Source of the DNA: Kitasatospora gansuensis
Lineage (GTDB): Bacteria; Actinomycetota; Actinomycetes; Streptomycetales; Streptomycetaceae
DNA: 64,000 nt
Assembly (NCBI RefSeq): GCF_014203705.1
Contig: NZ_JACHJR010000001.1
Coordinates: 1,302,001-1,366,000, forward strand
Direction of reading: 5' to 3'
The notes under the pieces were generated by a model, which saw only the letters and a list, made by a program, of their open reading frames with translations, searched no databases and was not told where the DNA came from. Shown one piece after another: positions 1 through 64,000 of the stretch; the stretch's first letter is position 1, and the number at the start of each line of letters is the position of its first letter. Position numbers and translations under genes: made by a program.

Positions 1-951
<951 letters not shown>

Positions 952-970
952 CCCACCGTCAGCCCTCCCG

Positions 971-1022
971 GCCGGGCACCGCCACCCCCTCCGCCCCAAG
1001 GAGCGGGGTGCCGGTGCCCGGC
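971..1022. terminator. Bidirectional hairpin terminator between fruA and the MarR pair
   Basis: Two 18-bp arms (971-988 and 1005-1022) are complementary with one mismatch. The hairpin lies between convergent genes, so it probably ends transcripts from both sides. There is no U tract, which is usual in this group. Confidence 0.75.
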
Positions 1023-1034
1023 AGGCGTTCATGG

Positions 1035-1490
1035 TCAGGCGGTCAGCGCCGCGAGCTCCGCGTTGGCGCGCTCGGTGACCAGGGCGAGGACGCGGCCGGC
1101 GGCGGCCAGGTCTTCGGCGGGGATGTCGCCCCAGACGCGGGCGGTGATGGGAGCGGTCTCCGCGGCGAGGATGGCGAGCAGGTCGCGGCCGGCGTCGGTG
1201 GGGTGGAGGTGGGTGCCGCCCGCGACGAGCAGGTGCTTGGCCAGCAGTTCGTCGAGGGTGGTGCGGATGTCGGCCGGGTCGGCCTTGAGGGCGCCCTGGA
1301 CCTGGCTGGCGAGTTCGTCCCGTGTCAGCGGGGTGACGGCGGTGACGGCGGCGCGCAGGGTGACCTGCTGCTGGAACGTGCTGCCGTGCCGGGCCAGGAC
1401 CTGCTCCAGGAGGCCGCGGGCGGCGTAATGGGCCAGGCCGAGGGCGCGGGAGTCGGCGACGGGTGCGGTGATGGCTGCGGTGCTGGTCAT
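1035..1490 (-). CDS. MarR-like winged-helix protein
   Basis: This is a 151-residue protein with a helical, winged-helix-like composition. The segment TRDELASQVQGAL followed by LDELLAKHLLVAGGTHLHPTDAGRDLL resembles the recognition helix and wing of MarR-type regulators. Its start overlaps the stop of the upstream MarR gene by 4 nt (ATGA), so the two are translationally coupled. It may be a partner or a second regulator acting with that gene; its ligand is unknown. No enzymatic motif is visible. The call rests on pattern and context and is less certain than for its neighbour. Confidence 0.7.
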   Translation of the reverse strand: MTSTAAITAPVADSRALGLAHYAARGLLEQVLARHGSTFQQQVTLRAAVTAVTPLTRDELASQVQGALKADPADIRTTLDELLAKHLLVAGGTHLHPTDAGRDLLAILAAETAPITARVWGDIPAEDLAAAGRVLALVTERANAELAALTA

Positions 1491-1978
1491 GGTGTTGTCC
1501 CCTGGGTGCTCTCGTTCGGTACGGATGGCGTGAGAGGTACGTCGAGCAGGGCCGTCAGCTCCTCGGTGAACGCGTGCGTCCGAGCGGCGTCGAGGCCGCC
1601 GAGCGGCTCCAGCAGCTGCTGGAGGAGCTCCTGGACCACCGCGACGGCCTGCCGCGTGACGGCCTGGCCCTGCTCGGTGAGGGCGAGCTGTACGGCGCGC
1701 GGGTCGCGGGGGTCGCGGGTGCGCTCGATCAGACCGGCCGACTCCAGGGCGCGCGCCAGCTTCGAGACGTACAGCGCCTCCAGGCCGGTGTGGTCGGCGA
1801 GTTGGCGCTGACTGGGCCGCTCACCGGCGCGCTGCATGCCGTGCAGCGACGCGACCAGCGAGTACTGCGCGTGGGTGAGGCCCAGTGGGGCCACCGCGCG
1901 ATCGACCGCGACGCGCCACTTGTTGGCGAGCCGCCACACCAGAAAGCCGGGGGTGGGACCCGGTGCACCCTTGCTCAT
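1487..1978 (-). CDS. MarR family transcriptional regulator
   Basis: This is a 163-residue MarR-family repressor or activator. The winged helix-turn-helix is clear: RPSQRQLADHTGLEALYVSKLARALE is the recognition region and LIERTRDPRDPRAV is the wing with the family's D-x-R-D-x-R signature. Flanking helices would form the dimer. It begins 64 nt from a divergent phosphatase-like gene and is coupled to a second winged-helix gene downstream. The intergenic region carries repeats that could be its operator, suggesting autoregulation and control of the divergent gene. The inducer is unknown. Confidence 0.88.
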   Translation of the reverse strand: MSKGAPGPTPGFLVWRLANKWRVAVDRAVAPLGLTHAQYSLVASLHGMQRAGERPSQRQLADHTGLEALYVSKLARALESAGLIERTRDPRDPRAVQLALTEQGQAVTRQAVAVVQELLQQLLEPLGGLDAARTHAFTEELTALLDVPLTPSVPNESTQGTTP

Positions 1979-1988
1979 AAGAAATAGA

Positions 1989-2014
1989 GTACATGGCTAC
2001 TATGTCCATGGCTA
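1989..2014. promoter_or_regulatory. Candidate MarR operator in a divergent promoter region
   Basis: The 64-bp gap between the divergent MarR and phosphatase-like genes holds an imperfect inverted repeat GTACAT-n7-ATGTCC (1989-2007). It also holds a direct repeat of CATGGCTA at 1992-1999 and 2007-2014. This is the expected place for an autoregulatory MarR site. Binding is inferred only from position and symmetry. Confidence 0.4.
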
Positions 2015-2042
2015 GGATAATCCGGCCTACTACGGTGGGCGG

Positions 2043-2492
2043 GTGACCGAGACCTGGAACCCTGCCGACCCCGGTGTCCTGCTGCTCCCCTCCGGACGCC
2101 TCGTCCGCGGCCGCGCGCTCAGCCGCCCTCTCCCGCCCGGCCCGACCCCCGGATACGCGCTGTACCTGCTGGGCCGTCAGCCGCCCGAAACCCCTTGGGA
2201 GGCCGGGTGGTTGCGCTGGCCGGACTTCCGGCTGCCCAGCGATCGCGGGCAGGCCCGGACGCTGCTGGCCGACGCCTTGGCCCGGGCTGGGACGGAGCGC
2301 GTCGAGCTCGCCTGCGCCGGCGGGCGCGGCCGGACCGGCACCGCCCTGGCCTGCCTCGCCGTCCTGGACGGCGTACCGGCCGACCGGGCCGTGGAGTTCG
2401 TCCGCCGCAACTACCACCCCCAGGCCGTCGAAACACCCTGGCAGAAGCACTACGTCCGCCACTTCGCCGACCCCGCGCCTGACGGTCCGTGA
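2043..2492 (+). CDS. Protein-tyrosine/dual-specificity phosphatase-like protein
   Basis: This 149-residue protein carries the Cys-phosphatase P-loop CX5R: Cys91 and Arg97 within CAGGRGRTG, followed by the family's TG. A WPD-type loop (Trp59-Pro60-Asp61) would supply the general acid. Both elements and their order fit the protein-tyrosine phosphatase fold; the length is at the short end of that family. It starts at GTG and is divergent from a MarR regulator that may control it. The substrate is unknown; it could be phospho-tyrosine or a small phosphorylated molecule. Confidence 0.8.
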   Translation: MTETWNPADPGVLLLPSGRLVRGRALSRPLPPGPTPGYALYLLGRQPPETPWEAGWLRWPDFRLPSDRGQARTLLADALARAGTERVELACAGGRGRTGTALACLAVLDGVPADRAVEFVRRNYHPQAVETPWQKHYVRHFADPAPDGP

Positions 2493-2500
2493 CACGCCGG

Positions 2501-2641
2501 GAGGGCCGGGGCGTTGCCGGTGAGGCCGGTGACGGAGACCCGGGACTCGACGGTGGTGTTGTCGTTGACGGCGTAGCCAGCGGTGGCGTTCCAGTTGTCC
2601 GGGGTTTTCTGGGTGCTCCCGGCACTTCCGGGCCCGTTGCT
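2501..2641 (-). pseudogene. Possible relic of a protease P-domain coding region
   Basis: The gap between two convergent genes reads without a stop on the minus strand as a Ser/Thr/Asn-rich stretch containing NDNTTVESRVSVTGLTGNAP. This resembles the first strands of the P/homo-B domain at the C-terminus of secreted actinobacterial proteases, usually spelled DN-TVES-I-VSG-TGNAP. The expected continuation (HTY-GDLVVDL) is missing; the frame runs into the antisense of the phosphatase gene. There is no start codon or ribosome site. I read it as a decayed fragment of a lost exoprotease gene, seen only by eye. Confidence 0.35.
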
Positions 2642-3386
2642 AGAGCCCGTGCCGCACCCAGACGGTCGGCTCGACGTAGACGGCGTAGCCGCCCGCCAGG
2701 TCGCAGCGCACCGGAGCGAGCGCGCCCGGCACCAGCACCTCCCCGGTCGCGTCGAACGGGAGTCCGGTCCACTCCCGCCACTGCGCCGGTGACCCGGAGA
2801 TCGTCATCGACGCGGGGGCCACCTTCTCGATCGTCGCCCCGGCCCGGACGTGGACCCGCAGCCAGGGGTCGTACGGCAGCCCGCCCTGCTCGCGGACCCG
2901 GAAGGCGTACTCCTGCATCGACGCCTCCGGCTCGAGGTGCTTGCCACTCGGCCGGACCGGCGCGACGACCTCCGCGAACCCCCGCTCCCGGGCGGCGTCC
3001 CGCATCGCGCCGAGCATCAGACCGGAGAGCCCGCGCCCCTGGAGCTCGGGGTGCACCGCGATCTCGATCGCGCTGACCGTGTCGGGCGTCTCCCCGTACC
3101 GTCGGTCGGTGACGGCCCAGAGCAGCACCTCGTCCCAGCCCCGGTCGGGCAGCCGCCCCTGCCGCTTGGCAAAGCTGAACGGGACGCTGTGCCCACGCGC
3201 CACGAGTACACCGTCGGCGTCCGTGGCCACCACCACGTGCTCCGGGAACTCCTCGGCGATCAGTCCCACCAGGGCGTTGGCCACCAGGTCGTGGTCCATG
3301 AACGCGGGCCAGCTGTGCGGCATCTCCCACAGGGCCGACCGCAGCTCGGGCCGCTCGGCGAGGGTGGTCACGGTCAGGTTCTCCAT
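2640..3386 (-). CDS. GNAT family N-acetyltransferase
   Basis: This is a 248-residue acetyltransferase of the GNAT superfamily. The acetyl-CoA site shows as IAVHPELQGRGLSGLMLGAM (about residues 125-144), with the canonical Q-G-R-G pyrophosphate loop, followed by a helix with DAARERGF. The C-terminal half, including PYDPWLRVHVRAGA, is typical of a longer GNAT subgroup common in streptomycetes. I chose the ATG at 3384-3386, giving MENLTVTTL; an in-frame ATG 36 nt upstream (3422) is possible, and neither has a strong ribosome site. The substrate cannot be told. Confidence 0.82.
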   Translation of the reverse strand: MENLTVTTLAERPELRSALWEMPHSWPAFMDHDLVANALVGLIAEEFPEHVVVATDADGVLVARGHSVPFSFAKRQGRLPDRGWDEVLLWAVTDRRYGETPDTVSAIEIAVHPELQGRGLSGLMLGAMRDAARERGFAEVVAPVRPSGKHLEPEASMQEYAFRVREQGGLPYDPWLRVHVRAGATIEKVAPASMTISGSPAQWREWTGLPFDATGEVLVPGALAPVRCDLAGGYAVYVEPTVWVRHGL

Positions 3387-3442
3387 ACCGCGCACCCTAG
3401 GGCTCCGACCTGCGAAGATCATCTGATTTTCAGCGCCTGTCC

Positions 3443-3916
3443 CTACCCGCGGCGGACCTCGTGCATGAAGCAGCCGTACTCGACCGCCCGGACGTGCAGG
3501 ACGGCCACCTCGGGGTCGGCGAGCAGCTCGGCCGCGCCGGCGGCGGCCTCGGCGGGCTGGACCAGGCGGCCGCCCAGGATGCGCCCACCGGAGTCGTACG
3601 CGCGCAGCACCCGGGGGCCGGTGTGCATGGTGCCGGGCCAGCCTTCGGCCGGGCCGACGCAGGGGGTGGCGTGGATGAAGACCGGGCCGCGCTCGTCGTA
3701 CGGGCCGGGGTCGGCCCCGGTCTCGGCGGCCCAGCGGGCGAGCGGGGCGTACGAGACCAGGGCGATCCGGTCGCCGGGGCAGGCCCGGGTGAGGCAGCAG
3801 CGCAGCGGGGCGCCGCCGGTGGTGTCGACCGACTCGACCGGTGGGCGGCCCGCGTCGTCCAGCTCGCGGAGGCGGGCGCAGGTGGCGGGGTCGATGGGGT
3901 TGATCTGCAGGTTCAT
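3443..3916 (-). CDS. DUF1203 family protein
   Basis: This is a 157-residue protein matching the DUF1203 pattern. It has an early CCL.RACPGDRIALVSYAPL-type segment (about residues 40-58), then a GPVFIHATPC motif and a VRAVEYGCFMHEVRRG ending. The conserved Cys and His residues suggest a small enzyme or metal-binding protein, but no activity is established for the family as far as I know. The start MNLQIN is chosen because family members begin with a short strand at this place. It stands alone between two unrelated minus-strand genes. Confidence 0.75.
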   Translation of the reverse strand: MNLQINPIDPATCARLRELDDAGRPPVESVDTTGGAPLRCCLTRACPGDRIALVSYAPLARWAAETGADPGPYDERGPVFIHATPCVGPAEGWPGTMHTGPRVLRAYDSGGRILGGRLVQPAEAAAGAAELLADPEVAVLHVRAVEYGCFMHEVRRG

Positions 3917-3986
3917 GGCTGCCAGCCTGCCGCCGCCGGACCGGGATGACCGGCGGATTCGCGACGTCGCGTTCAGTCGGTCGCGT

Positions 3987-4625
3987 TCAGTCCGTGGTGG
4001 CCAGCCGCAGACCGAAGCCGACCACCACGACACCGGTCAGACGGTCCATCAGTTTCCGGGCGGCCGGACGGCGCAGCCAGCCGCGGATGGCGCGGGCGAA
4101 GGCGACCAGGACGGCCGACCAGACCAGGCCCTCGGCGACGTGCACGCTGGTGAGCAGCACGCCCATCGGCAGGTGCGGCACCCCGGCCGGGATGAACTGC
4201 GGCAGGACGGCGACGTAGAAGACGCCGACCTTGGGGTTGAGCAGGTTGGTCAGCGCACCCCGCCGCCAGCCGGCCCCGAAGCCGCCGGTGCCGGTGTCCG
4301 GCTCCGGGTCCGGCCCGGGGGTGCCGCTGCCGCGCAGCATCTGGCCGCACAACATCTGGAGGCCAATCCAGAGCAGGTACGCCACCCCGGCCCAGCGCAG
4401 CGTCTCGTACGCCAGGCGGGAGGCGGTGAGCAGGGCGCTGATGCCCAGTGAGCTGGCGGCGCCCCAGATCATCGTGCCGGTGTTGATGCCCAGCACCACG
4501 CCCCAGGCCCTGGCCCGTTCACCGAGCGCGGCGGTCCGCAGGATCAGCGCGGTGTCGAGCCCGGGCGTCAGCGTGAGCAGCCCGACCACCAGGGCGAAGG
4601 ACCAGAGAGCCGTGGTTATCCCCAT
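3987..4625 (-). CDS. LysE/RhtB family amino-acid exporter
   Basis: This 212-residue membrane protein has the usual LysE/RhtB layout of about six transmembrane helices. The N-terminal signature LTPGLDTALILRTAALGERA (about residues 19-38) is the family's TPGP-like motif, and NLLNPKVGVFYVAVLPQFI in mid-protein is the second conserved block. Such proteins export amino acids or related compounds using the proton gradient. The loop between helices 3 and 4 is Gly/Pro-rich (GSGTPGPDPEPDTGTG). The substrate is unknown, and no regulator gene is adjacent. Confidence 0.9.
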   Translation of the reverse strand: MGITTALWSFALVVGLLTLTPGLDTALILRTAALGERARAWGVVLGINTGTMIWGAASSLGISALLTASRLAYETLRWAGVAYLLWIGLQMLCGQMLRGSGTPGPDPEPDTGTGGFGAGWRRGALTNLLNPKVGVFYVAVLPQFIPAGVPHLPMGVLLTSVHVAEGLVWSAVLVAFARAIRGWLRRPAARKLMDRLTGVVVVGFGLRLATTD

Positions 4626-4631
4626 GCCCGG

Positions 4632-4841
4632 TCACCCTAGCGGTCGGACCTTCTCCGCCACCGGCCGGTCCTCCTGGACGGTCGCCTCGTACTCGACCTT
4701 CTGCCCGTCGGGCAGCGCCCGGTCCACGCCCTCGATCAGGATCGAGTCGTAGTAGAAGGTCAGTTCGGGCCCGCCGCCGTCGGGGGCGATCGTCCCGTAC
4801 CCGTGATCGGCGTGGAAGGTCTGCACGGTACCGGTGGCCAT
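4632..4841 (-). CDS. Divergent cold-shock-domain protein
   Basis: This is a 69-residue OB-fold protein of cold-shock size. It begins MATGTVQTFHADHGYGTIAP, which matches the strand-1/RNP1 region (GYGTI for the usual GFGFI). The RNP2-like strand reads LTFYYDSI instead of VFVHFS, so the usual nucleic-acid-binding aromatics are partly replaced. The start at 4841 follows a GAGGAG ribosome site; an upstream in-frame start would add 16 residues that the family lacks. It ends 6 nt from the exporter start. It probably binds RNA or single-stranded DNA, but the divergent motifs leave room for another role. Confidence 0.78.
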   Translation of the reverse strand: MATGTVQTFHADHGYGTIAPDGGGPELTFYYDSILIEGVDRALPDGQKVEYEATVQEDRPVAEKVRPLG

Positions 4842-4922
4842 CTGACGACTCCTCGGAGCGGGGTGTTCGGTCCTCACCAGGAGTACCAAACGCCCCGCGC
4901 TCCGGAGTGTTCTGACACGCCC

Positions 4923-6632
4923 TCAGGTGACGTTCAGCCGGGCGGCCAGCCGGAGCAGGCCAGGGGCGAACCTGCTGAGGAAGTAGGCGCCCTTGGCCTC
5001 CGCCGTCACCGGGACCACGGCCTTGCCGGTGCGGACGGCCTTCAGGATCTCGGTGGCGACCTTCTCCGGCGGGAAGTTCCGCCGGGCGTAGAGCTTCGCG
5101 GCCCGCGCCTGCTTGGCGGCCTGCTCGTCGGCGGTGGTGGCGGAGAAGGTCGAGGTGCGGGTGATGTTGGTGTTGATCAGGCCGGGGCAGATCGCCGAGA
5201 CGCCGACGCCCGAGGAGGCCAGCTCGGCGCGCAGGCAGTCGGAGAGCATCCGGACGGCGGCCTTGCTCGTGGCGTACGCCGCGAGCGCCTTGGAGGGCAG
5301 GTAGGCGGCGGCCGAGGCGAGGTTGACGATGTGTCCGCCGTGGCCGCGCTCGGCCATCAGGGTGCCGAAGGCGCGGCAGCCGTGGATGACGCCCCAGAGG
5401 TTGACGTCCAGGACCCGCTGCCACTCCTTCTCGGTGGTCTGCAGGAAGGTGCCGGAGTGGCCGATGCCCGCGTTGTTGACCAGCACGTCGGGGACGCCGT
5501 GCTCGGCGGCGATCTGCTGGGCGAAGGCGTCGAAGGCGGCGCCGTCGCTGACGTCCAGCTGGTACGCGTACCCGGTGCCACCGCTCAGCGAGCACAACTC
5601 GGCGGTGCGGACGGCGGATTCGAGGTCCAGGTCGCAGACCACCACCCGGGCGCCCTCGGCGGCGAAGGCCAGCGCGGTGGCCCGGCCGATGCCGCTGCCG
5701 GCGCCGGTGATCACCACCAGCTCGCCGGTCGCCTCGGGCTCGGAGCCGGCGGCGACCGAGCCGATGAAGGACCGGACGTGCGCGGCGACCACCGGGCCGT
5801 GCTCCAGCAGCGCCGACCAGTGGGTGCCGTTGACGGTGCGTCGGGTCAGCCGGGGCGCCCAGTGCTCCAGGCCCTCGGAGAGGAACTCGTTGACGTAGTG
5901 GTCCCGGCTCAGCGTGAGCAGCTGGACGGGGACCTCGGTGTACCGCTCGCGCGGGCTGCGGATGGTCGGCCGCATGTTGGCCCGGTACAGCTCGATCCCC
6001 CGTACGGCGTCCTGCTTCAGGGTGGCCTGCGGGTGCCCGGGGCGGGGGTTGACCGCCTCCAGGTCGCGCAGCACCCGGGGCCAGGACTTGGCCAGCCAGA
6101 GCTTCCAGGTGGCCGGGGCGAGCAGCGGCAGGTGGAAGGCGGTGATGTACCAGGAGTGCGCGCCCTGCACCAGCAGCTGCCGCAGGTGACGGGGCGTCGG
6201 ACGGCGGAACCGCTTGCGCATCCAGAAGCCCAGGTGGTCCAGGCAGGGCCCGGACATCGTGGTGTACGAGGCGAGCCGCTGCTCGGCGCCCGGCTCGGTG
6301 ACGGCCTCCCAGGACTGCACCGAGCCCCAGTCGTGCGCGACCACGTGCACGGGCGCGTCGGGGCTGACCGCGTCGGCGACCGCGAACAGGTCCGCGCCGA
6401 GCCGCTCCAGCCGGTAGCCGTCCCGGTTCGCCGGGACGCCGGACTCCCCCGCGCCGCGCACGTCGTAGCGGACCACGTGGTGGTCGACGGCCAGGTCCTC
6501 GGCGATGTCGTCCCAGACCACGTGGGTGTCGGGGTACCCGTGCACCAGGATCACCGTCGGGTGGGCGGGGTCGCCCTGCTCGAAGACGGCGAGCGGCAGG
6601 CCGGCGGAGTCGACGGTACGGCGGCGGATCAT
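4923..6632 (-). CDS. Fused alpha/beta hydrolase - short-chain dehydrogenase
   Basis: This 569-residue protein has two enzyme domains. Residues 1 to about 290 form an epoxide-hydrolase-like alpha/beta hydrolase with VHGYPDTHVVWD near residue 30, RYDVRGAGESG, and a VAHDWGS elbow in which Asp replaces the usual Ser, as in epoxide hydrolases and dehalogenases. From about residue 300 follows a classical SDR with TGAGSGIG, NNAGIGHSG and an active-site YATSK. Its start overlaps the upstream M24-like gene by 4 nt. Fusions of this order are known in actinobacteria as SDR family oxidoreductases, but I know of no proven substrate. A lipid or other hydrophobic compound is a guess from the domain types. 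Confidence 0.88.
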   Translation of the reverse strand: MIRRRTVDSAGLPLAVFEQGDPAHPTVILVHGYPDTHVVWDDIAEDLAVDHHVVRYDVRGAGESGVPANRDGYRLERLGADLFAVADAVSPDAPVHVVAHDWGSVQSWEAVTEPGAEQRLASYTTMSGPCLDHLGFWMRKRFRRPTPRHLRQLLVQGAHSWYITAFHLPLLAPATWKLWLAKSWPRVLRDLEAVNPRPGHPQATLKQDAVRGIELYRANMRPTIRSPRERYTEVPVQLLTLSRDHYVNEFLSEGLEHWAPRLTRRTVNGTHWSALLEHGPVVAAHVRSFIGSVAAGSEPEATGELVVITGAGSGIGRATALAFAAEGARVVVCDLDLESAVRTAELCSLSGGTGYAYQLDVSDGAAFDAFAQQIAAEHGVPDVLVNNAGIGHSGTFLQTTEKEWQRVLDVNLWGVIHGCRAFGTLMAERGHGGHIVNLASAAAYLPSKALAAYATSKAAVRMLSDCLRAELASSGVGVSAICPGLINTNITRTSTFSATTADEQAAKQARAAKLYARRNFPPEKVATEILKAVRTGKAVVPVTAEAKGAYFLSRFAPGLLRLAARLNVT

Positions 6633-7462
6633 CGGGCAGCTCCCTCGGTGGTGGTCCAGCGGCGGACGTGCGGCAGGTCGTCGTCGAGCCAGTAGGCGTC
6701 GTCGTCCGTCACGACCAGCAGCTCCTCGAACTTGATGCCGACCTCGCGGAAGCCGATGTGCGGCTCGACCGCCCAGATCCCCGGCGTCGGCGCGTGCCGG
6801 GAGGAGCGGCCGTCGGCCCAGAGCGGCGACCGGCCGTGCAGCCGCTCGCTGATCAGCTCCCGGCCGAGCGTCTGGAGTGTACGCACCCCGAAGCCGAACA
6901 GGTTCACCCCGGCGGGGCCGCGCGCGGTCATCCGGGTCACCTGGTGGCCGATCACCCGGCCCGGGTAGACCTTGTGCCGGTTGTCGTAGCCGTGCGCGGC
7001 GATCTGGGCGTCCACGGCGGCGTAGACCTCGTTCAGCGGCTTGCGGGCCCGCACCTCACTCAGGATCAGCTCCCGGTAGACCTTCAGGTCCCCGGCCAGC
7101 TTGTCCCAGACCGGGTTGTCGCCGACCTTGCCGCCGTAGCCGATGTCGGCGGTGTAGCCGTCCACCACGGGGGCGCAGTCCAGCACGTACGGCATGCCCT
7201 CCTCGAGCTTCCGGCTGCCCGCGAAGAACTGCAGCGGGGTGTGGAAGTGCCGGAACGCCGTCCGGTCGCCGAACCAGGCGAACGGCACGTGGAAGAAGTC
7301 CTGCACACCCGCCGCGACCAGGCACTGCCGCAGCTTGCCGGTGGCCTGCCGCTCCGTCACCCCCGGCTCGATCCAGGCCGCCACCTGCTCGGCGCAGTGG
7401 TACGCGAGCTGCTGGGTCTCCCGGAACCGGTTCAGGTCGTGTTCGGTGAAGGGGAACGTCAT
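6629..7462 (-). CDS. M24 family metallopeptidase (aminopeptidase P-like)
   Basis: This is a 277-residue single-domain pita-bread protein. The five metal ligands of the family appear in order: Asp95 and Asp106 eleven residues apart (DCAPVVDGYTAD), the His of VIGHQV, the Glu of AVEPHIGF and the Glu of KFEELLVV. The N-terminal creatinase domain of prolidases is absent. Despite the complete metal site, the partners are an SDR-hydrolase fusion and a redox protein, so it may cleave a C-N bond in a small molecule rather than a peptide. It overlaps the next gene by 4 nt and lies 3 nt after the reductase gene. Confidence 0.85.
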   Translation of the reverse strand: MTFPFTEHDLNRFRETQQLAYHCAEQVAAWIEPGVTERQATGKLRQCLVAAGVQDFFHVPFAWFGDRTAFRHFHTPLQFFAGSRKLEEGMPYVLDCAPVVDGYTADIGYGGKVGDNPVWDKLAGDLKVYRELILSEVRARKPLNEVYAAVDAQIAAHGYDNRHKVYPGRVIGHQVTRMTARGPAGVNLFGFGVRTLQTLGRELISERLHGRSPLWADGRSSRHAPTPGIWAVEPHIGFREVGIKFEELLVVTDDDAYWLDDDLPHVRRWTTTEGAAR

Positions 7463-7465
7463 CGG

Positions 7466-8539
7466 TCAGACCTCCAGTACCAGGTGCTCGCCCTCGGCGG
7501 CCCGGGAGACGCAGGGCAGGAACGCCCCGGCGGCCCGGTCCTCCTCGGTGAGCCGGCGGTCGCGGTGAACGGGTGTGCCGCTGCTCAGCTTGACCTTGCA
7601 GGTGCCGCAGAAGCCCTGATGGCAGGAGTACGGCAGCTCGGGGCGGACCTCGCGCAGCACGTCCAGCGCGGAGCGGTCGGCGGGGACGGTCAACTGCTGC
7701 CCGTCCTCGCCCAGTTGGACGGTGAACTGCTGCCCGTCCAGGATCGGCGCGGCACCGAAGCGCTCGAAGTGCAGAGCGCGGACGGCGGCCGGGTCGTACG
7801 CCTGCTGGACGGCGGCCAGCATCGGGGCCGGGCCGCAGCAGTACACCGCCGCACCGCGCGGGGCCCGGGCCAACAGCTCGGCGGCGGAGGTGAGTTCGGT
7901 CAGGAACTCGACCCGGGACGGATCCAGCGCGCGCAGCTCCTCGGTGAACGGCATCGACGCGGCACTGCGGCCGACGTGCACCAACCGCCAGTCCAGACCC
8001 AGGTGTTGGGCCTGCCGGGCCATCGGCAGCAGCGGGGTGATGCCGATCCCGCCCGCCAGCAGCAGCACGGCCGGCTCGGCGCAGAACGCGAAGCCGTTCC
8101 GCGGGCGGCGGGCGGTCAGCCGGACCCCCGGGTGCAGCCGGTCGTGGATCTCGGCCGAGCCGCCTCCGCCGTCCGGCAGGTGCCGGACCGCGATCCGGTA
8201 GCTGTTCCGGTCGGCCGGGTCGCCGCACAACGAGTAGTGCCGCACCTTGCCGGACGGCAACGTCAGCTCGATCCGCGCACCCGGCTGCCAGCCCGGCAGC
8301 GGGCCACCGCCCGGGTCGCCGAGCCGCAGCTCGACCACGTCCTCGGCGACCAACCGGTGCACGGTGACCACCAGCTGCAACGGCGCCACCGGCCGGGGGC
8401 CGGGCCGACGCGGACTCCGGCGCAGCCCCGGCCGGCCCAGCATCGGGTCGTACCAGTCGCTGAACGCGGTCATCCGCCGCAAGAAGCCGTCCGGCTGGGG
8501 GCGGCCGTACAGATCCGGCGGCAACGCTTCGAGGTCCAT
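7466..8539 (-). CDS. VanB/PDR-type ferredoxin reductase
   Basis: This is a 357-residue electron-transfer protein with three parts in the phthalate-dioxygenase-reductase order. The flavin-binding barrel has RHYSLCGDPADRNSYRIAV, the NAD-binding domain has LLLAGGIGITPLLPM, and the C-terminal plant-type [2Fe-2S] domain has the four cysteines of CHQGFCGTC...FLPC. It would pass electrons from NAD(P)H to an oxygenase, which is not obvious nearby; the metal-dependent hydrolase upstream is a candidate partner. I prefer the ATG at 8539 with GGAG seven bases before it over the GTG at 8560. Confidence 0.87.
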   Translation of the reverse strand: MDLEALPPDLYGRPQPDGFLRRMTAFSDWYDPMLGRPGLRRSPRRPGPRPVAPLQLVVTVHRLVAEDVVELRLGDPGGGPLPGWQPGARIELTLPSGKVRHYSLCGDPADRNSYRIAVRHLPDGGGGSAEIHDRLHPGVRLTARRPRNGFAFCAEPAVLLLAGGIGITPLLPMARQAQHLGLDWRLVHVGRSAASMPFTEELRALDPSRVEFLTELTSAAELLARAPRGAAVYCCGPAPMLAAVQQAYDPAAVRALHFERFGAAPILDGQQFTVQLGEDGQQLTVPADRSALDVLREVRPELPYSCHQGFCGTCKVKLSSGTPVHRDRRLTEEDRAAGAFLPCVSRAAEGEHLVLEV

Positions 8540-8574
8540 CGGGGCGACTCCAATAGGCACAAGATTCGGAAGGT

Positions 8575-8686
8575 AGGGGCTCGGGGAACTGCGACGCCAG
8601 CCTCAGGAGCGTTCAACGTACGTGCAAGGTCAGGCACTTTCGCAGTGACCCGAACGCCAGATCTCCTCGCAGTTCCCCGAGCCCCT
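8575..8686. repeat. Perfect 20-bp inverted repeat, 72-bp loop
   Basis: Arms at 8575-8594 and 8667-8686 are exact reverse complements. The core GGGGCTCGGGGAACTGCG resembles a sequence I remember as scattered through streptomycete intergenic regions. It sits just after the stop of the metal-dependent hydrolase gene and before the reductase start, so it may end or attenuate transcription between them. Confidence 0.75.
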
Positions 8687-8704
8687 GGTCTCACATGGCT
8701 GAGC

Positions 8705-9601
8705 TCAGCGGCTGGCTGCGGCCCGGGCCGCAGGGGAGCCCGCGAGGTAGCTGAGGGCCTGGCTGGAGGAGCCCTCCTGGGTGGGGTGGTAGCCCGGGCG
8801 GAAGTAGCGGAGCGCCGAGCGGACCATCCGCGAGGGCTCCGGGAGCAGCCCGCGGCGGGCGATCCGCTGGGCCTCGCGCCAGGTGGGCCGGACCGAGCCG
8901 TTCAGGCTGGGGTCGGCGGCGAGCAGGAAGCGGACGCCCCGGATCCAGAGGTGGAACAGGGTGGGACCGGAGACCAGCATGCCGCGCAGCCGCCGCAGGT
9001 AGCCGGGGTCCAGATGGACCATCAGGTCGAAGGCGACGCTGCGGTGCTCGACCTCCTCCGCGCCGTGCCAGCGCAGCAGGTCGAGCATGGTGGGGTCGGC
9101 CTTGGCCCGGTCCAGGCCGGGCGAGTTGAGCGCCCAGTTGCCCAGGAAGGCGGTGAAGTGCTCGATCGCGGCCACGAAGGCGACCCGTTCGATCAGGTTC
9201 TCCCGCTGCTGAGCGGCCGTCAGGCCGGGCCGCTTGCCGAGCACCCGGCGGAACAGCCAGGTGACCTGCCGGACGTACGGGCGGGGGTCGAGGCCCTGGC
9301 CGAGCAGGTGGTCCAGCACCTCCTGGTGCGCCTCGGCGTGGATCGCCTCCTGGCCGATGAAGCCGAGCACCTCCTCGCGGAGCTGGTCGTCGGTGATCAG
9401 CGGCAGCGCGTCCTTGAAGACCTCGACGAACCAGCGCTCGCCCTCGGGCAGCAGCAGGTGCAGGACGTTGACGGTGTGGGTGGCCATCGGCTCGTCCGGG
9501 ATCCAGTGCAACGGCAGCCGCGACCAGTCGAAGCGGACGTCGCGGGGCTCCAGCACCAGGCTGTCGTGGACGGCGGGGGGCACAACGGGGCGGGGCGGCA
9601 T
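8705..9601 (-). CDS. Predicted metal-dependent hydrolase (PF10118 type)
   Basis: This 298-residue all-helical protein belongs to the predicted metal-dependent hydrolase family (COG3687-like). Clusters of Glu and His suit a two-metal, ferritin-like site: PEGERWFVEVFKDAL, GQEAIHAEAHQEVLD and GAEEVEHRSVAFD. No catalytic activity is established for the family to my knowledge; a diiron oxygenase role is plausible given the ferredoxin reductase gene downstream. An inverted repeat separates it from that reductase. A tgg-rich 121-bp gap separates it from an IclR regulator upstream, in the same orientation. Confidence 0.8.
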   Translation of the reverse strand: MPPRPVVPPAVHDSLVLEPRDVRFDWSRLPLHWIPDEPMATHTVNVLHLLLPEGERWFVEVFKDALPLITDDQLREEVLGFIGQEAIHAEAHQEVLDHLLGQGLDPRPYVRQVTWLFRRVLGKRPGLTAAQQRENLIERVAFVAAIEHFTAFLGNWALNSPGLDRAKADPTMLDLLRWHGAEEVEHRSVAFDLMVHLDPGYLRRLRGMLVSGPTLFHLWIRGVRFLLAADPSLNGSVRPTWREAQRIARRGLLPEPSRMVRSALRYFRPGYHPTQEGSSSQALSYLAGSPAARAAASR

Positions 9602-9722
9602 GGCGGACCTCCTGGCCGAGGGGTGGGCGGCTCGACTCCAGGCAACCTACTCGCGGGTACGACCGCCCACAAGGGGTTCGGCCATTCTTATCGACAGTCC
9701 GTCTAATAACTCCGCCGGGGCC

Positions 9723-10487
9723 TCAGACCGCCATCGCCAGCATCAACGGCGCCGCCCGCTCGGCCAGCAGCTCGGCGGCCGCCCGCAGCCGGTGCACCTG
9801 GCCGACCGGCAGCGAGGTGGCCAGGCAGCCCACCGTGCTGCCGGCCGAGACCGGGACCGCCGCGCAGACGGTGCCGAGCGCGTACTCCTGGATGTCCAGC
9901 ACCGGCACCGTGGCGGGCTGGCACTCAAGACGGTGCATCAGCTGCTGCTGGTCGGTGATGGTGCGGGCGGTCAGCCGGGCCACCGGGTGCCGGGCGAGGT
10001 GGTCCCGCCGGCCGTCGTGGTCGAGCTGGCTGAGCAGGCACTTGCCGATCGCGGTGGCGTGCGCGGTGACCCGGAAGTCGACCCACTCGCGGACCGCCGG
10101 GGCGTGCTCGGCGGCCGAGACCGCCTCGACCGTCAACTCGCCGTCGTGGTACCGGGTGAAGTAGACCGCCGCGCCCAGCTCGTCCCGCAGCTCGGCCAGC
10201 CGGTGCTCCATCCGGGACCGCACCAGCTGCTCCCGGTTCTGCTGGCCGAGCACCGAGAACGCCCCGCCGAGCACCCAGAGCCCGTCCTCCAGCGCGAGGT
10301 AGCCCTCCAGCTCCAGCGCCTCGGCCAGCTCCCGGACCACCACCGCGGGCAGCCCGAGCTCCCGGGCCAGCACCGCCTCCGGCACCCCGCCTGGGTGCCG
10401 GTCCACCGTCTCCAGCACCCGCAGGGCCCGCCGCATCACCCCGAACGGCCCGGCCGAGACCGAAGCCCCCTGTCCCCGTACCGACAT
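9723..10487 (-). CDS. IclR family transcriptional regulator
   Basis: This 254-residue regulator has an N-terminal winged helix (about residues 18-75: RALRVLETVDRHPGGVPEAVLARELGLP). The C-terminal effector domain carries the IclR signatures AHATAIGKCLLSQL and a late CAAVPVSAGSTVGCLATS. The start at 10487 has GGGGA upstream and avoids a 15-residue extension with no homologous look. It may control the metal-dependent hydrolase and the reductase/M24/SDR genes downstream on the same strand, or the catalase upstream; neither is shown. A 12-bp palindrome 87 bp before its start could be its operator. Confidence 0.87.
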   Translation of the reverse strand: MSVRGQGASVSAGPFGVMRRALRVLETVDRHPGGVPEAVLARELGLPAVVVRELAEALELEGYLALEDGLWVLGGAFSVLGQQNREQLVRSRMEHRLAELRDELGAAVYFTRYHDGELTVEAVSAAEHAPAVREWVDFRVTAHATAIGKCLLSQLDHDGRRDHLARHPVARLTARTITDQQQLMHRLECQPATVPVLDIQEYALGTVCAAVPVSAGSTVGCLATSLPVGQVHRLRAAAELLAERAAPLMLAMAV

Positions 10488-10573
10488 GGCGTCCCCTTCC
10501 CCGTCCCTGTCAATCACATCCAGCGTAGCCACCCGGACGCCCGCGCACGGGCCCGCGTCGACACCTGGTCAGT

Positions 10574-10585
10574 TGGCATATGCCA
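10574..10585. promoter_or_regulatory. 12-bp palindrome upstream of the IclR gene
   Basis: TGGCATATGCCA is a perfect 12-bp palindrome about 87 bp upstream of the IclR start and between that gene and the catalase terminator. Its A/T-containing centre stands out in this GC-rich gap. It could be an autoregulatory operator; no second copy was seen in the window. Confidence 0.3.
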
Positions 10586-10598
10586 GGGAACGCCGGAA

Positions 10599-10635
10599 CG
10601 GGCCCCTCCCCCACTGCCCTGGGGGGAGAGGCCCG
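10599..10635 (-). terminator. Hairpin terminator after katA
   Basis: Arms beginning CGGGCC and ending GGCCCG pair over about 15 bp with one mismatch around a short loop. The hairpin lies 45 bp after the catalase stop on the minus strand. Confidence 0.65.
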
Positions 10636-10680
10636 TCGGTCGGCCGACCGGGTGCGGGCCCGGTCACCGATGAGGGTGGG

Positions 10681-12141
10681 TCAGTTGTCGTTGCCGGCGC
10701 GCAGCTTGGCGACGGCCGCCGCCAGGCGTGCGCCGTACTCCTCGTCGGCGGCGTGGAAGTGGGCGAGGTTCTTCTCGACGATGTCGTCGCGGGTGACCTG
10801 GGCCAGGAAGCCCGCGATGTTGTCGATCAGGCGGGACTTCTCGCCGTCCGACATCAGGCGGTAGAGCTCACCGGCCTGGAAGAAGTCGTCGTCCTTGGTG
10901 TGCGCCGGGGTGGTGTACGTCCCGGTGTAGCCGTCCAGCCGGACCGGGGCGGCCAGCGGGGCGTCGGTCTGCGCCGGGCCGTCGTACGAGTTGGGCTCGT
11001 AGTTCTTGCCGCGGCCGGCCGCGTTGACCGCCGACAGGCCGTCCCGGCCGTAGTTGGCGGCCACGGTCGCCTTCGGGGCGTTCACCGCGAGCAGGGTGTG
11101 GTTGACCCCGAGGCGGTAGCGCTGGGCGTCGGCGTACGCGAACAGGCGGCCCTGGAGCATCTTGTCCGGGGAGGGGCCGATGCCGGGGACGAAGTTGTTC
11201 GGCGAGAAGGCCGACTGCTCCACGTCCGCGAAGACGTTCTCCGGGTTCTTGTTCAGCACCAGGCGGCCGACCTTGACCAGCGGGTAGTCGGCGTGCGGCC
11301 AGACCTTGGTCAGGTCGAACGGGTTGAAGCGGTACTCCGCCGCCTCGGCGACCGGCATCAGCTGCACGTACAGGGTCCAGGACGGGAACACGCCCCGCTC
11401 GATCGCCTGGTGCAGGTCACGCTGGTGGCTGTCGGCGTCGGCGCCGAGCACCTCGGCCGACTGGTCGCCGTCCAGCGAGCGGATGCCCTGGTTGGTCTTG
11501 AAGTGGTACTTGACCCAGAACGCCTCGCCCTGGGCGTTGACCCACTGGTAGGTGTGCGAGCCGTAGCCGTTCATGTGGCGGTACGAGGCCGGGATGCCGC
11601 GGTCGCCGAACAGCCAGGTGATCTGGTGGGTGGAGGCCGGCGAGTGGGCCCAGAAGTCCCAGACGTTGTCGGCTTCCTGGACGCCCGTGAAGGGGTCGCG
11701 CTTCTGCGAGTGGATGAAGTCGGGGAACTTGATCGGGTCCTTGATGAAGAACACCGGGGTGTTGTTGCCGACCAGGTCGTAGTTGCCCTGGGCGGTGTAG
11801 AACTTCAGCGCGAAGCCGCGCGGGTCGCGGACCGCGTCGCTGGAGCCGAGGTTGCCCGCCACCGTGGAGAACCGCAGGAAGACCTCGGTGCGCTTGCCGA
11901 CCTCGGCGAGGAAGTCCGCGTGGGTGTACTGCGAGACCTCGTCGGTCACCTCGAAGTAGCCGTAGGCGCCGGAGCCGCGGGCGTGCACGACGCGCTCCGG
12001 GATGCGCTCGCGGTTGAAGCGGGCCAGCTTCTCCAGCAGCTGCTGGTCCTGGATCAGCAGCGGGCCGTACTCGCCGGCCGAGGCGGAGTTCTGGTTGTCG
12101 GCGATCGGGGCGCCGGACTCGGTGGTCAGGGTCTTCGACAT
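10681..12141 (-). CDS. katA: Monofunctional heme catalase
   Basis: This 486-residue catalase converts H2O2 to water and oxygen in the cytoplasm. The distal-site His53 lies in RIPERVVHARGSGAYG, the essential Asn in GNNTPVFFIKD, and the proximal heme Tyr in RLFAYADAQRYRLG. The length fits small-subunit (clade 3) catalases. It follows allantoicase on the same strand and lies about 8 kb from urate oxidase, which releases H2O2; the placement suggests it protects during purine degradation. Its promoter must lie in or beside the long palindromic element that fills the upstream gap. Confidence 0.96.
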   Translation of the reverse strand: MSKTLTTESGAPIADNQNSASAGEYGPLLIQDQQLLEKLARFNRERIPERVVHARGSGAYGYFEVTDEVSQYTHADFLAEVGKRTEVFLRFSTVAGNLGSSDAVRDPRGFALKFYTAQGNYDLVGNNTPVFFIKDPIKFPDFIHSQKRDPFTGVQEADNVWDFWAHSPASTHQITWLFGDRGIPASYRHMNGYGSHTYQWVNAQGEAFWVKYHFKTNQGIRSLDGDQSAEVLGADADSHQRDLHQAIERGVFPSWTLYVQLMPVAEAAEYRFNPFDLTKVWPHADYPLVKVGRLVLNKNPENVFADVEQSAFSPNNFVPGIGPSPDKMLQGRLFAYADAQRYRLGVNHTLLAVNAPKATVAANYGRDGLSAVNAAGRGKNYEPNSYDGPAQTDAPLAAPVRLDGYTGTYTTPAHTKDDDFFQAGELYRLMSDGEKSRLIDNIAGFLAQVTRDDIVEKNLAHFHAADEEYGARLAAAVAKLRAGNDN

Positions 12142-12170
12142 GACGGTCCTTCAGTAGGTGCAGGAGGGTC

Positions 12171-12334
12171 AGAGGCCGGCTGGCTGTCCGGGCCGGATCA
12201 GCCTGCGGCGTCTGGTGCGTGCGATTGCAAGGCGCCGGAGCGCCCTCGTAGCGGAGCTACTTGGGCGTTTCGGCAACGCGGCAAGCGTGCGTGCCAGGCG
12301 GCGGAGGCCCGGCCCGGACAGCCAGCCGGCCTCT
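12171..12334. mobile_element. MITE-like palindromic element between alc and katA
   Basis: Terminal arms at 12171-12195 and 12310-12334 are a perfect 25-bp inverted repeat (26 bp if the next inner pair is counted). The inner sequence continues as an imperfect inverted repeat down to a centre at 12248-12260 (GTAGC-GGA-GCTAC), so the whole 164 bp can fold into one long hairpin. It encodes nothing. The right arm touches the allantoicase stop codon and the left arm ends 30 bp before katA. No clear target duplication was found. It may act as the allantoicase terminator. Confidence 0.6.
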
Positions 12335-13599
12335 CAGACGCCGAGCAGGCGCCAGATGGCCGAACGGCGGCGGGAGGACTGCTCGCCGTCGGGGCCGTCG
12401 GTCGGCTGCAGGGCAGCGACGGCGGCGGTGGTCGCGGCGGCGTCCGCGAGCGGGCGGGCGGCGGTCAGCTCGGTGGCCTCCGCCGGGGTGAGGCCGGCCT
12501 CGGTCAGCGCGGTGGCCGCCTCGCCGGCCGGGACGGCGTTGAACCAGCGCAGCGCGAGGGCGGCACGGCCGGCCTCGGTGAGCTTGCCGGTCAGCCGGAG
12601 CCGGGCCAGGCCGCCGTCCGGGTAGACGTTGATCCGCACGTGGGTGACGGTCCGTCCGGCGGTGAGCCGGAACCGGTGCCGGGTGTCGGGCTGCAGCCGG
12701 GTGCGCGGCAGCAGCTCGAACCAGCCGTCAGGGTCCTCCGCGGGGTTGCCACCGGAGGAGGCGTCGTAGCCGACCAGGTCGGCCCAGCCAGGGGCGTTGG
12801 CGACGAAGTAGGACGTGTCCACCTCGGCGGCCAGGACCTCGCCGCCCCCGGCCAGGGCGATCTGTACCCAGTCGTTGGCCTTGTCGCGCCGACGCCGGGT
12901 CTCCCAGCCGTCGCCCATGACGGAGGCGCGGCCCGGAGCGTTCAGGTTGTGCGGGGAGGAGAAGTAGCGGTCCGAGGCGGCCTCGGCCACGCCGCCGAAC
13001 TCCTGGGCGGCCAGGTCGAAGGAGAGGCCGTCCAGCTCGCGCGGGTCGGCCACCACCTCGCCGTGCACCCGGAGCCGGGCCACGCCGCCGTCCGGCCAGA
13101 TGTTCAGCCGCACGTGGGTGAAGCGGGTCGGGTCGGTGACCTCGAACTCGTGGGCGGTGTTGCCCTGCAGCGCGGTGCGCGGCACCAGGTCGACCCACTC
13201 CGCGTCGGCCAGCTCCTCCGGCGAGGGGTGGCCGGGCACCGAGGCGCCCTGGACCGAACCGGTCTCCGGGTAGTTGCCGGTGAAGAACGCGGTGTCCACG
13301 ATCACGCCCCGGATCACGCCGGGTACGCCGAGCCGGACGATCGCCCAGTCGTGGTCCTCGTCGGTCGGGTGCGGCTGCTCGGCCGAGACGCCGCGGCGGC
13401 GCTTGGACTCCCAGCCGTCCATGATCTGGCCCTTGTGGCCGAAGGTGTGCGGGCGGAACTCGGCGGGCTTGGCGACCAGCAGGTTCTCCGCGTCGGCGAA
13501 GGTGTCCTCGTTGGTGGCGACCACACCGGCGCCCAGCAGGCGGGAGGCCAGGTTGACCAGCTCGGTGAAGGGAGCGCTCGGGGTCTGACTGGTACTCAC
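12334..13599 (-). CDS. alc: Allantoicase
   Basis: This 421-residue enzyme hydrolyses allantoate to ureidoglycolate and urea. It shows the family's two similar beta-rich halves: each half has a DGWE(S/T)(K/R)RRR motif (about residues 61 and 232) and a THVR(L/I)N(I/V)(W/Y)PDGG(V/L)ARLR motif. I start it at the GTG 13597-13599, preceded by AAAGGAG; the frame stays open far upstream but there it only mirrors allantoinase. It lies 11 nt after allB, so the two form an operon. The stop codon abuts a long palindromic element. Confidence 0.95.
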   Translation of the reverse strand: MSTSQTPSAPFTELVNLASRLLGAGVVATNEDTFADAENLLVAKPAEFRPHTFGHKGQIMDGWESKRRRGVSAEQPHPTDEDHDWAIVRLGVPGVIRGVIVDTAFFTGNYPETGSVQGASVPGHPSPEELADAEWVDLVPRTALQGNTAHEFEVTDPTRFTHVRLNIWPDGGVARLRVHGEVVADPRELDGLSFDLAAQEFGGVAEAASDRYFSSPHNLNAPGRASVMGDGWETRRRRDKANDWVQIALAGGGEVLAAEVDTSYFVANAPGWADLVGYDASSGGNPAEDPDGWFELLPRTRLQPDTRHRFRLTAGRTVTHVRINVYPDGGLARLRLTGKLTEAGRAALALRWFNAVPAGEAATALTEAGLTPAEATELTAARPLADAAATTAAVAALQPTDGPDGEQSSRRRSAIWRLLGV

Positions 13600-13610
13600 T
13601 TGAGTCTCCT

Positions 13611-14975
13611 TTAGTTTCGAGTGATCTGACGGCCGAACGGTGCGGCGTCGACGTCCACGACCTGCCCACGGAGCCAGGTGGTGCGGACGGAGCCGGTGAG
13701 GGTCTTCCCCGCGTACGGCGTGACGGGGTTGCGGTGGTGCAGGTTCTCGGCGTGCACGGCGAACTCGGCGTCCGGGTCGAAGGCCACCAGGTCGGCGTCG
13801 CAGCCGACCGCGATGGCGCCCTTGGTACCGGTCAGGCCGACCAGCGAGGCCGGGCCGCTGCTCATCCAGCACACCACGTCGCTCAGCGAGTGGCCGCGCC
13901 TGCGGGCCTCGGTCCAGATGGCCGGCAGGCCGAGCTGGAGGGAGGCGATGCCGCCCCAGGCGGCCGCGAAGTCGCCGCTGCCGCCGTACTTCTGAAGCAG
14001 CTTCAGGTCCGGGGTGGACGGCGAGTGGTCGGAGACCACCGCGATGAACTCGCCGTTCGCGAGCGCGGCCCAGAGCTGGTCGCGGTTGGACTCGTCGCGG
14101 ATCGGCGGGCAGCACTTGAACGCGGTGTCGCCGTCCGGCACCTCCTCCGCCGCCAGGGTGAGGTAGTGCGGGCAGGTCTCGGCGGTCACCTGGACACCGT
14201 CCGCGCGGGCCTGCCGGAGCAGCGGCAGCACGGCGGCCGAGGAGACGTGCAGGATGTGCACCCGGGCGCCGGTCCGGCGGGCGGTGTCGAGCAGGCGGGC
14301 CACCGCCGCCGCCTCGGCGTCGTCGGGGCGGGAGGCCAGGAAGTCGCGGTAGTGCACGCCCGGCTGCTGCGGGGCGGCCTCCAGGACGGCCGGGTCCTCG
14401 GCGTGGATGATGGCCAGCGCGCCGATCCTGGCCTGCTCGGCCAGCGCCAGCTCCAGGTCGGCCTGCTCGACGTGCGGGAACTCGTCCACCCCGGACGGGG
14501 CGAGGAAGCTCTTGAAGCCGAACACGCCCTCGCGGTGCAGCGGTTCGAGGTCCTGGACGTTGCCGGGGATCGCCCCGCCCCAGAAGCCGAGGTCGACCCA
14601 GGTCTGCCCCTCGGCGATCTTCCGCTTGGCCGCCAGGCCGTCCACCGTGGTGGTGGGCGGGATGGAGTTCAGCGGCATGTCGATGATCGTGGTGACCCCG
14701 CCGGCGGCGGCCGCCCGGGTGGCGGTGGCGAAGCCCTCCCACTCGGTCCGGCCGGGCTCGTTCACGTGCACGTGGGTGTCGACCAGGCCGGGCAGCAGCA
14801 CGGTGTCGCCGAGGTCGGTCAAGTGCCGGTCCCCCGCGAGCAGCGAGCCGTGCTCGGCGATCTGCTCGATCCTGCCGTCCCGGATCAGCACGTCAGCGGG
14901 ACGCTCGCCGTCCGGCAGGACCACCCGGCGGGAACGGATCACCGCCGTGGTCGCGGGCGTCTCACTGAGGGGCAT
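13611..14975 (-). CDS. allB: Allantoinase
   Basis: This 454-residue cyclic amidohydrolase opens allantoin to allantoate. The metal site is complete: His68 and His70 in [10 protein letters not shown], the carbamylated Lys in [11 protein letters not shown], the later His residues (IHAED, ILHVSS) and the Asp of VVSDHSPS. It heads an operon with allantoicase 11 nt downstream. A variant of the shared 15-bp palindrome lies 91 bp upstream of its start, consistent with control by the AllR-like regulator at 29.2 kb. Confidence 0.95.
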
Positions 14976-15065
14976 CTGGGACCTCCGAACCGAGAGTACG
15001 AGTGGGGGTATACCGAAGGCACGCCGGGCAGTTGGGGCCCGTGAACCGGGAGCCTAGGCCCGCCT

Positions 15066-15080
15066 TCAACAAAACGTCAA
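15066..15080. promoter_or_regulatory. Candidate AllR-like operator, allB site
   Basis: TCAACAAAACGTCAA matches the motif seen at three other purine-gene promoters in 11 of 15 positions; its right half is degenerate. It lies 91 bp upstream of allB and just after the glycerate kinase stop. Confidence 0.5.
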
Positions 15081-15099
15081 TGTAGGAAAGTACGATGAG

Positions 15100-16242
15100 T
15101 CAGGGCTTGAGCAGCTCGGCCGCGAGACGCTCGCCGGCCACCTCGGCCAGCTCGCCCGCCTTGGTCATGCTGTCGCCCGGCCGCTCGGCCAGGTCGGTCA
15201 GCGCGTACGCCGCCACGAAGCCCGCCGCCCGCCACTGGTCCTCCGAGAGTTCCAGTCGTCCGGCGACGGCGGCCACCCGAACCCCCGCCCGAGTGGCCGC
15301 CGCAGCGACGCCGGCGGGGGCCTTGCCGTGGAGCGTCTGCGCGTCCAGGCAACCCTCGCCGGTAACGACGAGGCGTGCCCCACGCACGGCCTCGTCGAAG
15401 CCCAGCAGCTCGAGCAGGAGCTCGATGCCGGGCCGCATGGTGGCGCCGAGCAGTGCGAGGGCGGCGAAGCCCACCCCGCCTGCGGCCCCGGCGCCGGGGG
15501 CGTTCCGGAAGTCCCGGCCCGTGCTGTCGCGGACGACGTCCGCCCAACGGGTCAGGCCCTCTTCGAGAATCAGCAGGTCGTCGCCGTCCGCACCCTTCTG
15601 CGGGCCGTAGACGGCGGTCGCGCCACGGGCGCCGAGCAGCGGGTTGTCGACGTCGCAGGCGACCACCACCTCGACCCCGGTGAGGGAGTCGGCGAGCGAC
15701 CCGGGGTCGATCCTGGCCAGCTTGCGCAGCGCGGCGCCGCCGGGCGCCAGCTCACCGCCGTCGGCGTCGTACAGGCCGACGCCGAGCGCCTGGACCATGC
15801 CCGCACCGCCGTCGGTGCAGGCGCTGCCGCCCAGACCGAGCACGATCCGCTTGGCACCGAGGCCGAAGGCGCGTCCGATCAGCTGGCCGACGCCGTAGGA
15901 GCCGGCCGCGAGCGGGGCCGTCCGGCCGCCGGGGAGCCGGGCCAGTCCGGAGGACTGGGCCAGCTCGACCACGGCGGTGTCGCCCCGGAGTGCGATCGCG
16001 GCGTCCACCGGCAGGCCGGTGGGACCGGCCACCTTCACGGCGACCCGCTTGAAGCCTGCCGCCAGGGCGGCGGCCAAGGTGCCCTCGCCGCCGTCGGCGA
16101 CCGGAAGCTCACGGATCTCCACGCCCGGGGCGACCCGGCGGATGCCGGCCGCGATCCGGGCGGCGACCTCGGCGCCCTCCAGCGTGCCCTTGAACTTGTC
16201 GGGGGCGACGACGACATGACCCTGAGTGGGGGTGGCGGGCAT
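15100..16242 (-). CDS. glxK: Glycerate kinase
   Basis: This 380-residue kinase of the GarK/GlxK family phosphorylates D-glycerate and feeds it into glycolysis. Conserved blocks are APDKFKGTLEGAEVA at the N-terminus, ADGGEGTL, LGLGGSACTDGGAGM in mid-protein and VTGEGCLDAQTLHGKAP near the C-terminus. It is the last step of the glyoxylate to tartronate semialdehyde to glycerate route. The start at 16242 follows AAAGAGG. Two hairpins separate it from glxR upstream, so it may be transcribed partly on its own. It is followed by the allB promoter region. Confidence 0.94.
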   Translation of the reverse strand: MPATPTQGHVVVAPDKFKGTLEGAEVAARIAAGIRRVAPGVEIRELPVADGGEGTLAAALAAGFKRVAVKVAGPTGLPVDAAIALRGDTAVVELAQSSGLARLPGGRTAPLAAGSYGVGQLIGRAFGLGAKRIVLGLGGSACTDGGAGMVQALGVGLYDADGGELAPGGAALRKLARIDPGSLADSLTGVEVVVACDVDNPLLGARGATAVYGPQKGADGDDLLILEEGLTRWADVVRDSTGRDFRNAPGAGAAGGVGFAALALLGATMRPGIELLLELLGFDEAVRGARLVVTGEGCLDAQTLHGKAPAGVAAAATRAGVRVAAVAGRLELSEDQWRAAGFVAAYALTDLAERPGDSMTKAGELAEVAGERLAAELLKP

Positions 16243-16438
16243 GCGTGGGCCTCTTTCCGTATCGCTGGTGTTCAAAGCTTCTGCCCAGAAGTGGGGGTGC
16301 GCCCCCTCCCCGCCGTTCCTCTCGTCCCGCTTCCGACGTACGAGAGGCTCCCCTCGGCGAGGGAGGGGGCCGGGTGACGCACGCGAGCACGACCGAAGTG
16401 CACCCGGGAGGGTAGTGCGTGTGTCACCGGTTTGGGAC

Positions 16439-16480
16439 GGTCGGCAGGGGGCGGTATGAGCCCCAGCCCTCCTGCCGACC
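16439..16480 (-). terminator. Second hairpin downstream of glxR
   Basis: Perfect 10-bp arms GGTCGGCAGG (16439-16448) and CCTGCCGACC (16471-16480) enclose a 22-nt loop. It lies directly behind the first glxR hairpin on the minus strand, giving a tandem arrangement. Confidence 0.5.
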
Positions 16481-16488
16481 GAACTTGG

Positions 16489-16536
16489 CCTCCTGGTGGC
16501 GCGGGCACGACCGGACAGGTACACGCCACCAGGAGG
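16489..16536 (-). terminator. First hairpin downstream of glxR
   Basis: Perfect 13-bp arms CCTCCTGGTGGCG (16489-16501) and CGCCACCAGGAGG (16524-16536) start 6 bp after the glxR stop. It would limit read-through into glycerate kinase. Confidence 0.65.
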
Positions 16537-16542
16537 AGCTTG

Positions 16543-17436
16543 TTACTTGACCTCGCGGCCCGAGAGGCGCTCGACGCCCCGCAGCAGGGCCGAGTGGTCC
16601 AGCGAACCGTCGCCGTTGGCGCGGGCGGAGGCGACCAGCTGGGCCACCACCGCGCCGACCGGGAGAGCGGCACCGACGGCGCGGGCGGCGTCGGTGACGA
16701 TGCCCATGTCCTTGTGGTGCAGGTCGATCCGGAAGCCCGGGGCGAACTGACGGTCGATCATGTTGGCCTTCTTGCGGTTCAGCACGGTCGAACCGGCCAG
16801 ACCGCCGCCGAGCACGTCGAGCGCGGCGGGGAGGTCCACGCCCGCGTTCTCCAGGAACACCACGGCCTCGGCCAGCACCTGGATGTTGACGGCCACGATG
16901 AGCTGGTTGGCGGCCTTCACGGTCTGGCCGGCACCGGCCGGGCCGACGTGGATGACCGTGGTGCCGAGCGCGTCCAGGATCGGCTTCGCCTCGGCGAAGT
17001 CGGCCGCGTCGCCACCGACCATGATGGAGAGCACGGCCTCGATCGCACCGGCCTCGCCACCGGAGACCGGGGCGTCCAGGGTGCGGATGCCCTTCGGCTT
17101 GGCGGCGGCCTCGACCTTGATCGAGGTCTGCGGGGTGATGCTCGACATGTCGATGACCAGGGTGCCCTCGGCCACGTTGGCCAGCACGCCGTCCTCACCG
17201 AGGATGACCTGCTCGACCTGCGGGTCGGCCGGGACCATGGTGATGACGATCTCGGCGTCCTTCACCGCGTCCGCGATGGAGTTCGCGCCCTTGCCACCGG
17301 CCGCCACCAGGGCGTCGATCGCGGGCTGCTGGAGGTTGAAGCCGGTGACGGTGTGTCCGGCCTTCACCAGGTTGGCGGCCATCGGGCTGCCCATGATGCC
17401 GAGGCCGATGAAGGCGATCTTGCGGGAGGCGCTCAT
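16543..17436 (-). CDS. glxR: 2-hydroxy-3-oxopropionate (tartronate semialdehyde) reductase
   Basis: This 297-residue beta-hydroxyacid dehydrogenase reduces tartronate semialdehyde to D-glycerate with NAD(P)H. The dinucleotide motif GLGIMG is at residues 11-16, the substrate-binding DAPVSGGEAGA is in the middle, and the catalytic Lys lies in QTVKAANQLIVA. The FRIDLHHKDMGI and late A-G segments are typical of GarR/GlxR rather than 3-hydroxyisobutyrate dehydrogenase, and the neighbours hyi and glxK agree. It lies 53 nt after hyi and is probably co-transcribed with it. Confidence 0.94.
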   Translation of the reverse strand: MSASRKIAFIGLGIMGSPMAANLVKAGHTVTGFNLQQPAIDALVAAGGKGANSIADAVKDAEIVITMVPADPQVEQVILGEDGVLANVAEGTLVIDMSSITPQTSIKVEAAAKPKGIRTLDAPVSGGEAGAIEAVLSIMVGGDAADFAEAKPILDALGTTVIHVGPAGAGQTVKAANQLIVAVNIQVLAEAVVFLENAGVDLPAALDVLGGGLAGSTVLNRKKANMIDRQFAPGFRIDLHHKDMGIVTDAARAVGAALPVGAVVAQLVASARANGDGSLDHSALLRGVERLSGREVK

Positions 17437-17489
17437 GCGTCGCGTTCCTTCGTACTTGGAGGGTGGGAGAGGGCTCTGAACCGAACGGC

Positions 17490-18323
17490 TCAGCCGGCGC
17501 GGTACTCGCGCGGGAGCCACTCGAAGCTGTCGGCGCTGACGCCGTTCGCCGGGCGGTACTCGAGGCCGATCCGGCCGGTGTAGCCGGCCGCGACCAGGCG
17601 GGCGAAGAGGTCCTCGAAGTCCAGCTCGCCGGTGCCGGGCTCGTTGCGGGCCGGGGTGTCGGCGATCTGCACGTGGCCGATCTTGTCGGCGTGGGCGGCG
17701 ATCACGGCCGCCAGGTCCTCGCCGTTGCGGGCCAGGTGGTACAGGTCGCAGAGGAACTTCGCGTTGCCCAGGCCGGTGGCCTCGTTCACCTTGTCGACGA
17801 CCGCGATCGCGGCCTCGGCGGTGACCAGCGCGTAGTCCGGGGACTCGGCCTTGTTGAGGGTCTCGATCAGCAGCACGGCGCCGATCGAGTGCGCGGCCCG
17901 CGCGGCGAGCGTGAGGTTCTCCAGCGCGAGCTCGTCCTGCTCGGCGGCGCTGACGCCCTCCACCCGGTTGCCGTAGAGCGCGTTGAGCGCCCTGGTGCCG
18001 AGCGACTCGGCGAGCGCCACGGTGACCGGGATGTTCTCCCGGAACCGCTCGCTCTCGGCCGGTACGGAGAGGGTGCCGCGGGCGCCCTTGGTCAGGTCGT
18101 CCAGGAAGTTCAGGCCGGTGAGCTGGACGCCCGCGTCGGTGAAGGCCTTGCGGAGCGCGTCCTGCTCGGCGTCCGAGGGGGTGTGGTTCTCCCCGAACGG
18201 CCACCACAGCTCGGCGGCGGTGAAGCCGGCGGCCGCGGCGGCGGCGGGGCGCTCCAGGAGCGGGAGCTCGCTGAACAGGATCGACAGGTTGACCGTGTAG
18301 CTGAGCTTGGAAGCGGCAGTCAC
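17490..18323 (-). CDS. hyi: Hydroxypyruvate isomerase (TIM barrel)
   Basis: This 277-residue xylose-isomerase-like TIM barrel interconverts hydroxypyruvate and tartronate semialdehyde. Family segments are YTVNLSILFSELPLLERP near the start, AELWWPFGE, LIETLNKAESPDYAL, FLCDLYHLARNGED and IGHVQIADTPARNEPGTGE with likely metal-binding Glu, Asp and His. I choose GTG 18321-18323, eight bases after AAAGG; the GTG nine bases earlier overlaps that ribosome site. It leads the hyi-glxR pair and is divergent from the thiamine-binding protein gene, with a shared palindrome between them. Confidence 0.92.
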   Translation of the reverse strand: MTAASKLSYTVNLSILFSELPLLERPAAAAAAGFTAAELWWPFGENHTPSDAEQDALRKAFTDAGVQLTGLNFLDDLTKGARGTLSVPAESERFRENIPVTVALAESLGTRALNALYGNRVEGVSAAEQDELALENLTLAARAAHSIGAVLLIETLNKAESPDYALVTAEAAIAVVDKVNEATGLGNAKFLCDLYHLARNGEDLAAVIAAHADKIGHVQIADTPARNEPGTGELDFEDLFARLVAAGYTGRIGLEYRPANGVSADSFEWLPREYRAG

Positions 18324-18356
18324 GTCAATCACCTTTCACTCTTCCGAAACATCCTA

Positions 18357-18373
18357 CTTCCACGATCCGGAAG
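18357..18373. promoter_or_regulatory. CTTCC-n7-GGAAG inverted repeat upstream of hyi
   Basis: Perfect 5-bp arms around 7 nt lie 34 bp upstream of the hyi start. Placed between the hyi start and the AllR-like palindrome, it may be part of the promoter or a second regulator's site. No copy was found at the other purine promoters. Confidence 0.3.
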
Positions 18374-18429
18374 AGGGATTCTGCTTGGTGGAAGCATGCC
18401 CCGCGATCCGAGAGACCGTCAAGACCGCC

Positions 18430-18444
18430 GCAACAATTTGTTGA
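18430..18444. promoter_or_regulatory. Candidate AllR-like operator, hyi/thiamine-protein site
   Basis: GCAACAATTTGTTGA contains the perfect palindrome CAACAA-T-TTGTTG. It matches the uraD site in 12 of 15 positions. It lies 107 bp upstream of hyi and 60 bp upstream of the divergent thiamine-binding protein gene, so it could control both. Confidence 0.6.
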
Positions 18445-18503
18445 AGCTCGCTTGCCTCGGGCCGACCCCTTCCCCCTCCACCCCTGATCGCTACAGTGAG
18501 CAG

Positions 18504-18773
18504 GTGCGATTGAAGGTGGAGTTCACAACAGAGCCGTTCGAGCTGGACACGTTCCCGGACCACGCGGTGGCCGCCCGGCAGGCGGTGGACGAGGCCGGCC
18601 TGGCCGTCACCGTCGGGCCGTTCGGCACCGAGGCCGAGGGCCAGGGCGACCAGGTGCTCGCGGCCGTGACCAGGCTGCTGCGGCAGAGCCTGGACGCCGG
18701 AGCGACCCAGATCTCCCTGCAGGTCACCCTGCTGGACAACGACAAGACCCCGGAAGGAGTGGGTACCCCATGA
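18504..18773 (+). CDS. Thiamine-binding protein, MTH1187/YkoF-like
   Basis: This 89-residue protein matches the MTH1187 family (PF01910), a ferredoxin-like fold that binds thiamine or its derivatives. Characteristic parts are the first strand KVEFTTEPF, the helix ARQAVDEAGLAVTVGPFGTEAEG, and LDAGATQISLQVTLLD. It starts at GTG 18504 and overlaps the next gene by 4 nt. Its position opposite hyi suggests a link to glyoxylate carboligase, a thiamine-diphosphate enzyme needed to make tartronate semialdehyde; that link is my inference. Confidence 0.78.
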   Translation: MRLKVEFTTEPFELDTFPDHAVAARQAVDEAGLAVTVGPFGTEAEGQGDQVLAAVTRLLRQSLDAGATQISLQVTLLDNDKTPEGVGTP

Positions 18774-19150
18774 GCGACGCCCTGGAGCACCCGCTCGCTG
18801 CGGCGATAAAGCCGCTGCTTGAGGCCGTCGGCGCGACCCAGGTCGCGGTCGGCGAGGCCCGCCCCGACGACGTGGTGCTGGAGTGGGACGGCCAGGCCGC
18901 GGTCGCCGTCCGGCTCCCGCACCTGAGCAGTGCCCTGGACCGCCTGCTGGCCGAGATGACCCGTCAGTTCGACGGCCGCCCGCTGACCGAGCTGGACCGC
19001 TGGGAGAAGCAGCGCGTGGTCGCCCTCCTGGAGGAGCGCGGCGCGTTCACCGTGCGGCACGGCGTGGAGACGGTGGCCTCCGCACTCGGCGTCAGCCGGT
19101 TCACGGTGTACAACTACCTGAACCGGCAGGACGGCACGAAGACCGGCTGA
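18770..19150 (+). CDS. Small helix-turn-helix protein with C-terminal Fis-like HTH
   Basis: This is a 126-residue protein with an N-terminal region (about residues 1-75) of unknown fold and a C-terminal Fis-like helix-turn-helix. The segment LEERGAFTVRHGVETVASALGVSRFTVYNYLNR resembles the Fis/PucR/NtrC-type DNA-binding helices. It overlaps the thiamine-binding gene by 4 nt, so the two are made together. The N-terminus (LEHPLAAAIKPLLEAVGA, then LEWDGQAAVAVRLP) may sense a ligand. Homologues are annotated only as helix-turn-helix proteins. A regulator working with the small-molecule binder next door is plausible. Confidence 0.75.
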   Translation: MSDALEHPLAAAIKPLLEAVGATQVAVGEARPDDVVLEWDGQAAVAVRLPHLSSALDRLLAEMTRQFDGRPLTELDRWEKQRVVALLEERGAFTVRHGVETVASALGVSRFTVYNYLNRQDGTKTG

Positions 19151-19248
19151 GGCCAGTCTGTCCGACCCGACGGGCCGGGCACACTTGGCTGATCGCACAC
19201 CAAAAGGGCTGGTCACAGGCCCTGACTCAAAACGTAACCACCAACAGT

Positions 19249-19263
19249 TCAACAAAGTGTTGA
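19249..19263. promoter_or_regulatory. Candidate AllR-like operator, uraD site
   Basis: TCAACAAAGTGTTGA is an inverted repeat with perfect TCAAC/GTTGA arms. It differs by one base from the reverse complement of the aceB/allR site. It lies 60 bp upstream of the uraD start, overlapping the likely promoter. Confidence 0.65.
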
Positions 19264-19322
19264 CGCCCGGGGGTGGCGGATCTAGCTTTTGCGGGTGGCA
19301 CCACTCTTCAGGAGGTCCACCC

Positions 19323-19826
19323 GTGACCAACCTTCCCACCACTCCTGACGCTCTCTCGGCGATCCCCGCCGGCGAGCTGACGGAGACACTGCTGGAGATC
19401 TGCTCCAGCCCCAGCTGGGCCGCCGCTGTCGCGGAGACCCGGCCCTGGTCCGACCGGGCCGAGCTGTTGGCCGCCAACGAGGCGGCGATGGCGAAGCTGA
19501 CGGTCGAGGACCTCGCCGACGCGATGGCCGGCCACGCCCGGATCGGCAAGCCCAAGGCGGGCGACGCCACCTCCGAGCGCGAGCAGGCCGGCATCCAGGG
19601 AGTCGACTCCGCACTCCTGGACGAGCTGCACGAGGCGAACGCCGCCTACGAGGCGAAGTTCGGCCACGTGTTCCTGATCTGCGCCACCGGCCGCACGGCC
19701 GGCACCATGCTCGCCGCGCTGCGCGAGCGCTTCCCCAATGACGCCGCCACCGAGGCGGAAATCGTCCGGGGCGAGCTGCGCAAGATCAACGACATCCGTA
19801 TCAACCGACTGTTCGACGCGGCCTGA
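19323..19826 (+). CDS. uraD: OHCU decarboxylase
   Basis: This 167-residue enzyme decarboxylates 2-oxo-4-hydroxy-4-carboxy-5-ureidoimidazoline to S-allantoin. The catalytic His lies in AMAGHARIGKPK, followed by the family's EREQAGI segment and the C-terminal RGELRKINDIRINRL helix. The start is GTG 19323, seven bases after an ideal AGGAGG; upstream in-frame codons carry no homology. It heads the uraD-uraH-pucL operon and has the strongest copy of the proposed AllR operator in its promoter. Confidence 0.95.
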   Translation: MTNLPTTPDALSAIPAGELTETLLEICSSPSWAAAVAETRPWSDRAELLAANEAAMAKLTVEDLADAMAGHARIGKPKAGDATSEREQAGIQGVDSALLDELHEANAAYEAKFGHVFLICATGRTAGTMLAALRERFPNDAATEAEIVRGELRKINDIRINRLFDAA

Positions 19827-19874
19827 CCCGCTGTCGATCCGTCAATTCCTGCCATCAGTAAGGTCATTCAACCC

Positions 19875-20210
19875 ATGACTGGCATCTCCACGCACGTGCT
19901 CGACACCAGCCTCGGCCGCCCGGCCGAGGGCGTCCCGGTCGAGCTCGCACTGCACACCGAGGGTGGCTGGCAGGTGCTCGGCACCTCCGCCACGGACTCC
20001 GACGGCCGGGCCAAGGACCTGCCGGCCGTGGAGGCGGGCTCGGTCGTCCGGCTGCTCTTCGACACCGCGGCGTACTACGCCGCCAAGTCCGAGGAGCCGC
20101 CGTTCTTCCCCGAGGTCTCGATCGTCTTCACGGTCGCGCCCGCGCAGCACCACTACCACGTGCCGTTGCTGCTCAACCCGTTCGGATACTCGGTCTACCG
20201 CGGAAGCTAG
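19875..20210 (+). CDS. uraH: 5-hydroxyisourate hydrolase
   Basis: This 111-residue transthyretin-like enzyme hydrolyses 5-hydroxyisourate to OHCU. It has the N-terminal STHVLDTSLGRPA motif and ends in YRGS, the C-terminal tetrapeptide that marks the enzymes as opposed to transthyretin. HYHVPLLLNPFGYSVYRGS supplies the active-site strand. It lies 48 nt after uraD and 30 nt before urate oxidase and acts between those two enzymes. Confidence 0.97.
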   Translation: MTGISTHVLDTSLGRPAEGVPVELALHTEGGWQVLGTSATDSDGRAKDLPAVEAGSVVRLLFDTAAYYAAKSEEPPFFPEVSIVFTVAPAQHHYHVPLLLNPFGYSVYRGS

Positions 20211-20240
20211 TAGACCGCTGGAACCCTTAGGAGCCATGTC

Positions 20241-21161
20241 ATGGCCCACGTGCTCGGTCAGAACCAGTACGGCAAGGCGGAGAACCGCATCGTCCGGGTC
20301 TACCGCGACTCGACCCGCCACGAGATCAAGGACCTGAACGTCTCGGTCGCCCTGCAGGGCGAGTTCGACGACGTCCACCTCACCGGCTCGAACGCCAACT
20401 GCCTGCCCACCGACACCACCAAGAACACCGTGTACGCCTTCGCCAAGGAGTACGGCATCGAGTCGGCGGAGGCCTTCGGCATCACGCTGGCCCGCCACTT
20501 CGTGGACAACACCGAGCGCGGTGTCGTGCACAGCGCCCGGATCCGGATCGAGGAGTACACCTGGGACCGGATCAAGACGCCGGACAGCTCGGCGCGCTTC
20601 ATCGGTTCCGAGGAGGTCGGCCACTCCTTCGTCCGCAACGGCGGCGAGGTACGGACCAGCGAGATCGTCTATGACGGCACCACCGTCTCGGTGATCTCCG
20701 GTCTCAAGGACCTGACCGTGCTGAACTCCACCAACTCGGAGTTCTGGGGCTACATCAAGGACCAGTACACCACCCTGCAGGAGGCGTACGACCGCATCCT
20801 GGCCACCCAGGTGACGGCCCGTTGGAAGTACTCCTACAGCGGCGCCGAGGGCGAGGCCCAGCCGAACTGGAATCGCTCGTACCAGCACATCCGGCGGCAC
20901 ATGCTGGAGGCGTTCGCCGAGACCTACTCGTACTCGCTGCAGCAGACCCTGCACTCGATGGGGACCCGGGTGCTGAACAACCGGGCCGAGGTGGACGAGG
21001 TCCGGCTCGAACTCCCCAACAAGCACCACTTCCTGGTCGACCTGTCGCCCTTCGGTCTCAAGAACGAGAACGAGGTCTACTACGCCGCCGACCGGATGTA
21101 CGGGCTGATCGAGGGCACCGTGCACCGCGAGGGCGTCGTCCCGGTCATCCCGGTCGCCTGA
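20241..21161 (+). CDS. pucL: Urate oxidase (uricase)
   Basis: This 306-residue cofactor-free uricase oxidises urate to 5-hydroxyisourate and releases H2O2. It contains the catalytic Lys in LGQNQYGKAENRIVRV, the Thr in DTTKNTVYAFAKE and the His near NKHHFLVDLSPFGL. Two T-fold halves make the usual length. It closes the uraD-uraH-pucL operon; no U-rich terminator follows, only a short hairpin. The H2O2 it makes gives a reason for the catalase gene in the same region. Confidence 0.97.
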   Translation: MAHVLGQNQYGKAENRIVRVYRDSTRHEIKDLNVSVALQGEFDDVHLTGSNANCLPTDTTKNTVYAFAKEYGIESAEAFGITLARHFVDNTERGVVHSARIRIEEYTWDRIKTPDSSARFIGSEEVGHSFVRNGGEVRTSEIVYDGTTVSVISGLKDLTVLNSTNSEFWGYIKDQYTTLQEAYDRILATQVTARWKYSYSGAEGEAQPNWNRSYQHIRRHMLEAFAETYSYSLQQTLHSMGTRVLNNRAEVDEVRLELPNKHHFLVDLSPFGLKNENEVYYAADRMYGLIEGTVHREGVVPVIPVA

Positions 21162-21198
21162 CCCACCCCATGAACACCGTCCAGCACCGCTGCACCCA

Positions 21199-21216
21199 CC
21201 GGCCTCGCCAGGCCGG
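21199..21216 (+). terminator. Short hairpin after urate oxidase
   Basis: CCGGCCT-CGCC-AGGCCGG forms a 7-bp perfect stem 38 bp after the pucL stop. It is a modest terminator candidate in a 251-bp gap that otherwise holds only the presumed permease promoter; the AllR-like motif is absent there. Confidence 0.4.
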
Positions 21217-21412
21217 ACGGTGCCGGACGGGTCGCAACACCTGCCTTACCTGTTTCTCCACCCCCAACATCCGGAGATCGCGCTCGCCTCACGGCGGCCG
21301 GCCCGGGGAGCTGGAGGAACATCCCGGAGGACCCTTGCACCGCCGTCCCGCCTCCGGGACATCTCCAGCGCCACGGGCGCGCCGGGAGCCACGAGCGCAA
21401 GAGGGGCTCGAC

Positions 21413-22876
21413 ATGGCAACCAGCTCAACCCGAACCACAGACGGCGGTTCCACCCCAGACGGGCCGAGACGGCCGGACGGTGTGTCAATCAACCTCCCCG
21501 ACACGCCGGACGGCCGTCCGGTCCACCCCGTGGACGAGCTGCTCCCGACGGTGAAACTCTTCACCACCGGACTCCAGCACGTCGCCGCGATGTACGCGGG
21601 CGTGGTCGCGCCCCCGCTCATCGTCGGTGCCGGTGTGGGTCTCTCCCCCACCGAGCTCGCCCTGCTCATCTCGGCCAGCCTGTTCACCGCGGGCCTGGCC
21701 ACCCTGCTCCAGACCCTGGGGGTCTGGAAAGTCGGCGCCCGGCTGCCGTTCGTGAACGGCGTCTCGTTCGCCGGAGTCGCACCGATGCTGGCGATCGCCA
21801 AAGAGCACGGGCCCGACCAGGCCCTGCCGGTGATCTTCGGCGCGGTGATCGTCGCGGGGGCCCTGTGCTTCCTCGCGGCACCGTACTTCTGCAAGCTGAT
21901 CAGGTTCTTCCCGCCGGTCGTCCAGGGCACCGTGATCACCCTCATCGGGGTGTCCCTGCTGCCGGTCGCGGTCAACTGGGCGCGTGGCGGTTCACCCGCC
22001 GCCCCCGGTTACGGCTCCGTCAAGGCCATCGGCCTCGCCGCGTTCACCCTCACCGCGGTGGTGCTGTGCAACAAACTGCTCCGGGGCTTCTGGCAGCAGC
22101 TCTCGCTGCTCATCGGTCTCGGCATCGGCACCGCGGTGGCCTTCCCGCTCGGACTCGCCGACTTCGGTGCGGTCAGCCAGGCGGAGGTCTTCGCCCTGCC
22201 GTCCCCGTTCCACTTCGGGGCCCCGGTCTTCGAGATCACCGCCATCGTGTCGATCTGCATCGTGATGGTGGTCTCGATGACCGAGTCCACCGCGGACATG
22301 CTGGCGCTCGGCCGGATCGTCGACCGCGAGGCCGACGAGAAGACGCTCGCCGCCGGTCTGCGGGCGGACGGCCTGGCCACCGCGATCAGCCCGGTCTTCA
22401 ACGGCTTCGCGGCCAGCGCCTTCGCCCAGAACATCGGGCTGGTGGCACTGACCAACATCCGCAGCCGGTTCGTGGTCGCGGCCGGTGGCGGCATCCTGAT
22501 CCTGCTCGGGCTCTTCCCGGTGCTCGGCTCGCTGGTCTCGCTGGTGCCCTCGCCCGTCCTGGGCGGCGCCGGGATCGTGCTCTTCGGCACGGTCGCGGCG
22601 AGCGGCATCAGGACCCTGGCCGAGGCGGGGATGAACTCCAGCGCCAACACCATCCTGGTCTCGGTCGCCCTCGGGGTCGGCATCATCCCGATCGCGGCCC
22701 CGACCTTCTACGACGCCTTCCCGGAGGCCGTCCGCACGCTGATGCACTCCGGTATCTCAGCCGGCTCCGTACTGGCCGTCCTGCTCAACCTGCTCTTCCA
22801 CCACGTCGGTGCCGACCGCCAAGCCTCATCCGGCGGTGCCACCGGTGCGGCGGTGTCAACGGCGACACCGTCCTGA
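21413..22876 (+). CDS. NCS2 family nucleobase (urate/xanthine) permease
   Basis: This 487-residue transporter of the nucleobase:cation symporter-2 family has about 14 membrane segments. Signature parts are TGLQHVAAMYAGVVAPPLIVG near residues 52-72, the VNGVSFAG segment, and SMTESTADMLALGRI in the second half, which in this family lies in the substrate site. Its place between urate oxidase and an 8-oxoguanine deaminase-like gene suggests urate or xanthine as substrate. The start at 21413 follows GAGGGG. The upstream 251-bp gap suggests it has its own promoter. Confidence 0.92.
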   Translation: MATSSTRTTDGGSTPDGPRRPDGVSINLPDTPDGRPVHPVDELLPTVKLFTTGLQHVAAMYAGVVAPPLIVGAGVGLSPTELALLISASLFTAGLATLLQTLGVWKVGARLPFVNGVSFAGVAPMLAIAKEHGPDQALPVIFGAVIVAGALCFLAAPYFCKLIRFFPPVVQGTVITLIGVSLLPVAVNWARGGSPAAPGYGSVKAIGLAAFTLTAVVLCNKLLRGFWQQLSLLIGLGIGTAVAFPLGLADFGAVSQAEVFALPSPFHFGAPVFEITAIVSICIVMVVSMTESTADMLALGRIVDREADEKTLAAGLRADGLATAISPVFNGFAASAFAQNIGLVALTNIRSRFVVAAGGGILILLGLFPVLGSLVSLVPSPVLGGAGIVLFGTVAASGIRTLAEAGMNSSANTILVSVALGVGIIPIAAPTFYDAFPEAVRTLMHSGISAGSVLAVLLNLLFHHVGADRQASSGGATGAAVSTATPS

Positions 22877-22938
22877 CCGGTGAGGGGCGCGCACCGCTCA
22901 CCGCGCGCCCCTCACCCTCCCCCCATAGGAGAAACACC

Positions 22939-24321
22939 ATGGCAGTCCAGCCCCCGCGCCCCGACCAGCGGATCGTGATCGAGAACGTCGCCATCGCGAC
23001 GGTCGACGCCAACGACACCGAGTACGCCCGCGGCCACGTCGTCGTCCTCGGCAACAAGATCGAGTCGGTCGGCAACGGACCCGCCCCGTCCTGGCTGGAC
23101 AACGTGGTGCGCCGGATCAACGGCGAAGGCCACCTGGTCACCCCGGGCCTGGTCAACACCCACCACCACTTCTACCAGTGGATCACCCGCGGCCTGGCCC
23201 AGGACAACATCCTGTTCGACTGGCTGGTCGCGCTCTACCCGACCTGGGCCCGGATCGACGACCGCCTGGTGCACGCCGCCGCCCAGGGCTCGGCCGCCGC
23301 GCTGCTCAAGTCCGGCTGTACCACCGCCTCGGACCACCACTACGTGTTCCCGAAGGACGGCGGCGACATCCTCGGCGCCGAGATCGAGGCCGTCCAGGAG
23401 CTCGGCATGCGCTTCACCGCGCTGCGCGGCTCGATGGACCGCAGCAAGAAGGACGGCGGCCTGCCGCCGGACCACGCGGTGGAGAAGACCGAGGACATCC
23501 TGATCGCCTCCGAGGCCGCCGTGGACAAGTACCACGACGCCTCCTTCGACTCGATGCTGCAGATCGCCATCGCGCCCTGCTCGCCGTTCTCGGTCTCCAC
23601 CGAACTCATGCGCGAGGCCGCCGTGCTGGCCCGCCGCAAGGGCGTCCGGCTGCACACCCACGGTTCCGAGACCGCCGAGGAAGAGGCGTTCTGCAAGGAG
23701 CTGTTCGGGATGGGCCCGACCGACTACTTCGAGTCGACCGGCTGGCTGGGCGAGGACGTCTGGATGGCGCACTGCGTCCACATGAACGACTCGGACATCG
23801 CCAAGTTCGCCGAGACCGGCACCGGTGTCGCGCACTGCCCGTCCTCCAACGCCCGCCTGGCGGCCGGCATCGCCCGGGTCCCGGACATGCTCAAGGCCGG
23901 CGTGCCGGTCGGCCTCGGCGTGGACGGCACCGCCTCCAACGAGTCCGGCGAGCTGGGCACCGAGCTGCGCAACGCGCTGCTGATCAACCGTCTGCACGGC
24001 TCCCCGACCGCGCTCACCGGCCGCAGCGCGCTGCGCCTGGGCACCATGGGCGGCGCCCGGGTGCTCGGCCGGCAGAACGAGATCGGCTCGATCGAGGTCG
24101 GCAAGCTCGCCGACCTGGCGCTCTGGAAGATCGACGGCATCATGCACTCCTCGATCGCCGACCCGATCGCCGCGCTCACCCTCGGCGCCCTCCCGCCGCT
24201 GGCCCTGCTGCTGGTCAACGGCAACCCCGTGGTGGAGAAGGGCAACCTGACCACCGTCAACGAGGACAAGATCGCCCAGGACTGCGCCCGCGCCGCCAAG
24301 GAGCTGGCCGCCCGCCTCTGA
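22939..24321 (+). CDS. 8-oxoguanine deaminase-like amidohydrolase
   Basis: This 460-residue enzyme of the amidohydrolase superfamily deaminates an oxidised or plain purine. Metal ligands are visible as HxH in VNTHHHFYQW, His in RLHTHGSET and WMAHCVHM, and Asp in GVDGTASNESGE. The HFYQWITRGLAQDN region and overall length match bacterial 8-oxoguanine deaminases more than guanine deaminase GuaD. The product would be urate, which the upstream operon degrades. An ideal AGGAGA ribosome site precedes the ATG. It lies 62 nt after the permease and may be co-transcribed with it. Confidence 0.87.
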   Translation: MAVQPPRPDQRIVIENVAIATVDANDTEYARGHVVVLGNKIESVGNGPAPSWLDNVVRRINGEGHLVTPGLVNTHHHFYQWITRGLAQDNILFDWLVALYPTWARIDDRLVHAAAQGSAAALLKSGCTTASDHHYVFPKDGGDILGAEIEAVQELGMRFTALRGSMDRSKKDGGLPPDHAVEKTEDILIASEAAVDKYHDASFDSMLQIAIAPCSPFSVSTELMREAAVLARRKGVRLHTHGSETAEEEAFCKELFGMGPTDYFESTGWLGEDVWMAHCVHMNDSDIAKFAETGTGVAHCPSSNARLAAGIARVPDMLKAGVPVGLGVDGTASNESGELGTELRNALLINRLHGSPTALTGRSALRLGTMGGARVLGRQNEIGSIEVGKLADLALWKIDGIMHSSIADPIAALTLGALPPLALLLVNGNPVVEKGNLTTVNEDKIAQDCARAAKELAARL

Positions 24322-24330
24322 TCACCCATC

Positions 24331-24372
24331 GACTCCGGTCACCGCACCCGGGACGGTGCGGCGACCGGACTC
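24331..24372 (+). terminator. First hairpin after the deaminase gene
   Basis: Arms of about 18 bp with two mismatches centre on CACCCGGGACGGTG, 9 bp after the stop. Confidence 0.6.
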
Positions 24373-24394
24373 CACCCCCTCGGGGGCCGGAGAG

Positions 24395-24427
24395 CAGCCC
24401 CGGACTCACGGCGAGAGTCCGGGGCTG
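24395..24427 (+). terminator. Second hairpin after the deaminase gene
   Basis: CAGCCCCGGACTC and GAGTCCGGGGCTG form a perfect 13-bp stem with a 7-nt loop. Together with the first hairpin it closes the plus-strand purine genes firmly. Confidence 0.7.
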
Positions 24428-24515
24428 TCACCTGTCCTGACTGCCAAAGCCGTTGACAACTCCCTTGCGCTGGCCGAAGGTTCGATCACCGGCGGGCGTC
24501 AGGGGGCGGTTTTCG

Positions 24516-26834
24516 GTGACGGTGCATCAGGCGGGTCAGGACCACGCGGGCGACTACGACTACCCGACCGACGTGGACGGCAGCGGCGTCACCGAACTGG
24601 TGGTGCACGGCTGGGGCGGTTCGGGTCCGGCCGAGGTGCTGGACGATCCCGAGGTGCGGCAGGTGGCGGGCAGCAAACTGGCCGGGATCTGGCGGGGCCG
24701 GGACGCCCGGCCGTCCGGGCGGCACCGGGAGGCGTACTTCTGGGGCGGGCTGACCTCGCGGTCGTGGGCGACCGCGCTGTGGTTCCTGCTGCTGCCGTTC
24801 GCGTTCGTCAACATGGCGGGCTGGATGGCCCTGGGCACCCGGAGCCAGGTGCGGTTCCAGCAGGCCATGGTGCGGGTGATGGCGTTCTGCGTGACCGCGA
24901 CCTACCTGCTCTTCCTCACCCAGGTGTTCGTGGACCAGGCCGCCTGGCAGTGCCTGGCCGTCACCAACTGCCGGGCCCAGCCGTTCTGGCACGCGCTGCG
25001 GATGCAGGACCGGCCGTACCTGGCCGCCGCGCTGGCCGCGCTCGTCCCGGCCCTGATCGTGCTGCTGCTGCACCTGGGCACCAGCCCGAACCGCCGCTGG
25101 GAGGCGGCCGTCGGGGGCCGGCGCGGTTCCTACGACCTCTCCCAGGCCAAGCTGGTCGACGCCGACTTCTGGCAGGACGGCTCCGGGTACGCCACCCAGG
25201 ACCGGGCGCTGCACACCGCCGGTGCCTGGACGCTGCTCGCGCTGGTCCTGCTGCGCGCCGCCACCACCGGCGGCCGGGCGTCAACCGTCGTGCTCTGTAC
25301 GGAAGTTCTCCTGACGGCCGGTCTGGCGGTGCTCGCCTGCGCCGGGCTGGTGGACCGACTGCGGGCCGCCCTGGCCGGCAGCCGGCTGGCCCGCCGGCTC
25401 CTCTGCGGCGGCTCGGGCACGCTGCTGGTGCTGGCCGGGGTGCTGTGCGCCGTCCAGCCGAGCTCCCGGCGGAGCGGCGCGGTCGGGGTGAGCCGGGTCG
25501 GGATCGGCATGCCGGACCTGCTGGACACCTTCAACCTGCTGCTGGGCGTGCTGTATTCGGCCGGCGTGCTGATGCTGCTGGTCGCCTGGTGGGCCAAGCG
25601 CGACACCCGCCAGCACGGCCTGCCGCGGCTGCCGCCCGCCTTCTCCACCGTGACGGTGGGCAGCGGGCTGCTGTTCGCGATCTGGTCGGGGGTGGCGCTC
25701 TCCGCCGCGCACTGGCTGAGCCCGCCCGCCAAGGACGCGCCGACCGGCGAGGTGACGCAGGTGCAGATCCTGCCCGGCTCCGAGGCGCTGGCCCGGTTCA
25801 GCATCGACGGCATGCTGGTGCTGCTGCTCTGGTTCGGCGCGGTCTGGCTCTGGCACCGCAGCGACTGGCGGGACGACCTCGACCGCGAGCTGACCCGCTG
25901 GCGGCAGCAGGCCGCGGCGGCCGGGCGGTCCGCGGACCTGGACCTGGACCTCACCGATCCGGAGCCCCACCCGGACAGTCCGGCCGGGGTCTGGCTGGCC
26001 ATGGTGCGACGGCGCCGGATGATCGGCTCGCTGCTGCTGCGCTGGCTGGAGGGCGGGCTCTCCGGGGCGGCGGTGCTGCTGGCCGGTGCCGCGATCGGGT
26101 TCAGCTGCTCGTACCTGCTGGAGTGGATCAAGGGCCCCAAGCCGGACGTGAACCAGATCTGGTCCGCCGTCCCCGCTCCCAGCGCCACGGTGGCCGGGAC
26201 CATCCTGCTGCTCGGCCCGCTGGCTCTGCTGCTGCTGGTGCGCAACGCACTGGCCGACCCGAGCACCCGTCGGCTGACCGCGATCGTCTGGGACATCGCC
26301 ACCTTCTGGCCGCGCTCGTTCCACCCCTACGCGCCGCCCAGCTACGCCGAGCAGGCGGTGCCCCAACTCGCCGAGCGGGTACGGAACCTGACCGACCGGG
26401 GCGGCGCGGTGATCCTGCTCGGGCACAGCCAGGGCGCGGTGATCGTCACCGCCACCGTCGCCCAACTGGCCGCCACCGCACCGCAGTCGGCCCCGCTGCT
26501 GTCGGTGGTCACGTACGGGAACCCGGTGCCCCCGCTGTACCGCCGGTGGTTCCCGACCTACCTGCACGCCCCGCTGCCCGAGGGCTGCCCCACCGTCGCC
26601 TGGGTCAACTTCCACCGCACCACCGACCCCTTCGGCGGCCAGGAACTGGGCGAGGAGACCGTCACCGACCGCTGGCTGGCCGACCCGCCCACCGCCCTGC
26701 GCCAGCCCGGCAGCGAGCGCCCGGTGATCCGCGGCCACCACCACCGGGGCTACGTCCGCCAGTCGGAGTTCGCCACCCACCTGGAGAACGAGACGGTCCG
26801 ACTGGCCGGGCCGAATCCGCCTGCCGCCCCCTGA
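24516..26834 (+). CDS. Large membrane protein with a split alpha/beta-hydrolase core
   Basis: This is a 772-residue integral membrane protein. Near the N-terminus LVVHGWGGSGPAEVLDDPEV resembles the oxyanion strand of a serine hydrolase. About ten hydrophobic helices follow across the middle. The C-terminal 200 residues hold a lipase-like elbow GHSQGAV (about residue 640), a likely Asp (HRTTDPFGG) and His residues (GHHHRG). Family members in actinomycetes are annotated as hypothetical or alpha/beta hydrolase membrane proteins. The start at GTG 24516 follows AGGGGG; an upstream TTG would add 21 residues. The function is unknown; membrane lipid hydrolysis is a guess. Confidence 0.72.
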   Translation: MTVHQAGQDHAGDYDYPTDVDGSGVTELVVHGWGGSGPAEVLDDPEVRQVAGSKLAGIWRGRDARPSGRHREAYFWGGLTSRSWATALWFLLLPFAFVNMAGWMALGTRSQVRFQQAMVRVMAFCVTATYLLFLTQVFVDQAAWQCLAVTNCRAQPFWHALRMQDRPYLAAALAALVPALIVLLLHLGTSPNRRWEAAVGGRRGSYDLSQAKLVDADFWQDGSGYATQDRALHTAGAWTLLALVLLRAATTGGRASTVVLCTEVLLTAGLAVLACAGLVDRLRAALAGSRLARRLLCGGSGTLLVLAGVLCAVQPSSRRSGAVGVSRVGIGMPDLLDTFNLLLGVLYSAGVLMLLVAWWAKRDTRQHGLPRLPPAFSTVTVGSGLLFAIWSGVALSAAHWLSPPAKDAPTGEVTQVQILPGSEALARFSIDGMLVLLLWFGAVWLWHRSDWRDDLDRELTRWRQQAAAAGRSADLDLDLTDPEPHPDSPAGVWLAMVRRRRMIGSLLLRWLEGGLSGAAVLLAGAAIGFSCSYLLEWIKGPKPDVNQIWSAVPAPSATVAGTILLLGPLALLLLVRNALADPSTRRLTAIVWDIATFWPRSFHPYAPPSYAEQAVPQLAERVRNLTDRGGAVILLGHSQGAVIVTATVAQLAATAPQSAPLLSVVTYGNPVPPLYRRWFPTYLHAPLPEGCPTVAWVNFHRTTDPFGGQELGEETVTDRWLADPPTALRQPGSERPVIRGHHHRGYVRQSEFATHLENETVRLAGPNPPAAP

Positions 26835-26895
26835 ACTCCGCCTGCCTCTCCAGGCTGCTCAGCCGCGGCGACCTCGGCGGCCGGCTGACGCCAGG

Positions 26896-27282
26896 TCAGG
26901 CGGTCCGCCCCAGGGTGGCCAGGTAGGCGCGCCAGCCGCCGTACTCGGTGATCTCCTGGTGTACGCCGCGCTCCAGTTCGCCCCGGCTGAGCAGCATGGA
27001 GAGGCAGGCGGAGCCGTCGGCGAGTTCGATCACGCCGAGTTCGAGTTCGCGCGGCTCGCCGGGGAGGATGACGTCGCGCAGGTGGGCCAGGTCGACGTCG
27101 TAGAGCTCGCCCTCGATGGCGGTGTCCACGGCCGGGTCCGGGTGCAGGCCGGGGCAGACGTCGCCGATGGAGAAGAAGCGGTAGCCGGGGGCGGTGGTGA
27201 CCGGGCCGATCAGGGCGTCGGCGACCGAGGGGTGGTAGGGGCCGCCCACCATGGCCTGGCCGTTGAAGAAGATGCGTGCCAT
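26896..27282 (-). CDS. Orphan allophanate-hydrolase C-terminal-type domain protein
   Basis: This 128-residue protein resembles the C-terminal gamma-glutamylcyclotransferase-like domain of allophanate hydrolase. It begins FFNGQAMVGGPYHPSV, then TTAPGYRFFSIGDVCPGL, AIEGELYDV and ELELGVIELADG, in the order of that fold. No amidase domain is present. In AtzF this domain decarboxylates the product of the amidase half. Its neighbour is malate synthase in an allantoin locus, so a role in urea or ureido-compound breakdown is reasonable but unproven. A hairpin separates it from aceB upstream, so it may have its own promoter. Confidence 0.72.
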   Translation of the reverse strand: MARIFFNGQAMVGGPYHPSVADALIGPVTTAPGYRFFSIGDVCPGLHPDPAVDTAIEGELYDVDLAHLRDVILPGEPRELELGVIELADGSACLSMLLSRGELERGVHQEITEYGGWRAYLATLGRTA

Positions 27283-27300
27283 CGAATACTCCTCGGGAAG

Positions 27301-27336
27301 CCGTACGGCCACCCCTCGGAGGGGGTGGCCGTACGG
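27301..27336 (-). terminator. Hairpin terminator after aceB
   Basis: CCGTACGGCCACCCC (27301-27315) and GGGGTGGCCGTACGG (27322-27336) form a perfect 15-bp stem with a 6-nt loop, about 74 bp after the malate synthase stop on the minus strand. Confidence 0.75.
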
Positions 27337-27409
27337 TTCGTAGAAATCGGCGCAGCCAGTACTACAGCGCGGCAGGCGGCAGACCGGTTGCGGCTGGCTA
27401 GATTGGTGG

Positions 27410-29062
<1,653 letters not shown>

Positions 29063-29186
29063 GGCAGAACACTCCTTGGACAGTTGAGCCAACAGGGAAA
29101 TTCCGGTGGGAACTTCCTCGATACCGACCCGCCTACTGGCGGGTTCGGTTCTGTAAGGTGGAGACTAGTTTCCGCGATACAGAATT

Positions 29187-29201
29187 TCAACGCTTTGTTG
29201 A
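29187..29201. promoter_or_regulatory. Candidate AllR-like operator, aceB/allR site
   Basis: TCAACGCTTTGTTGA has perfect TCAAC/GTTGA arms and, read on the minus strand, differs from the uraD site by one base. It lies 124 bp upstream of aceB and 49 bp upstream of the regulator start, so it could serve both control and autoregulation. Confidence 0.65.
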
Positions 29202-29250
29202 GGTAGATCGCTGGGACTCTACTCCTCCTCCGACAGCGAAGGGAACGCCG

Positions 29251-30045
29251 GTGGCCAGCACCTCCGCCGCAGCACCCACAGGGGCCGACCGTGCCACCGG
29301 CGGCGTGCAGTCCGTCGAGCGCGCCTTCCAACTCCTCGAAGCCCTGGCCGACTCCGGCGGGGTGGCCACCCTGAGCGAGCTCTCCGCCACCTCCGGGCTG
29401 CCGATGCCGACCATCCACCGGCTGATTCGTACCCTCGTGGCGCAGGGCTATGTCCGCCAGGACACCGCCCGTCGCTACACCCTGGGCCCCCGGCTGATCC
29501 GGCTCGGCGAGACCGCGGGCCGCCTGCTCGGCAGCTGGGCCCGCCCGTACCTGGCCGAGCTGATGGAGGCCACCGGCGAGACCGCCAACCTGGCCGTGCT
29601 GGAGGGCGGCGAGGTGGTGTACGTCGGGCAGGTCCAGTCGCGCCGCTCGATGCGGATGTTCACCGAGGTCGGCCGCCGGGTGCAGCCGCACTGCACCGGA
29701 GTCGGCAAGGCGCTGCTGGCCCAGCTGGACGAGGCCGAGGCGCGCGGCGTGCTCGGCACCCAGCCGCTCCAGTCGCACACCCCGTACACCGTCACCGACC
29801 AGGGCGAGCTGTTCGCCCAGCTGGCCGTGGCCCGCGAGCGCGGCTACGTGGTGGACGACCAGGAGCAGGAGATCGGCGTCCGCTGCATCGCGGTCGCCGT
29901 CCCGGGCGCGCCGACCCCGACCGCGCTCTCGGTCTCCGGCCCCGAGGCCCGGATCCGCGCGCTGGAGGCGCAGGCGGGCAACACCGCGTTGGTCCCCGTG
30001 ATGCGGCAGATCGCGAGCAGGCTCGGCCAGGTACTGGCCCCCTGA
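29251..30045 (+). CDS. allR: IclR family regulator, probably AllR
   Basis: This 264-residue IclR regulator has an N-terminal winged helix (about residues 22-80: VQSVERAFQLLEALAD through GLPMPTIHRLIRTL). The C-terminal effector domain carries NLAVLEGGEVVYVGQVQS, HCTGVGKALLAQL and IGVRCIAVAVPG. I start it at GTG 29251 after AAGGGA; a start at 29158 would place the palindromic operator inside the gene. In Streptomyces coelicolor an IclR protein called AllR represses allantoin genes and lies near aceB and allB. The same setting and shared motif make this the likely equivalent; the ligand would be an allantoin-pathway intermediate. Confidence 0.85.
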   Translation: MASTSAAAPTGADRATGGVQSVERAFQLLEALADSGGVATLSELSATSGLPMPTIHRLIRTLVAQGYVRQDTARRYTLGPRLIRLGETAGRLLGSWARPYLAELMEATGETANLAVLEGGEVVYVGQVQSRRSMRMFTEVGRRVQPHCTGVGKALLAQLDEAEARGVLGTQPLQSHTPYTVTDQGELFAQLAVARERGYVVDDQEQEIGVRCIAVAVPGAPTPTALSVSGPEARIRALEAQAGNTALVPVMRQIASRLGQVLAP

Positions 30046-30078
30046 CACACTCTGACGTTCCGACGGCCTGACGCCGGG

Positions 30079-30390
30079 TCAGTCCAGCATCAGCAGGCCG
30101 GCCTGGGACGCCGTCAGCTGAAAGACCGTGAGCTCCGGCTCGGCACCCACCTGGGTGAAGAGCCGGGGCGCGGCGGCCAGCTTCGGGTTGGACCTGACCG
30201 CCTCCAGCGCGGCCCGGTCCCGCCACAGGCTCTGCACCCGCCAGCGCCCGCCGGGGCCGCGCAGCAGCTCCGTCCTGATCAGCCCGTCCGGCAACGGGCC
30301 GGCCACCAGCTCGCGGTACGACGTCACCAACTCGGCCTCGCGGTCCGGCCCCACCACCGCGCTGACCTCACTCAAAACCTGTCCGGACAC
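30079..30390 (-). CDS. Antibiotic-biosynthesis-monooxygenase-like (ABM) domain protein
   Basis: This 103-residue dimeric ferredoxin-like protein looks like the ABM/quinol monooxygenase family. The core LVTSYRELVAGPLPDGLIRTELLRG and WRVQSLWRDRAALEAVRSNP match the usual strand-helix pattern with R-x-x-x-x-W-x-D. Many members have no proven function; some break down heme or quinones. The start is GTG 30390 with GGAGG seven bases upstream. It is divergent from a secreted DUF11-like gene. Confidence 0.75.
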   Translation of the reverse strand: MSGQVLSEVSAVVGPDREAELVTSYRELVAGPLPDGLIRTELLRGPGGRWRVQSLWRDRAALEAVRSNPKLAAAPRLFTQVGAEPELTVFQLTASQAGLLMLD

Positions 30391-30465
30391 CGTCCTCACC
30401 TCCGTACGAATCCACGCTACGCCGATACAGTGCGTACCGGTGCGACTACGTTCGGCAGACAGGTG

Positions 30466-30930
30466 ATGACGGTGACCAGATGGGTGATGGCGGGCCTGGC
30501 CGCTTCCGCGGCGCTGATGCTCGGCGCCACGACGGCGAGTGCGGTGCCCTCGAACTCCGACCTCGAGGTGGTCCGGCTGGACCCGGATCCGGCCCCGCCG
30601 GGCGGGACCACCACCGTGCACGGCTTCGTGGCCAACCTCGGCCCGCAGCGCACGGGCTCCTCGTTCACCGTGCTGATCGACCTGCCGGCCGGGTTCACCG
30701 CCGTGGGGCCGTACTTCCCGGCGAACTGCCGCTCCCTGTTCGGCCAGGTGGTGAGCTGTACCTTCCCCGCCGGTCTTGGCGCCCTGGAGACCGCGACCGC
30801 CCTGGTGCCGGTCCGGGTGAACGCCAACGTGCCCCACGGCACGGTGGCCGAGGGGCACGTCAGGGTGGTGAGCGTGGACGATCACAACGCCGCGAACGAC
30901 CGTACGCCGTTCACGCTGACCGTCAGCTGA
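30466..30930 (+). CDS. Secreted single-domain DUF11/CARDB-like protein
   Basis: This 154-residue protein has a clear signal peptide ending in TASA (about residue 26) and one immunoglobulin-like domain. The domain segment LDPDPAPPGGTTTVHGFVANLGPQRTG is typical of DUF11/CARDB folds, with a pair of cysteines (CRSLFG, SCTFPAG) likely forming a disulfide. It probably stays in the cell wall or medium. The ATG at 30466 gives the shorter, better signal peptide; a GTG at 30430 is possible. It converges on the GH16 gene with only 9 bp between stops. Confidence 0.72.
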   Translation: MTVTRWVMAGLAASAALMLGATTASAVPSNSDLEVVRLDPDPAPPGGTTTVHGFVANLGPQRTGSSFTVLIDLPAGFTAVGPYFPANCRSLFGQVVSCTFPAGLGALETATALVPVRVNANVPHGTVAEGHVRVVSVDDHNAANDRTPFTLTVS

Positions 30931-30939
30931 GGGTCCGGG

Positions 30940-32121
30940 TCAGCGGTACACGCGGACGTAGTCCGCGGCGAAGCTGATCGGCGCGGTGCCGGACGGTGCC
31001 GGGTGGTACTGCCCGGCACCCACCGAGAGGTTGAGGATCAGGTAGGCCGACCAGTCGGCGCCGACACCGGTGCCGTCGGAGAAGACCTTGGTCCCGTTCA
31101 CGTACCAGTCGACGGAGTTGGCGCCGTAGTAGGTGCCGATGGTGACCCACTTGTCGTGGCCGACCGCGTTCGCGTCGGTGTAGTACTTCAGGCCGGACTT
31201 GACGTGGTTGGTCAGCTCCAGCAGCCCCGCGTTGTCCGGGTGGTACTCGAAGGAGTCGATCTCCCCGTTGCCGTTCTTCCAGGTCCACAGCGCGGGCCAG
31301 GCCCCGGAGCCGGCGGGCAGCTTGACCCGGGTCTCGGCGTAGTCGCCGGTCTTCACCTGGAAGCCCTGCGAGGAGTACTCGGTGGTGATCAGCCCGGTGT
31401 CCCAGGCCTGCTTGCCGCTCTCCAGGGTGTGGCTGGACGGCTTGGCGGTGAAGGTGGCCACGCCGCCGGAGACCGAGACGCCGCTGGTGTTCAGCCAGTC
31501 GAGCTTGTTGTCGTCCGGGTTGTGGTTGCCGTAGCGGTACGCGCTGCTGCGGTCGCCGACCCACTTGGAGCCCCAGGCGATCGGGCTGTCGAACTCGTCC
31601 GAGAAGGTGAGCGACTTGCCGGGGATCGGCGAGGTGCTCGGCGTGGGAGCCGGGGTCGGGGTCGGGGTGGGCGTCGGCGTCGGCGTCGGGACCGGCGTGG
31701 GCGTCGGCGTGACCGTGCCGCCGACGGTCAGCTTCTGCGACGGCAGGTTGTGCCAGCCACCGGAGTAGTCCTGCCAGAAGCCGAACTGGGTGTACGTCCC
31801 GGCGGGCAGCGTGCGGGCCGCACTGGTGAAGGTCACGCCGCTCGGGCAGATCTGCACGTTGCTCGCGTTGCCGGGGAAGTCGAGGTTCCGGCCGGCCGCG
31901 TCGCGGACGCCGACGCCGAGCGTCTTCGCGGTGAAGCAGGCGCTGGAGTGCACGGTCAGGCCCGCCTTGGCCGCGGTGTTCGCGGCCAGCGTGGTGGGGG
32001 TCAGCCGGTCCTGCGTGACGGTGGTGGCGGCCTGGGCCTGGCCGGCCAGACCGGTGGCGAACAGCGGTACGGCGACCAGGGCGGCCACACCGAGACGTGC
32101 GGGGGTAAGGGCGATACGCAT
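30940..32121 (-). CDS. Secreted GH16 beta-glucanase-type glycosidase
   Basis: This 393-residue exoenzyme has a signal peptide cleaved after AQA at about residue 31. An N-terminal beta domain (about 32-135) of unknown role and a Pro-Thr linker follow, then a family GH16 catalytic domain from about residue 168. The active-site ExDxxE appears as GEIDSFEY, and the end FAADYVRVYR is typical of the jelly roll. It would cleave beta-1,3- or beta-1,3-1,4-glucans outside the cell. The N-terminal domain may bind polysaccharide. No transporter or regulator for glucan is adjacent. Confidence 0.92.
   Translation of the reverse strand: MRIALTPARLGVAALVAVPLFATGLAGQAQAATTVTQDRLTPTTLAANTAAKAGLTVHSSACFTAKTLGVGVRDAAGRNLDFPGNASNVQICPSGVTFTSAARTLPAGTYTQFGFWQDYSGGWHNLPSQKLTVGGTVTPTPTPVPTPTPTPTPTPTPAPTPSTSPIPGKSLTFSDEFDSPIAWGSKWVGDRSSAYRYGNHNPDDNKLDWLNTSGVSVSGGVATFTAKPSSHTLESGKQAWDTGLITTEYSSQGFQVKTGDYAETRVKLPAGSGAWPALWTWKNGNGEIDSFEYHPDNAGLLELTNHVKSGLKYYTDANAVGHDKWVTIGTYYGANSVDWYVNGTKVFSDGTGVGADWSAYLILNLSVGAGQYHPAPSGTAPISFAADYVRVYR
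31641..31712 (-). repeat. Short-period repeat coding the Pro-Thr linker of the GH16 enzyme
   Basis: Units of GTCGGN (6 bp) repeat with small changes and encode alternating Pro-Thr. Such stretches vary in length by slippage and mark a flexible linker. Confidence 0.8.
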
Positions 32122-32413
32122 GGGCAGGTCCTCGGCGACGCCTACGAGGTGAGCTGTCGGGTTCGGGCTGGAGGACTGCCCGGCCGCTGTGGGAGCGGCT
32201 TCACCCCGAGCGGGCCCGTACCGGAGCAGGGGGGACCGCAGACTGACCTGGTTCCCCCGCTCCTGCCCATGTTCGGTGATCGAGTACCCGACGCCGGGTG
32301 GGCAGGACTCGGCGTCCCGGCGGCGGGGCCCGCTCAGATGCGGACAACTCCATGCAGGCTAGGCAGGTCGTCCGTCCATCGACAACGAGACCTGTCTCAC
32401 ACGGCCTTCACGA
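32122..32413. other. 292-bp gap upstream of the GH16 gene
   Basis: No gene is visible. It must hold the GH16 promoter; a small inverted repeat GAGAC-CT-GTCTC lies at about 32386-32398, near the end of the lipase-like gene. No strong terminator was seen. Confidence 0.5.
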
Positions 32414-33652
32414 TCAGGCCAGCCAGGTCGTGATCTGAGTGGCGGCGGCCGGGGACCAGCCGAGTTCGAGGTGGTTGAGGCCGGTGAGCAGCTTGGTGGC
32501 GGCGACGGTGCCGATGCCGGTGGTGTCGAGGGCGCTGGCGGTGAGGACCAGGCCGTCGCTGGGGCCGCGGTTCTCGTTCAGCAGGCCGGGGAGGTCGGCG
32601 GAGCCGCCGGCCAGCAGGTAGGTGGGGACGCTCGCCGGGATGCCGGCCTGTTGCAGCGGCTTGATCAGCGAGCCCGCGTCGATGGCGGCCTGGATGCCCT
32701 GGCCGGAGGTGTAGTAGCCCTGGCCGCCGTAGTAGGTGGTCCACCAGTCCTGGGTGAGCTGGTCGACGCCGTACAACCCGTCCCAGCGGGCCAGGAGTTG
32801 GCGTTGGCCGGGGAAGCAGTCGTAGCCGCCGGTGGGCAGCACGCCGAGGCAGGGCTGCGCGGTGTAGGTGCCGTAGCAGGTCATGTAGAGGTGCGGGGAG
32901 GGCGCGTTGGCGGTGCCGCCGCAGGCGGGCCAGGTGGCCAGCGAGAAGCTCCAGCCGTGGGCGTAGACGTAGTCGAGACCGCCGTGCGGACCGCCGAGGG
33001 TGATCAGGCGGCGGACGTCACCGGCGTAGCCGCGTCCCCAGGACGGGCGGACCGAGGAGACGTAACTGCGGGCCGCCACCTCGCCCTTGCTCCAGGCGAC
33101 CACGTCCGCCTGCGCCACGCCGAGCCGGTCCCGGATCAACGCCAGGGCGTCGCCGACCACTTGGGCCTGCATCAGGTTGTCGCCGTGCTTGTGGGCGAAG
33201 TTGACCGCGAAGACCCGGTGCCCGGCGGCGGCCAGCTGCTGTGCCAGGCCGGTCGAAGGACAGCCGGACGCCCCGCAGTTGCCGCTCTCGGCGGGGTTGG
33301 CCCAGGCCCGGTCGGCGTTGTCGTTGGCGCCGTGCACCAGCAGGACGGCGGAGCCCGTACCGGTGCTCCAGCCGGCGGCGGAGTAGAGCAGGAAGCGGGC
33401 CGAGGAGGGGCGCTTGACGCCGCCGAAGTACGTCAGCCGGGCGCCGTCCTGGTCGCCCCGGCCGTCGGCCGGGTACTGCTCGGTGCGGAAGCCCGGGGTG
33501 CTGTCGTAGTAGCGCTCGACCTTGGCCCAGCCGTTGCCCGGCGAGCCGAAGGTGGCCTCCAGGCTCAGGTACCCGGGTGGTGCGGCGGCGGCCGGGCCGA
33601 GCCCGAGGGCCAGCGCGGCGACGGTCAGCAGCAGGACGAACAGACGTCTCAT
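32414..33652 (-). CDS. Secreted lipase-like alpha/beta hydrolase
   Basis: This 412-residue protein has a signal peptide to about residue 24 (ending PAAAA) and an alpha/beta-hydrolase domain. The oxyanion strand reads VLLVHGANDNADRAW. The nucleophile elbow is AWSKGE (about residue 190), with Ala in place of the first Gly. A candidate His is in LTGLNHLELGW near the end. Three disulfide-capable Cys pairs fit secretion. The lid and substrate are unknown; esters or lipids outside the cell are likely. It is divergent from the RNase gene. Confidence 0.8.
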   Translation of the reverse strand: MRRLFVLLLTVAALALGLGPAAAAPPGYLSLEATFGSPGNGWAKVERYYDSTPGFRTEQYPADGRGDQDGARLTYFGGVKRPSSARFLLYSAAGWSTGTGSAVLLVHGANDNADRAWANPAESGNCGASGCPSTGLAQQLAAAGHRVFAVNFAHKHGDNLMQAQVVGDALALIRDRLGVAQADVVAWSKGEVAARSYVSSVRPSWGRGYAGDVRRLITLGGPHGGLDYVYAHGWSFSLATWPACGGTANAPSPHLYMTCYGTYTAQPCLGVLPTGGYDCFPGQRQLLARWDGLYGVDQLTQDWWTTYYGGQGYYTSGQGIQAAIDAGSLIKPLQQAGIPASVPTYLLAGGSADLPGLLNENRGPSDGLVLTASALDTTGIGTVAATKLLTGLNHLELGWSPAAATQITTWLA

Positions 33653-33846
33653 GGTGGGCTCCGTGGGGGTGCGGCACAGGGGTCAGCACACCGTAGGAGC
33701 AGGGGCACCGTTCACCCATGTGACGAACACACATCCGGCACTTCGGTCGCATGGCGGTACGCCACAAGTCACCCGAGTTCCACGGCAGTTACGCGCGGGT
33801 GAAGTGTTGCCGCAGCACTTCCGCAGCGGTCTGACATGCCCTCACA

Positions 33847-34251
33847 ATGACAGCCATGCGAATCACTCTACGCGCGTTGAAGACCCGCGCCGCCTCCGTC
33901 GCCGTCGTCGGCCTGGTCACCCTCGCCCCCACCGCCGTGTTCGCCACCGACGCCTCCGCCACGGTCAGCGGCAGCATCTGTCTGACGGCACTCCCGAGCC
34001 AGGGCCGGGACACCATCAGGCTGATCGACGCGGGCGGCCCGTTCCCCTACAGCCAGGACGGCATCGTCTTCCAGAACCGGGAGAGCGTGCTGCCCTCCCA
34101 GTCACTGGGCTACTACCACGAGTACACCGTCAAGACGCCGAACGTCTCCACCCGCGGCGCCCGACGGATCGTCACCGGCAAGGTCTTCCACGAGGACTAC
34201 TACACCGCCGACCACTACGCGACCTTCCGCAAGGTCAACTTCGGCTGCTGA
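33847..34251 (+). CDS. Secreted guanyl-specific ribonuclease, RNase Sa type
   Basis: This 134-residue precursor has a signal peptide (about 37 residues, ending DASA) and a mature domain very close to RNase Sa of Streptomyces. The mature part shares FPYSQDG, VFQNRESVLPSQS, YYHEYTVKTP, TRGARRIVTG and DHYATF. The catalytic Glu (HEYT), Arg (ARRIV) and His (DHYATF) are present, as are the two Cys for one disulfide. It cleaves RNA after guanosine outside the cell. Either ATG, 33847 or 33856, could start it. No barstar-like inhibitor gene is adjacent, in line with secretion as protection. Confidence 0.95.
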   Translation: MTAMRITLRALKTRAASVAVVGLVTLAPTAVFATDASATVSGSICLTALPSQGRDTIRLIDAGGPFPYSQDGIVFQNRESVLPSQSLGYYHEYTVKTPNVSTRGARRIVTGKVFHEDYYTADHYATFRKVNFGC

Positions 34252-34269
34252 CCCGCCCATCCGCCGTGT

Positions 34270-34301
34270 CCCGCTCCACCGGACCTTCCCGGTGGAGCGG
34301 G
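34270..34301. terminator. Bidirectional hairpin terminator, RNase/response regulator
   Basis: CCCGCTCCACCGG and CCGGTGGAGCGGG pair perfectly over 13 bp with a 6-nt loop between convergent stops. Confidence 0.8.
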
Positions 34302-34305
34302 CCGG

Positions 34306-34956
34306 TCAGCGCGCGGTCAGCCCCTGCTGGATCGCCAGCACCGCCAGCCGCACTCGGTTCGGGCTGCCGGTCTTGGTCATCAGGTTCGACACGTGCGTCT
34401 TCACCGTGGTGATCCCGATGTGCATCCGTTCGCCGATCTCGGTGTTGGACAGCCCCTCCGCGACCAGCCGGAGCACCTCCCGCTCGCGGTCCGTGAAGTG
34501 CGGCGCCTCGCGTCGCCGGTCGTCCTCGGTGTCCCAGGCCGTGGCGGCCCGGGACACCACCCGCCGCAGCACGCTGGAGCTGTACGGGCTCTCCCCCTGG
34601 ACCGCCCGGCGGATCGCGTCCAGCACCGACTCCGGGGACACGTCCTTGGCCAGGAAACCGCAGGCCCCCGCGCTGAGCGCCGGGTAGAGCCGGTCGTCGT
34701 CGTCGAAGGTGGTCAGCACCACCACCCGGGTGGCGGGCCGCACCCGGAGAATCTGACGGGTCGCCATGATGCCGTCCATCCCGGGCATGTGCAGGTCCAT
34801 CAGGACCACGTCCGGCTGCAGCCGCTCGGTCAGCCGCAGCGCCTCCGCGCCGTTCACCGCCTCACCGGCCACCGTGATGTCCGCCGTGGACTCGCAGAGC
34901 ATCCGCACACCCGCCCGCACCAGCTGCTGGTCGTCGGCGATCAGCACACTGATCAC
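34306..34956 (-). CDS. NarL/LuxR-type response regulator
   Basis: This 216-residue regulator has a receiver domain with the phospho-acceptor Asp in VVLMDLHMPGMDG (about residue 53), the acidic pair LIADDQ near residue 7 and the Lys in FLAKDVSPE. The C-terminal LuxR helix-turn-helix reads LTDREREVLRLVAEGLSNTEIG with F for L at the first place. The GTG start at 34956 overlaps the kinase stop by 4 nt and has GGAG six bases before it. With the kinase it likely controls the divergent MMPL exporter gene. Confidence 0.93.
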   Translation of the reverse strand: MISVLIADDQQLVRAGVRMLCESTADITVAGEAVNGAEALRLTERLQPDVVLMDLHMPGMDGIMATRQILRVRPATRVVVLTTFDDDDRLYPALSAGACGFLAKDVSPESVLDAIRRAVQGESPYSSSVLRRVVSRAATAWDTEDDRRREAPHFTDREREVLRLVAEGLSNTEIGERMHIGITTVKTHVSNLMTKTGSPNRVRLAVLAIQQGLTAR

Positions 34957-36200
34957 AGCCGGCTCCGAACCGGTGCCGCCGAGGCGGGCAGGCTGGCGGT
35001 GAGCCGCCAACCGCCGGGCACCTTCCCGACGTCGATGGTGCCGCCGACCAGCGCGACCCGTTCGCGCATGCCGAGCAACCCGTAGCCGGGGCCGTCCTGG
35101 TGCGGCAGGTCCAGCCCGGCCGGCCCGTTCCGGCGCGGCAGATCGTTCTCCAGGTCCAGCTGCAAAGTCCCCTCCTCCATCCCCACCCGGAGCCGCACGG
35201 CGGCGTCCGGCCCGGCGTGCTTGGTCACGTTCGCCAGCCCCTCCTGGACCAGCCGCAGCACGGTCAGGCTCCGGATCGCGTCCAACTCCGAGATCCGCGG
35301 GCCGATTTCGGCCTCGATCTTCAGCCCGGCCTGCCGGGACCGTTCGACCACTCCCTGCACGGCGGCCGGCAGGCCGGTGGCCTCCGCGAGCAGCGGCTCC
35401 AGGTGCTGGGGCGGCAGGTCGTGGCCGACCGGCTCGCGCAGGGCGGCGAGCAGTCGCCGCAGGTCGGTGAGCGCGGTGGTGGCACTCGCGTGCACGTCGT
35501 CCAGCACCTCGGCGAGCCGCTGGTCGGTCCGGGGCAGGACGTGCCGCGCCACGCCCACCCGGAGCACCGTGGAGGCCAGATGGTGCGCCACCATGTCGTG
35601 CAACTCCCGGGCGATCGCCGCCCGTTCACCCATCCTGGCACCCCATTCGGCGATGTCCCGGCTGTGCTCGGCCTCCCGGGCGCGCTCCTGGGCGGTGCGG
35701 GTCGCCAACTCCGCCGAGCGGATGTAGCCGGCCAGCAGCACCGGGACGCTGACGATCACCGCCGCCCGGTAGAGGGCGGATCCGATGCCGTCGGCGGTAT
35801 GACCGGCGGAGACCAGCTGAGCGGCCATCAGCGCCACCGCGGCCACCGTCGTGGATCGGCCCCACCGGCGCACCGCCAGTTCGAACAGCGCGGCGCTGGC
35901 GCCGACCTTGACCTCGACCAGCACCACCGGTGCGGACAGCTCGGCCAGCGCCAGCATCCCGGCCTGGCCGAGCGCCACCGGCAGCAGACGGAAGCCGCCG
36001 AGCGAGGCCAGCACCAGCACAGCCAGGCCGACGAACCAGTCCATCGCCCCCAGTTCGGCGGGCGTCCGCAGGAGCAGCAGATAGCCCAGGCCGAAGGCCA
36101 CCAGTGCCAGCCGCATCGGCCCGAACCGGCGGTTCTTGAAGAGACGTCCGATCAACTCACGCGCCACAGCTGAGACTTTACGGCGGCGGCCGCCTTTCAT
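34953..36200 (-). CDS. Sensor histidine kinase, HisKA_3 family
   Basis: This 415-residue kinase has about six hydrophobic N-terminal segments (to about residue 165) and no large outer domain, so it probably senses the membrane or a compound in it. The dimerisation/phospho-acceptor helix holds His in IARELHDMVAHHLAS, and the ATPase domain has LVQEGLANVTKHAGP and GYGLLGMRERVALVGG. It is the partner of the response regulator it overlaps. I list the ATG at 36200; its ribosome site lies in a hairpin. GTG codons at 36176 and shortly after are alternatives. Confidence 0.92.
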   Translation of the reverse strand: MKGGRRRKVSAVARELIGRLFKNRRFGPMRLALVAFGLGYLLLLRTPAELGAMDWFVGLAVLVLASLGGFRLLPVALGQAGMLALAELSAPVVLVEVKVGASAALFELAVRRWGRSTTVAAVALMAAQLVSAGHTADGIGSALYRAAVIVSVPVLLAGYIRSAELATRTAQERAREAEHSRDIAEWGARMGERAAIARELHDMVAHHLASTVLRVGVARHVLPRTDQRLAEVLDDVHASATTALTDLRRLLAALREPVGHDLPPQHLEPLLAEATGLPAAVQGVVERSRQAGLKIEAEIGPRISELDAIRSLTVLRLVQEGLANVTKHAGPDAAVRLRVGMEEGTLQLDLENDLPRRNGPAGLDLPHQDGPGYGLLGMRERVALVGGTIDVGKVPGGWRLTASLPASAAPVRSRL

Positions 36201-36203
36201 GAT

Positions 36204-36220
36204 CCTCCCCCAGGGGGAGG
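36204..36220 (-). promoter_or_regulatory. Hairpin covering the kinase ribosome-binding site
   Basis: CCTCCCC-CAG-GGGGAGG forms a 7-bp perfect stem; on the minus-strand mRNA the 3' arm is the GGAGG just before the ATG at 36200. It could reduce translation of the kinase from that start. Confidence 0.4.
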
Positions 36221-36350
36221 GCAGTCTCCTCCTTCAGGCCACCCGGCCGGCCCTTCGGGCCGCCCGTTCCGACCGGTCGCCCGAGGCACCCGCGCCCCTC
36301 CCGCCGGAAGTCTGGACACGTCCACACTCCACCTCTGAAGGAGCGCCCAA

Positions 36351-38486
36351 GTGATCGCGTCAATCGGGAGATTCGCCGCCGCGAACCGGCGGTGGGTCAT
36401 CACAGCTGCGGTCCTGTTCACCCTGCTGGCCGGCGGCTGGGGCACCGGTGTGTTCGGTGCCATCACGGGCGGGGCCGGGTTCGACGACCCGGCCAGCCCG
36501 TCGGTCAAGGCGGACCAGGTGCTCGCCGGACCGCTCGGCCGGCAGGCCGACGACGTCGTGGTGATGTACCGCAGCGCCGACCGTCCGGTCACCGACCCGT
36601 CCCTCGCCGGACCGATCCAGGCGGCCGTGGCCGCCGTGCCCCGCACCGACCTGGAGCGGGTGGACACCTACTGGTCCACCGGCGGCGACCCGGACTTCCT
36701 CAGCAAGGACGGCCACGCCACCTATGTGGCCCTGCAGTTCAGGTCCTCGGACGACCAGGAGCGGGTCAAGGCCCTGCAGGCCGTCCGGGACAGCTTCGAA
36801 GTCCCGGGCACCGACGTCCGGTTCGGCGGCGTCACCGCGATGACGGAGCAGGTCAACGGGCTGACGGGGAAGGGCATCGGGCGGGCCGAGCTGCTCTCGG
36901 TGCCGCTGTTGCTGGTGCTGCTGGTCCTCATCTTCCGCAGTGCCGTCGCCGCCTCCATCCCGCTGGCCGTCGGCGCGGTGGTGGCCCTCGGGTCCTTCGC
37001 GGTGCTCCGCGTGCTCACCCTCGTGGTCCCCGTCTCGAGCAGCGTGATCAACGTGATCACCATCCTCGGGCTCGGACTCGCCATCGACTACGCGCTGTTC
37101 ATGGTCAACCGGTTCCGGGAGGAACTCGCCGCGGGAGCGTCGGTGGACGCCGCCGTCGAGCGCACCAGCGCCACCGCGGGCCGCACGGTGGCCTTCTCCG
37201 GCCTGGCGGTCGCCATCTCCTTCACGGGCCTGACGCTCTTCCCGTCCCGCTTCCTGAGCTCGATGGGCTACGCGGGCGTCTCCGTGGTCGCCTTCGCGGT
37301 GATCGCCTCGCTGACCCTGCTCCCCGCGCTGCTCCGCGTCGCCGGCCACCGGATCAACTCCTGGCGGGTACCGATGCCGTGGGACCGGCGGGGCGCAGCG
37401 CTCCGGCCGGAGAGCCACGGCCGGTGGTACCACGCGGCCAAGGTCGTGATGCGCCGTCCGCTGCTCACCACGCTCGCGGCGGTCGCCCTGCTGGTCGGCC
37501 TGGGGGCGCCGTTCCTGGGCGTCAACTGGGCGCGCCCGGGCGACTGGGTGCTGCCCAGCAGCGCCGACGCCCGGGTCGTCACCCAGCAGTTCGGTACGGA
37601 CTTCCGGCAGGACCCGACCAGGACCGTCACCGCCGTCGTCACGCTCCCGAGCCCCGCGAGCGGCCAGACCGGCCCGCTCGGCGAGTACGCCGCCCGGTTG
37701 AACTCGGTGCCCGGTGTGCGGGACGCCACGGTGACCAACACCCACGAGAACCTGGCCCGGATCACCGCGTACTACTCGATGGACCCGATGTCCAGGGAAG
37801 CCCGCACCATGGTGGACGGCCTGCGGGCCCAGACACCGCCGCCGGCTGCCACCACCCGGTTCACCGGCATGCCCGCCTCCCGGGTGGACATCGTCGACAT
37901 GATCGGCTCCCGGGCACCGTGGATGGCCCTGTTCGTCGCGGTGGTCTCCTCACTGGTGCTCTTCCTGGCCTTCGGCTCGGTGACCATCCCGCTCAAGTCG
38001 GTGCTGCTGAACCTGCTGTCACTGTCGGCAGCCTTCGGCGCGATCAAGCTGATCTTCCAGGACGGATATCTGCACGACCTGCTCGGCTTCACCCCGATCG
38101 GCGCGATCGACGCCAACTTCCCGGTGCTGATCGTGGCGATCGCCTTCGGCCTGGCGATGGACTACGAGGTCCTCCTGCTCTCCCGGATCAAGGAGAGCTA
38201 CGACCGCACCGGCGATCCGGACGAGTCCATCGCGCTCGGCCTGCAGCGGACCGGAAAGCTCATCACAAGTGCCGCTCTGCTGCTGGTGGTTGTCGTCTGC
38301 GGTTTCCTGGCCTCGTCCGTCGCCTTCCTGCAGATGATCGGCGTCGGCCTGGTGATCGCCATCGTGGTGGACGCGACCCTGGTCCGGGCCGTGCTCGTCC
38401 CGGCGACGATGAAACTGCTGGGGCACCGGGCCTGGTGGGCACCGGCTCCGCTGACGCGGATCCGGCGGCGTCGTGGTTCCCGGTGA
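36351..38486 (+). CDS. MMPL family RND-type transporter
   Basis: This 711-residue exporter has twelve expected membrane helices in two halves, each followed by an extracytoplasmic loop. Family motifs are LGLAIDYALFMVNRFREEL in the first half and FGLAMDYEVLLLSRIKE in the second, holding the charged residues for proton use. MMPL proteins move lipids, siderophores or drugs. It starts at GTG 36351 after GAAGGAG and is divergent from a two-component system that may control it. The substrate cannot be told. Confidence 0.93.
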   Translation: MIASIGRFAAANRRWVITAAVLFTLLAGGWGTGVFGAITGGAGFDDPASPSVKADQVLAGPLGRQADDVVVMYRSADRPVTDPSLAGPIQAAVAAVPRTDLERVDTYWSTGGDPDFLSKDGHATYVALQFRSSDDQERVKALQAVRDSFEVPGTDVRFGGVTAMTEQVNGLTGKGIGRAELLSVPLLLVLLVLIFRSAVAASIPLAVGAVVALGSFAVLRVLTLVVPVSSSVINVITILGLGLAIDYALFMVNRFREELAAGASVDAAVERTSATAGRTVAFSGLAVAISFTGLTLFPSRFLSSMGYAGVSVVAFAVIASLTLLPALLRVAGHRINSWRVPMPWDRRGAALRPESHGRWYHAAKVVMRRPLLTTLAAVALLVGLGAPFLGVNWARPGDWVLPSSADARVVTQQFGTDFRQDPTRTVTAVVTLPSPASGQTGPLGEYAARLNSVPGVRDATVTNTHENLARITAYYSMDPMSREARTMVDGLRAQTPPPAATTRFTGMPASRVDIVDMIGSRAPWMALFVAVVSSLVLFLAFGSVTIPLKSVLLNLLSLSAAFGAIKLIFQDGYLHDLLGFTPIGAIDANFPVLIVAIAFGLAMDYEVLLLSRIKESYDRTGDPDESIALGLQRTGKLITSAALLLVVVVCGFLASSVAFLQMIGVGLVIAIVVDATLVRAVLVPATMKLLGHRAWWAPAPLTRIRRRRGSR

Positions 38487-38540
38487 CCTGACGTCGGCTC
38501 TTTACGGGTGATTTACAGCCGGGTACGCTCCCTGAAACAT

Positions 38541-38560
38541 CTTGCGGCAACTTGCGCAAG
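38541..38560. promoter_or_regulatory. Candidate MalR/Reg1-type operator upstream of amylase
   Basis: CTTGCGGCAACTTGCGCAAG combines a direct repeat of CTTGCG with the palindrome CTTGCGCAAG, 111 bp upstream of the amylase start. Streptomycete amylase promoters are known to carry CTTGCA-type repeats bound by the LacI-family maltose regulator, so control by MalR/Reg1 is likely. Confidence 0.6.
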
Positions 38561-38670
38561 ACGGAGCGTCAACTCCCGGTCGGTGGCGTGCGCCGCGGTG
38601 CCCTCCCCAGGCACTGTGCTGTCGCCGGGTGCTCCTCTCCCCCACCCACCAGGCACCGAGGAGTCCATCC

Positions 38671-41600
38671 GTGGACCGTAAAGCCGCACGCCGCCACCCA
38701 CATCAGCGAAATCCGCTGCTCGCCGTCCTGGCGATCGTCGCCGGACTGGTCGCCACCCTGCTGCCCGCGATTACCGCGCAGGCCGCCGGGACCGCCACCG
38801 TGTACTACAAGCCCACCGCCTCCTGGGCCTCCGTCAACCTGCACTGGGCTCCGGCCGGCGGCAGTTGGACCACCTCGCCCGGCACCGCCATGGACGCGAG
38901 CTGCTCGGGCTGGTTCAAGAAGACCGTCGAGCTGGGCTCCGCCGCCACGCTGACCGCCGCCTTCAACAACGGCTCCGGCAGCTGGGACAACAACGGCGGC
39001 GCCAACTACCGGCTGAGCAGCGGGATCAGCGCCGTCACCGGCGGCCAGGTCAGCACCACCGACCCGTGCGCGGCCGCCACCCCCACCTCGGCCACGGTCT
39101 TCTACTGGACCGCGAGCAAGAACTGGTCGGCGTACTACCTGCACTGGGCCGCCACCGGCGGCAGCTGGACCACCTCGCCCGGTACCCGGCTCGCCGCGGC
39201 CTGCACCAACTGGGTCAAGCTGACCGTCGACCTGGGCACCGCCGCCACCTGGCAGGCGACCTTCAACAACGGCTCCGGTACCTGGGACAACAACGGCGGC
39301 GCCAACTACCAGTTGGGCACCGGCGCGATCACCGTCAAGGACGGCGTGGTGGCCCACAGCGACCCATGCGGCAGCACCACCCCGGACCCGACGCCGACGC
39401 CCACGCCGTCCCCCACGGCCTCCGCCACCGTCTGGTACGCCACGAGTACGGTCGGCTGGTCCACCGTCAACCTGCACTGGGCGCCCACCGGCGGCAGCTG
39501 GACCACCAGCCCCGGCGTCGGTATGACGGCCGCCTGCACCGGCTGGGTGAAGAAGACCGTCAGCCTGGGCACCGCCACCGGCTGGCAGGCGACCTTCAAC
39601 AACGGCAACGGCGTCTGGGACAACAACAACGGCGTCAACTACCAACTGGGCAGCGGCAACAGCACCGTCAAGGACCGGACCGTGACGGCCGCCGCCACCG
39701 ACCCGTGCGCCGCCGTGGTGCCGGACACCACCGCGCCGACCGCCCCCACCGGCGTGAGCGCCGTCGCCTCCGGCACGGGCACCGTGCTGACCTGGAACCC
39801 CGCCACCGACAACACCGGGGTGACGGGCTATCAGATCACCCGCACCGGCGGCAGCAAGGGCAGCTCGGTGGTCGACACCGGCTCGACGGTGTACTCGCAG
39901 AGCGGGCTGGAGCCCACCACCGCGTACTGCTGGACCGTCAGGGCCCGCGACGCGGCAGGCAACCTCTCCGCCGCCTCGGCCGAGTCCTGCGCCACCACCG
40001 GTACGGCCGAGCCCGCCCCGGCCGGCGGCACGCCGCTGGGTGGCGACCCGCGCAAGGACCCGATCTACTTCGTGCTGACCGCCCGGTTCAACGATGGTGA
40101 CAGCGCCAACAACCGGGGCGGCAGCCAGGACGTGAAGTCCGGCAACGCGGCCAACAACGACCCGATGTTCCGGGGCGACTTCAAGGGCCTGGTGCAGAAG
40201 CTCGACTACGTCAAGGGCCTCGGCTTCTCGGCGATCTGGATCACGCCGGTGGTGCTGAACCGCTCGGACTACGACTTCCACGGCTACCACGGGTACGACT
40301 TCTACAAGGTGGACCCACGGCTGGAGTCGGCCGGCGCCTCGTACCAGGACCTGATCAACGCGGCGCACGCCAAGGGCATCAAGATCTACCAGGACGTGGT
40401 CTACAACCACAGCTCGCGCTGGGGCGCCAAGGGCCTGTTCACCCCGACCGTCTACGGGGTCAGGGACAGCCAGTGGAGCTGGTACTACGACGCCCCGAAC
40501 GCGGGCTTCGAGTACGACGGCCTCACCGTCGACCCGGTCTCCGGCAAGTCGTACTACAACGGCGACCTCTGGTCGACCGCCGAGCCGAGCGGCAACACCT
40601 GCCTCAACTGGGGGAAGCCGACCGGCGCGAAGAGCCCCGAGGGCTACACCATCTACAGCTGCCAGTGGCCCGGTGCCACCACCGGCATGTTCCCCAAGGC
40701 GCTCTACCACCAGTGCTGGATCGGCAACTGGGAGGGCGAGGACTCCCGTTCCTGCTGGCTGCACGAGGACCTGGCGGACTTCAACACCGAGAGCCCGGTG
40801 GTGCAGCAGTACCTGATCGGCGCGTACAACAAGTACATCGACATGGGCGTGGACGGCTTCCGGATCGACACCGCCGTGCACATCCCCCGGGTGACCTGGA
40901 ACCGCCGCTTCCTGCCCGCGATCTACGAGGAGGTCGGCCGGAAGTTCGGCGCCGCGAAGGCCGCGGACTTCTTCGTCTTCGGTGAGGTCGGCGCCTTCGT
41001 CAACGACCGGTGGAACCGAGGGTCCGTCAACCACTCCGCGCAGTTCTTCACCTGGAAGGAGCGCAAGGAGTACACCTCGGACGACGTGCAGGCGGCGCTC
41101 GACCAGTTCAGCTACGAGAACACCATGGGCACCGGCAACCAGCCCGTCTCCGACAACGCCTTCCTGGCCGGGAACGCCTACCACGCGCCGGACAAGAGCC
41201 GGTTCAGCGGCATGAACATCATCGACATGCGCATGCACATGAACTTCGGTGACGCCTCGAACGCCTTCAACAACGGCAAGGACTCCGACGACTCCACCAA
41301 CGACCCGACGTACAACGTGGTCTACGTGGACAGCCACGACTTCGGCCCGAACAAGTCCAGCACCCGGTACGCCGGGGGCACCGACGCCTGGGCCGAGAAC
41401 ATGGCGCTGATGTGGACCTTCCGCGGCATCCCGACGCTCTACTACGGCTCCGAGATCGAGTTCCAGGCCGGGAAGCAGATCGACTGCGGCCCGACCTGCC
41501 CGCTGGCCACCACCGGCCGGGCGTACTACGGCGACAAGGTGGCCGGAGAGGTGACGGCCGGTGACTTCTCGGTGGTCTCCTCGGCCTCGGGGGCGGTGGC

Positions 41601-41970
41601 GACCACGCTCCAGCAGCCGCTGGTCAAGCAGCTGCAGCGGCTGAACCAGATCCGCCGCGCCGTCCCTGCCCTCCAGCAGGGCCAGTACTCCACCCAGGGC
41701 GTGACCGGCGACATGGCCTTCAAGCGCCGCTACACCTCGGGCGGCGTGGACAGCTTCGCGCTGGTCGCGGTCACCAACGCGGCCACCTACACCGGGATCC
41801 CGAACGGCACCTACAAGGACGCCGTCACCGGCGACGTCAAGGTGGTCTCGAACGGCACCCTCTCGGTGGCCGCCGCCGGCAAGGGCAACCTGCGGGTGTA
41901 CGTGCTCGACCTCGGCGGCAGCAACGCGGCCCCGGGCAAGGTCGGCACGGACGGGCCGTACCTGAGGTAA
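38671..41970 (+). CDS. Secreted alpha-amylase with three CBM25 and one FN3 module
   Basis: This 1099-residue starch-degrading exoenzyme starts at GTG 38671, seven bases after GAGGAG. A signal peptide (cleavage after AQA, about residue 38) precedes three CBM25-like starch-binding modules of about 85-90 residues, each with LHWAP/A-GGSWTTSPG and FNNG-WDNN-G-NY patterns. A fibronectin type III module (about 355-445) and a GH13 domain follow. GH13 landmarks are IWITPVVLN, the nucleophile Asp in DGFRIDTAVH, the acid Glu in VFGEVGAF and the Asp of YVDSHDFG. It likely works on raw starch. A MalR-like operator lies upstream. Confidence 0.93.
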   Translation: MDRKAARRHPHQRNPLLAVLAIVAGLVATLLPAITAQAAGTATVYYKPTASWASVNLHWAPAGGSWTTSPGTAMDASCSGWFKKTVELGSAATLTAAFNNGSGSWDNNGGANYRLSSGISAVTGGQVSTTDPCAAATPTSATVFYWTASKNWSAYYLHWAATGGSWTTSPGTRLAAACTNWVKLTVDLGTAATWQATFNNGSGTWDNNGGANYQLGTGAITVKDGVVAHSDPCGSTTPDPTPTPTPSPTASATVWYATSTVGWSTVNLHWAPTGGSWTTSPGVGMTAACTGWVKKTVSLGTATGWQATFNNGNGVWDNNNGVNYQLGSGNSTVKDRTVTAAATDPCAAVVPDTTAPTAPTGVSAVASGTGTVLTWNPATDNTGVTGYQITRTGGSKGSSVVDTGSTVYSQSGLEPTTAYCWTVRARDAAGNLSAASAESCATTGTAEPAPAGGTPLGGDPRKDPIYFVLTARFNDGDSANNRGGSQDVKSGNAANNDPMFRGDFKGLVQKLDYVKGLGFSAIWITPVVLNRSDYDFHGYHGYDFYKVDPRLESAGASYQDLINAAHAKGIKIYQDVVYNHSSRWGAKGLFTPTVYGVRDSQWSWYYDAPNAGFEYDGLTVDPVSGKSYYNGDLWSTAEPSGNTCLNWGKPTGAKSPEGYTIYSCQWPGATTGMFPKALYHQCWIGNWEGEDSRSCWLHEDLADFNTESPVVQQYLIGAYNKYIDMGVDGFRIDTAVHIPRVTWNRRFLPAIYEEVGRKFGAAKAADFFVFGEVGAFVNDRWNRGSVNHSAQFFTWKERKEYTSDDVQAALDQFSYENTMGTGNQPVSDNAFLAGNAYHAPDKSRFSGMNIIDMRMHMNFGDASNAFNNGKDSDDSTNDPTYNVVYVDSHDFGPNKSSTRYAGGTDAWAENMALMWTFRGIPTLYYGSEIEFQAGKQIDCGPTCPLATTGRAYYGDKVAGEVTAGDFSVVSSASGAVATTLQQPLVKQLQRLNQIRRAVPALQQGQYSTQGVTGDMAFKRRYTSGGVDSFALVAVTNAATYTGIPNGTYKDAVTGDVKVVSNGTLSVAAAGKGNLRVYVLDLGGSNAAPGKVGTDGPYLR
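38794..39690 (+). repeat. Three tandem CBM25-coding segments
   Basis: Segments near 38794-39056, 39095-39357 and 39421-39690 encode three similar starch-binding modules. DNA such as GGCGGCAGCTGGACCACC and CTTCAACAACGGC recurs in each, showing descent from one ancestor by duplication. A short Pro-Thr linker separates the second and third. Confidence 0.85.
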
Positions 41971-41979
41971 ACCGGTGAA

Positions 41980-42032
41980 CGGACCGATGGTCCGATAGGT
42001 TGGTGGGTGCGGTCACGGCGACCGCACCCACC
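41980..42032 (+). terminator. Two hairpins after the amylase gene
   Basis: CGGACC-GAT-GGTCCG (41980-41994) is followed by a perfect 13-bp stem, GGTGGGTGCGGTC/GACCGCACCCACC (42002-42032). The second ends 26 bp before the next start and should stop amylase transcripts. Confidence 0.7.
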
Positions 42033-42057
42033 TGCCGCTTCACCCAGACGAGGACTC

Positions 42058-42387
42058 ATGACCGCGCCCCTGCCCGCGTTCGCCGGCCACACCTACCTGT
42101 TCCAGGTCGACAACGGCGCCGCCTTCCGCAACACCTACTCGGCGGACGGCCTCCGGCTGCGCTGGGACGGCCTCGGCGAGTCGGCCGGCCAGTGGGAGGA
42201 CGTCGAGCTGCACGTCGCCCAGGTCGCCCAGGACATCTACTTCGTCAGCTGGACGGAGAAGAGCGGAATCACCGTCAGCCACGTGATGGACCTGGCCGCG
42301 ATGACCGTCCGCGCCTTCTGGACGTACGAGGGCGAGGGCGGCCGGGTCGGCGAGCTGCACACCGGGACCCTGAAGGCGGAGGCCTGA
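42058..42387 (+). CDS. MoaF-like (calycin-type) small protein
   Basis: This 109-residue protein resembles the MoaF N-terminal-type beta-barrel. Typical parts are AGHTYLFQVDNGAAFRNTYS, LRLRWDG, VAQVAQDIYFVSWTEKSG and TVSHVMDLAAMTVRAFWTY. Related proteins are lipocalin-like and may bind a small ligand; no molybdenum genes are nearby. It starts at ATG 42058 with AGGA eight bases upstream and stands between the amylase terminator and the convergent sulfatase. Confidence 0.72.
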   Translation: MTAPLPAFAGHTYLFQVDNGAAFRNTYSADGLRLRWDGLGESAGQWEDVELHVAQVAQDIYFVSWTEKSGITVSHVMDLAAMTVRAFWTYEGEGGRVGELHTGTLKAEA

Positions 42388-42412
42388 TCCACCCTCAGGG
42401 CACCGGCCGGCG

Positions 42413-44731
42413 TCACTCGAAGGCGGCGGCCGCCTCCCGCAGGGCCGTCGCCACCGTCTCCGGGTCGTACGGGGCGGGCTCGCCCGGCAGGTAGGTCACC
42501 GCGCGCAGGCCGCCCGTGTAGCGGAAGCTGCGGTGCCGCTCGTACACCGGCCAGGAGACCGGGGACTTGCGGTCCACGCCGACGCTGATGCCCTGGAACG
42601 GTGCCATGCCGATGAGCTGGTGCACCGGGCCGAGCCGCCCGGTCACCGCGCCGTCGACCAGCAGCTCGAACTCCCACTTCAGGTCGGCCACCGCCGTGGC
42701 GCGCAGGCCGACCGCCCGGGCGCCCGGTGCCAGTGGGCCGCCGTCCGCCTCGAACAGTTCGCCGTACTGGTTGTAGGCGAACCGGAGCCGTCCGTCCTCG
42801 ACGTAGAGGCTGTAGCCGCCGCCCTGGTCGCCGTGCGAGACCAGCACACCCTGGTCCGCCGCGCCGTGTTCGGTGAGGTCCACCAGGATGTCGAAGGACC
42901 GGAACGAGATCAGCCGGGACGAGCGGTAGCGCTCCAGCTCGGGCGTCCCGGCGAGCAGGGTGAGCGGCTCGCGCAGCCGGGCGTCCTCGGGGTGGCGCAG
43001 GGCGAGCGCGCCGGACCGGTCGGCCAGCGGGAAGACCCCGTTCCGCCAGGCGGCGTCCTCCCAGGCCTCGGCCAACTCCTTGACCACCTCCGGGTATTCG
43101 GCCGCGACGTCGTCGATCTCGGTCGGGTCGGTGCGCAGGTCGTACAGCGCCCACTCGCCGTCGTCGTACGGGGTGCCGGGGCGGTGCAGGGTGACCAGCT
43201 TCCAGCCGTTGCGGTAGTAGCTGCGGTTGCCGGTCATCTCGCAGTACTGCTCGGCGTGCGTGGACTCGGCCTCGGGCCCGCGCAGCACCGGGGCGAAGCT
43301 GATGCCGTCCAGTTCCTGGACCGGCTGCCGGGCGCGCTCCACCGGCCTTTCCAGGCCCGCCAGTTCGAGCAGGGTGGGCAGGATGTCGGTGACGTACTGG
43401 TACTGCCCACGCACCCCCGGGTCGCCCTCGGCGCGCGGCAGTCCGGCCGGCCAGGAGAGCACGAACGGGACCCGCACGCCGCCCGCGTGGGTCTGGCCCT
43501 TGTAGAGCCGGAACGGGGTGTTGGAGGCCATGCCCCAGCCGCGCGGGTAGTGCACCAGGCTCTGCGGGCCGCCGATCAGGTCGATCTCGCGCTCGACGTC
43601 CGGGTTCCAGTCGGCGGGGAGCGCCGGGTGGTGGACGAAGCGGCTGAAGTAGCTGCGGGTGCCCTCCGCACCGCCCTCGCCGGTGCCGCCGTTGTCGGAG
43701 GTGAACAGGATGATGGTGTTGTCGAGCTCGCCGAGCGCGTCCAGGGTGTCGGTGAGCCGCCCGAGGTTCTGGTCGACGTTGTCGACCATCGCCGCGTAGA
43801 CCTCCATGTAGCGGGCGTACAACTTCCGCTCCGGCTCGGAGAGTTCGCCCCAAGGGCGGACGTCGTACCCGGCCTCGCCGTTCCGCTCGGGCAGCCGGGT
43901 GCCGGGCGGGAAGTGCCCGGCGGCGAGCTGCCGGGCGAAGCGTTCGGCGCGCAGCTCGTCCCAGCCCCGGTCGTAGCGGCCCTTGTGCCGGGCCAGGTCG
44001 GCGGGCTTGGCCTGGAGCGGGCCGTGCACGGCGTTGTGGGCCAGGTAGAGGAAGAACGGCTTCTCCGCGTCGTGCGCGCGCAGCGACTTGACCATGGCGA
44101 TCGCCTGGTCGGTGATGTCGTCGGTGTAGTAGTAGCCGTCGGGCAGCTCGTCGATGTCCAACGGGCTGTTGTCCCGGACCAGTTGGTGCGGGTGGAACAG
44201 GCTGGTCAGGCCCTCCAGCACGCCGTAGTACTGGTCGAAGCCCTTCTGCAGCGGCCAGTTGGCCCGGCTGTCGGCGGCGTTCGAGGTGGAGTCCCGGGTC
44301 AGGTGCCACTTGCCGACGGCGTAGGTGGCGTAGCCGCTGTCGTGCAGCAGCTCGGCCAGGGTCGGGATGTCCCCGGCCACCTCCATGCCGTAGCCGGGGA
44401 AGCCGGGATCGGCGTTGGCCACGAAGGAGTAGCCCACCCGGTGCGGATTGAGGCCGGTGAGCAGCGCGGCCCGGGCCGGCGAGCAGAGCGGCATGGTGTG
44501 GTAGTTGGAGAGCCGAACGCCGTTGTCGGCCAGCCGGTCCAGGGTGGGGGTGGGGATCTCCGAGCCGAACGGGCCGATGTCGCTGTAGCCCATGTCGTCG
44601 ATCAGCACCACCACGATGTTGGGCGCGCCGGTCCTGGCCCGGTTCCGGGTGGGCCAGGCGGGCGTCGAGTCGCCGAAGGTGCGGCCGACGGTGCCGGGGA
44701 AGCCGGCGTAGGGGTCACGGCGGGTGGTCAT
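42413..44731 (-). CDS. Type I sulfatase (arylsulfatase-like)
   Basis: This 772-residue enzyme removes sulfate from an organic sulfate ester. Cys83 in PLCSPARAALLTG is the C-x-P-x-R site that a maturation factor converts to formylglycine. The metal ligands Asp45-Asp46 (LIDDMGYSD) and the later DNGGTGEGG are present. The C-terminal 170 residues form a beta-rich domain seen in the long AtsA-type enzymes. It has no signal peptide, so it acts in the cytoplasm on imported substrate. It overlaps the ABC ATPase gene by 4 nt and is the last gene of the uptake operon. No maturation enzyme lies in the window. Confidence 0.93.
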   Translation of the reverse strand: MTTRRDPYAGFPGTVGRTFGDSTPAWPTRNRARTGAPNIVVVLIDDMGYSDIGPFGSEIPTPTLDRLADNGVRLSNYHTMPLCSPARAALLTGLNPHRVGYSFVANADPGFPGYGMEVAGDIPTLAELLHDSGYATYAVGKWHLTRDSTSNAADSRANWPLQKGFDQYYGVLEGLTSLFHPHQLVRDNSPLDIDELPDGYYYTDDITDQAIAMVKSLRAHDAEKPFFLYLAHNAVHGPLQAKPADLARHKGRYDRGWDELRAERFARQLAAGHFPPGTRLPERNGEAGYDVRPWGELSEPERKLYARYMEVYAAMVDNVDQNLGRLTDTLDALGELDNTIILFTSDNGGTGEGGAEGTRSYFSRFVHHPALPADWNPDVEREIDLIGGPQSLVHYPRGWGMASNTPFRLYKGQTHAGGVRVPFVLSWPAGLPRAEGDPGVRGQYQYVTDILPTLLELAGLERPVERARQPVQELDGISFAPVLRGPEAESTHAEQYCEMTGNRSYYRNGWKLVTLHRPGTPYDDGEWALYDLRTDPTEIDDVAAEYPEVVKELAEAWEDAAWRNGVFPLADRSGALALRHPEDARLREPLTLLAGTPELERYRSSRLISFRSFDILVDLTEHGAADQGVLVSHGDQGGGYSLYVEDGRLRFAYNQYGELFEADGGPLAPGARAVGLRATAVADLKWEFELLVDGAVTGRLGPVHQLIGMAPFQGISVGVDRKSPVSWPVYERHRSFRYTGGLRAVTYLPGEPAPYDPETVATALREAAAAFE

Positions 44732-46350
44732 ACGGGGCTCCGGTGGTTCAGTTGCGGTACGGCGGCGAGCAGTTCGGCCGTGTAGGGGTCCTGCGGGTCG
44801 GTGACGACCCGGTCGGCGGCGCCGGTCTCGACCAGGCGGCCCCGGTGCATGACGGCGATCCGGTGGCTGACCTGCCGCACCACGGCCAGGTCGTGGGCGA
44901 TGAACAGGATCGCCAGACCGAGTTCGCGCTGCAGGCCGGAGAGCAGCTCGAGCACCTGGGCCTGAACCGAGACGTCCAGCGCGGAGACCGGTTCGTCGCA
45001 GATCAGCACGCTCGGCCTGGGCGCCAACGCCCTGGCGATGCCGATCCGTTGGCGCTGGCCGCCGGAGAAGGCGCGTGGGTGCCGGGCGGCGGCGTCCGGT
45101 TCCAGGCCGACCTGGGTGAGCAGTTCGGCCACCCGCTCGGCCCGCTCGGCGGCGTCGCCGAGGCGGTGCGCGATGAGCGGTTCGGCCAGGATCCGACCGA
45201 CCGTCATCCGGGGGTTGAGCGAGGAGTACGGGTCCTGGAAGACCAGCTGGATCTCCCGGCGGGCAGCCCGGGATCGGGTCAACTGCTCGCCCCGGTACCG
45301 GATCTCGCCCGCCGAGGGGGCGTGTGCCTGGACCAGCGCCCGGGCCAGCGTGGACTTCCCCGAGCCGGATTCGCCGACCAGCCCGAGCGTCTCGCCGGGG
45401 TGCAGCACCAGGTCGACCCCGGCCAGTGCGGTGACCGGGCGGCGGCGCGGGCCGTAGCTCTTGGCCAGGCCGGTGACGGTGAGCAGCGGCTCCGGGCCCG
45501 GGGTGGAGTTGGCGGCCGCCGTGGAGGGTGCGTCCAGCCGGGGGACGGCGGCCAACAGGCGCTTGGTGTAGGGATGTTCGGGCCGGTCGAGGACGTCCTC
45601 GGTGCGGCCGTGCTCGACCACCTTGCCCTGGTGCATCACCAGCACCCGGCGGCAGGTCCGGGCGATCACGCCGAGGTCGTGGCTGATCAGCACCAGGGCG
45701 GTGCCGCGCTCGCGGTTGATCCGCTCCAGCAGCCGGAGGATCTGCCGCTGGACGGTCGGGTCGAGCGCGGTGGTGGGCTCGTCGGCGACCAGCACCTCCG
45801 GGTCCCCGGCCAGTGCCAGGGCGATCATGACGCGCTGGCGCTGGCCGCCGGAGAACTGGTGCGGGTGGTCGCGTAGCCGCCGCGCGGCGTCGGGGATGCC
45901 CACCAGGTCGAGCAACTCGACCGCGCGGGCGGCCCGTTCGGCCTTCGGGGCCGCGCCGTGCGCGCGCAGCGCCTCGTCCAGCTGGCGCCCGATGGTGAGC
46001 ACCGGGTTGAGCGAGGACATCGGGTCCTGGAAGATCATCGCGATCCGCCGCCCGCGCACTGCCCGGAGCTCGGGCTCGGCCAGCGCGGCCAGGTCCCGGC
46101 CGGCCAGCTCGACCGAACCGCCGGAGATCCGGCCGCCTGCGGGCAGCATCCGCAGCAGCGCGAGCGCGGTGGTGGACTTGCCGGAGCCGGACTCGCCGAC
46201 GATCCCCAGCGTCTCCCCCGCGGCCAACTCGAAGCCGACCCCGGAGACCGCCTCGACCCCGTCGAACTCGACCTTCAGATCACGGACTCGCAGGACGGCA
46301 GCTGACGACTCGGCACCTGACGGCTCGACACTCTGCAGCACGGCACTCAT
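44728..46350 (-). CDS. Peptide/opine-type ABC transporter, fused double ATPase
   Basis: This 540-residue protein contains two complete ATP-binding halves corresponding to DppD and DppF. Each has a Walker A GESGSGKST (about residues 53 and 331), an SGGQRQR signature and a Walker B ending in DEP. It powers uptake by the two permeases upstream. The start ATG at 46350 lies inside the first copy of a 39-bp repeat and overlaps the stop of a 40-codon ORF. The 3' end overlaps the sulfatase start. The clear operon link suggests the imported compound is the sulfatase substrate. Confidence 0.94.
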   Translation of the reverse strand: MSAVLQSVEPSGAESSAAVLRVRDLKVEFDGVEAVSGVGFELAAGETLGIVGESGSGKSTTALALLRMLPAGGRISGGSVELAGRDLAALAEPELRAVRGRRIAMIFQDPMSSLNPVLTIGRQLDEALRAHGAAPKAERAARAVELLDLVGIPDAARRLRDHPHQFSGGQRQRVMIALALAGDPEVLVADEPTTALDPTVQRQILRLLERINRERGTALVLISHDLGVIARTCRRVLVMHQGKVVEHGRTEDVLDRPEHPYTKRLLAAVPRLDAPSTAAANSTPGPEPLLTVTGLAKSYGPRRRPVTALAGVDLVLHPGETLGLVGESGSGKSTLARALVQAHAPSAGEIRYRGEQLTRSRAARREIQLVFQDPYSSLNPRMTVGRILAEPLIAHRLGDAAERAERVAELLTQVGLEPDAAARHPRAFSGGQRQRIGIARALAPRPSVLICDEPVSALDVSVQAQVLELLSGLQRELGLAILFIAHDLAVVRQVSHRIAVMHRGRLVETGAADRVVTDPQDPYTAELLAAVPQLNHRSPV

Positions 46351-46503
46351 CGGCGGATCCCTTCGTTCAGCGCCTCGGCGATCACGGCGCAGCCGCCGCC
46401 GGAGGCGGGCGAGGTGGTCGGCGGAGCCCCCGCGTAGCGGCCGCTGCCGCGCCGGACGGCGGTGCTCATCGGCGGATCCCTTCGTTCAGCGCCTCGGCGA
46501 TCA
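46346..46503. repeat. Perfect 39-bp direct repeat, copies 119 bp apart
   Basis: Copies at 46346-46384 and 46465-46503 are identical. The second is the true 3' end of the permease gene (coding IAEALNEGIRR and stop); the first repeats that end just before the ATPase start. The 80 bp between belong to neither neighbour gene. Confidence 0.9.
46347..46469 (-). CDS. 40-codon micro-ORF made by a local duplication
   Basis: The ORF starts at ATG 46467-46469, overlapping the permease stop, and ends with a TGA overlapping the ATPase ATG. Its last 11 residues, IAEALNEGIRR, repeat the permease C-terminus; the first 29 are Gly/Pro/Ala-rich. It keeps ATGA-type overlaps on both sides, so ribosomes could pass from permease to ATPase without re-binding. 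A function as a peptide is unlikely; a role in coupling is possible. Confidence 0.45.
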   Translation of the reverse strand: MSTAVRRGSGRYAGAPPTTSPASGGGCAVIAEALNEGIRR

Positions 46504-47305
46504 GCGTCAGGCCGAGCACCAGGGCGGTCACCACCAGCAACGGGGCGGCGGCGTAGCCGGGATGGGTGGAGAGGTAGGCCATCGACTGGCTGAGGATGCC
46601 GCCGAGCGAGGGCTCCGGCGGCCGGACGCCGACCCCGAGGAAGCTCATCGCCCCCTCGATGAAGACGGCCAGCGAGAAGGCGATCGCGCCCTGCACGATC
46701 AGCGGGTCGACCGCGTTCGGGAGCACGTGCCGGAGCAGCACCCGGGCCCGGGAGGCGCCGCCGACCCGGGCGGCGAGGGCGTACTCGCGCTCGCGCTGGA
46801 CCAGGATGCCGGCCCGCAGCTGCCGCCCGAAGCCGGGGATCTCGGCCAGCGCGATGACGATCACCACCGGCCAGCGGCCGGGGCCGAGCACCGCCGTGAC
46901 GGCGAGCGCGAGGATCAGCCCGGGGAAGGCCAGCAGCAGGTCGAAGACCCGTTGGACGGCCACGTCGGCCCCGCGCGAGGTGGCGGCCAGCAGGGCCAGC
47001 GCGCAGCCCAGCACCGCGCCGACCGGCACCGCGGTGATGCTGATCAGCAGGTCGGTGCGGATGCCGTGCAGGACCCGGCTGAACAGGTCCCGGCCGAGGT
47101 CGTCGGTGCCGAACGGGTGGGCACCGCTCGGCCCGGCCAGCGCCAGCCCGCTCTGGGCCAGCGGGTCGGCGTCGGTGAGCAGCGGGGCGAGCAGCCCGGC
47201 CAGCACCACCGCGCCCACCAGCAGGACCCCGGTGGTGCCCCGGAGGGTGTGCAGACCGGCCGGGAGGAGACGGCGTCGGCGCGGGCCGACAGCGAGGGTG
47301 GTCAT
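46466..47305 (-). CDS. ABC transporter permease, DppC type
   Basis: This 279-residue inner-membrane permease has six expected helices. The family marker HPFGTDDLGRDLFSRVLHG follows the first helix, and the EAA loop that docks the ATPase reads EYALAARVGGASRARVLLRHVLPNA. The start ATG 47305 is two bases after the stop of the upstream permease. The C-terminus ends in the sequence that is duplicated next to the ATPase gene. Confidence 0.92.
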   Translation of the reverse strand: MTTLAVGPRRRRLLPAGLHTLRGTTGVLLVGAVVLAGLLAPLLTDADPLAQSGLALAGPSGAHPFGTDDLGRDLFSRVLHGIRTDLLISITAVPVGAVLGCALALLAATSRGADVAVQRVFDLLLAFPGLILALAVTAVLGPGRWPVVIVIALAEIPGFGRQLRAGILVQREREYALAARVGGASRARVLLRHVLPNAVDPLIVQGAIAFSLAVFIEGAMSFLGVGVRPPEPSLGGILSQSMAYLSTHPGYAAAPLLVVTALVLGLTLIAEALNEGIRR

Positions 47306-47307
47306 GG

Positions 47308-48252
47308 TCACTCCCACCTGATCCGGGGGTCCAGCCAGGTGTACACCAGGTCGGTGACCAGCTGGACCGCGACGTAGACGGCGACGAGCAGCAGCAACAG
47401 GTCCTGCACCACCGGGTAGTCCCGGCGCAGCACGCCCTGCTCGGCCAGCTGGCCGAGGCCCGGCCAGGCGAAGATGGCCTCCACCAGCACGGCCCCGCCG
47501 AGGAGTTGGCCGACCTGGAGGCCGAGCACGGTGACCGCGGGCGGCAGCGCGTTGGGCAGCGCGTGCCGCCGGACGATCCGGCCCCGGGAGATGCCGAGCG
47601 CGGTCGCGGTGCGGACGTAGTCCTCGGCCAGCGCGCGTTCCAGGCCGTCCTTGAGGTAGCGGCCGAGGATCGCGGCGCTGGGCAGGGCCAGGCAGAGGGC
47701 GGGCAGCAGCAGGTACTGCACGCCCAGGTCCGGCTGGTCGAGGATCGACTGGTGTCCGCCGGCGGGCAGCACGCCGAGGGTCACCGCGAAGACCAGCACC
47801 AGCACCACGCCGGTGACGAACGGCGGCACCGCGAGCACCGTGGTGGTCAGCGCCCGGACCGCGACGGCCACCGGGCCGCGCCGTACGGTGGCGCCGAGCA
47901 CGCCGAGCGGCAGTCCCAGCAGGATCACCAACAGCAGGGCGCCGAGGGTGAGTTCGACGGTGGCGCCGAGGCTGTCGCCGATCAGCTCGGCCACCTCGCC
48001 ACCGATCGCGTAGCTCGGCCCGAGCTGCCCGGCGGCCAGGTCGCCGAGCCAGCCGAGGTACTGGCCGAGCAGCGGCCGGTCCAGCCCGAGCCGGGCCCGG
48101 ATCGCCGCGACCGCCTCGGGCCCGGCGTCCGGACCGGCCAGGCTGGTGGCCGGGTCGCCCGGGATCAGCCGGAGGATCAGGAAGATCAGGAAGGAGGCGG
48201 CCAGCAGCACCAGCAGCCCGGAGGGCAGCCGCCTGAACAGGAAGGTACGCAT
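47308..48252 (-). CDS. ABC transporter permease, DppB type
   Basis: This 314-residue inner-membrane permease starts MRTFLFRRLPSGLLVLLAASFLIFLIL and has LRLIPGDPA near residue 28, both typical of DppB/OppB. The EAA loop is EDYVRTATALGISRGRIVRRHALPNALPP. It pairs with the DppC-type protein to form the channel. It lies 3 nt after the binding-protein gene within the operon. Confidence 0.93.
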   Translation of the reverse strand: MRTFLFRRLPSGLLVLLAASFLIFLILRLIPGDPATSLAGPDAGPEAVAAIRARLGLDRPLLGQYLGWLGDLAAGQLGPSYAIGGEVAELIGDSLGATVELTLGALLLVILLGLPLGVLGATVRRGPVAVAVRALTTTVLAVPPFVTGVVLVLVFAVTLGVLPAGGHQSILDQPDLGVQYLLLPALCLALPSAAILGRYLKDGLERALAEDYVRTATALGISRGRIVRRHALPNALPPAVTVLGLQVGQLLGGAVLVEAIFAWPGLGQLAEQGVLRRDYPVVQDLLLLLVAVYVAVQLVTDLVYTWLDPRIRWE

Positions 48253-48255
48253 CCG

Positions 48256-49815
48256 TCAGGCCGTCAGGTAGGCGTCGTCGAGATTGAGGTAGTTGAACTT
48301 GTTGAGGGTCGCGCCGTGCACCTTGGACCCGGCCACCTCGATCTGGCCGCCGATCGCGAGGTCGATCACGAACTCCTCGTCCAGCAGGGTGTCGGTGACC
48401 TGCTGGTAGAGCGCCCTGGCCTCGGCGCTGTCGCTGTCCGGGCGCTTCCAGGCGCGCTGGACGATGTCGGTGTAGGCCGGCGAGGAGAAGTGCGAGCTGT
48501 TCTTCGCCTCGTTGAACGGGTAGGCGCTGACCGCCAGGGTGGCCGGGTGCAGCTGGGCGAAGCCGTGGCTGAGCGTCCAGAGCGCGGGCATGGTCTGCGA
48601 GATCAGCTGCTTCTGCATGGTCGGCGAGTCGGTCGGCTGCAGCTCGGTCTCGATCCCGACCTGCTTCAGGTCGTGCTGGAGGATCTGCGCGATCGCGGTG
48701 CCGTCCGGGGTGTTGGAGTGCGCGAACGGCAGGGTGATGCCGGAGACCCCGGCCTCCTTGAGCAACTCCCGTGCCTTGGCCGGGTCGTGGCGGTAGCGGG
48801 TGGCGTTGGCGTCGGTGTACGCGGGCGAGGACTTCGGCCACGGCGCGGCGGACGGCAGACCGTACCCGCCGAGCGCCTGCTGCACCAGCCGCTCCCGGTC
48901 GACCGCCCAGGAGATCGCCTGCCGGACCCGCTTGTCCTGGACGTGCTCGGCGGTGACGTTGACGCCGATGTAGTAGGCGCCGGAGCCGGTGTCGTACGGG
49001 CGGAGCTGGAACTGCCCGCTGCCCTTCAGCCCGGCCAGGTCCTTGCCGGGCACGTGGTAGGAGAGGTGGCTCTGACCGGTCTTCAGCGAGGAGACCAGCG
49101 AGTCGGCCTGCGGGATGACCCGGATCTCCACGCCGTCCAGGTAGGGGCGGCCCGGGTTCCAGTACTTCTCGTTGCGGGCGAAGGTGATCGAGGAGCCCGG
49201 GGTGCGCTTGCCGTAGCGGAACGGTCCGGTGCCGATCAGCTGCTTGCCCGCGACGGCGTCCTCGACGGTGGCCGAGTCGGTGATGATCATGAACTCGAAG
49301 AGGTCGAACAGGTTGCTGACCGGGTGCGCCAGCTGCAGCGTCAGCTCGTGGTCACCGTTCTTCCGGAACTCCGTGACGGTGGCCGCGGTGGACCTCAACT
49401 GGGCTGATCTGACCGGGTTCTGGAGGTTCTTCACGGCGAAGATCACGTCGTCTGCGGTGAACTTCCGGCCGTCGTGGAACAGCACGTCGTCCCGGAGCTT
49501 GAAGGTGATGCTGAGACCGTCGGCGGCGAGCTGCCAGGAGGTGGCCAGCTCCGGCTGCGGGCGGAGCTGGTCGTCGTACCTGGTCAGGGTATTGAAGACC
49601 AGGCGCTGCACCAGCGTGTTGGCGCTCTGCGCGAACAGCAGGCTCGGGGTGAAGTCGATGGTGGTGGCCAGGCTGAGCGTGCCGCCCCGGCGCGGGCTCG
49701 CCGAGGCAGCAGCTCCGTCGCCGCTCTCGGCCGCCGAACGGCAGGCGGCCAGACCGAACAGGCCGGCCGCGGCGACGGAGCCGCGCAGGAGGGAGCGGCG
49801 GGAGAGCGAGGTCAT
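48256..49815 (-). CDS. ABC substrate-binding lipoprotein, family 5, Tat-type signal
   Basis: This 519-residue extracellular binding protein begins with SRRSLLRG, a twin-arginine motif, and a lipobox LAAC at about residue 25, so it is probably exported folded and anchored by lipid. The body matches solute-binding family 5 (RYDDQLRPQPELATSWQLAADGLSITFKLRDDV-type segment). The start ATG 49815 follows AAGGAAG. As first gene of the sulfatase operon it should bind the sulfated compound or a peptide-like carrier of it. A Cys-rich leader peptide lies 110 nt upstream. Confidence 0.92.
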   Translation of the reverse strand: MTSLSRRSLLRGSVAAAGLFGLAACRSAAESGDGAAASASPRRGGTLSLATTIDFTPSLLFAQSANTLVQRLVFNTLTRYDDQLRPQPELATSWQLAADGLSITFKLRDDVLFHDGRKFTADDVIFAVKNLQNPVRSAQLRSTAATVTEFRKNGDHELTLQLAHPVSNLFDLFEFMIITDSATVEDAVAGKQLIGTGPFRYGKRTPGSSITFARNEKYWNPGRPYLDGVEIRVIPQADSLVSSLKTGQSHLSYHVPGKDLAGLKGSGQFQLRPYDTGSGAYYIGVNVTAEHVQDKRVRQAISWAVDRERLVQQALGGYGLPSAAPWPKSSPAYTDANATRYRHDPAKARELLKEAGVSGITLPFAHSNTPDGTAIAQILQHDLKQVGIETELQPTDSPTMQKQLISQTMPALWTLSHGFAQLHPATLAVSAYPFNEAKNSSHFSSPAYTDIVQRAWKRPDSDSAEARALYQQVTDTLLDEEFVIDLAIGGQIEVAGSKVHGATLNKFNYLNLDDAYLTA

Positions 49816-49925
49816 GGTGCTTCCTTCGGAGGGGAGTTGCCCGGTTTGTTTCGGGGCGAAAGTAATGAGCGCAGTGAAACCGCCCGGCCGTGAGCCGGTG
49901 AGAGCGGAGAGCGGACGACGGAGCG

Positions 49926-49985
49926 TCAGGAGGAGCGACGGCGGCAGCGACAGGAGGAGGCTGCGGCACAACACATGGCGGTCAT
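49926..49985 (-). CDS. Cys-rich leader peptide, 19 residues
   Basis: The ORF reads MTAMCCAAASSCRCRRRSS and stops. Four of 19 codons are Cys (5, 6, 12, 14), far above chance in a short ORF. AAGGAGG lies four bases before the ATG, a stronger site than that of the downstream gene. It precedes an ABC-sulfatase operon, i.e. sulfur acquisition. Cys-rich leaders that slow ribosomes when Cys is scarce are known in mycobacteria. I infer that low Cys raises expression of the operon. No strong attenuator hairpin is visible in the 110 nt that follow. Confidence 0.65.
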   Translation of the reverse strand: MTAMCCAAASSCRCRRRSS

Positions 49986-50084
49986 CGCCCCTCCTTCGAA
50001 TCGTCAGCTGCGGGTGGGTCCGGGGCCCATCGTGGTGAACCCGGCCCGCCCTGTCAAACACCATCTCGCCTGCCGGGAACGGGC

Positions 50085-50111
50085 GTTGCGGAAGTGTTGC
50101 GCCGTGTTGCG
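50085..50111. promoter_or_regulatory. Three helically spaced GTTGCG repeats
   Basis: GTTGCG occurs at 50085, 50096 and 50106, steps of 11 and 10 bp, so all face one side of the helix. They lie about 100-125 bp upstream of the ROK gene and 100-125 bp behind the leader ORF start, in the shared divergent control region. They could bind an activator cooperatively. Confidence 0.4.
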
Positions 50112-50164
50112 GCGGATGGCGATCCACTGCTCAGGGGTTGCCCACCCGCCCGACCGGCACTAAC

Positions 50165-50177
50165 TTTCACCGTGAAA
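50165..50177. promoter_or_regulatory. Candidate ROK operator
   Basis: TTTCAC-C-GTGAAA is a perfect 13-bp palindrome 33 bp upstream of the ROK start. Its AT-rich flanks (TAAC, TTAA) look like promoter elements. An autoregulatory site is likely. Confidence 0.5.
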
Positions 50178-50209
50178 TTAACCGCGCCGCCCGATCGGAG
50201 CGCCACCCG

Positions 50210-51412
50210 ATGACGCCCTCGTCCACCCGCGCGGTGCCCGCGGAGGCCGCCCACCGCAACGCCGCGACCGTGCTGCGGACCGTCCTCGCGCACGGCCCGC
50301 TCCCCCGGCTCCGGATCGCCGAACTCACCGGCATCTCGGCCGGCACCGTCTCCCGCCTGACCGCCCGGCTCGCCGCCGCCGGGCAGCTGGTCGAACTGCC
50401 CGCCGTACCGGGCCCCACCGAGACCGGCCGCCCCCGGGTCCCGCTCGACCTGCCGCTCACCGGCACCGCCGTGGCCGGGGTGCACATCGGCCTGCTGCGC
50501 ACCACCCTCGGCCTGGTCGACCTGCGCGGCGGGGTGCTGGCGCAGCTGGTAATCCCGCGCGGCTCGACCGATCCCGGCCTGGTCGTCACCGAACTCGCCG
50601 ATACCCTGGGCGACTTGACGACAAGTCACCCCACCCGCCGACTGCTCGGCGTCGGCGTCAGCACCGGCGGCTGGGTGGACACCGAGGCGGGCACCGTGGT
50701 CGAGCACGGCCCGCTCGGCTGGCGGGACGTACCGCTGTACGCGGAGCTGACCGCCCGGCTCGACCACCCGGTCCGGCTCGACGGCCTGGTCCGCGCCCTC
50801 GCCCTGGCCGAGGGCTGGTACGGGGCCGGGCAACGGGCCGACAGCCTGCTCGAGTTGTTCGTCGGCAACGTGGTCGGCGCCGCCTTCACGGTGGCCCGGC
50901 AGATCCACCACGGTCCGCGCTCGGCCGCCGGCGGCATCGCCCACCTGCGGCTGCCCGGGGTCACCGGCGCGCCCTGCGAGTGCGGCCACGACGACTGCCT
51001 GCAGGCCGCGCTGGCGGACCACTCGATCCTCCGACTCGCCGTGGCGGCGGGACTGGTGGGCCCCGACGAGCCGTACGAGGAGCTGGTCCGGCGAGCCCAG
51101 GACGGCGCCACGGAGGCGGCCGGTCTGCTGCGTACCCGGGCCCGCTGGATCGGGCGGGCGGCGGCCACCCTGCTGGACCTGGTCAACCCCGAGCTGGTGG
51201 TGCTGGCGGGCGGGCCGCTGCTCACCCCCGAGTACCTGCCCGACACCCGGGCCGAGCTGGTCCGGCACAGCGCCCTCGGCCCGGCCGCCGCCGCCCGGCT
51301 GGTCCCGTCCGGGCTGGGCGGGCACTCCCTGGTGCTCTCGTCCGCCGCCGTCTTCCTGGACGCCTGGTTCTCGGACCCGCTCGCCCACGCCGGGGCCGGT
51401 GGTGACCGATGA
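50210..51412 (+). CDS. ROK family transcriptional regulator (NagC/XylR-like)
   Basis: This 400-residue regulator has an N-terminal winged helix (LPRLRIAELTGISAGTVSRLTARLAAAG, about residues 32-60) and a ROK domain. The glycine-rich phosphate-like loop LGVGVSTGGWVDTE and the zinc-binding set CECGHDDC are present. Family members usually bind sugars. It is divergent from the ABC-sulfatase operon and overlaps the next gene by 4 nt. This suggests control of both directions by a sugar-like, possibly sulfated, ligand. The ATG at 50210 with GGAG upstream is chosen over a GTG-type start 72 nt earlier. Confidence 0.9.
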   Translation: MTPSSTRAVPAEAAHRNAATVLRTVLAHGPLPRLRIAELTGISAGTVSRLTARLAAAGQLVELPAVPGPTETGRPRVPLDLPLTGTAVAGVHIGLLRTTLGLVDLRGGVLAQLVIPRGSTDPGLVVTELADTLGDLTTSHPTRRLLGVGVSTGGWVDTEAGTVVEHGPLGWRDVPLYAELTARLDHPVRLDGLVRALALAEGWYGAGQRADSLLELFVGNVVGAAFTVARQIHHGPRSAAGGIAHLRLPGVTGAPCECGHDDCLQAALADHSILRLAVAAGLVGPDEPYEELVRRAQDGATEAAGLLRTRARWIGRAAATLLDLVNPELVVLAGGPLLTPEYLPDTRAELVRHSALGPAAAARLVPSGLGGHSLVLSSAAVFLDAWFSDPLAHAGAGGDR

Positions 51413-52482
51413 TCACGGTCGAGTTGGCGAGCACCCGGGTCTCCCGGCGGACCCGGTGGGACGTGGTGCGGCTGCGGGATCGCGATGGGGCCATCGGCCT
51501 CGGCGAGTACTCCGACGCCGGGGACGGGGCGGCCCGGATCTGGCCGGGCGTGGCGGCGCGACTGGCGGACGGGATGGAACTCGACGCCGTACTGGCCGAG
51601 TTGGAGCACGAGATGGTGGACCGCTTCACCGCGCTGACCGTCCGGGGCGGCCTCGAACAGGCCGCCACCGACCTGGCCGCGCGCCGGGCCGGGCAGCCGC
51701 TCTGGCGATGGCTGGGCGGCCCGGCGGCCCGGCCGGTGCACCGGTACGCCAACCTCAACCGGGCGCTGCGGCACCGGACGCCCGAGGAGTTCGGCGAGGT
51801 CGCGGCGGCCGCCTGGGCCGCCGGGTACACCGCGCTCAAGTGCGCGCCGTTCGACGGTCTGCCGCCCTGGGAGCGGCTGCGCGGCGGCCTGGACCGGGCC
51901 CGGGCGGTCCGACTGGCGGCTCCCCGGGCGGAGTTGATGGTGGACGTGCACGGTCTGCTGACGGTGCACCAGGTGCTCGCCGCCACCGACGAGCTGACCG
52001 CCCTCGGGCTGCGCTGGCTGGAGGACGCCGTGGCGCTGGACGACCAGGCCGGGCTGGCGGCCGTGCACGCGGCGGGGATCGCCCCGCTGGCGGGCGGGGA
52101 GTTCGCCACCGAGCCCGGGCAGGTACGGCCCGCCCTGCGCGGCGGCCGGCTCGCCTGGCTGCTCCCGGACGTCAAGCACGCCGGGGGCCTGGCCGCCGCC
52201 CGCCGCCTCGCCGAGGAGGCCCTCGCGGCGGGCGCCGGGGTGTCGCTGCACAGCCCCTCGGGGCCGGTCGCCACCGCCGCCGGGCTGCACCTGGCCGCGG
52301 CTCTCGGCCCGTCGGTGGAGACCGAGTTCGCCTTCGGCGAGGCCGACTGGCGCCCGTCCTCGGTGCGCCCCGCCGAGAGCCCGGACGGCCCGTGGATCAC
52401 GCCCCCCGACGGGCCCGGTCTCGGCCTGGACCTCGACCCCGCTCGCTGGACCGTCACCTCACCGTTCCTCAGCCACGCCTGA
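51409..52482 (+). CDS. Enolase-superfamily enzyme (mandelate racemase/MLE-like)
   Basis: This 357-residue barrel enzyme has the N-terminal capping domain and the metal-binding carboxylates of the superfamily: Asp in LMVDVHG, Glu in LRWLEDAV and Glu in AGGEFAT. A base Lys is in YTALKCAPFDG, and a possible second base lies in LPDVKHAGG. It would abstract a proton next to a carboxylate, as acid-sugar dehydratases do. It overlaps the ROK gene and precedes an SDR, so a sugar-acid path is likely. The KCAPF form is close to racemase/dehydratase members; the substrate is unknown. Confidence 0.85.
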   Translation: MITVELASTRVSRRTRWDVVRLRDRDGAIGLGEYSDAGDGAARIWPGVAARLADGMELDAVLAELEHEMVDRFTALTVRGGLEQAATDLAARRAGQPLWRWLGGPAARPVHRYANLNRALRHRTPEEFGEVAAAAWAAGYTALKCAPFDGLPPWERLRGGLDRARAVRLAAPRAELMVDVHGLLTVHQVLAATDELTALGLRWLEDAVALDDQAGLAAVHAAGIAPLAGGEFATEPGQVRPALRGGRLAWLLPDVKHAGGLAAARRLAEEALAAGAGVSLHSPSGPVATAAGLHLAAALGPSVETEFAFGEADWRPSSVRPAESPDGPWITPPDGPGLGLDLDPARWTVTSPFLSHA

Positions 52483-52501
52483 CCACCCTTCAGGAGCACC
52501 C

Positions 52502-53251
52502 ATGCCCGCCCTCTCCCTCGCCGACCGGGTCGCGATCGTCACCGGCGCCGCCCAGGGCATCGGCGCCGCCATCGCCGCCGAGCTGACCGCCCGGGGCGCC
52601 CAGGTGGTCGCGGTCGACCTGGCGCCCGTCGAGCCGGCGGCCGGGATCACCCCGGTACGCGGCGACGTCGCCGACCCGGCCACCGTACGGGCCGCGCTGG
52701 CCGCCGCCGAAGGGCTCGGCGGGCCGGCCACCGTCCTGGTCCAGGCGGCGTTCGCCGGAACGCCCGCCCCGCTGGACGAACTGTCGGACGCGGCCTGGGA
52801 CTCCATGCTCGGCACCGTCCTGACCGCCGCCCGCCGCTTCGACACCGCCTTCGTCCGCGCCCTGCCGCCCGGCACGCCCGCCTCGATCGTGCACCTCGCC
52901 TCGCCGCATGCCGCCGGCGCGGTCCCCGGCTTCGCCGCGTACGCCGCCGCCAAGGCGGGACTGCTCGCGCTGACCCGGGCGGCGGCGGTCGAGTGGGGGC
53001 CGCGCGGGGTCCGGTGCAACGCCGTGGCGCCCGGCTTCGTGCCGGTCGAACGCAACCGCCGGGTCTGGACCGACCCGGAGCTGAGCGCGGCACTGCTGCG
53101 GGCCGCGCCGCTCGGCCGGTTCGGCACCGCCGCCGAAGTCGCTCGCGCGGTGGCCTTCCTGGCGGGTGACGAGGCGTCGTTCGTCAACGGCGCCTGCCTC
53201 GCCGTGGACGGCGGTATGACCGCGATGCTTCCCGAAGCGCTGCTGCGCTGA
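52502..53251 (+). CDS. Short-chain dehydrogenase/reductase
   Basis: This 249-residue SDR has the cofactor motif TGAAQGIG near residue 15 and the catalytic Ser-Tyr-Lys as HLASPH and AAYAAAKAG. The usual NNAG reads VQAAFAG, an unusual change in that structural motif. The C-terminus CLAVDGGMTAM is standard. It lies 19 nt after the enolase-family gene with CAGGAG upstream, and probably oxidises or reduces a sugar or sugar acid in the same path. Confidence 0.88.
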   Translation: MPALSLADRVAIVTGAAQGIGAAIAAELTARGAQVVAVDLAPVEPAAGITPVRGDVADPATVRAALAAAEGLGGPATVLVQAAFAGTPAPLDELSDAAWDSMLGTVLTAARRFDTAFVRALPPGTPASIVHLASPHAAGAVPGFAAYAAAKAGLLALTRAAAVEWGPRGVRCNAVAPGFVPVERNRRVWTDPELSAALLRAAPLGRFGTAAEVARAVAFLAGDEASFVNGACLAVDGGMTAMLPEALLR

Positions 53252-53303
53252 GGGTTCTTCCCACCGAAGGAGAGAGATCCATGTCCGGTACCCAGGAGGG
53301 CGA

Positions 53304-55415
53304 GTGTCCGTGCCCCGCACCCTGCGGCTGCTCACCGTCGCACTCGCCGCCGCGCTCCCGATCGCCCTGGCCACCCCGGTGGCCGCAGCACCCGTCACCG
53401 CCTATGTCGACTGCTCGGCCCCGACCAACGGCAGCGGCACCCAGGCCGCCCCGTACAACACCCTCGCCGCCGTCAACTCCCTTGCCCTGGAGCCCGGTAG
53501 CGCGATCCGCCTGAAGCGCGGCAGCACCTGCCTGGGCACCCTGGCCCCGGTCGGCTCCGGCAGCGCCGCCGCGCCGATCACCATCGACGCCTACGGCACC
53601 GGCGCGCTCCCGGCGGTGAACGCCAACGGCGCCGCCCAGGCCGTGCTGCTCGCCGACCAGGCGTACGTCGAACTCCGCAACCTCGACCTCAGCGCCCCGG
53701 GCGACAACACCACCAGCCGGCGCGGCGTGTACGTCCGGGCCACCGACGCCGGCACCCTGCCGGGCATCGTGCTCCAGGGGCTGGACATCCACGACGTGCG
53801 TGGCAAACTGCCCGCCGTCACTGGGGCGGGCGCCGGCACCGGCAAGTACGCCGACGCCTCCGGCGGCATCGTGATCGAGGCCCAGGGGGCCGGCACGCCA
53901 ACCGCCTTCGCCGGGCTGCGAGTTCTGGACAACCGGATCCACGCCGTCGACCGGCAGGGCATCTACACCTGGTCCAACTGGTGCCGCAACACCCGCCTGG
54001 CCGCCTTCTGGAACAGCCTCTGCTCCGCCGCCTGGGCCCCCTCCACCGACCTGGTGATCCGGGGCAACCGGCTGTGGGACATCGGCGGGGACGGCATCGC
54101 CCCGATGACGGGTCAGCACACCCTGGTCGAGCGGAACGTGCTCCAGGGCTTCAACGTCCGCTCCGGTTCGCCCAACGCCGGTATGTGGACGGCGAATTCG
54201 GTCGGCGTCACGTTCCAGTACAACGACACCTCGGGCGGCCGCACCACCAGTGACGGCATGGCCTACGACGTGGACCACTCCACCGACGGCGTGCTGTTCC
54301 AGTACAACTACTCGCACGACAACGAGGGCGGCTTCTTCCTGCTCTGCCCGTACAACACCCCGACCAGCAACTTCACCATCCGGTACAACGTCTCGGTGAA
54401 CGACAGGGCGCGCGGCTTCCAGATCTGCCCGGGCGCGCTGAAGAACGGTCAGATCCACAACAACACCATCTACCTGGCCGACGGCATCAGCCAGCAGATC
54501 GTCACCGAGGGGACCACGGCCGCACTGGACGTCCGGTTCAGCAACAACATCGTGGCCAAGCACGGCAGTTCGGGCACCGTCGGCTGGACGCTCAGCGACC
54601 CGGCCTTCAAGATCGACCGCAACGTGTTCTACGCCGTCCCGACCCCGGCGGGCGCGACCAACACCGTCACCGGTGCCCCGCTGCTCTCCGGCCGGGAGCT
54701 GGCCGACCCGTGGGGCTACCGCCTCGCGGCCGGGTCCTCCGCGCTCGGCACCGGCACGGCGGTCACCGGCAACGGCGGGCTCGACTGGTTCGGCAACGCC
54801 GTCCCGGCCACCGGAGCCGTCAACATCGGTGCCTACCAAGGTCCGGCGGTCACCGCCCCGAGCCTGGCCGACACCTTCAACACCGCCCCGGCCGGTGCCG
54901 CACCCGCCGCCTGGACCGTCACCGGACCGGCCGCCGGGGCGGTGGTCGGCGCCGATCCGTCCGGCGGCTACGGCTCGGCCCTGCTGCTGACCCGGCAGAG
55001 CTCGACCGAGGTCACCGCCGTCCGCTCCTTCGCCGCCGCCACCGGGGAGACCCGGGTGGACCTCCGGCTGCGCGCCGGGCAGACCACCGCACCGCTCGGC
55101 GTGCACCTGCTGGACGCGGCCGGGGCGCCGGTGGCGCAGTTCAGCCTCGCCGCCGACGGCAACGCCGCCTATACGGACAACGGCAGTTGGGCCGACGCAC
55201 CGTTCGCCTACCCGCCGGGCAGCTGGCTCCGGGTCGCCCTGCTCCTGCACCCGGCCACCGGGACGTACGACGTCCTGGTGGACGACGTGCAGCTGGCCAC
55301 CGCGCGGCTCACCTCCGGTGCGGGCGCGGCGAGTCAGCTCCGGCTCCGGGTCCAACCCGGCACCCCGGCGGCCGGCTTCGCCGTCGACGACCCACTGGTC
55401 CAGCCGCTCGGCTGA
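53304..55415 (+). CDS. Secreted right-handed beta-helix protein (polysaccharide lyase-like)
   Basis: This 703-residue protein has a signal peptide (to about residue 29, ATPVAAA), a right-handed parallel beta-helix (about 30-510) and a C-terminal beta-sandwich (about 520-703, TFNTAPAGAAPAAWTV onward, ending AVDDPLVQPLG) like a carbohydrate-binding module. The helix repeats show as NRIHAVDRQGIYTW, NRLWDIGGDGIAP and NYSHDNEGGFFLL. Such folds cleave or bind acidic polysaccharides, so sulfated or uronate polymers are plausible. The start is GTG 53304 or 53310, after AGGAGGG; a competing ATG at 53281 with a better ribosome site is out of frame. Confidence 0.82.
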   Translation: MSVPRTLRLLTVALAAALPIALATPVAAAPVTAYVDCSAPTNGSGTQAAPYNTLAAVNSLALEPGSAIRLKRGSTCLGTLAPVGSGSAAAPITIDAYGTGALPAVNANGAAQAVLLADQAYVELRNLDLSAPGDNTTSRRGVYVRATDAGTLPGIVLQGLDIHDVRGKLPAVTGAGAGTGKYADASGGIVIEAQGAGTPTAFAGLRVLDNRIHAVDRQGIYTWSNWCRNTRLAAFWNSLCSAAWAPSTDLVIRGNRLWDIGGDGIAPMTGQHTLVERNVLQGFNVRSGSPNAGMWTANSVGVTFQYNDTSGGRTTSDGMAYDVDHSTDGVLFQYNYSHDNEGGFFLLCPYNTPTSNFTIRYNVSVNDRARGFQICPGALKNGQIHNNTIYLADGISQQIVTEGTTAALDVRFSNNIVAKHGSSGTVGWTLSDPAFKIDRNVFYAVPTPAGATNTVTGAPLLSGRELADPWGYRLAAGSSALGTGTAVTGNGGLDWFGNAVPATGAVNIGAYQGPAVTAPSLADTFNTAPAGAAPAAWTVTGPAAGAVVGADPSGGYGSALLLTRQSSTEVTAVRSFAAATGETRVDLRLRAGQTTAPLGVHLLDAAGAPVAQFSLAADGNAAYTDNGSWADAPFAYPPGSWLRVALLLHPATGTYDVLVDDVQLATARLTSGAGAASQLRLRVQPGTPAAGFAVDDPLVQPLG

Positions 55416-55419
55416 CCGC

Positions 55420-55452
55420 CCCTGAGCCCTCCCGGCGCGGGAGGGCTCAGGG
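55420..55452. terminator. Bidirectional hairpin, beta-helix/esterase
   Basis: CCCTGAGCCCTCCC and GGGAGGGCTCAGGG form a perfect 14-bp stem with a 5-nt loop. It lies between convergent genes, and the right arm includes the esterase stop codon. Confidence 0.8.
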
Positions 55453-56637
55453 CACCAAGTGCTGGGACAGGAACTCCAGCGCGGGCGGCAGCAGCCTGCT
55501 CCAGGTCTGGAAGTTGTGGCCGCCGGTGGGCACCGAGGCGGTGGCGACCGTCATCGGCGGGCGGACGGCCGCCTCGAAGGCGTCGGTGTCGCGCTGGTAG
55601 TCGCCGTCCCCCTCCCGGCTCCCCGCCAGCATCACCGCGACCGGCGGCCCGGGGAGCGACCTCAGCCGCCACATCAGGTCGGCCTCGTTCCGGCGCTGCT
55701 CGCTGCCCTTGAACAGGTCGCCGGTGGAGACGTCCTCGGCAGCCCGGTAGTAGCCCGAGACGGAGACCCCCGCCGGGAAGACCTCGGGGTGACGCATGGT
55801 CAGCTTGAGCGCGCAGTACCCGCCGGTCGAGTTGCCGATCATGCCCCAGGCCTTCGGCCCGGTGGAGATCCGGTAGGAGGCGGCGAGCACCCGGGGGACG
55901 TCCTTGGCGAAGTACGTCTCCGACCGCACGCCGCCCGGGATGTCCTCGCACTCGCTGTCGGCGGGCAGCGCCGGGGACGGCCGCATCAGCACCAGGACGG
56001 TCGGCTGCATCCGCCCACTGGCGATCAACCCCAGGGCCGCGCCGGGGTAGTTGAGCCGGGTGATCAGGTTCTTGGCGTCCCCGGGGAAGCCGGTCAGCAC
56101 GATCAGCGCGGGGAACTTCCGGTCGGCGTACTCGGCCTGGAAGTACTGCGGCGGCAGGTAGACGTAGCCGTCGGTGCTCAGCCCGGTGGACGGGCCGGGG
56201 ATCCGGATCTCCTGGATCTCACCGACCCGGCTCGGCTCGCGGCCCCGGCCGCCGCTGTCCACCTCGGCCCGGCCGAGCCGCTGCACCGGCTGCACCGGCT
56301 GCACCGGCGGCTCCGCGACCGAAGCGGCCGCCGAAGCCGACGCCGGCGCCGACCCACCGGGACTCGGCACGCCCTGCTGCCCGGCCACGCTCACCGGGCC
56401 GCTCTCCCCCGTCCCCAGCAGGTCGTCCCAACTGCTGTAGAAGGCGAAGTAGTTGTTGGCCAGCAGGCCGAGCAAGCAGAGCACCGAGAGCTGGGTGGCG
56501 AGCAGCGCGCCGATCCGGCCGAGCACCGCCCGCCAGGTCGGCGCGGCGAACCGGGGCCAGAACCAGACCGTGCCGACCGCGAGCAGCAGCGCCGTGACCA
56601 CCGCCAGGAGCAGCAGCGCGTGGCTTGTCAGCCCCAT
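55447..56637 (-). CDS. Membrane-anchored esterase (esterase D/mycolyltransferase-like fold)
   Basis: This 396-residue protein has two N-terminal membrane segments (about 1-25 and 40-65), a Ser/Ala/Pro-rich linker with a VQP triplet repeat, and an outside esterase domain from about residue 135. The domain has YVYLPPQYF, a conserved LTGFPGDA, the nucleophile Ser in MIGNSTGGYCALKL and a His in TGGHNFQTW. It resembles the antigen-85/esterase D group. The substrate is probably a cell-envelope or exported ester. I start it at ATG 56637, which has GGGAG upstream. Confidence 0.82.
   Translation of the reverse strand: MGLTSHALLLLAVVTALLLAVGTVWFWPRFAAPTWRAVLGRIGALLATQLSVLCLLGLLANNYFAFYSSWDDLLGTGESGPVSVAGQQGVPSPGGSAPASASAAASVAEPPVQPVQPVQRLGRAEVDSGGRGREPSRVGEIQEIRIPGPSTGLSTDGYVYLPPQYFQAEYADRKFPALIVLTGFPGDAKNLITRLNYPGAALGLIASGRMQPTVLVLMRPSPALPADSECEDIPGGVRSETYFAKDVPRVLAASYRISTGPKAWGMIGNSTGGYCALKLTMRHPEVFPAGVSVSGYYRAAEDVSTGDLFKGSEQRRNEADLMWRLRSLPGPPVAVMLAGSREGDGDYQRDTDAFEAAVRPPMTVATASVPTGGHNFQTWSRLLPPALEFLSQHLVP
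56281..56307 (-). repeat. Three 9-bp repeats coding VQP in the esterase linker
   Basis: CTGCACCGG repeats three times in exact tandem and encodes Pro-Val-Gln units on the minus strand. It is a slippage-prone spot in the linker. Confidence 0.85.
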
Positions 56638-56695
56638 GTCCGATGACTCCCGTGGGTTCGGCGCGGCCGGGGTACCAGTATGCCGCCGGGTCATG

Positions 56696-56733
56696 GTCCG
56701 GCCCCGGTCACCACGCGGTGACCGGGGCCGGAC
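56696..56733 (-). terminator. Strong hairpin terminator after the baeRF gene
   Basis: Arms at 56696-56712 and 56717-56733 form a perfect 17-bp stem with a 4-nt loop, 20 bp after the baeRF stop on the minus strand. Confidence 0.85.
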
Positions 56734-56753
56734 GGGTGGTCGGTAGCGGGTGG

Positions 56754-57878
56754 TCAGTAGCGCAGCACCGCCGCGATCCGGTCGTGGTCGGTCAGCGTCC
56801 CGTCGGGCAGGAAGACCACTTCGGCGCCCTGGTCCAGCGCGGCTTCGACCAGCTCGTCGACGATGTCCTCGCGCACTCCGCGCTCCCAGCTGCCCGGCTC
56901 GGCCACCGCCTCGGCACCCACCGCCGCGAGGTGACCCTCGGTCAGCCGGACGGTCTGCTGGTAGTGCTCCTCGACCGCGACCAGGCTCACCCTGCTCTCC
57001 CGGGCCGCCTCCCAGACCTCGTCCAGACCGGCCGCGAAGGTCTTCCGGCCGCGCGCCTCGTCCAGCAGCCCGGCCACCCGGTCGGCCTCCTGCTCGGCGT
57101 ACGCGGCGCGGGCCGGGCGCAGCTCCTCGCGCAGCAGCCGGTCGGGCCCGTTCACCAGCCCGCCGCTGAGCACCCGGCCGGCTGCGCCCTTGGTGGCCGA
57201 GCCGACCTCCTCCAGCAGGCCGACCGCCTGCGGCAGGCCGACCAGGTAGAGCGGCCGGGGGTCGGCGCCGAGCAGGTCCCCGAGGGCGGTGTCGACCGTA
57301 CGCAGGAAGCGCTTGGTCTCCTCGTCCCGGAAGGTGCTGGGCTGGTCGCCGACCCGTTCCTCGCGCTGGACGTCCCACTCCAGCGCCTCGGGTTCGGCCG
57401 GGAAGCCGTCGGTCACGTGCTCGGTGAGCGACTCGCCCACCCCGCTCCAGAGCGTGGCGCGGTCGCCCGCGACCACCAGCACCCAGTACGGCCGGAACTG
57501 CGCCTTGGCCGCGACCAGGTTGCGGGTCAGGAAGGTGTCGCTGAGCACGACCCGCTCCGGCACCTCGCGGGGCAGCGTCCAGATCTGGTGCTCGGCGGTG
57601 GTCGCGAACAGCACCAGCCCCTCCTCCGCGTGCCGCAGGTCGACCTCCGCCGCGGCCTTCGCCAGCCGGGCCTTGAGGTCGATCCTGGCCTGCCGCGCGA
57701 TGTCCGGGTCGGCGTCGATCCGGTGCTCGGCCTCGGCCAGCACGTTGCGCAGCCGGACCGGGTCCTGCGCGTTGTCGGGCTCCCGACGGTGGGTCGGCAG
57801 GGTGAGCGACAGTGCCGGGTAGGCACGCGGTGCCCGCAGTTCGCGCAGGGCCTCGGCTGTCAGGTCGTCGGCTTCCAT
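56754..57878 (-). CDS. baeRF-domain protein (bacterial release-factor-like)
   Basis: This 374-residue protein resembles the baeRF family 3, bacterial relatives of archaeal/eukaryotic peptide release factor eRF1. Recognisable parts are LSLTLPTHRREPDN..QDPVRLRNVL near the start, EEGLVLFAT, a PYWVLVVAG-type strand and the C-terminal VFLPDGTLTDHDRIAAVLRY. It may act on stalled ribosomes or tRNA, but the family has no proven role to my knowledge. The start ATG 57878 follows AGGAG. It stands alone between a lipoprotein and an esterase gene. Confidence 0.75.
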   Translation of the reverse strand: MEADDLTAEALRELRAPRAYPALSLTLPTHRREPDNAQDPVRLRNVLAEAEHRIDADPDIARQARIDLKARLAKAAAEVDLRHAEEGLVLFATTAEHQIWTLPREVPERVVLSDTFLTRNLVAAKAQFRPYWVLVVAGDRATLWSGVGESLTEHVTDGFPAEPEALEWDVQREERVGDQPSTFRDEETKRFLRTVDTALGDLLGADPRPLYLVGLPQAVGLLEEVGSATKGAAGRVLSGGLVNGPDRLLREELRPARAAYAEQEADRVAGLLDEARGRKTFAAGLDEVWEAARESRVSLVAVEEHYQQTVRLTEGHLAAVGAEAVAEPGSWERGVREDIVDELVEAALDQGAEVVFLPDGTLTDHDRIAAVLRY

Positions 57879-58055
57879 CGTCCTCTTCTCCTAGGGCTGC
57901 GGGCACTGCGGGCAGGGGTCCAGGCGTGCCCGGACCGAGGCACCGTCAGGCAATGGCACGTGTGCCCACCGTCGCACGAGAACCGCCGCCCGGCGTGGAC
58001 AAACCGGGGTGTTTCGGTCACCTGTCGACGGCCGCCGTGCCGATCGCGGGACGGC

Positions 58056-58664
58056 TCAGTACCGCTGCGCCTTGACCACCACCGGCGTCAGCTGGTCGGA
58101 CGCGGGCCGCCGGCTGAACGAGACCGGGCTGGCCGGCTGCCCGGCGCCGACGTTCTCCGCGCCGACCACGGTGCTCACCACGGCCTGCCCCGCGGCGTCC
58201 CGCCAGTCCACCTGGACGGCGTACGAGGCGGGCGCCCGGGTGCTGTTGACGATGTTCACCACAGCCGCCTGGAGGCCACCGGAGGTGGCCAGCGGCACCC
58301 CGGTCAGCGTCACGTCGGAGACCGCGTTGCCGCTGCCCTCGACCCCCTTGAGCGCGGCCACCGCCCGCTCCTGGTGCTGCGCCGCGTAGGCCGAGACCGA
58401 GGCTTCGAAGGAGGCGGCAGCCGCCGAGCCGGAGGCGGCCGCCGCCGAGATCGAGGCCGCCGCGGAGGCGAAGGCGGACGGCGGCGAGCCGGAGAACGAG
58501 GACGGGTTGGGCGCCACCGAGAGGCTGGTGCCGGCGGACGGCGAGCTCGAGGACGAGTCGCTGCCGCACGCCGCCAGCAGCCCGGCCGCCGCGCCCGCCG
58601 CGACCAGCGCGGCGATCCCGCGCCGCCCCCGGCCCGATCCGTATCCGTCTGCTGCCCTGGTCAC
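58056..58664 (-). CDS. Lipoprotein of unknown function
   Basis: This 202-residue protein has a basic N-terminus, a hydrophobic stretch and lipobox LLAAC at about residue 32, followed by a Ser/Ala-rich low-complexity region. The C-terminal part (TLTGVPLATSGGLQAAVVNIVNS onward, NSTRAPASYAVQVDW) looks like a small immunoglobulin-type domain of the FxLYD kind. It probably sits on the outer face of the membrane. The start is GTG 58664 with a perfect AGGAGG before it. I do not recognise a function. Confidence 0.78.
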   Translation of the reverse strand: MTRAADGYGSGRGRRGIAALVAAGAAAGLLAACGSDSSSSSPSAGTSLSVAPNPSSFSGSPPSAFASAAASISAAAASGSAAAASFEASVSAYAAQHQERAVAALKGVEGSGNAVSDVTLTGVPLATSGGLQAAVVNIVNSTRAPASYAVQVDWRDAAGQAVVSTVVGAENVGAGQPASPVSFSRRPASDQLTPVVVKAQRY

Positions 58665-58780
58665 GACTGCCTCCTGGTTACCGGTGATCACCCCTCATGC
58701 TTCGGGGGGTCGGCGACCACGGCGACCAGGGTGTGCCATCCGAGTGACGGTCAAGTACGGGCGTGTCGACCGGAGTTCAC

Positions 58781-60448
58781 TCAGGAACCGGCCCGCAGCC
58801 GGGCGTCCAGCCGGGCGCTGTCCGCGTCCGTCCAGCCGGGTGGCGGCGCGATCCTGGCCCAGGCGTACACCGGCAGGGTGCCGAACCGGTGGCCGTAGCC
58901 GGCCGGGACGTCGTTGGACACCGCCAGGTCGCAGGTGACCTGCCAGAAGGTGACCAGCGGGTACCAGCGCATGGTCGGTGACACGTCGGCGGCCCTGGGC
59001 TGCTCCAGCCACTGCGGGCGGCGCCAGATCAGCGAGGGCTCCCACCAGGTGACCGGGTCGCTGCCGTTCTGCAGGTAGACGACGCGCGGCCGGTCCCACG
59101 GTCCGCCGGGCAGGTCGAGGTCGGCCGGGGTCTGGGCGAACCGCACCGTCCGGCCGTCCTGGTAGAGCGGCCGCCAGACCGGACTGCCCCGGTCCCGGCC
59201 GTCGGTGACGTCGCGTCGGATCGGGTTGTCCGGGGTCGGCCCGACCAGCAGCGCGCCGTCCGTACGGCTCGCCAGCCCGGCGATCCCGTCCGGGTAGGCC
59301 CGTTCGGTGGCGTACGAGCCCAGGCTCTCGCCCGCCACCAGCAGCTTGGGCCGGTGGTCGGCCGGCAGGGTGGACCAGTGGGCGTGCACGGCGTCGATCA
59401 GTGCCGCGCCCGCGTCCGAGGCCTCACCCTCCGTCAGGAAGGAGATCCAGCTCGGCAGATAGGAGTACTGCATCGCCACCAGGGCACTGTCGCCGCCGTA
59501 CAGGTACTCCGGCGGGGTGGCGATCTGCTCGTTCACCCAGCCGCTGCCGGTGGTGCTGACGATCACCAGCACCTGGCGGGTGAAGCCGCCGGTGCGGTCC
59601 AGCTCGGCGACGGCCAGCGCGGCGCGGTGCGCCAGGGTGTCGGCGGAGCGCAGGCCCACGTAGACCCGGACCGGGTCCTTGGCGGGCTGCCCGGAGAAGG
59701 CGGTGATCTGACCCGCGGTGGTGGCCTGGCCGATGAAGTCCCGGCCCTTGGCGCCGAGGCTGTCCCAGTCCTCCAGCGAGGCCGGGCTGCCCGACAGGGT
59801 GGCCAGCGTGGGCCGGACGATCCCGGGCGAGGTGGACCGGTCGGTCAGGCTCGCCGCGCTCTCCGCGACGTTGAGCAGGCCGCGCAGCAGGAAGCCCTGT
59901 ACCAGCCCGACCACCAGCACCGCGGCCACCAGCACCGCGCCGGTGGCCGCGGCCCAGGGCGGGATCACCCGGCCGAACTGACGGGCGATCATCCGGGTGC
60001 CCAGCCGGACCAGCCGGGCGATCAGCACCAGCAGCGCGGCCAGCAGCAGGGCCACCGGCAGCACCAGCGCCCACTGCCACCAGCTGACCCGCGGGTCCAG
60101 GCCGACCGCGCGCCGCAGGTCGCCCTGCCAGCGCACGCTCCAGGCGGTCACGAAGACGACCGCCGCCGCGCCCACCGCGGTCAGCACGAGCCAGGCCCAA
60201 CGGCGCACCCGGCCCCGGACCCTGACGCCGCAACGCCACAGCAGCCACTGCAGGAAGGCGCCGATCCCGTAGCCGAACACGGCCGTGATCGCCCCGGCCG
60301 CGGCCTGCAGCCACCAGGCCCGCGGGATCAGCGAGGGCGTGAAGGACAGGCAGTAGCAGATCACCGCGCCGGTCAGCGCCCCCCAGGAGGGCACCCGGCG
60401 GACCACCCGCACGGGGCGGGACTGCCGGGCTTCCGGTTCTTCGGCCAC
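58781..60448 (-). CDS. Membrane alpha/beta-hydrolase (Abhydrolase_9 type)
   Basis: This 555-residue protein has about four N-terminal membrane helices (to about residue 190) and a cytoplasmic or outer alpha/beta-hydrolase domain. The domain has GLRSADTLAHRAALAVAEL, VSTTGSGWVNE, the elbow LVAGESLGSYATE (about residue 390) and a late YLQNGSDPVTWW. Proteins of this make-up are widespread in actinobacteria and are annotated as alpha/beta hydrolase family proteins; no substrate is established. The start ATG at 60448 suits the first helix. Confidence 0.83.
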   Translation of the reverse strand: MAEEPEARQSRPVRVVRRVPSWGALTGAVICYCLSFTPSLIPRAWWLQAAAGAITAVFGYGIGAFLQWLLWRCGVRVRGRVRRWAWLVLTAVGAAAVVFVTAWSVRWQGDLRRAVGLDPRVSWWQWALVLPVALLLAALLVLIARLVRLGTRMIARQFGRVIPPWAAATGAVLVAAVLVVGLVQGFLLRGLLNVAESAASLTDRSTSPGIVRPTLATLSGSPASLEDWDSLGAKGRDFIGQATTAGQITAFSGQPAKDPVRVYVGLRSADTLAHRAALAVAELDRTGGFTRQVLVIVSTTGSGWVNEQIATPPEYLYGGDSALVAMQYSYLPSWISFLTEGEASDAGAALIDAVHAHWSTLPADHRPKLLVAGESLGSYATERAYPDGIAGLASRTDGALLVGPTPDNPIRRDVTDGRDRGSPVWRPLYQDGRTVRFAQTPADLDLPGGPWDRPRVVYLQNGSDPVTWWEPSLIWRRPQWLEQPRAADVSPTMRWYPLVTFWQVTCDLAVSNDVPAGYGHRFGTLPVYAWARIAPPPGWTDADSARLDARLRAGS

Positions 60449-60506
60449 CTCGGGAGCGTATCAACCATTTGTCAGATATGTCTGAATCCACTGAGCCGAC
60501 GGAGCG

Positions 60507-61130
60507 TCAACTGCCCAATGTCGCCTGCGCCCCACCGAGCCGGTTGCCCACCCACCGCAGGGCGGCGCCGATCCCCACGAACGCCAGCGTGACCAGCGTG
60601 CACGCCACCGCGACCCGGCCGTAGCCGCCGGGGTGCCGGGGGTCGAGGAAGGGGTACGGGTACCAGTCCGTCACCGCGCCCCGGATCAGCGTGTACGACA
60701 GGTAGAGCAGTGGGAACAGCAGCCAGCGCAGGGCGCGCTGACGGCTGATCGGGCGACGGGGCGGGTCGATCAGCCAGTCGCCCAGCAGCACCAGCGGCAT
60801 CAGCCGGTGCAGCACGCCGTTGACCCAGGGCAGCAGCGGACCGAGGTCGTAGTCGGACAGCGCGACCAGGTAGACCAGCCCGGTGACGGCCAGGTAGAGC
60901 GCCACCGCGCCCCGCACCAGGTCGGGCACCCGGCCCCGGCCGAGCAGCCCGAGCGTGCCGGCGGTCAGCAGCACCACCACCCCGGCCATGTTGCTCAGGT
61001 TGGTGAAGTAACTGAAGAAGTTGACCATCGACAGGTCGAGGGTCGCGCTCCGGTGCGCCTGGATCCCGAGCGCGACGGCGGCCAGCAGACCGAAGCCGAG
61101 TCGCAGCACGTTGAGCACCCGGTCCTGCAC
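60507..61130 (-). CDS. Pr6Pr family membrane protein
   Basis: This 207-residue membrane protein with about six helices resembles the Pr6Pr/FAR-17a group. Typical parts are NFFSYFTNLSNMAGVV (about residues 37-52), LVYLVAL..YDLGPLLPWVNGVLHRLMPLVLLGDWLIDPP, LSYTLIRGAVTDWYPYPFLDP and GYGRVAVAC. The His in NGVLHRLMP and the conserved YPYPFLDP are marks of the family. Its role is unknown; some eukaryotic relatives hydrolyse fatty-acid esters. It starts at GTG 61130. Confidence 0.8.
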   Translation of the reverse strand: MQDRVLNVLRLGFGLLAAVALGIQAHRSATLDLSMVNFFSYFTNLSNMAGVVVLLTAGTLGLLGRGRVPDLVRGAVALYLAVTGLVYLVALSDYDLGPLLPWVNGVLHRLMPLVLLGDWLIDPPRRPISRQRALRWLLFPLLYLSYTLIRGAVTDWYPYPFLDPRHPGGYGRVAVACTLVTLAFVGIGAALRWVGNRLGGAQATLGS

Positions 61131-61217
61131 CGGCCACCGCCTTCACCTCGTCCGACCGTTGCGATCATCATGACGGCGAAGGGGTGGACCGGCTCTGTTC
61201 CCACCCGGCGTGTCGGG

Positions 61218-62021
61218 TCAGGCGTGCGTGCCGCCGTCGATCCGGATCTCGGTGCCGGTGACGAACGCCCCGTCGTCCGAGGCGAGCATCGCGACCACGC
61301 CCGCCACCGCCTCAGGACCGGCGAAGCCGTACCCGTTGCCGGACCGCAGGGCCGGGCTGAGCTTGGCGAACAGCGACATGTCGGCGTCGGCCGGGATGCC
61401 GGGGCCGCGGTTCTGGCCGCTGCTGCCGGAGGCGTCGGTCATGCCGCTGCTGATCGAGCCGGGCGCGACCGAGACCGCGCGCAGGCCCTGCTGGGCGTAC
61501 TCGACCGCCAGGCTGTGCGTGAAGGACTGCACGCCGCCCTTGCTGGCCGCGTACGCCGCCATGTACGGGTGGGCGAAACTCGCCGAGGTGGAGCTGAAGT
61601 TGACCACCACGCCGCGCCCGGAGGCGAGCAGCTCGGGCAGCGCCTCACGGGTCATCAGGAACGTCCCCGTCAGGTTGACCCGCAGGATGGTGTTCCACAG
61701 GTCCAGGCTGGTGCGGTCGGTGTGCTCCGAGCGCAGGATGCCGGCCGCGTTGACCAGGGCGTCGAGGCCGCCCAGCGTGCCGACCGCCTGGGCCACCCCG
61801 GCCAGCACCGAGGCCTCGTCGCCGATGTCGACGGTCAGCGTGGTGAGCCGCCCGTCGGTGCCGTCGGCGGCGGCCAGCTCGCGGGTGGCGGCCAGGCCGG
61901 TCTCGGCCACGTCGGCGCCGACCACCAGGCCGCCCTCGGCCAGGATGCGGCGGACGGTGGCCTGGCCGATGCCGGAGCCCGCGCCGGTGATCAGTACGCG
62001 GCGGCCCTCGAAGCGGTTCAT
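61218..62021 (-). CDS. Short-chain dehydrogenase/reductase
   Basis: This 267-residue SDR is complete: TGAGSGIG near residue 12, NAAGI in mid-protein, catalytic Ser in NFSSTSASF and YAASKGG. The C-terminus VTGTEIRIDGGTHA is standard. It is divergent from a TetR regulator with a perfect 23-bp palindrome between them, so it is probably that repressor's target. The substrate is unknown. Confidence 0.92.
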   Translation of the reverse strand: MNRFEGRRVLITGAGSGIGQATVRRILAEGGLVVGADVAETGLAATRELAAADGTDGRLTTLTVDIGDEASVLAGVAQAVGTLGGLDALVNAAGILRSEHTDRTSLDLWNTILRVNLTGTFLMTREALPELLASGRGVVVNFSSTSASFAHPYMAAYAASKGGVQSFTHSLAVEYAQQGLRAVSVAPGSISSGMTDASGSSGQNRGPGIPADADMSLFAKLSPALRSGNGYGFAGPEAVAGVVAMLASDDGAFVTGTEIRIDGGTHA

Positions 62022-62069
62022 GGTGCTCTCCTGCTGGACGATCCGGTGATTCGCCCTTCACGTTACGCC

Positions 62070-62092
62070 TTGGTGGCACGTTGTGCCACCAA
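62070..62092. promoter_or_regulatory. TetR operator, perfect 23-bp palindrome
   Basis: TTGGTGGCAC-GTT-GTGCCACCAA has 10-bp perfect arms. It lies 48 bp upstream of the SDR start and 35 bp upstream of the TetR start. A site of this size and placement is typical for a TetR dimer pair acting on both promoters. Confidence 0.75.
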
Positions 62093-62127
62093 CGCACTCC
62101 GTGCCCTCCCGGCACTAGACTCGTCCC

Positions 62128-62745
62128 GTGTCAGACCAACGCCCCTCCCTCACCGAGCGCCGCAAGGCCACCACCCAGCAGGAGATCGCGCTCGCCGCCG
62201 CCCGGCTGTTCGCCGAGCACGGCGCGGCCGGCTGCACCGCCGAGGCGATCGCCCGCTCGGCCGGGGTCTCGCTGCGCACCTTCTACCGGTACTTCCGCAC
62301 CAAGGAGGACGCGGTCGCGCCGCTGTTCTCCGGCGGGGTCAGGCACTGGGTCACCGAGCTGGCCCTCAGCCCGCCCGAACTCTCCGTCCCCGAGGCGCTG
62401 GAGCACTCCGCCCGGATCGCCCTCACCCCCTCCGCCGAGTACCCGGCCACCACCTTCGAGTGGGTCCGCGGCCTGCTCCGGATCACCCCCACCGAGCCCG
62501 ACCTGCTCGCGGTCTGGCACCGGGTGCACCACGAGTCCGAGCTCGCCCTCGCCCCCGTGCTCGGCACCCTGGCCGGACCCGGCGCCGACCCGCTGGAGCT
62601 GCGGCTCGCCGCGGCGGCCGCCAACACCGCGATGCGGGTCGCGCTCGAGACCTGGGCCGGGACCGAGCAGCCGCCGGACCGGATCGCCGAGCTCGGCGCC
62701 CGGTGCATCCGGGAACTGACGGCGGGACTGCGCCTCTGGGCCTGA
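62128..62745 (+). CDS. TetR family transcriptional regulator
   Basis: This 205-residue repressor has the TetR N-terminal helix-turn-helix: IALAAARLFAEHGAAGCTAEAIARSAGVSLRTFYRYFRTKEDAV (about residues 20-63). The C-terminal ligand domain is variable and resembles the MftR/AcrR-like group (LEHSARIAL, FEWVRGLLRITPTEPDLLA). It starts at GTG 62128 and is divergent from an SDR with an ideal operator between them. The inducer is unknown. It ends 7 nt from the convergent stress-protein gene. Confidence 0.92.
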   Translation: MSDQRPSLTERRKATTQQEIALAAARLFAEHGAAGCTAEAIARSAGVSLRTFYRYFRTKEDAVAPLFSGGVRHWVTELALSPPELSVPEALEHSARIALTPSAEYPATTFEWVRGLLRITPTEPDLLAVWHRVHHESELALAPVLGTLAGPGADPLELRLAAAAANTAMRVALETWAGTEQPPDRIAELGARCIRELTAGLRLWA

Positions 62746-62752
62746 CGCTCCC

Positions 62753-63631
62753 TCAGGCGCTGGGCGTGAAGAGCGGGACCACCGCCACGGGGCAGTGCGC
62801 GTGGTGCAGCACCGCGTGCACGGCGGTGCCCAGCCGCAGGCCGAAGTGCGGGGCGGGCTCGTGCCGGGCGATCACCAGCAGGGCCGCCTCCTTGGAGGCC
62901 TCGACCAGGGTGGCGGCGGTCGGGCCGCTGTAGTCCTCGGCCTCGATCGCCACCTCCGGGAACTCCTCCCGGACCGGGTCGACGGTGCGGCTCAGCAGCT
63001 GCGCGTGCAGCTTGGCCTCCTCCCCCAACTCGTCCAGCATCGGGGCGGCATGGGTGACGTCCGCGACCACCGGCGACCAGGTGTGCAGGGCCCGCAGCGG
63101 CAGCCCGGCCAGCTCGGCCTGCCGCGCCCCGAACCTCAGCGCGACGGCGTCCCGCTCCTCCCGGATCGCCACCAGGACGTGCTTGCCCTGCTCCGGGGCG
63201 ACCCGGACCACCACCACCGGGCAGATCGCGTGCGCGCAGACCCGCAGGCTGACCGAGCCGAGCAGCAGCGAGGCGAAACCACCGTGGCCCCGGGTGCCGA
63301 CCACGGCCAGTTCGGCGTGCTCCGCGGCGGTCAGCACGGCGGCGGCGGCGTCCCGCGGCACCACGTCACCGGTCGGGCGCAGGGTCGGGTGGGCGGCGCC
63401 GACCAGGGCGAGCGCCTCGTCCAGGACGGCCTGCGCGTTCTTCAGGATCAGGTCGGTCACGGCGGCGCCGGAGCGGGGCGAGAGGGTGATCGTCCCGGTG
63501 TTCACGGCGTACACCAGGTGCAGACCGCAGCCGCGCCGTTCGGCCTCCTGAGCGGCCCAGTCGGCCGCCAGCGTGGCGTGGGCGGAACCGTCCACGCCGA
63601 CCACCACACCTGCGGGGGATCGGATGTCCAT
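62753..63631 (-). CDS. Universal stress protein with two UspA domains
   Basis: This 292-residue protein has two UspA domains in tandem. Each should bind ATP: the first shows GVDGSAHATLAADWAAQEA and VGTRGHGGFASLLLGSVS with the G-x2-G-x9-G motif. The second begins near KHVLVAIREERDAVALRF and lacks a clear form of that motif (ARHEPAPHFGLRLGTAVHAV). Such proteins respond to stress or energy state. The start ATG 63631 has GGAG six bases upstream. Confidence 0.92.
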   Translation of the reverse strand: MDIRSPAGVVVGVDGSAHATLAADWAAQEAERRGCGLHLVYAVNTGTITLSPRSGAAVTDLILKNAQAVLDEALALVGAAHPTLRPTGDVVPRDAAAAVLTAAEHAELAVVGTRGHGGFASLLLGSVSLRVCAHAICPVVVVRVAPEQGKHVLVAIREERDAVALRFGARQAELAGLPLRALHTWSPVVADVTHAAPMLDELGEEAKLHAQLLSRTVDPVREEFPEVAIEAEDYSGPTAATLVEASKEAALLVIARHEPAPHFGLRLGTAVHAVLHHAHCPVAVVPLFTPSA

Positions 63632-63685
63632 GATCGTCTCCGAAGCGTCGATGCCTCTCTCCAGCATGCGCCTCGGGACAGCCGA

Positions 63686-63710
63686 AAGGGGCCCCGGCGT
63701 GGGGCCCCTT
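63686..63710 (-). terminator. Hairpin terminator after the aspartate decarboxylase gene
   Basis: AAGGGGCCCC-GGCGT-GGGGCCCCTT forms a perfect 10-bp stem with a 5-nt loop, 10 bp after the stop on the minus strand. Confidence 0.85.
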
Positions 63711-63720
63711 CAGGTGCGGA

Positions 63721-64000
63721 TCAGGCCTTGGACTGCTCCCATTCCGTGCGGTAGTCCTGGAAGATCTCCCGCAGGTGGTGGCCGATCTTCAGGTAGTCCA
63801 GGTCGTCCAGGTTGGCCAGCGAGACCCGGACCGACCACTCGGGGCCGTCGAAACCGCCGCCGTTCAGCAGCACCACCCCGGTCTGCTCGGCCAGCCGGAA
63901 CAGCGGCTCGGTCGGCTCGTAGGTCTTCTGCAGGTACTCGGCGAACTCCGGGCCCACCGTCCGCTCGGCCTCCGCCAGCAGGTCCAACTCGATGTAGTAC
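63721..64000 (-). CDS. Aspartate 4-decarboxylase/aminotransferase, C-terminal end
   Basis: Only the last 92 residues are in the window; the frame stays open to base 64000. The segment VGPEFAEYLQKTYEPTEPLF followed by LLNGGGFDGPEWSVRVSLANL matches the end of PLP-dependent bifunctional aspartate aminotransferase/aspartate beta-decarboxylases, where the Arg of SVRVSLANL binds the substrate carboxylate. It would make alanine and CO2 from aspartate. An ordinary class I aminotransferase is the alternative. The catalytic Lys lies outside the window. Confidence 0.82.
   Translation of the reverse strand, partial: YYIELDLLAEAERTVGPEFAEYLQKTYEPTEPLFRLAEQTGVVLLNGGGFDGPEWSVRVSLANLDDLDYLKIGHHLREIFQDYRTEWEQSKA

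Follow-up and report, generated by a model that had tools for sequence, protein, structure and literature searches.

A DUF77-fold protein and an HTH_22 protein as the probable halves of one regulator of urate and glyoxylate genes in actinobacteria

The two small genes considered here are probably the halves of one transcription regulator, in which a protein of DUF77 fold would be the ligand-sensing half and an HTH_22 protein would bind the palindrome TTCAACA-N3-TGTTGA at promoters of genes leading from urate through glyoxylate and malate to pyruvate. Copies of this palindrome stand on both sides of the pair in the window, by which we mean the whole 64,000-nucleotide stretch analyzed, and a uricase operon lies directly downstream of the pair. 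Neither the operon nor the two palindromes had been mentioned in the sequence-only reading of this DNA, which proposed a two-part sensor joining thiamine status to glyoxylate flux. The features on which the argument turns are the following, by window position and strand.

9723–10532, minus strand: IclR-type regulator
17490–18332, minus strand: hyi (hydroxypyruvate isomerase), divergent from the pair; TIGR03234, E 5e-84, 281.6 bits, under the cut-off of 353
18429–18445, no strand assigned: operator-like palindrome CGCAACAATTTGTTGAA in the divergent intergenic region between hyi and the pair; exact TTCAACANNNTGTTG on the reverse strand (18431–18445), two mismatches to the full palindrome
18504–18773, plus strand: putative sensor subunit, a DUF77/Thiamine_BP-fold protein of 89 aa with a GTG start; PF01910, fold model and PDB matches
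18770–19150, plus strand: predicted DNA-binding subunit, 126 aa; PF13309, 67.5 bits; N-terminal alpha/beta segment (about 1–50) and C-terminal HTH_22
19248–19264, plus strand: operator-like palindrome TTCAACAAAGTGTTGAC upstream of uraD; exact TTCAACANNNTGTTG pattern at 19248–19262, the right arm overlapping the -35 box
19323–19826, plus strand: uraD (OHCU decarboxylase), gene 1 of the predicted target operon; PF09349, TIGR03180
19875–20210, plus strand: uraH (hydroxyisourate hydrolase), gene 2 of the predicted target operon; TIGR02962
20241–21161, plus strand: uricase, gene 3 of the predicted target operon; TIGR03383, 339.6 bits
27410–29092, minus strand: malate synthase, a predicted target, with its start codon probably at 29063; TIGR01344, 794 bits; palindrome upstream
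29158–30045, plus strand: IclR-type regulator, divergent from malate synthase
29186–29202, no strand assigned: operator-like palindrome TTCAACGCTTTGTTGAG between malate synthase and the divergent IclR-type regulator; relaxed scan, ≤2 mismatches

What the sequence-only reading described, a thiamine-binder-type gene paired with a small HTH gene opposite hyi, is real: the product of 18504–18773 passes the cut-off of PF01910 (Thiamine_BP) in the Pfam profile search with 29.6 bits against 24.9, the two genes overlap by 4 bp (18770–18773), and hyi is divergent. This protein is the one PF01910 match in the genome, and three of its relatives score 40.9–41.9 bits. The label “MTH1187-type” holds for the Pfam cut-off and the DUF77 fold but does not extend to the stricter NCBIfam model TIGR00106 (“MTH1187 family”), with which the protein scores 19.5 bits against a cut-off of 54.7. 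Its predicted fold is beta-alpha-beta-beta-alpha-beta (pLDDT 89.8), and Foldseek returned 14 PDB matches to the model at E ≤ 0.001, all of them chains of MTH1187, MJ1052, TM0486, SP2199, YBL001c or the B. cereus DUF77 protein, which we take to be one family. Against 2ibo the model gives Z 10.5 with an rmsd of 2.5 over 80 aligned positions, a Z to within 1 of which shell proteins of the same fold class also come. As judged from the model, the DUF77 fold is secure.

The product of 18770–19150 passes the cut-off of HTH_22 (PF13309) with 67.5 bits against 29.6; the genome has three HTH_22 matches, two of which pass that cut-off. Its HTH_22 helix, ...GVSRFTVYNYLN, is near-invariant across 21 rows. 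A structure search with the whole model (pLDDT 84.5) gave no match at E ≤ 0.001, and structure comparison returned general DNA-binding folds at Z of about 5–6. Of 147 genomes from the order, 131 contain a match to this protein, and the match is strong in 127 of the 132 that belong to the same family, which we take to be the Streptomycetaceae.

The overlap between the two genes is not chance. Among the matches to the HTH protein in the 147 genomes of the order, the 30 best-scoring same-family loci all have the DUF77 gene directly upstream of the HTH gene, with an overlap of 4 bp in 27 and of 1 bp in three. When 345 genomes of the class were searched, with 12 first-look candidates scored per genome, 43 had matches; these were members of the same family, three distant genomes with strong matches, and others with weak ones to other HTH_22 proteins. 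In two of the three distant genomes (G192 and G430), the proteins are fused into single chains of 187 and 174 aa, in which each of the two Pfam domains passes its cut-off. Fusion in relatives is a classical sign of shared function, and a scan with the fused protein as query, covering 84,980 species by a single genome each, yielded 153 relatives, of which the best 80 were kept; both domains share a single reading frame in 76 of these 80 loci and are split in four. Overlaps in 30 of 30 loci and fusions in 76 of the best 80 of 153 relatives argue that the two genes make up a single unit, a one-component regulator present here in split form, and they bear out the earlier idea of a two-part sensor insofar as it meant two proteins making one regulator. 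Genera with the fused form include Amycolatopsis, Prauserella, Kutzneria, Nocardioides, Kribbella and Phycicoccus. Where the two are split, the HTH protein is longer by an N-terminal segment of about 50 residues, absent from the fusions. In a tree of 135 columns only, whose bootstrap is unsettled and several of whose split rows are long, split and fused forms interleave with six changes between them, at least four of which are forced by starred branches.

The constant neighbors of the regulator are the uricase genes, as uraD, uraH and uricase are each found at 78 of the 80 loci (best 80 of 153 relatives). Directly after the pair comes uraD in 25 of the 30 best-scoring same-family loci; in the other five, it lies 1.6–5 kb downstream. 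Of the best 80 loci of the 153 relatives, 18 have a DUF6986 aldolase-like gene no more than 8 kb from the regulator, whether fused or split, and five have a glycerate kinase gene nearby. Other neighbors in the window are allantoinase, tartronate semialdehyde reductase, catalase, a xanthine/uracil-family permease, an amidohydrolase and, recognized by its translation, a likely glycerate kinase. The window also holds a c-di-AMP riboswitch (ydaO/yuaA leader; 32124–32288, minus strand, 64.1 bits), its sole Rfam match over threshold, and a 793-aa open reading frame (24453–26834, plus strand) that matches neither a Pfam model at 1e-5 nor an NCBIfam model at 1e-10.

An exact search of the 8.3-Mb genome finds TTCAACANNNTGTTG four times and the reversed control pattern not at all; one site lies beside the pair, one before uraD, and one each no more than 40 bp ahead of the genes for a DUF6986 aldolase and a malic enzyme. 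A relaxed scan of the genome (≤2 mismatches) adds the site before malate synthase, and since it gives 23 sites against five for the control, single relaxed matches need caution. In the 30 best-scoring same-family loci, the exact core stands upstream of uraD in all 25 where uraD is adjacent and in all five where it is further off, and a 16-letter pattern was found in 21 of 25 same-family genomes (control, zero). More distantly, the exact palindrome is present at 79 of the best 80 loci of 153 relatives, preceding uraD, uraH or uricase at 78, and four scrambled patterns have no match in the 1.28 Mb of these 80 loci; L077 is without the exact palindrome, and L155 has it with no uricase genes in the stretch examined. 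Sites before the pair itself were found in four genomes, this one and three others. In 29 of 30 same-family loci, the 180 bp preceding the pair hold no site (≤3 mismatches), and autoregulation is therefore not a general feature.

Across 25 same-family genomes, 45 of 49 site entries (duplicates included) fall before uraD, aceB, the DUF6986 gene, maeB, the pair or catalase. The remaining four comprise one less than 100 bp from a moaA-type gene, one less than 100 bp before a pyruvate kinase gene, and two with no assigned gene. Sites before aceB occur in other genomes of the family too. We propose a regulon that would run from urate through allantoin, glyoxylate and malate to pyruvate, with the HTH_22 protein binding the palindrome at the promoters of the uricase operon, malate synthase, malic enzyme and the DUF6986 aldolase and, in some genomes, also before catalase and the pair. 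The regulon may extend to molybdenum cofactor supply and pyruvate metabolism; xanthine dehydrogenase needs the molybdenum cofactor. The moaA-type and pyruvate kinase sites are each seen in a single genome (L233 near 1501 and L250 near 2001, respectively). The neighbors of the DUF6986 aldolase suggest that it is tied to glyoxylate or purine carbon. In L005, such an aldolase-like gene (2575–3867, minus strand, 626 bits) has the palindrome 18 bp upstream.

Which protein, then, reads the palindrome? Thirty-eight uricase loci, hand-picked by family spread from 145 genomes with uricase and searched over 7–11 kb each, have the palindrome in both of the two with the regulator and in none of the 36 without it, even at two mismatches. 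One of these 36 loci comes from a same-family genome (G022), which has uraD, uraH and uricase but neither the regulator nor the palindrome. In the class sample, 31 of 33 same-family genomes have uricase and 30 of these 31 the regulator; two genomes without the regulator are also without uricase. A first palindrome test on 18 PAS_6 regulators found one site with three mismatches (L176) and none closer. The recognition helices of those 18 regulators differ, which, together with a perfect site before a DauR-type regulator of Variovorax paradoxus, led to a test by helix, with L174, which is truncated, left out of the sample. For PAS_6–HTH_22 regulators with the helix R[FY][ST][VI]YNYL, the palindrome (≤2 mismatches) lies upstream in 6 of 10, with 0.015 expected, and in 7 of 10 when L069 is counted by hand, its site (TTCAACACAATGTTGAA) being perfect. 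Where the helix does not match, the palindrome is found in 1 of 30 (expected, 0.035), namely in L198, whose helix is RYTIYNDL. Of the 40 loci, 30 had already been inspected when the helix rule was drawn up; among the 10 added afterward, the palindrome is present in 1 of 1 with a matching helix and in 1 of 9 with another.

Since the palindrome tracks the regulator and HTH_22 proteins with a matching helix carry the site, an HTH_22 protein with a helix of the R[FY][ST][VI]YNYL type is the best candidate reader, and we infer that the pair binds DNA. A recognition code extending to HTH_22 regulators beyond the actinobacteria is possible. Perfect copies of TTCAACA-N3-TGTTGAA stand at two DauR-type regulators, in L192 at 2218–2234, beside genes annotated as aminotransferase and RidA, and in L069 at 4769–4785, beside an amino-acid permease gene recognized by its translation.

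The presence of two IclR-type genes in the region (9723–10532, minus strand, and 29158–30045, plus strand), with a different palindrome, TTCCGCGATACAGAA (29170–29184), directly abutting the site before malate synthase, raises the question of whether the operator belongs to these AllR-like regulators, the pair being an accessory. This is very improbable. A relative of either IclR protein is found at only 12 of the 80 loci, at 79 of which the palindrome is present (best 80 of 153), and no palindrome is found at four uricase loci (L252, L270, L279 and L286) that lack the pair but encode a relative of the 29158 IclR protein (54–60% identity); on these counts, IclR ownership was rejected. The palindrome also accompanies HTH_22 proteins at unrelated loci, and no HTH_IclR or IclR_C domain was found in either protein of the pair (E ≤ 1). 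The E. coli IclR and AllR motifs, given as TGGAAATNATTTCCA and KTTGGAAWAWTWTTCCAAC in PMC8222616, differ from the window palindrome. With the HTH_22 protein kept as the candidate reader, the IclR-type regulator beside malate synthase probably shares these promoters, and the second palindrome possibly gives them an AllR-like second input. This second type of palindrome is seen twice near predicted operators, as TTCCGCGATACAGAA and, before hyi, as the similar TTCCACGATCCGGAA (18358–18372).

The site before uraD coincides with a predicted promoter composed of a -35 box, TTGACG (19260–19265), a spacer of 17 and a -10-like TAGCTT (19283–19288), the right arm of the palindrome, TGTTGAC, containing the -35 box TTGAC. 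TANNNT follows TTG by 17–18 bp at 61 of 79 loci (from the best 80 of 153) and at none with the other spacings from 12 to 23, against two for the control ATNNNT at spacings 17–18 and eight at all spacings in the same 79 loci. The strict TANNNT rule fits one of 29 same-family operators, the window's own (L025 was left out), and the majority element there is TTAGCT at about the same distance. Since the right arm is the -35 box, a regulator bound there should compete with the sigma factor and would repress until the ligand releases it. We lean toward repression over activation on the strength of this arrangement. The same regulator on the same operator might act as an activator in class II position, for which the operator center, at about -40 relative to the predicted promoter, would be suitable, but we take this to be the less probable sign of control, as the arm overlaps a near-consensus -35 (TTGACG) where no help would be needed, and the DauR-type relatives are repressors, DauR itself being the D-arginine repressor.

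What would the regulator sense? No PAS_6 domain (PF08348) was found in the pair (E ≤ 1) or in two fused proteins (E ≤ 0.01), with the same domain being detected in L069, L002 and L192. The DUF77 half occupies the place that PAS_6 has in DauR, which makes it the natural sensor, although the DUF77 protein could modify the neighboring HTH protein without any ligand. If, as we prefer, the DUF77 half senses a ligand, its residues offer some guidance. In the alignment, E6, T8, E10, P11, F12, P18 and H20 are invariant in 48 of 48 rows; at the positions of E10 and H20, the solved relatives aligned carry Ile and Tyr or Val (two and three sequences), and only 21 of the 48 rows keep the Glu that belongs to the E-G motif in the solved DUF77 relatives. 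That E10 and H20 are not common to the solved relatives and that this Glu varies argue, without proof, for a ligand other than thiamine. Because the regulon would comprise urate, allantoin, glyoxylate, malate and pyruvate steps, our best guess, preferred over thiamine, is a purine-breakdown intermediate (urate, its oxidation products or allantoin) or glyoxylate.

Thiamine was at the center of the earlier proposal; in a more specific form framed here, the DUF77 protein would bind thiamine or its pyrimidine part and, as a sensor of thiamine status, steer glyoxylate between the ThDP-dependent glyoxylate carboligase (gcl) and a ThDP-independent route of malate synthase and malic enzyme. The PF01910 score, the DUF77 fold and the place of the ThDP-independent route in the predicted regulon are in keeping with it, as is YkoF of this superfamily, a soluble thiamine-binding protein according to PMC5037267. 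As for gcl, it lies within 8 kb at 21 of the 80 loci (best 80 of 153 relatives), 17 times with hyi and glxR on the strand leading away from the regulator and four times beyond the uric-acid genes, and in 4 of 8 larger stretches around split or fused loci, once at only 37% identity. Glyoxylate carboligase thus accompanies the regulator in a minority, and the uricase genes, at 78 of the same best 80 of 153, are far more constant neighbors. No site with ≤3 mismatches precedes hyi(-glxR-gcl) at the 30 evaluable loci (25 divergent, five co-directional; row L152 not counted). In this genome, gcl is at 5.82 Mb and the pair at 1.32 Mb, 4.5 Mb apart, with no site (≤3 mismatches) in the 4.8 kb around gcl and no relaxed site within 80 kb of it; no TPP riboswitch is over threshold in the window. 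Together with the variable E-G Glu (21 of 48 rows) and the TIGR00106 score below the cut-off, these observations weaken the coupling to thiamine and gcl, which as a reason for the pair is weak so far, and a thiamine-status sensor is in our judgment unlikely.

The link to glyoxylate itself is kept in part. Malate synthase and malic enzyme are preceded by sites, as is the pair in four genomes, but the constant neighbors are uraD, uraH and uricase (78 of the best 80 of 153). Co-occurrence with hyi or gcl, which the sequence-only reading had put forward as a check, likewise extends to some of the loci: hyi lies upstream of the pair in 21 of the 30 best-scoring same-family loci, and within 8 kb at 31 of the best 80 of 153, where gcl is near 21. 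The refuting circumstance named there, a pair lying mostly away from glyoxylate genes, is half borne out by these counts of hyi, malate synthase and malic enzyme for their part carrying the palindrome.

No description of this regulator was found among the open-access papers that the searches listed. SCO6209–6211 are OHCU decarboxylase, hydroxyisourate hydrolase and urate oxidase (PMC4991794), and SCO6208 is entered as “Putative Transposase” in a table for S. coelicolor (PMC3897704). By position beside SCO6209–6211, the pair seems to be SCO6207/SCO6208, the HTH protein being SCO6208. The regulator is real, widely conserved and, it appears, undescribed. Whether it represents a new actinobacterial class of one-component regulators, in which a DUF77 fold would sense a purine-breakdown metabolite and drive HTH_22, in one-chain or overlapping-gene forms with repeated switching between them, seems to us evenly balanced.

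Two orphan genes, the second strongly matched in 127 of 132 same-family genomes, would gain a job in this way, and the DUF77 family, whose purpose has been called unclear even for YkoF, would gain a likely role as a sensor domain. The proposal also offers a predicted control site for the uricase genes of actinobacteria, together with a predicted regulon linking urate breakdown to glyoxylate disposal. Given fused and split forms of one regulator, ligand-to-DNA signaling between separate subunits becomes directly testable.

Among known systems, the DauR/YheO-type regulators (PAS_6 plus HTH_22) have HTH_22 in common with the pair, and in a DauR-type subset the recognition helix is almost identical and this palindrome likewise stands upstream. 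These regulators possess their own PAS_6 sensor, whereas the sensor of the pair is a DUF77 fold, separate here and fused in relatives; since the pair is without PAS_6, the DauR parallel covers DNA binding only. Gene neighbors differ as well, being amino-acid genes at several DauR-type loci and urate and glyoxylate genes at the pair. With the DUF77/MTH1187/YkoF superfamily, the sensor shares the fold, the PF01910 score, the A-E-x-[TS] first strand and the stretch around GPxGTxxEG; it differs in its invariant E10 and H20, its varying E-G Glu, its DNA-binding partner and its TIGR00106 score under the cut-off. The AllR/IclR repressors, responsive to glyoxylate or allantoin, serve the same pathway as the one predicted for the pair but belong to another DNA-binding family with another palindrome, and a relative of either IclR protein of the window is found at only 12 of the 80 loci (best 80 of 153). 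The DNA-binding half of the regulator is of a known kind, and its sensor domain, its split and fused forms and its predicted regulon are, as far as we have searched, new in combination.
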